From Bacteroidota bacterium (lineage in GTDB: Bacteria > Bacteroidota > Bacteroidia > NS11-12g > UBA955), in the NCBI GenBank assembly GCA_947460045.1, contig CANHGC010000025.1:1-10620 (forward strand): a DNA stretch of 10,620 nucleotides, read 5' to 3'. A program made the position numbers and the translations under genes. Numbering within the stretch: the first letter of the stretch is position 1; each line of letters begins with the position of its first letter. Shown in pieces: positions 1 to 10,620 of this stretch. Under the pieces are notes generated by a model, which was given only the letters and a program-made list of their open reading frames with translations, was not told where the DNA came from and did no database searches.

Positions 1-664
1 CTTGATACAACTGCACCTTTCCCAACATCGCCAACGCAGCACCCTTGCTGATTCTGCCCTTCTCAGCCACCGTCCAATCCAATTTTGAAATGGCATAGTT
101 CAGGTCCGATTCAATCTGCTTGTAAACATCCGCCTTTGGCGCACGATCCACCGTGGTCACCTCATCAGCACCCAAACGCTTGTCTACCACCAACGGCACA
201 TCGCCAAAAAACTTCACCAACTCAAAGTAGTAAAACGCACGCAAGAACGAAGCCTGCGCCAAAATACCCTCCTTGCCTGGAAAATCAATCTTGTTCTTGT
301 TCTCCATGATGAAATTTACACGCGTAATACCCGCATAATTCCAACGAAAAACATTCCTCAACTCCTGGTTCACAGCACCATGACTCATGTCGTCCAATTC
401 ATGCAAACCCTTGGTATCCGTTACGCTCTCCCCACCCGCAATGGTGTTGTCTGAGGCGATTTCACCGATCCAAACCGACATAAACGAACCCTGCATCAAA
501 TCATAAGCACCCGTTAAAGCACGCTGATAATCAACCGGAGTATTGAAAAAATTGTCTGCATCCTGAGTATACGCTGGATCAACATCCAAAAACTTCTTGC
601 AGCTATACGTTGGCAACAACAGAAGCCCGCAAACAAACGTAATTAAAATTGTCTTTTTCATCAT
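1..664 (-). CDS. SusD/RagB-family outer-membrane lipoprotein, N-terminal 221 residues (C-terminus beyond window)
   Basis: SusD-family proteins are surface lipoproteins that cap the SusC transporter and capture the ligand, usually a glycan. The reading frame opens MMKKTILITF and has a short hydrophobic signal ending TYSC, with the lipidated Cys followed by KKFLDVDP, the usual start of a mature SusD. Further family signatures are DYQRALTGAYDLM near residues 48-60, IASDNT near residue 70, and FLRAFYYFELVKFFGDVPLV near residues 140-160, matching the TPR-like helical core. The start ATG overlaps the stop of the SusC gene (TAATG), which points to translational coupling; a second ATG follows directly. 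The family is normally about 450-600 residues, so over half is off the left edge. The family call is secure. The substrate cannot be read from this fragment. Confidence 0.95.
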   Translation of the reverse strand, partial: MMKKTILITFVCGLLLLPTYSCKKFLDVDPAYTQDADNFFNTPVDYQRALTGAYDLMQGSFMSVWIGEIASDNTIAGGESVTDTKGLHELDDMSHGAVNQELRNVFRWNYAGITRVNFIMENKNKIDFPGKEGILAQASFLRAFYYFELVKFFGDVPLVVDKRLGADEVTTVDRAPKADVYKQIESDLNYAISKLDWTVAEKGRISKGAALAMLGKVQLYQ

Positions 665-3555
665 TAAAAGCGAATTGAGAAGCCCAACATAATGGTTCTG
701 GCCTGAGGGTAAAAACCGTTGTCGATACCCGCACCCAAAGCACCACCCACCGAACCCAAATCAGGGTCGTAACCCATGTATTTGGTTAGGGTGTAAATAT
801 TATTGGCCGACAGATAAATCCGTAAACCAGTCATTTTCAATTTTTGCAATTGCTTGCCACGCAAAGTGTAACCCACCTGCAAGTTCCGCAACCTCAAGAA
901 TGAACCATCTTCTACATAGTAATCAGAAAACACGTTGTTCCTATTGAGCGATGTGGTTAAACGAGGATTTTCATTCGTGCTGTTCGGGCCAGTCCATCGA
1001 TTGATGGTGTACGACAATTGATTCGCATATGGCTGTTGACGCTCATAGTTGCGCACGATTTTTTGTCCAACCGCCGCATACAACTGCATCGACACATCCC
1101 AACCACCGCGAGACAAACTCAAATTGTATCCCGCTGTAAACTTGGGCAAAGGAGAGCCCAAACTCTTTTTATCGCTGTCGTCAGAGAAATTGATCGTACC
1201 GTCGCCGTTCAAATCTTTGAACCTAAAATCGCCAGGCTTAGCACCAGCCTGCTTCACGGGTGAATTGTCGATTTCAGCCTGTGATTGGAAAATCCCATCG
1301 GTCTGATAACCCATGAAAAAACCAATGGGGTAATCTACCTGGAAACGAGAAGCAACACCGCCACCCACACCAAAAGCTGCACCTGGGATATAATCAACCC
1401 CTTTCGGAGTGCTCATTACCACGTTCTTCAAATAAGCCACGTTCAAACCCATACTCAAATTCCAACGCTTTTTCATCGAACCTTGATATTGCACGTCCAA
1501 TTCCACACCGCTGTTCGAAACATCGCCCGCATTGATGATCGGCGGGTAACTTCCTGGTCCTGCAGTACCCAAAACCCCAGACACATCGGGTTGAAACAAC
1601 AAATCCTTGGTTTGCTTCACGAAATAATTCACCGTGGTGGTGAAATACCTGCCCAATGTTAAATCAGTACCCACGTTGAATTGTGTGGTAGACTCCCACT
1701 TCAAATCTGGGTTGCTCGCACGACCAATCGCCACACCCTTTACAATGATGTCATTGAAAATATAATCGCCCTCACCGTTGAGCAAACCGCGGTAAGCAAA
1801 ATTCTCGATCTGATCGTTACCACTCACACCGTAACTCATTCGCAATTTGGCACTGCGCATCCACTTCACGTTGTAAAAATCTTCGTCTGAAATCAACCAC
1901 GCACCAGACAAAGTAGGGAACCATCCCCAACGAGCATTGGGTCCAAACTTGCTTGATCCGTCGCGACGTAAAATGCCCGACAAGAAATACTTGTTTCTGA
2001 TATTGTATTCACTTCGAACAAAAGCGGATAACAGCCTTTCAGTAAACTCCCAAGAGTATACGTTGTTCAAGTAACCTCCTGCAGCCAAATTGGCCGAAAT
2101 ATCTGCAAAATCCAATGAATTGTTGGGAATGTTGTAAGCAGTACCGCCCAAATAATTGCCCCTGCGCTGAAACACAGAAAACCCTGCGGTGGTCTTCAAC
2201 TTCCTACCCCCACGCCATTCGTGTTGGTGATTCATAAATGATTCAAAATTCAAATCTCCATAGGTGGCTCTGCCCTCAGAAACCGATGCACCACGCTCAA
2301 TTTTGGTTCCCGGTGCGATTTCCACCATCGTTGGATCCAAATTCTCGTTCAATGCCGTGTTCTGCGCTTTGCCGGTTCCAAACCAAACCAAAGGAGAAAA
2401 AGCCTTGTTGTCTACCAATGCAAAATTGTAATTGAATCGATTGGTAAATGTCAAATTTTCACTCAATTCTGCGGTCAGCTCCTGCTTGCCCACAAACTTG
2501 TTTACCCATGCCCAGTTATAGGTATTCGCCATCTGCGCAAAAGGGTTGATAATATCTGCTACCTCTTCTAAGTAGGTGTATTTTCCGTTCGAACCCTTAA
2601 TTGGATCCGTTGGAAATGCATTAATCGTATTGTAAAGCACACTGCCGATACCGTTTTCAGGCAACCCAGAACGCTTTTCATTGGTGTACAAGAAAACACT
2701 GCTGTAACGCCATTTGTCCGACATACGCGTATCAAAATTTACACGGCCGTTGATCCGCTTGAAGTTGGCCTTCTCCAAACCCACGATACCCTGTTGATCG
2801 TATACGCTACCACCCACAGAATACGTTGATTTATCGTTACCGCCACTCACCGATACGTTGTATTGAAACACAGGTGCCAATTTAAAAATAGAATCTTGCC
2901 AATTGGTACCTTCGCCCAACGAAGTGTTTTTGAATGGCATCGCTTCACCACCCGCCGCAAACATCTCGTTCTTCAAAATCGCATACTCCTTGGCATTCAA
3001 CAAATCCAATTTCTTGGCCGTTTGCTGCATACCCTGAAAGCCCGAAAACTCCCAACGGGGTGCCGATTTGAGTTGACCCTTTTTGGTCTCAACGATGATC
3101 ACACCATTGGCAGCACGTACACCATAAATACCCGCTGTGGCATCTTTCAACACGTTGATCGATGCAATGTCGTTTGGATTCAATGCGTTCAAACCCTCAC
3201 TGTCATAAACCACACCATCTACCAAAATCAATGGATCGTTGTCGCCAAACGTACTCAATCCACGAATGCGAATACTGGAAGTACCACCCGGAGAACCTGA
3301 GTTCGTACTTACAACAACGCCTGGAATCTGACCCTGAAGCGCTTGATCCATCCTAGGGATGTTCAACTTCTCCAAAGCCTGCCCTTTCAACGAAGAATTG
3401 GCACCTGTAAACTCCTTTTTTGTGGCTTTTCCGTAACCGATAATTAACACATCTTCCATCTTACCGGAAGTGTCTGTAGTGTTGACCTGACCCATCAAAA
3501 CAGATGGTCCGTTTAAAGCGCAACAGGCCACTACGCATCGCAAAAACAATCGCAT
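664..3555 (-). CDS. SusC/RagA-family TonB-dependent outer-membrane transporter, lacking the N-terminal extension domain
   Basis: This 963-residue protein should form a 22-strand outer-membrane barrel that imports a SusD-captured ligand using TonB energy. Residues 1-23 look like a signal peptide. MEDVLIIGYGK at 33-43 matches the SusC motif (D/E)xVVVxGYG around the TonB box. The plug domain covers about 43-160 and includes IRIRGLSTFGDNDPLILVDG (95-114) and the NVLKDATAGIYGVRAANGVI stretch. The remaining ~800 residues are the barrel, ending in Phe (IMLGFSIRF), as outer-membrane barrels do. The ~80-residue carboxypeptidase-regulatory-like domain that usually sits between signal peptide and TonB box is absent: only about 10 residues are there. 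An upstream start is unlikely because a strong terminator ends 30 bases before the ATG. It is coupled to the SusD gene by a one-base stop/start overlap. The transported substrate is not known. Confidence 0.95.
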   Translation of the reverse strand: MRLFLRCVVACCALNGPSVLMGQVNTTDTSGKMEDVLIIGYGKATKKEFTGANSSLKGQALEKLNIPRMDQALQGQIPGVVVSTNSGSPGGTSSIRIRGLSTFGDNDPLILVDGVVYDSEGLNALNPNDIASINVLKDATAGIYGVRAANGVIIVETKKGQLKSAPRWEFSGFQGMQQTAKKLDLLNAKEYAILKNEMFAAGGEAMPFKNTSLGEGTNWQDSIFKLAPVFQYNVSVSGGNDKSTYSVGGSVYDQQGIVGLEKANFKRINGRVNFDTRMSDKWRYSSVFLYTNEKRSGLPENGIGSVLYNTINAFPTDPIKGSNGKYTYLEEVADIINPFAQMANTYNWAWVNKFVGKQELTAELSENLTFTNRFNYNFALVDNKAFSPLVWFGTGKAQNTALNENLDPTMVEIAPGTKIERGASVSEGRATYGDLNFESFMNHQHEWRGGRKLKTTAGFSVFQRRGNYLGGTAYNIPNNSLDFADISANLAAGGYLNNVYSWEFTERLLSAFVRSEYNIRNKYFLSGILRRDGSSKFGPNARWGWFPTLSGAWLISDEDFYNVKWMRSAKLRMSYGVSGNDQIENFAYRGLLNGEGDYIFNDIIVKGVAIGRASNPDLKWESTTQFNVGTDLTLGRYFTTTVNYFVKQTKDLLFQPDVSGVLGTAGPGSYPPIINAGDVSNSGVELDVQYQGSMKKRWNLSMGLNVAYLKNVVMSTPKGVDYIPGAAFGVGGGVASRFQVDYPIGFFMGYQTDGIFQSQAEIDNSPVKQAGAKPGDFRFKDLNGDGTINFSDDSDKKSLGSPLPKFTAGYNLSLSRGGWDVSMQLYAAVGQKIVRNYERQQPYANQLSYTINRWTGPNSTNENPRLTTSLNRNNVFSDYYVEDGSFLRLRNLQVGYTLRGKQLQKLKMTGLRIYLSANNIYTLTKYMGYDPDLGSVGGALGAGIDNGFYPQARTIMLGFSIRF

Positions 3556-3571
3556 ATCTTGGTAATTGGTA

Positions 3572-3604
3572 TAAATTTATTGATTAAAAAAAGGGGGATG
3601 CAAA
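3572..3604 (-). promoter_or_regulatory. Candidate Bacteroidota promoter for the susC-susD pair, overlapping the upstream terminator
   Basis: On the minus strand TAAATTTA (3579-3572) matches seven of eight positions of the -7 consensus TAnnTTTG. A TTTG at 3604-3601 lies 21 bases upstream, within the usual 17-23 base spacing to the -33 TTG element. Transcription would start near 3565, about ten bases before the susC ATG. The -33 element coincides with the loop of the terminator hairpin. This is a motif match only; AT-rich gaps produce such matches by chance. Confidence 0.35.
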
Positions 3605-3612
3605 CACCCCCC
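3586..3612 (-). terminator. Rho-independent terminator after the duplicated-domain T9SS protein gene
   Basis: Read on the minus strand, GGGGG (3612-3608) pairs with CCCCC (3597-3593). The stem is extended by a G-U, a U-A and a G-C pair, closing a UUUG tetraloop. Seven consecutive U residues (3592-3586) follow at once. This is a classical intrinsic terminator, placed 25 bases after the stop codon of the 3637-4923 gene. Confidence 0.85.
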
Positions 3613-3636
3613 CTAGAAATATAAATTATGAAAAAA

Positions 3637-4923
3637 TTAGTGCTTAATGAAGCGTTGAACAGCAGTACCCTCATTGGTTTCAACAGAAATCAAATAAGTA
3701 CCAGATGTTAAACCTTCAGTTGAAATGCGAACCGCTGACTTCTTCACCATTTCTTCCAAAACAACCTGACCGTTGAAATTCATCACACGAACAGCATTGA
3801 TTACAGAACCGTTGGTCATAGCCACGTTGAAATCGCCAAAAGATGGGTTGGGGTAAATCATCAAACCATTAACAGCATTGTTCACAACACCGCTGGTTGG
3901 CGCAGTGGTTTTCACCAACTCGTAGTGCCAGTATGCACCGTTACCAATTCCGATATCCACTTTCATGGTATCAGCAACAATCGCTACTTCGTAAACGATG
4001 GTATCTTTAGCCGCTGTAGGAGAAGCCAACTCACCACCATTGAAAGCCTTAGGCAATCCCAAGTAAGAACCTTTACCCACCAAAGTGATGGTTCCGTTGT
4101 TTTTGCTAGCTACCCACTTACCTGCGTTCGCACCATCATGAGGCGCTACTGGAGTACCGCAAGCAAATGAACCACCCTGCCATCCTTCCAAGAAGGTTGA
4201 ACCTTGCAATTCGTTTTTGAAGGTACCATCGGCACTGAAGCTGTAGATATCATCGTACTGACAAGCACGCACACCAGTAATTTCTGCTGCAGGAACTTTC
4301 CACCATCCGAAATCGCCTTTGGCAGGACCTACCGCCATAGACGTTTCTACTGGACGCAATTTCCACAAACCAGTTGGGTTCAATTCAGGCATTTTCTTGC
4401 TCATTTCGAAGTGCCAGTAACCACCGCCGATTGAAATATCCAAAGACATTTTGTTGCCGGTTACAGATACTTCGTAAGTGATAGAATCTTTGGCGTCCGC
4501 AGATTTTGCCAATTCACCACCGTTAAATACTTTGGCCAAACCCAAATAAGCACCTTTACCGTATACAGTAATGGTTCCTTTGGCAGCATTGTGCTTGTAA
4601 GTGTAACTTCCGGTTCCATCGTGAGGCGCAGCAGGTGTACCACAAGCGTTTGAACCACCCTGCCATCCTTCAAGGAAGGTAGAGTTTTGGAAATTCATTT
4701 TAAATGATCCATCGGCGTTGAAAACAAATTCATCGTCGAACTGACATGCACGCACACCGGTAATTTCCGCTGCAGGCACTTTCCACCATCCGTAGTCACC
4801 CTTTGCAGGGCCTACAGCCAATGAAGTTTCTACTGGCGACAATGTCCATGTACCAGCAATTTGAGCGATGCTGCTACCAACGAGGGCGGCAAACAAAGCG
4901 AGTGTAGTAATTTTTTTCATCAT
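3637..4923 (-). CDS. T9SS-secreted protein with two near-identical ~155-residue domains (putative glycan-locus surface protein)
   Basis: The 428-residue protein has a signal peptide at 1-20 (cut before Gln21), domain A at about 22-175, domain B at about 184-338, and a type IX secretion sorting tail at about 351-428 (IYPNP motif at 356-360, then GLTSGTYLISVE, end VQRFIKH). Both domains carry AVGPAKGD, a GWWKVPAAEITGVRAC block, STFLEGWQGG, ACGTPxAPHDG and YLGLxKxFNGGEL. Each domain has two cysteines (60/94 and 221/255) that could form a disulfide. I recall similar VGPxxGDxxWW / RACxxDD / GTPVAPHDG domains in surface proteins of Bacteroidota polysaccharide loci. No catalytic residues are recognisable, so glycan binding is a guess from the neighbouring susC-susD pair. 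It should be exported and anchored or released at the cell surface. The start ATG is followed by a second ATG, and a good -7 element lies just upstream. Confidence 0.9.
   Translation of the reverse strand: MMKKITTLALFAALVGSSIAQIAGTWTLSPVETSLAVGPAKGDYGWWKVPAAEITGVRACQFDDEFVFNADGSFKMNFQNSTFLEGWQGGSNACGTPAAPHDGTGSYTYKHNAAKGTITVYGKGAYLGLAKVFNGGELAKSADAKDSITYEVSVTGNKMSLDISIGGGYWHFEMSKKMPELNPTGLWKLRPVETSMAVGPAKGDFGWWKVPAAEITGVRACQYDDIYSFSADGTFKNELQGSTFLEGWQGGSFACGTPVAPHDGANAGKWVASKNNGTITLVGKGSYLGLPKAFNGGELASPTAAKDTIVYEVAIVADTMKVDIGIGNGAYWHYELVKTTAPTSGVVNNAVNGLMIYPNPSFGDFNVAMTNGSVINAVRVMNFNGQVVLEEMVKKSAVRISTEGLTSGTYLISVETNEGTAVQRFIKH
3910..4860 (-). repeat. Intragenic tandem domain duplication (two copies of ~465 bases)
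   Basis: Copy A (about 4860-4399) and copy B (about 4374-3910) encode the two homologous domains of the T9SS protein, separated by a short linker (MPELNPT). By eye the first 80 aligned residues match at about 63 positions with no gap. The second halves are less alike (for example TGSYTYKHNAAKGT against ANAGKWVASKNNGT). The codons have diverged at many synonymous sites, so the duplication is not very recent. Confidence 0.9.
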
Positions 4924-4943
4924 TTTTTCAGTTTTAATTGCTT

Positions 4944-4951
4944 CAAATATA
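4944..4951 (-). promoter_or_regulatory. Promoter -7 element for the duplicated-domain T9SS protein gene
   Basis: The minus strand reads TATATTTG, a perfect match to the Bacteroidota -7 consensus TAnnTTTG, 20 bases upstream of the ATG. Transcription would begin near 4937. I see no TTG at the expected -33 spacing; the nearest is about 29 bases upstream. The -33 half is therefore weak or absent. Confidence 0.55.
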
Positions 4952-5237
4952 ACCGAATAATCTAGTTATGGTATTTTAAACAATAACTTTTTGGTAACTT
5001 TTGGGCGTTGTTTGATTTAATCTCATGAGAGTTTCCACAAAAAGACCCTCGTAGCCCCAAAAAGCACGGGTTTCAACAAAAAACGCCCGAACAAGAAGGT
5101 CTTATTGTCACGAAATTGTCATAAAAAATATCGCCAACGCCATGAAACCGCTCAATTAAATCAGCGAACAAAAACACAAGACAAACAGAATTAAACCCAA
5201 TTTGCACACCAATATTAAAGCCCAATAACCCAAACAA

Positions 5238-5382
5238 ATACTGCGATTTCAAGTCTTTCAAAATGAACCCTAAAAACATCAAATTTTTCAACACCTCAGA
5301 CCTACCTACCGGGCAGTACGTACTCACATTATTCGATCAAAACACCCAACCATTAGGGCGAACAGTCTTCCTTAAAAATTGA
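5238..5382 (+). pseudogene. Remnant of a T9SS C-terminal sorting tail on the plus strand
   Basis: The frame ending at the TGA of 5380-5382 encodes TSDLPTGQYVLTLFDQN followed by TQPLGRTVFLKN. This is the typical end of a T9SS sorting domain (LPxGxYxLxLxDxNGxxxGxxxFxKN). Just upstream a different frame (5238-5270) reads ILRFQVFQNEP before a stop. It resembles the preceding strand of the same domain, so one base slip near 5270 would join them. Further upstream all plus frames contain stops and no YPNP motif or passenger domain is recognisable. It is the only coding trace on the plus strand. It probably marks a deleted gene, but it is short and a chance resemblance cannot be ruled out. Confidence 0.55.
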
Positions 5383-5403
5383 ATCAATCGCAAAAAAACT
5401 AGA

Positions 5404-6762
5404 TCAATCCCTCAAGACCACCACGCGTTCTGTGATCACTGCATTGGGCGCATTCACTCGCACCAAATAATCGCCAGAATACAATTTTCTTAAATCGAAA
5501 TGTGCCATGGTACTACCTGCATATACGGTTTGTTGACCCATCACACGCCCCTGCAAATCCATCAATTCAACCACCACATTCGTTGATAGATACTTGGCAA
5601 TTTGAACCACCATTACATCTGAAGACGGATTCGGATAAATCGCAACTTTCACAACCTCCTTTTGCGAGAGGCCATTGGTCTGAGGCACATATGTAGTCAC
5701 CGCTTCCGTAACCGAAGTCACCTTCGACGCAGTGCGCACGCCATAATAAGTTGGACCAACAACATACGGATAGCTCGAATTCCATTGAGCGTCCACTGTA
5801 GCAAAATAGCAATAAATGCCATTGGGGTATTCTGGGGTTACACAAAAACGACCGTTGTGCTCATCCAAATAATCAGTTTGCTGTGCAGCGGGAGCCACGT
5901 ACTCGTAATCCTCCCTAAACAAACCCAAAGGATAAGTTGAATTCACTGCCGGACCATCCACCACATCTGAACCATCGGCATAATGGGTTCTCACGGCAAT
6001 GTTTCTCAGCTTATAACTGCTTTTCATTCGAACCAATTCTCCCGTACCATCCACATTCTTGAATCCATAGGCACCATATATCGGAAAACCGTCTACGGCA
6101 TATCCCAATAACGGGGCATGTTGCGAACTATCAATCACATACAGGCCATCTGCAGCATACAAATCACAAACATTCGATATCACCTTTTTATCCAATTTAA
6201 AAGCCGATGGATTTTGGTGGTGGTGGTAGTTACCCATCGCCGGATGTCCTTTCGCACAATCAAACCCGCCCCGTTCAGCCACTACCGCATCCCGATTCCA
6301 AACATTATCGCCCATCCCCATCAAAGGTCCCCCTTTTAACGTTTGCTGGGCATTGCTCCAACTCACCCCATCTCGATAATCAAACAGCGCAACACCATTG
6401 ATGAAAATTCCAATATTACCACCGGTCGTGTTGGTCGGAGTACCCGAATTTTTCACCGGCTTCAAAGACATTTTGAAAATCGCATTCTGATTTTGCGCCA
6501 AACTGGGATTGCCATCCAAAAACGGACCCGTGATATACGATGGTATACCCGTGGTTGTCACATACACCCAATCTGTTGAGTATTGCACCTTCTGAACATT
6601 CGCCAACACATCATCCGCCACCGGGGTTGAATTGCCTTTCACATAATGCCTACCCTTGATATTGGTGGTGTTTTGAATCCAATGAGTGATACCCGGATTG
6701 GTTTGGGCGATGACCGATCCGCTCAGCATCAACAAACAGAAGAAGTGTATTTTTCGTAACAT
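5404..6762 (-). CDS. YHYH-domain secreted protein with T9SS sorting tail
   Basis: I place the start at 6762, giving MLRKIHFFCLLMLSGSVIAQ, a clean signal peptide. The longer frame from 6855 would add a charged leader and overlap the peroxidase gene. The 452-residue product contains GHPAMGNYHHHQNPSAF (172-188), the hallmark of the YHYH family. It also has GYAVDGFPIYGAYGF (220-234) and a Cys pair in GRFCVTPEYPNGIYCYF (C307, C318). A T9SS tail spans about 366-452 (IYPNPSSDVMV at 375-385, then LYSGDYLVRV, end VVVLRD). YHYH proteins have no established activity. The His cluster (H173, H180-182) suggests metal binding, which fits the adjacent MbnP and di-haem peroxidase genes. It lies 55 bases downstream of the peroxidase gene with no terminator between them, so read-through is likely. 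Family assignment is firm; the metal role is inferred. Confidence 0.9.
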   Translation of the reverse strand: MLRKIHFFCLLMLSGSVIAQTNPGITHWIQNTTNIKGRHYVKGNSTPVADDVLANVQKVQYSTDWVYVTTTGIPSYITGPFLDGNPSLAQNQNAIFKMSLKPVKNSGTPTNTTGGNIGIFINGVALFDYRDGVSWSNAQQTLKGGPLMGMGDNVWNRDAVVAERGGFDCAKGHPAMGNYHHHQNPSAFKLDKKVISNVCDLYAADGLYVIDSSQHAPLLGYAVDGFPIYGAYGFKNVDGTGELVRMKSSYKLRNIAVRTHYADGSDVVDGPAVNSTYPLGLFREDYEYVAPAAQQTDYLDEHNGRFCVTPEYPNGIYCYFATVDAQWNSSYPYVVGPTYYGVRTASKVTSVTEAVTTYVPQTNGLSQKEVVKVAIYPNPSSDVMVVQIAKYLSTNVVVELMDLQGRVMGQQTVYAGSTMAHFDLRKLYSGDYLVRVNAPNAVITERVVVLRD

Positions 6763-6778
6763 ACTGTCCCTTAGACGA

Positions 6779-6786
6779 CAAAGTTC
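6779..6786 (-). promoter_or_regulatory. Weak candidate -7 element for the YHYH gene
   Basis: The minus strand reads GAACTTTG, seven of eight positions of TAnnTTTG, 16 bases before the chosen YHYH start codon. No TTG is found at -33. It may allow separate expression of the YHYH gene, but the match is imperfect and the gene could simply be read from the upstream operon. Confidence 0.2.
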
Positions 6787-6817
6787 AAGCAATGACTCGC
6801 ATTTTTTACTTTTTTCT

Positions 6818-7996
6818 TCAATCTCCTTTTCTTGGCGATTGTCGGGGATCCACAAAATCCTTGGAATACAAAAATTTCCGATCCGTCAATGTCAATAAAA
6901 AAACCACCAAATCCACTCGCTCATTGGCATCCAACGATATATCAATCACCGTTTGATATCCCTCACCCGATTCGCCCGAACCCACCAACTCGCCCGAACC
7001 ACCCACCTTACTTATACCTCCTGCTTTGCTCAAACCACCACTTTCGCCCCGAACCACCAACCGCTTTCCCGAATAGCTTTTCACCACCTGATACAAAGTT
7101 TGAAAAGCCCCATTGTGCATATACGGAAAACTTACTTCCACATTCCGCAACGTGGGAATCTTCATGTGATATTCATCAGCCACCAAACCCGTCACCAGCG
7201 CCCTCCCCCTATCCAACCCACTCAACCCAACACCCAAAGAATCAACCCGCCGCAACCCGTCAGCCCAACCATTATACTCATACTCAGGGCGGGTAAACAA
7301 GGGCTCGGCATGACATGCAGCACAAAATTTCTGATACAACGCATAACCCCTATTTTCTTGCTGGGTGAAGCGTACTTGATGCCTACGCATAGAATCGTAA
7401 CGAGACTGATCACTCACAAAAGTAAGCTCAAACCGAGCAATGGCTTTTAACGCCAATGGCAATGAAATCGGCTGATTTTGATAAGCCGCAGCAAACAAAG
7501 ATTGATAACGCGGATTTTGTTTTATACCGCTCAAATAATCTTGCAGAGTCATACCCATTTCGGTGTGTGCGGCGATGGGCGCCATGGACTGCAACTCCAA
7601 ATGTTGGATGGCACCGTCCCACATAAACCCAGATTGCCAAGCGAGGTTCATGAGGGCCGGCGCGTTGCGCCGACCCTCCCTGTCAAATACGCCGTGACTC
7701 AATTTATGGTCCACATGCGCAAAGGCCGTGTACGACGTATGACAGCTGCCACAGCTCACTTTGCCATCTGCCGACAGCGATTCATCGTAAAACAAGGTTC
7801 GTCCCAACGCAATTTCCGCATCCACATTCGCACCATTCGCAAATGCCATAAAAGGCTTTGGCCAACCCTCCCTCACCAATTTCTCATACCTGTGCGCGAC
7901 AAACTTCGCATCGCCAAATCCACCACCCGCATATCCCAAAATCACGCAACCACTCAAGGCAACACAAACAACCCCAATCCAACCGGTCCTTCTCAT
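6818..7996 (-). CDS. Di-haem cytochrome c peroxidase / MauG-MbnH-type lipoprotein
   Basis: The 392-residue protein carries two CxxCH haem sites, CGSCH (82-86) and CAACH (225-229). It also has family blocks LGRTLFYDESLSADGKVSCGSC, RRNAPALMNLAW (109-120), MWDGAIQHLELQSMAPIAAHTEMG (125-148) and IPTLRNVEVSFPYMHNGAF (280-298). Met278 or Met293 may be an axial ligand. The start includes a lipobox, LSGC (14-17), so it is probably a lipoprotein facing the periplasm. The family includes hydrogen peroxide-reducing CcpA enzymes and MauG-type enzymes that oxidise a protein partner. Its gene begins 4 bases after an mbnP gene, so an MbnH-like role, oxidising a Trp of MbnP, is the best guess. Near the C-terminus (about 316-347) there is an unusual Gly/Ser-rich insert. 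MbnH and CcpA cannot be told apart with certainty by eye. Confidence 0.93.
   Translation of the reverse strand: MRRTGWIGVVCVALSGCVILGYAGGGFGDAKFVAHRYEKLVREGWPKPFMAFANGANVDAEIALGRTLFYDESLSADGKVSCGSCHTSYTAFAHVDHKLSHGVFDREGRRNAPALMNLAWQSGFMWDGAIQHLELQSMAPIAAHTEMGMTLQDYLSGIKQNPRYQSLFAAAYQNQPISLPLALKAIARFELTFVSDQSRYDSMRRHQVRFTQQENRGYALYQKFCAACHAEPLFTRPEYEYNGWADGLRRVDSLGVGLSGLDRGRALVTGLVADEYHMKIPTLRNVEVSFPYMHNGAFQTLYQVVKSYSGKRLVVRGESGGLSKAGGISKVGGSGELVGSGESGEGYQTVIDISLDANERVDLVVFLLTLTDRKFLYSKDFVDPRQSPRKGD
6956..7051 (-). repeat. Gly/Ser-rich degenerate repeat insert inside the di-haem peroxidase gene
   Basis: This segment encodes residues 316-347, composed mainly of Gly, Ser, Glu, Lys and Val. The DNA shows repeated GGTTCGGGCGA units (two exact copies, and a third variant GGTTCGGGGCGA further 5' on the minus strand). 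It looks like a short-unit expansion. It lies between the VVKSYSGKRLVVRG block and the conserved IDISLDANERVDLVVFLLTL block, where homologues normally have a short loop. Confidence 0.7.
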
Positions 7997-8000
7997 CTTC

Positions 8001-8789
8001 TTATTCCGGATGATTTCTTGGCCGCACTCTATTCAATTCTCTTCGATTCTGAGGCGACCCCGATTTCCCATAACCTACCCATTCTTCCTCCAGATGTATG
8101 CCTTCGGCGATCAATGAACAGTATCTGCGCCCAGCGGAGCTGGGCGACATCACACGCAACTCATCGCCCAAATTCAACAACAACGAATCCAATGTCCAAA
8201 CAAAACCAAAACTACGATTTGAACGCCGCCGAGCATTTCCGTGAAATGGCTCAAGAAAAAAACCCATCCACATCATTGCCGTTTTATTCTCACCCTCAAA
8301 TCCACCCAAATGCAATTCCAATTTCCGCTCACCCGCCGAATCCCGCAACAGTCCCTCCAATTTAAATTGAATATATCCTGATTGCCATGTCCAATACATC
8401 CCGTGAACAGGATCCAAATCGCCATCCATCACCCCGCCTCGCTGCAATAAACTATCCACACCAAACAACAACTGAACAATAAAATCGCCTTTACGAGCAT
8501 CCACTTGGCGATGTAAACTTGCACTATCAGCCAAATCCAAGAGCCATGCTTCACCTGTCCGATCCTGCTGTTTGCCAGAGAAATAAGGCGTAACGTACCA
8601 GCGCATTACCTCAGCTTTGAATTCCAAACCGCCCGGCAGCTCCGTCCATTGATTCAGCACCAAAGGCTTTCCCGCCAACGCAACCCGATGATGAAAATCC
8701 AGGCTTTGCGCTTGTAACTGACCCGTGGCCGCGAACAAAAGTCCGAACACCCAGCGCCGAAGGCCCAAACCCAACAAAAAATCCATCAT
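8001..8789 (-). CDS. mbnP: MbnP-family secreted protein (copper-associated)
   Basis: The 262-residue protein begins with a signal peptide (cut likely after LQA, residue 27). It has the MbnP-family blocks LDFHHRVALAGKPL (30-43), RWYVTPYFSG (63-72), LLFGVDSLLQRGG (107-119), GDLDPVHGMYWTWQSGY then IQFKLEG (123-146), and LELHLGGFEG (157-166). In Methylosinus trichosporium MbnP binds copper after the di-haem enzyme MbnH converts a Trp to kynurenine. Here W133 and W135 in the most conserved block are obvious conserved Trps, but I cannot say which, if any, is modified. The peroxidase gene follows after 4 bases, the canonical MbnP/MbnH pairing. The last ~25 residues (from VGYGKSG) are Arg-rich and do not resemble the family. 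The family call is strong; copper specificity is inherited from the family. Confidence 0.92.
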   Translation of the reverse strand: MMDFLLGLGLRRWVFGLLFAATGQLQAQSLDFHHRVALAGKPLVLNQWTELPGGLEFKAEVMRWYVTPYFSGKQQDRTGEAWLLDLADSASLHRQVDARKGDFIVQLLFGVDSLLQRGGVMDGDLDPVHGMYWTWQSGYIQFKLEGLLRDSAGERKLELHLGGFEGENKTAMMWMGFFLEPFHGNARRRSNRSFGFVWTLDSLLLNLGDELRVMSPSSAGRRYCSLIAEGIHLEEEWVGYGKSGSPQNRRELNRVRPRNHPE

Positions 8790-8797
8790 GATTGTAT

Positions 8798-8805
8798 CAA
8801 ATCTA
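8798..8805 (-). promoter_or_regulatory. Possible internal -7 element before mbnP
   Basis: The 26-base gap before mbnP reads TAGATTTG on the minus strand, a perfect TAnnTTTG match nine bases before the ATG. Transcription from it would start almost at the start codon. No -33 TTG at the right spacing is present. It could give a separate, nearly leaderless mbnP transcript, or be chance. Confidence 0.25.
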
Positions 8806-8815
8806 GGGCAAATTA

Positions 8816-9307
8816 CTACCTTATTGGCATTTTTCCACCACCCGGCCGATGTTCAAACATCTCGTTGAATTCAATCACCATTTCTTCAAACGCCTTCACC
8901 TGTCTACCCTTACACAAACCCTGAATTTGCTTAAAATGTGCCACGTGCAATTGATGTATTTCTGTTTGAAGCGACCCAATTTCTCTACAAATTTGTGCGG
9001 TCGCCGCCGAATCCATCTCATCAGTTACCCCTACAAAAAGCGTTTGCCTCAACGCATTGATTTTCCGCTCGCGTTCCCCAACCCCATTCCGATGCGATGC
9101 AATAAAACACTCATATTTTTCCACCTGCCGCTCATTCAATTGCAGCCGCGCGATGATCTCTTTCTTTGGACCTTCTCCGCCACCGCCCCGTCTGCCCGCG
9201 CCTCGGTTTCCCTGTAAAGCGCTCACCCAAAATCCCGCCACCACCAATACATTCAACACCAAAAGGGCCAACACCCAACGATTGTTTATCTCAATTTTCA
9301 TGGTCAT
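8816..9307 (-). CDS. Spy/CpxP-like membrane-anchored periplasmic protein (putative metal sensor)
   Basis: The 163-residue protein has a transmembrane anchor at about 11-31, a Gly/Arg-rich linker (34-47), then a helical periplasmic domain. LQLNERQVEKYE (55-66) matches the LxLTxxQ motif of the Spy/CpxP and heavy-metal-sensor (CnrX-like) families. The domain has many potential metal ligands: C67, H72, H118, H121, H124 (HQLHVAHF) and C132. In Bacteroidota such proteins are commonly encoded after an ECF sigma gene and a small membrane protein, as here. By analogy with CnrX it may sense envelope metal and control the sigma factor. Two starts are possible, ATG at 9307 (MTMK) or 9301 (MK); both overlap the preceding gene, by 17 or 11 bases, which suggests coupling. 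The family call is fairly good; the sensing role is inferred. Confidence 0.8.
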   Translation of the reverse strand: MTMKIEINNRWVLALLVLNVLVVAGFWVSALQGNRGAGRRGGGGEGPKKEIIARLQLNERQVEKYECFIASHRNGVGERERKINALRQTLFVGVTDEMDSAATAQICREIGSLQTEIHQLHVAHFKQIQGLCKGRQVKAFEEMVIEFNEMFEHRPGGGKMPIR

Positions 9308-9641
9308 ATAATTGTTCGGTTTGATTCAAAAAATCACCCATCAATTCCGCACTAGCAATATCACCCGTGCTGGGCCCTTGCAATGCACCCCGAATCACCA
9401 TCACCTCCAAAAATACCACTACCAAGGCCGCAAAAATCCAAGTAACATTGAGTGACCACCCAACACTTTTCGCGCCCGATCCCAACATCGCCCCTTTCCA
9501 TCCCAATTCTTCGCGATACGATTTTTCCTCACGCTTCGATTCAATCTTCGATACAACCCTTGAAAACACAAATGGAGACACCTCCACCCGATTCACACGA
9601 TTTGCCGGCGCAAATGGATCAAAATCTTGTTTCTTTTTCAT
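9291..9641 (-). CDS. Small single-pass membrane protein, candidate anti-sigma factor
   Basis: The 116-residue protein has a charged cytoplasmic-type N-terminus (1-60), one transmembrane helix (about 63-83, SLNVTWIFAALVVVFLEVMV) and a short acidic C-terminal tail. The N-terminal VEVSPFVFSRVVSKIE (19-34) resembles a motif I associate with small membrane proteins encoded after ECF sigma factors in Bacteroidota. It lies between the sigma gene (73-base gap) and the Spy/CpxP-like gene (overlapping stop and start), the position expected of an anti-sigma factor. It has no cysteines and so no HxxxCxxC zinc motif, so it would not be a classical zinc-binding anti-sigma. The function is inferred from position and topology only. 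Confidence 0.75.
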   Translation of the reverse strand: MKKKQDFDPFAPANRVNRVEVSPFVFSRVVSKIESKREEKSYREELGWKGAMLGSGAKSVGWSLNVTWIFAALVVVFLEVMVIRGALQGPSTGDIASAELMGDFLNQTEQLYDHEN

Positions 9642-9658
9642 GATTTATAAAAGAGTTC

Positions 9659-9675
9659 TTGTTGAGCATCAACAA
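9659..9675. repeat. Perfect 7-3-7 palindrome between the sigma and membrane-protein genes
   Basis: TTGTTGA and TCAACAA flank a three-base centre (GCA), within the 73-base gap. The stem is AT-rich and no T-tract follows on the minus strand, so it is a poor terminator. It could be an operator, an mRNA processing or attenuation hairpin, or chance. Confidence 0.4.
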
Positions 9676-9714
9676 CAAACTGCCTGTTGACTAGAGGCTT
9701 AGACGATACTTTTC

Positions 9715-10242
9715 TCATTTCCCTTCGCTTTTTTGTGAAAATTTGACCAGATTCTTCCTTGCCCTGCCCAACAAAGATTCCACCGCCTTTTCCGTTGTTC
9801 CCAAAATCTGTGCGGCCTCCGAAATCTCCAATCCTTCCATCCGCACCAATATCAAGGCCGTACGCTGTTTTTCGGGCAAGCAATCGATCCAACCAAACCA
9901 CTGTTTTAATTCTTCTTTGTATTCCAATGCCACCCCGGGATGATTAAATTCCGTATCCTGCTGTGGCACCCACTGCGTAAACACATCAAAATATTGCAAC
10001 ACACCCCAACCCCGCTTCTGCGCACCCCTCAATTTCAACTTGTCCAATGAGCGATTCACCGCGATGCGATAAATCCAGGTTCCCAAACTCGATTTCCCCT
10101 CAAACTGCATACCCTTCTCATGAACCGCCAAAAACACATCCTGAACCACCTCTTCGGCATCTTCAACATTCCTCAGATGATTCAAGGCGATGTTGTAAAC
10201 ACGGTGAACGTGTTGTCGGTATATTTCTTCCAGAGACTGCAA
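9715..10242 (-). CDS. ECF-type RNA polymerase sigma factor
   Basis: The 175-residue protein has region sigma-2 at about 6-74 (EIYRQHVHRVYNIALNHL, EDAEEVVQDVFLAV, then GKSSLGTWIYRIAVNRSLDK) and region sigma-4 at about 108-170 (IDCLPEKQRTALILVRMEGL, then EISEAAQILGTTEKAVESLL with the DNA-binding helix-turn-helix). It has no sigma-1 or sigma-3 region, as expected of ECF sigmas. The chosen start is TTG at 10242: an in-frame TGA lies five codons upstream, no ATG is available before the sigma-2 region, and the family needs this N-terminus. It heads the cluster and probably directs its transcription in response to envelope metal or redox stress, with the two following genes as candidate regulators. 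Confidence 0.93.
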   Translation of the reverse strand: MQSLEEIYRQHVHRVYNIALNHLRNVEDAEEVVQDVFLAVHEKGMQFEGKSSLGTWIYRIAVNRSLDKLKLRGAQKRGWGVLQYFDVFTQWVPQQDTEFNHPGVALEYKEELKQWFGWIDCLPEKQRTALILVRMEGLEISEAAQILGTTEKAVESLLGRARKNLVKFSQKSEGK

Positions 10243-10259
10243 CGATTTTGTTTTTGTTC

Positions 10260-10289
10260 AAAAACAAGACGACAAAAATCACGGTCGTC
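10260..10289 (-). terminator. Terminator-like hairpin after hutI, upstream of the sigma gene
   Basis: On the minus strand GACGAC (10289-10284) pairs perfectly with GTCGTC (10273-10268) across a ten-base loop, followed by TTGTTTTT (10267-10260). It begins about 18 bases after the hutI stop and fits a modest intrinsic terminator. The same inverted repeat lies 26 bases before the sigma-factor start, and its loop overlaps GATTTTTG (10280-10273), seven of eight to the -7 consensus. It might therefore act as an operator or promoter region instead. Confidence 0.5.
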
Positions 10290-10307
10290 CCCCCCAAAGA
10301 AAAAAAA

Positions 10308-10620
10308 TTATTTACTTAAAAATTCTTCACCGCCAACAAACACGCGATCACAATGGTTGCGTCCCATGAAGTAAGGAATGGCTTTAACAGCATCCACGGT
10401 TTTGGTGGTGAAGAAGTTCGCGCGCTGTCCGCAGGCCAACGAACCAACTTCTTCTTCGCAACGCAGCGCACGCGCTGCGTTGCAAGTAATCGCATAAAAC
10501 GCCTCCGCCGGCAACAACTTCATCTGCGTGCAAGCCAATGCCCACACTATCTGCAAGCTCCCAATCGGACTGCTACCCGGATTGAAATCCGTAGCCATCG
10601 CAAAAGGCAAACCCGCATCA
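10308..10620 (-). CDS. hutI: Imidazolonepropionase, C-terminal 104 residues (start beyond window)
   Basis: HutI hydrolyses 4-imidazolone-5-propionate to N-formimino-L-glutamate, the third step of histidine degradation, in the cytoplasm. The fragment begins DAGLPFAMATDFNPGSSPIG, the highly conserved HutI block whose Asp belongs to the metal/catalytic centre of the amidohydrolase fold. It continues with WALACTQMKLLPAEAFYAIT, a CNAARALRCEEEVGSLACGQ segment, and the RANFFTTK strand that returns to the small beta domain. The frame stays open to the window edge, so the gene continues to the right. The full family length is about 400 residues, so roughly a quarter is visible. A terminator-like hairpin follows. 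No other hut genes are in view. Confidence 0.93.
   Translation of the reverse strand, partial: DAGLPFAMATDFNPGSSPIGSLQIVWALACTQMKLLPAEAFYAITCNAARALRCEEEVGSLACGQRANFFTTKTVDAVKAIPYFMGRNHCDRVFVGGEEFLSK

Follow-up and report, generated by a model that had tools for sequence, protein, structure and literature searches.

A recurrent Bacteroidota operon joining a metal-style stress sensor, an MbnP/di-haem enzyme pair and a secreted YHYH protein

CnrYXH is the cobalt-nickel control system of Cupriavidus. The MbnP/MbnH pair of Methylosinus (TIGR04052/TIGR04039, GenProp0940; PMC3621798) concerns copper. MbnP reportedly uses His and Met ligands together with kynurenine. For two further systems in methanotrophs, MopE and CorA/CorB, we know of no ECF trio or YHYH protein. 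MopE and CorA are copper proteins at or outside the cell surface, and the copper site of MopE uses kynurenine (PMC3423442, PMC3912023); CorA is paired with the di-haem peroxidase CorB, and both MopE and CorA are described as having no marked sequence similarity to MbnP (PMC3621798). A set comprising an ECF sigma factor, an anti-sigma factor and a Spy-like protein, cirYZ-spy, has been described in Phocaeicola vulgatus, where it rises strongly in colitis. Deletion of the anti-sigma gene there raises expression of spy, of the sigma gene and of two genes downstream, which belong to the same regulon and are transcriptionally unlinked (PMC13114119).

Here we analysed a window of 10,620 nucleotides, the whole stretch of DNA presented above, which carries six genes on the minus strand encoding, in order, a sigma factor, a small TM protein, a Spy/CnrX-like protein, an MbnP-family protein, a di-haem enzyme and a YHYH protein (Table 1). 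From sigma to YHYH they are spaced by 73 bases, a 17-base overlap, and 26, 4 and 55 bases, so that all five gaps of the first-pass annotation are correct; the last follows from the YHYH ATG at 6762-6760, the listed ORF 5404-6855 being an over-extension. Downstream lipocalin and SusCD genes were rejected as members of the module, as in one genome (G088) four opposite-strand genes intervene after YHYH.

Table 1. Genes and promoter-like sites of the module in the window.
Feature	Coordinates	Strand	Remarks
ECF sigma factor	9715..10242	-	TTG start; Sigma70_r2 57 bits, r4_2 54 bits, both above cut-off
Small single-pass anti-sigma-like protein	9291..9641	-	Cytoplasmic N-terminal part, TM 69-87, short tail with Tyr
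Spy/CnrX-like membrane-anchored periplasmic sensor candidate	8816..9307	-	C132, Q61, Q136 conserved
MbnP-family protein	8001..8789	-	PF20243; W133-x-W135, H160, M131
MauG/BthA/MbnH-like di-haem c enzyme	6818..7996	-	CCP_MauG; two CxxCH; Tyr308
YHYH protein carrying a C-terminal T9SS signal (type A)	5404..6762	-	PF14240 and T9SS tail
ECF-type promoter-like site GCGAAGGG-N14-TCGTCTAA	9699..9728	-	Spans sigma stop codon; 22.4 bits
Second promoter-like site ATGCGAGT-N16-TCGTCTAA	6771..6802	-	Before YHYH; weak -35; 17.3 bits
-10-like half site TTTTGTCGTCT	10267..10277	-	Ahead of sigma; conserved across five congeneric genomes

The first three genes recall CnrYXH in combining a sigma factor, a small single-pass anti-sigma-like protein and a membrane-anchored sensor of the Metal_resist type. 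However, the cnrYXH gene order differs, the proteins are only weakly similar in sequence, and the window contains no resistance pump. The described gene order of cirYZ-spy, also from a Bacteroidota, is the same, but its cargo is carbohydrate/peptidoglycan-related (PMC13114119) rather than MbnPH and YHYH. With the Methylosinus pair (PMC3621798) the locus shares the neighbouring MbnP and di-haem enzyme genes, the WxW motif, the MbnP fold and the MauG-type Tyr ligand position. It departs from that pair in an additional His/Asp cluster of the enzyme, in missing both NCBIfam equivalog cut-offs, and in its placement after an ECF trio and before YHYH; no methanobactin genes were seen within the window. 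The trio itself is widespread and resembles cirYZ-spy.

Across Bacteroidota this envelope operon, with its metal-style stress sensor, its two copper-type proteins and its exported YHYH protein, is found repeatedly. Upstream DNA was available for 50 strong YHYH genes; 41 of them are preceded on the same strand by MbnH, in the window's order, and eight of the nine others belong to a shorter YHYH subtype. The same order was found in 59 of 77 named loci, Kapaibacterium among them, a set that partly overlaps the 50. The linkage of YHYH, MbnP and di-haem enzyme put forward earlier is recurrent and, being repeated in many genera, the six-gene order exceeds chance. In a phylum sample, however, no more than seven of 23 fetched strong-YHYH loci had a same-strand MbnH at a distance of up to 7 kb, which counts against the reading preferred below.

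The MbnP-family protein matches its Pfam family well (69.1 bits, cut-off 27) and falls below the NCBI cut-off of the equivalog TIGR04052 (20.5 against 140 bits). A profile comparison with PDB sequences gave no match, so that a fold search was needed, which recovered the MbnP fold (match 7L6G). The WxW motif (W133-T-W135) is present in 43 of 43 module copies, in which H160 and M131, candidate copper ligands, are also invariant. The enzyme is a clear CCP_MauG protein (PF03150, 155 bits, cut-off 25.6) with haem-binding motifs at C82/C85/H86 and C225/C228/H229, and is filed only as MauG/BthA/MbnH-like because it scores 184 bits for the MbnH equivalog TIGR04039, under the NCBI cut-off of 363. Its Tyr308, conserved in 48 of 49 alignment rows (the remaining row is gapped), aligns with a Tyr of BthA and a Met of a CcP, at the ligand position. 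The His/Asp cluster, H94-x-D96-H97-x3-H101, is clade-specific.

The small TM protein has no Pfam or NCBIfam family match. Hydropathy indicates one TM helix, and a tail Tyr is invariant in 17 selected aligned copies and lies in the last eight residues in 29 of 38 when all copies are counted; by topology and this short motif it is a candidate CnrY-type anti-sigma protein. A two-part ECF-type motif, CGAAGGA-N14-TCGTCTAA, learned from YHYH upstream regions only, was found at the sigma/anti-sigma junction of 59 of 61 trio loci, compared with 41 of 1120 control junctions. The loci scored include 49 MbnP-linked ones and 12 counted as not MbnP-linked, although three of the latter (L101, L319 and L322) carry module genes; in L101 the missing MbnP is an artefact, the gene (233 aa, 8357-9058) having escaped the gene caller through an overlapping ORF. 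The window's junction site is the sole CGAAGGN{15,16}CGTCTA in its assembly (80% complete), and its pre-YHYH site belonged to the motif's own training set. A count of 23 of 25 in the upstream regions of a TM-labelled set arises because the region upstream of the TM gene is the same junction. Genome-wide, the exact pattern is not over-represented (10 matches in 12 genomes; 12 for the reversed control), and seven of the 10 lie inside the module. The 10-mer TTTTGTCGTC was rejected as a promoter on its own, most of its other genomic copies lying inside genes, and the two-part motif was adopted instead.

Since the motif stands at the junction and again before YHYH, it seems that YHYH and the sensor set belong to a single regulon with two predicted promoters, and the tie between the sigma genes and YHYH put forward in the first-pass annotation is supported. 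Self-regulation in the strict sense is suggested for some relatives only, the motif preceding sigma in 15 of 49 MbnP-linked loci; the window's own region scores -1.6 bits and has the -10-like half site only, the strong site lying after the sigma gene. The motif also scores ahead of 3 of 11 other sigma genes, and in a shared-word test of the regions upstream of sigma and YHYH just 9 of 50 exceeded the 95th percentile of the control, a weak signal. These results, like the -1.6 bits and the genome-wide count, tell against the regulon.

We regard it as on balance probable that the module is an envelope metal-handling regulon, most likely for copper, under the control of the ECF sigma factor that it encodes. 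This reading builds on the recurrent set of genes, the motif common to its parts and the fold and residues of MbnP, from which we infer the following steps. The small membrane protein would tether sigma to the inner membrane until the anchored Spy/CnrX-like protein, sensing metal or damage to the envelope on the periplasmic side, relieves this hold. Free sigma would then read the junction motif, leading to synthesis of the anti-sigma-like protein, sensor, MbnP and di-haem enzyme, as well as the second copy ahead of YHYH. The enzyme would convert the leading Trp in the WxW of MbnP to kynurenine, forming a copper site, and YHYH, exported by the type IX system, would act as a partner on the outer surface that probably binds metal. 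Copper, proposed from the outset, is plausible as the metal, with indirect support from the MbnP fold and WxW and from the multicopper oxidase and SCO1 genes that adjoin other YHYH genes.

A possible though doubtful alternative is a general envelope-stress regulon, in which the trio would respond to misfolded proteins or oxidative damage, as in cirYZ-spy, with MbnP/MbnH/YHYH one cargo of several and copper incidental. The trio is widespread without MbnP, a sensor relative (E<=1e-6) occurring in 153 of 390 phylum genomes, and at two loci (L373 and L374; judged by eye) it precedes a likely mechanosensitive channel, so that what it senses may be envelope stress in general. The cirYZ-spy precedent, with its colitis response and anti-sigma deletion effect (PMC13114119), agrees with this, as do an AhpC/TSA redoxin and a sulfatase in related operons. 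The sensor itself matches Metal_resist (PF13801) at 25.3 bits, under the curated cut-off of 29.2, a match seen at E<=0.01 in 13 of 23 aligned relatives, with weak NccX and Spy matches. Its candidate metal-ligand pair, H72 and H124, is present in 26 of 30 MbnP-linked copies and so is not universal; four MbnP-linked sensors (L106, L115, L130, L143) lack both, and the pair was discarded as a marker of MbnP linkage. Against this alternative, C132 is conserved in 30 of 30 MbnP-linked sensors, though also in nine of 10 others, and the cargo is repeatedly of the copper type, with MbnPH, with multicopper oxidase or, beside short YHYH genes, with SCO1.

It is less likely, and in our view improbable, that YHYH is a metal-dependent cell-surface hydrolase whose metal MbnP/MbnH supply or guard. 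The protein is an unambiguous member of PF14240 (194.8 bits, cut-off 25), and both PF18962 (40.8 against 27 bits) and TIGR04183 (42.6 against 23 bits) confirm a T9SS tail, of type A, in line with the T9SS export noted at first pass. H171, H178, H180, H213, D222 and D298 (numbered on the fragment 5404-6756, which lacks two residues of the complete protein) do not vary among 30 aligned sequences, and neither does Y177, which with H178 and H180 makes up the Y-H-x-H motif. A jumbo-phage genomics study assigned YHYH in phage tails a Zn site and a hydrolase function, both as predictions (PMC7824862), and sulfatase and purple-acid-phosphatase-like neighbours occur in related operons. Nevertheless, the only significant matches of a Foldseek search against the PDB were to the T9SS tail; no hydrolase fold was recognised, and a new fold is not claimed. 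The YHYH Pfam family is also listed for diatoms in earlier literature, and PMC7029224 is a further paper that names a YHYH protein or domain; a search of an open literature library for YHYH with copper returned unrelated papers only.

The earlier suggestion that the di-haem enzyme also oxidises Trp in YHYH, as a second substrate, is very improbable and was set aside: despite the tight linkage in gene order and the presence of W133 in 17 and W325 in 16 of 22 MbnH-linked copies, no Trp marks out the linked YHYH by being invariant there and absent elsewhere, since the sole invariant ones (W26 and W153, 30 of 30 aligned) also occur in the eight copies without MbnH seen, two of which (L119 and L203, near contig ends) carry W133 and W325 as well, and the T9SS tail places YHYH outside, whereas the enzyme N-terminus is lipobox-like by eye.

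Returning to the metal-handling regulon, we tentatively propose, at somewhat less than even confidence, that YHYH (PF14240) is a secreted copper-protein family. On this view it would work at the outer surface together with the kynurenine-type copper sites of MbnP in Bacteroidota, and its expression would be turned on by an ECF sigma factor that takes its cue from the Spy/CnrX-like sensor and reads the predicted CGAAGGA-N14-TCGTCTAA promoter. Three YHYH types accompany the trio, copper proteins or both. YHYH, a domain of unknown function, would thereby gain a testable pathway and partners, kynurenine-type copper proteins would gain a candidate regulator in Bacteroidota, and the motif would offer a means of reading the regulon in other Bacteroidota genomes.

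The six genes share the minus strand and are followed downstream by a SusC/SusD pair (table). Their spacing in the first-pass annotation (73 bases, an overlap, 26, 4 and 55) is correct when the ATG of YHYH is taken at 6762. The sigma factor opens with TTG, a weak start also seen in several relatives. In the T9SS protein preceding SusC/SusD the lipocalin-like stretch appears by eye to be duplicated, and genome G088 has such a protein too.

Features of the module and its flanks
Feature	Coordinates	Strand	Remark
end of hutI	10308-10619		upstream of the module
ECF sigma	9715-10242	minus	TTG start
small TM protein	9291-9641	minus	anti-sigma-like, single-pass
sensor	8816-9307	minus	Spy/CnrX-like, putative sensor
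MbnP	8001-8789	minus	
MbnH	6818-7996	minus	MbnH-like di-haem enzyme; His/Asp cluster at residues 94-101
YHYH	5404-6762	minus	residues numbered on fragment 5404-6756
T9SS protein	3637-4923		Lipocalin_4-like; downstream of the module
SusC/SusD			after the T9SS protein

A search of 108 genomes of the window's order found MbnP in 103, YHYH in 61 and the sensor in 32. Eighty regions were taken from the order (53 around YHYH matches of at least 94 bits, 7 centred on sensor matches without such a YHYH, 20 on MbnP matches), and their genes were labelled with profiles built up from the window's proteins. Leaving out weaker YHYH types, we counted 54 YHYH genes including the window's; four had no upstream DNA, and a same-strand MbnH lay upstream of 41 of the 50 usable ones. 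Eight of the nine exceptions belong to a shorter YHYH subtype (~400 aa); the ninth (L119) sits behind a sulfatase, 1.6 kb off the contig end. Several genera have a multicopper oxidase, a sulfatase and an AhpC/TSA redoxin placed between MbnH and YHYH, or after YHYH; the oxidase and the sulfatase carry T9SS tails.

Beyond the order, YHYH occurs in 39 of 395 genomes of a phylum sample. In 23 loci taken around 24 strong matches, the window's own not counted, a same-strand MbnH was found within 7 kb in seven (L201, L204, L205, L212, L216, L220, L222), and YHYH therefore often stands without MbnH outside the order. Among the best 80 YHYH loci from named genomes, some of which share contigs with the earlier sets (e.g. 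L275 and G081), 77 have over 400 bases of preceding sequence, and MbnH lies upstream in 59 of these; the 62 with more than 3.5 kb show MbnH in 50, MbnP in 46, sigma in 25, sensor in 24 and multicopper oxidase in 5. The MbnH-linked records are deposited as Flavobacteriales, Chitinophagales, Sphingobacteriales, Saprospirales and Kapaibacterium, names that are rough because most are metagenome assemblies. The partners stay together in rearranged gene orders (L308, L319, L322). Recurrent linkage of these gene families, which the first-pass annotation gave as a check on its reading, is supported. When 71 sensor genes were sorted, MbnP/MbnH or YHYH came next in 61, a second YHYH type in 6, multicopper oxidase plus redoxin in 1 and none of these in 3, counts that give no rate because the loci were picked around matches. 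In L383 and L385 an MbnH-like gene directly follows the trio, with no MbnP labelled in between.

Within the genus, TTTGTCGTCT was initially spotted upstream of both sigma and YHYH. A two-block EM, trained on 95 de-duplicated upstream regions of YHYH with MbnH nearby (the window among them), learned nCGaAgGA-N13-17-tCGTCTAA, with a spacer mainly of N14. At a cut-off of at least 10 bits, the motif precedes YHYH in 57/95 (the training set itself), YHYH without MbnH in 14/39, other YHYH types in 7/27, sigma preceding a sensor in 14/58, other sigma in 3/11, MbnP in 8/109, MbnH in 1/118, multicopper oxidase in 6/25, sulfatase in 1/21 and redoxin in 1/20; no site at that cut-off was found upstream of Spy (0/60) or phosphatase-like genes (0/28), and the background was 34/1430 for other genes and 8/580 for shuffled sequence. 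At the sigma/anti-sigma junction it is present in 59 of 61 loci (48/49 MbnP-linked, 11/12 others) versus 41 of 1120 control junctions, and the offset of the -35 box from the sigma stop varies, which argues against coding constraint. Thirty loci from a 390-genome phylum sample gave a labelled sigma in 28 and the junction motif in 21, or 18 of 25 after dropping three already used. The exact pattern CGAAGGN{15,16}CGTCTA is single-copy in the window's assembly, at this junction; over 12 genomes it has 10 matches spread over nine, seven of them in the module, and the reversed control has 12.

By eye, exact two-part motifs also lie 34 bases upstream of the start of a carboxypeptidase-regulatory-like receptor (L356, G048:C110) and 21 bases upstream of an FG-GAP-like protein (L364, G098:C60), both possible further regulon members. 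In three genomes of the genus, a large secreted protein has TTTTGTCGTC close to its start (L244, G000:C165; L264, G089:C174; L253, G092:C75).

Among the other YHYH types, YHYH2, which is membrane-anchored, follows its own trio in L110, L124, L145 and L233. SCO1/SenC is near the short type in all three loci scanned (L224, L226, L238); L238 alone of these has a MORN_2 protein above the cut-off, and there a trio and an LTXXQ protein precede the short YHYH. Downstream of YHYH, L097 (G088) and L101 (G081) carry an opposite-strand cassette, missing from the window, of two purple-acid-phosphatase-like genes, YHYH2 and an Lcl-domain protein; the YHYH2 of L101 bears the promoter motif (17.5 bits).

Across 38 copies, the small TM protein mostly has 30-70 residues ahead of its single helix; in 29/38 its short tail bears a Tyr among the last eight residues. 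The sensor has an N-terminal anchor and is a weak Metal_resist/LTXXQ relative (13/23 and 5/23 aligned copies, respectively); Q61, C132 and Q136 are invariant in these 23. H72 and H124 occur in 26/30 MbnP-linked and 6/10 other sensors, C132 in 30/30 and 9/10. Divergent MbnP-linked sensors without H72/H124 occur in L106, L115, L130 and L143, beside divergent TM proteins without the tail Tyr. A published arrangement of this kind is cirYZ-spy (PMC13114119), and class I anti-sigmas are close to only 6% of Bacteroidetes ECFs (PMC7406223).

A quick tree puts 47 of the 49 module MbnH copies in a single clade (SH-aLRT 97) adjoining four copies from another context; the two outside are extra copies in L216. 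The module copies are marked by a His/Asp cluster, H94-x-D96-H97-x3-H101 (H94, D96 and H97 in 46/49, H101 in 47/49), that is possibly an extra metal site; D or E takes the place of H94 in 25 of 26 other MbnH copies. In MbnP, the first Trp is reportedly converted to kynurenine and the site is said to use one His and one Met (attributed to Manesis et al. 2021). WxW, H160 and M131 are invariant in 43/43 module copies and M214 is present in 40/43; the model (pLDDT 83) matches MbnP 7L6G best, far ahead of all other structures. The window's genome has a second MbnP/MbnH pair (G000:C143, L161) behind a gene clustering with a T9SS-tailed M1 peptidase, assigned from a Pfam run on the L169 copy; four other genomes share this layout (L167-L170).

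For YHYH, the suggestion that it is a substrate of the di-haem enzyme found no support in Trp conservation. Its invariant H171, H178, H180, H213, D222 and D298 would fit a metal site, such as PMC7824862 predicts for phage YHYH.

To judge from linkage and the shared motif, YHYH is a predicted partner of the module. The sensor set, MbnP with the di-haem enzyme, and YHYH look like a single ECF regulon with two putative promoters, and copper, judged from the cargo, is our best guess for its metal.
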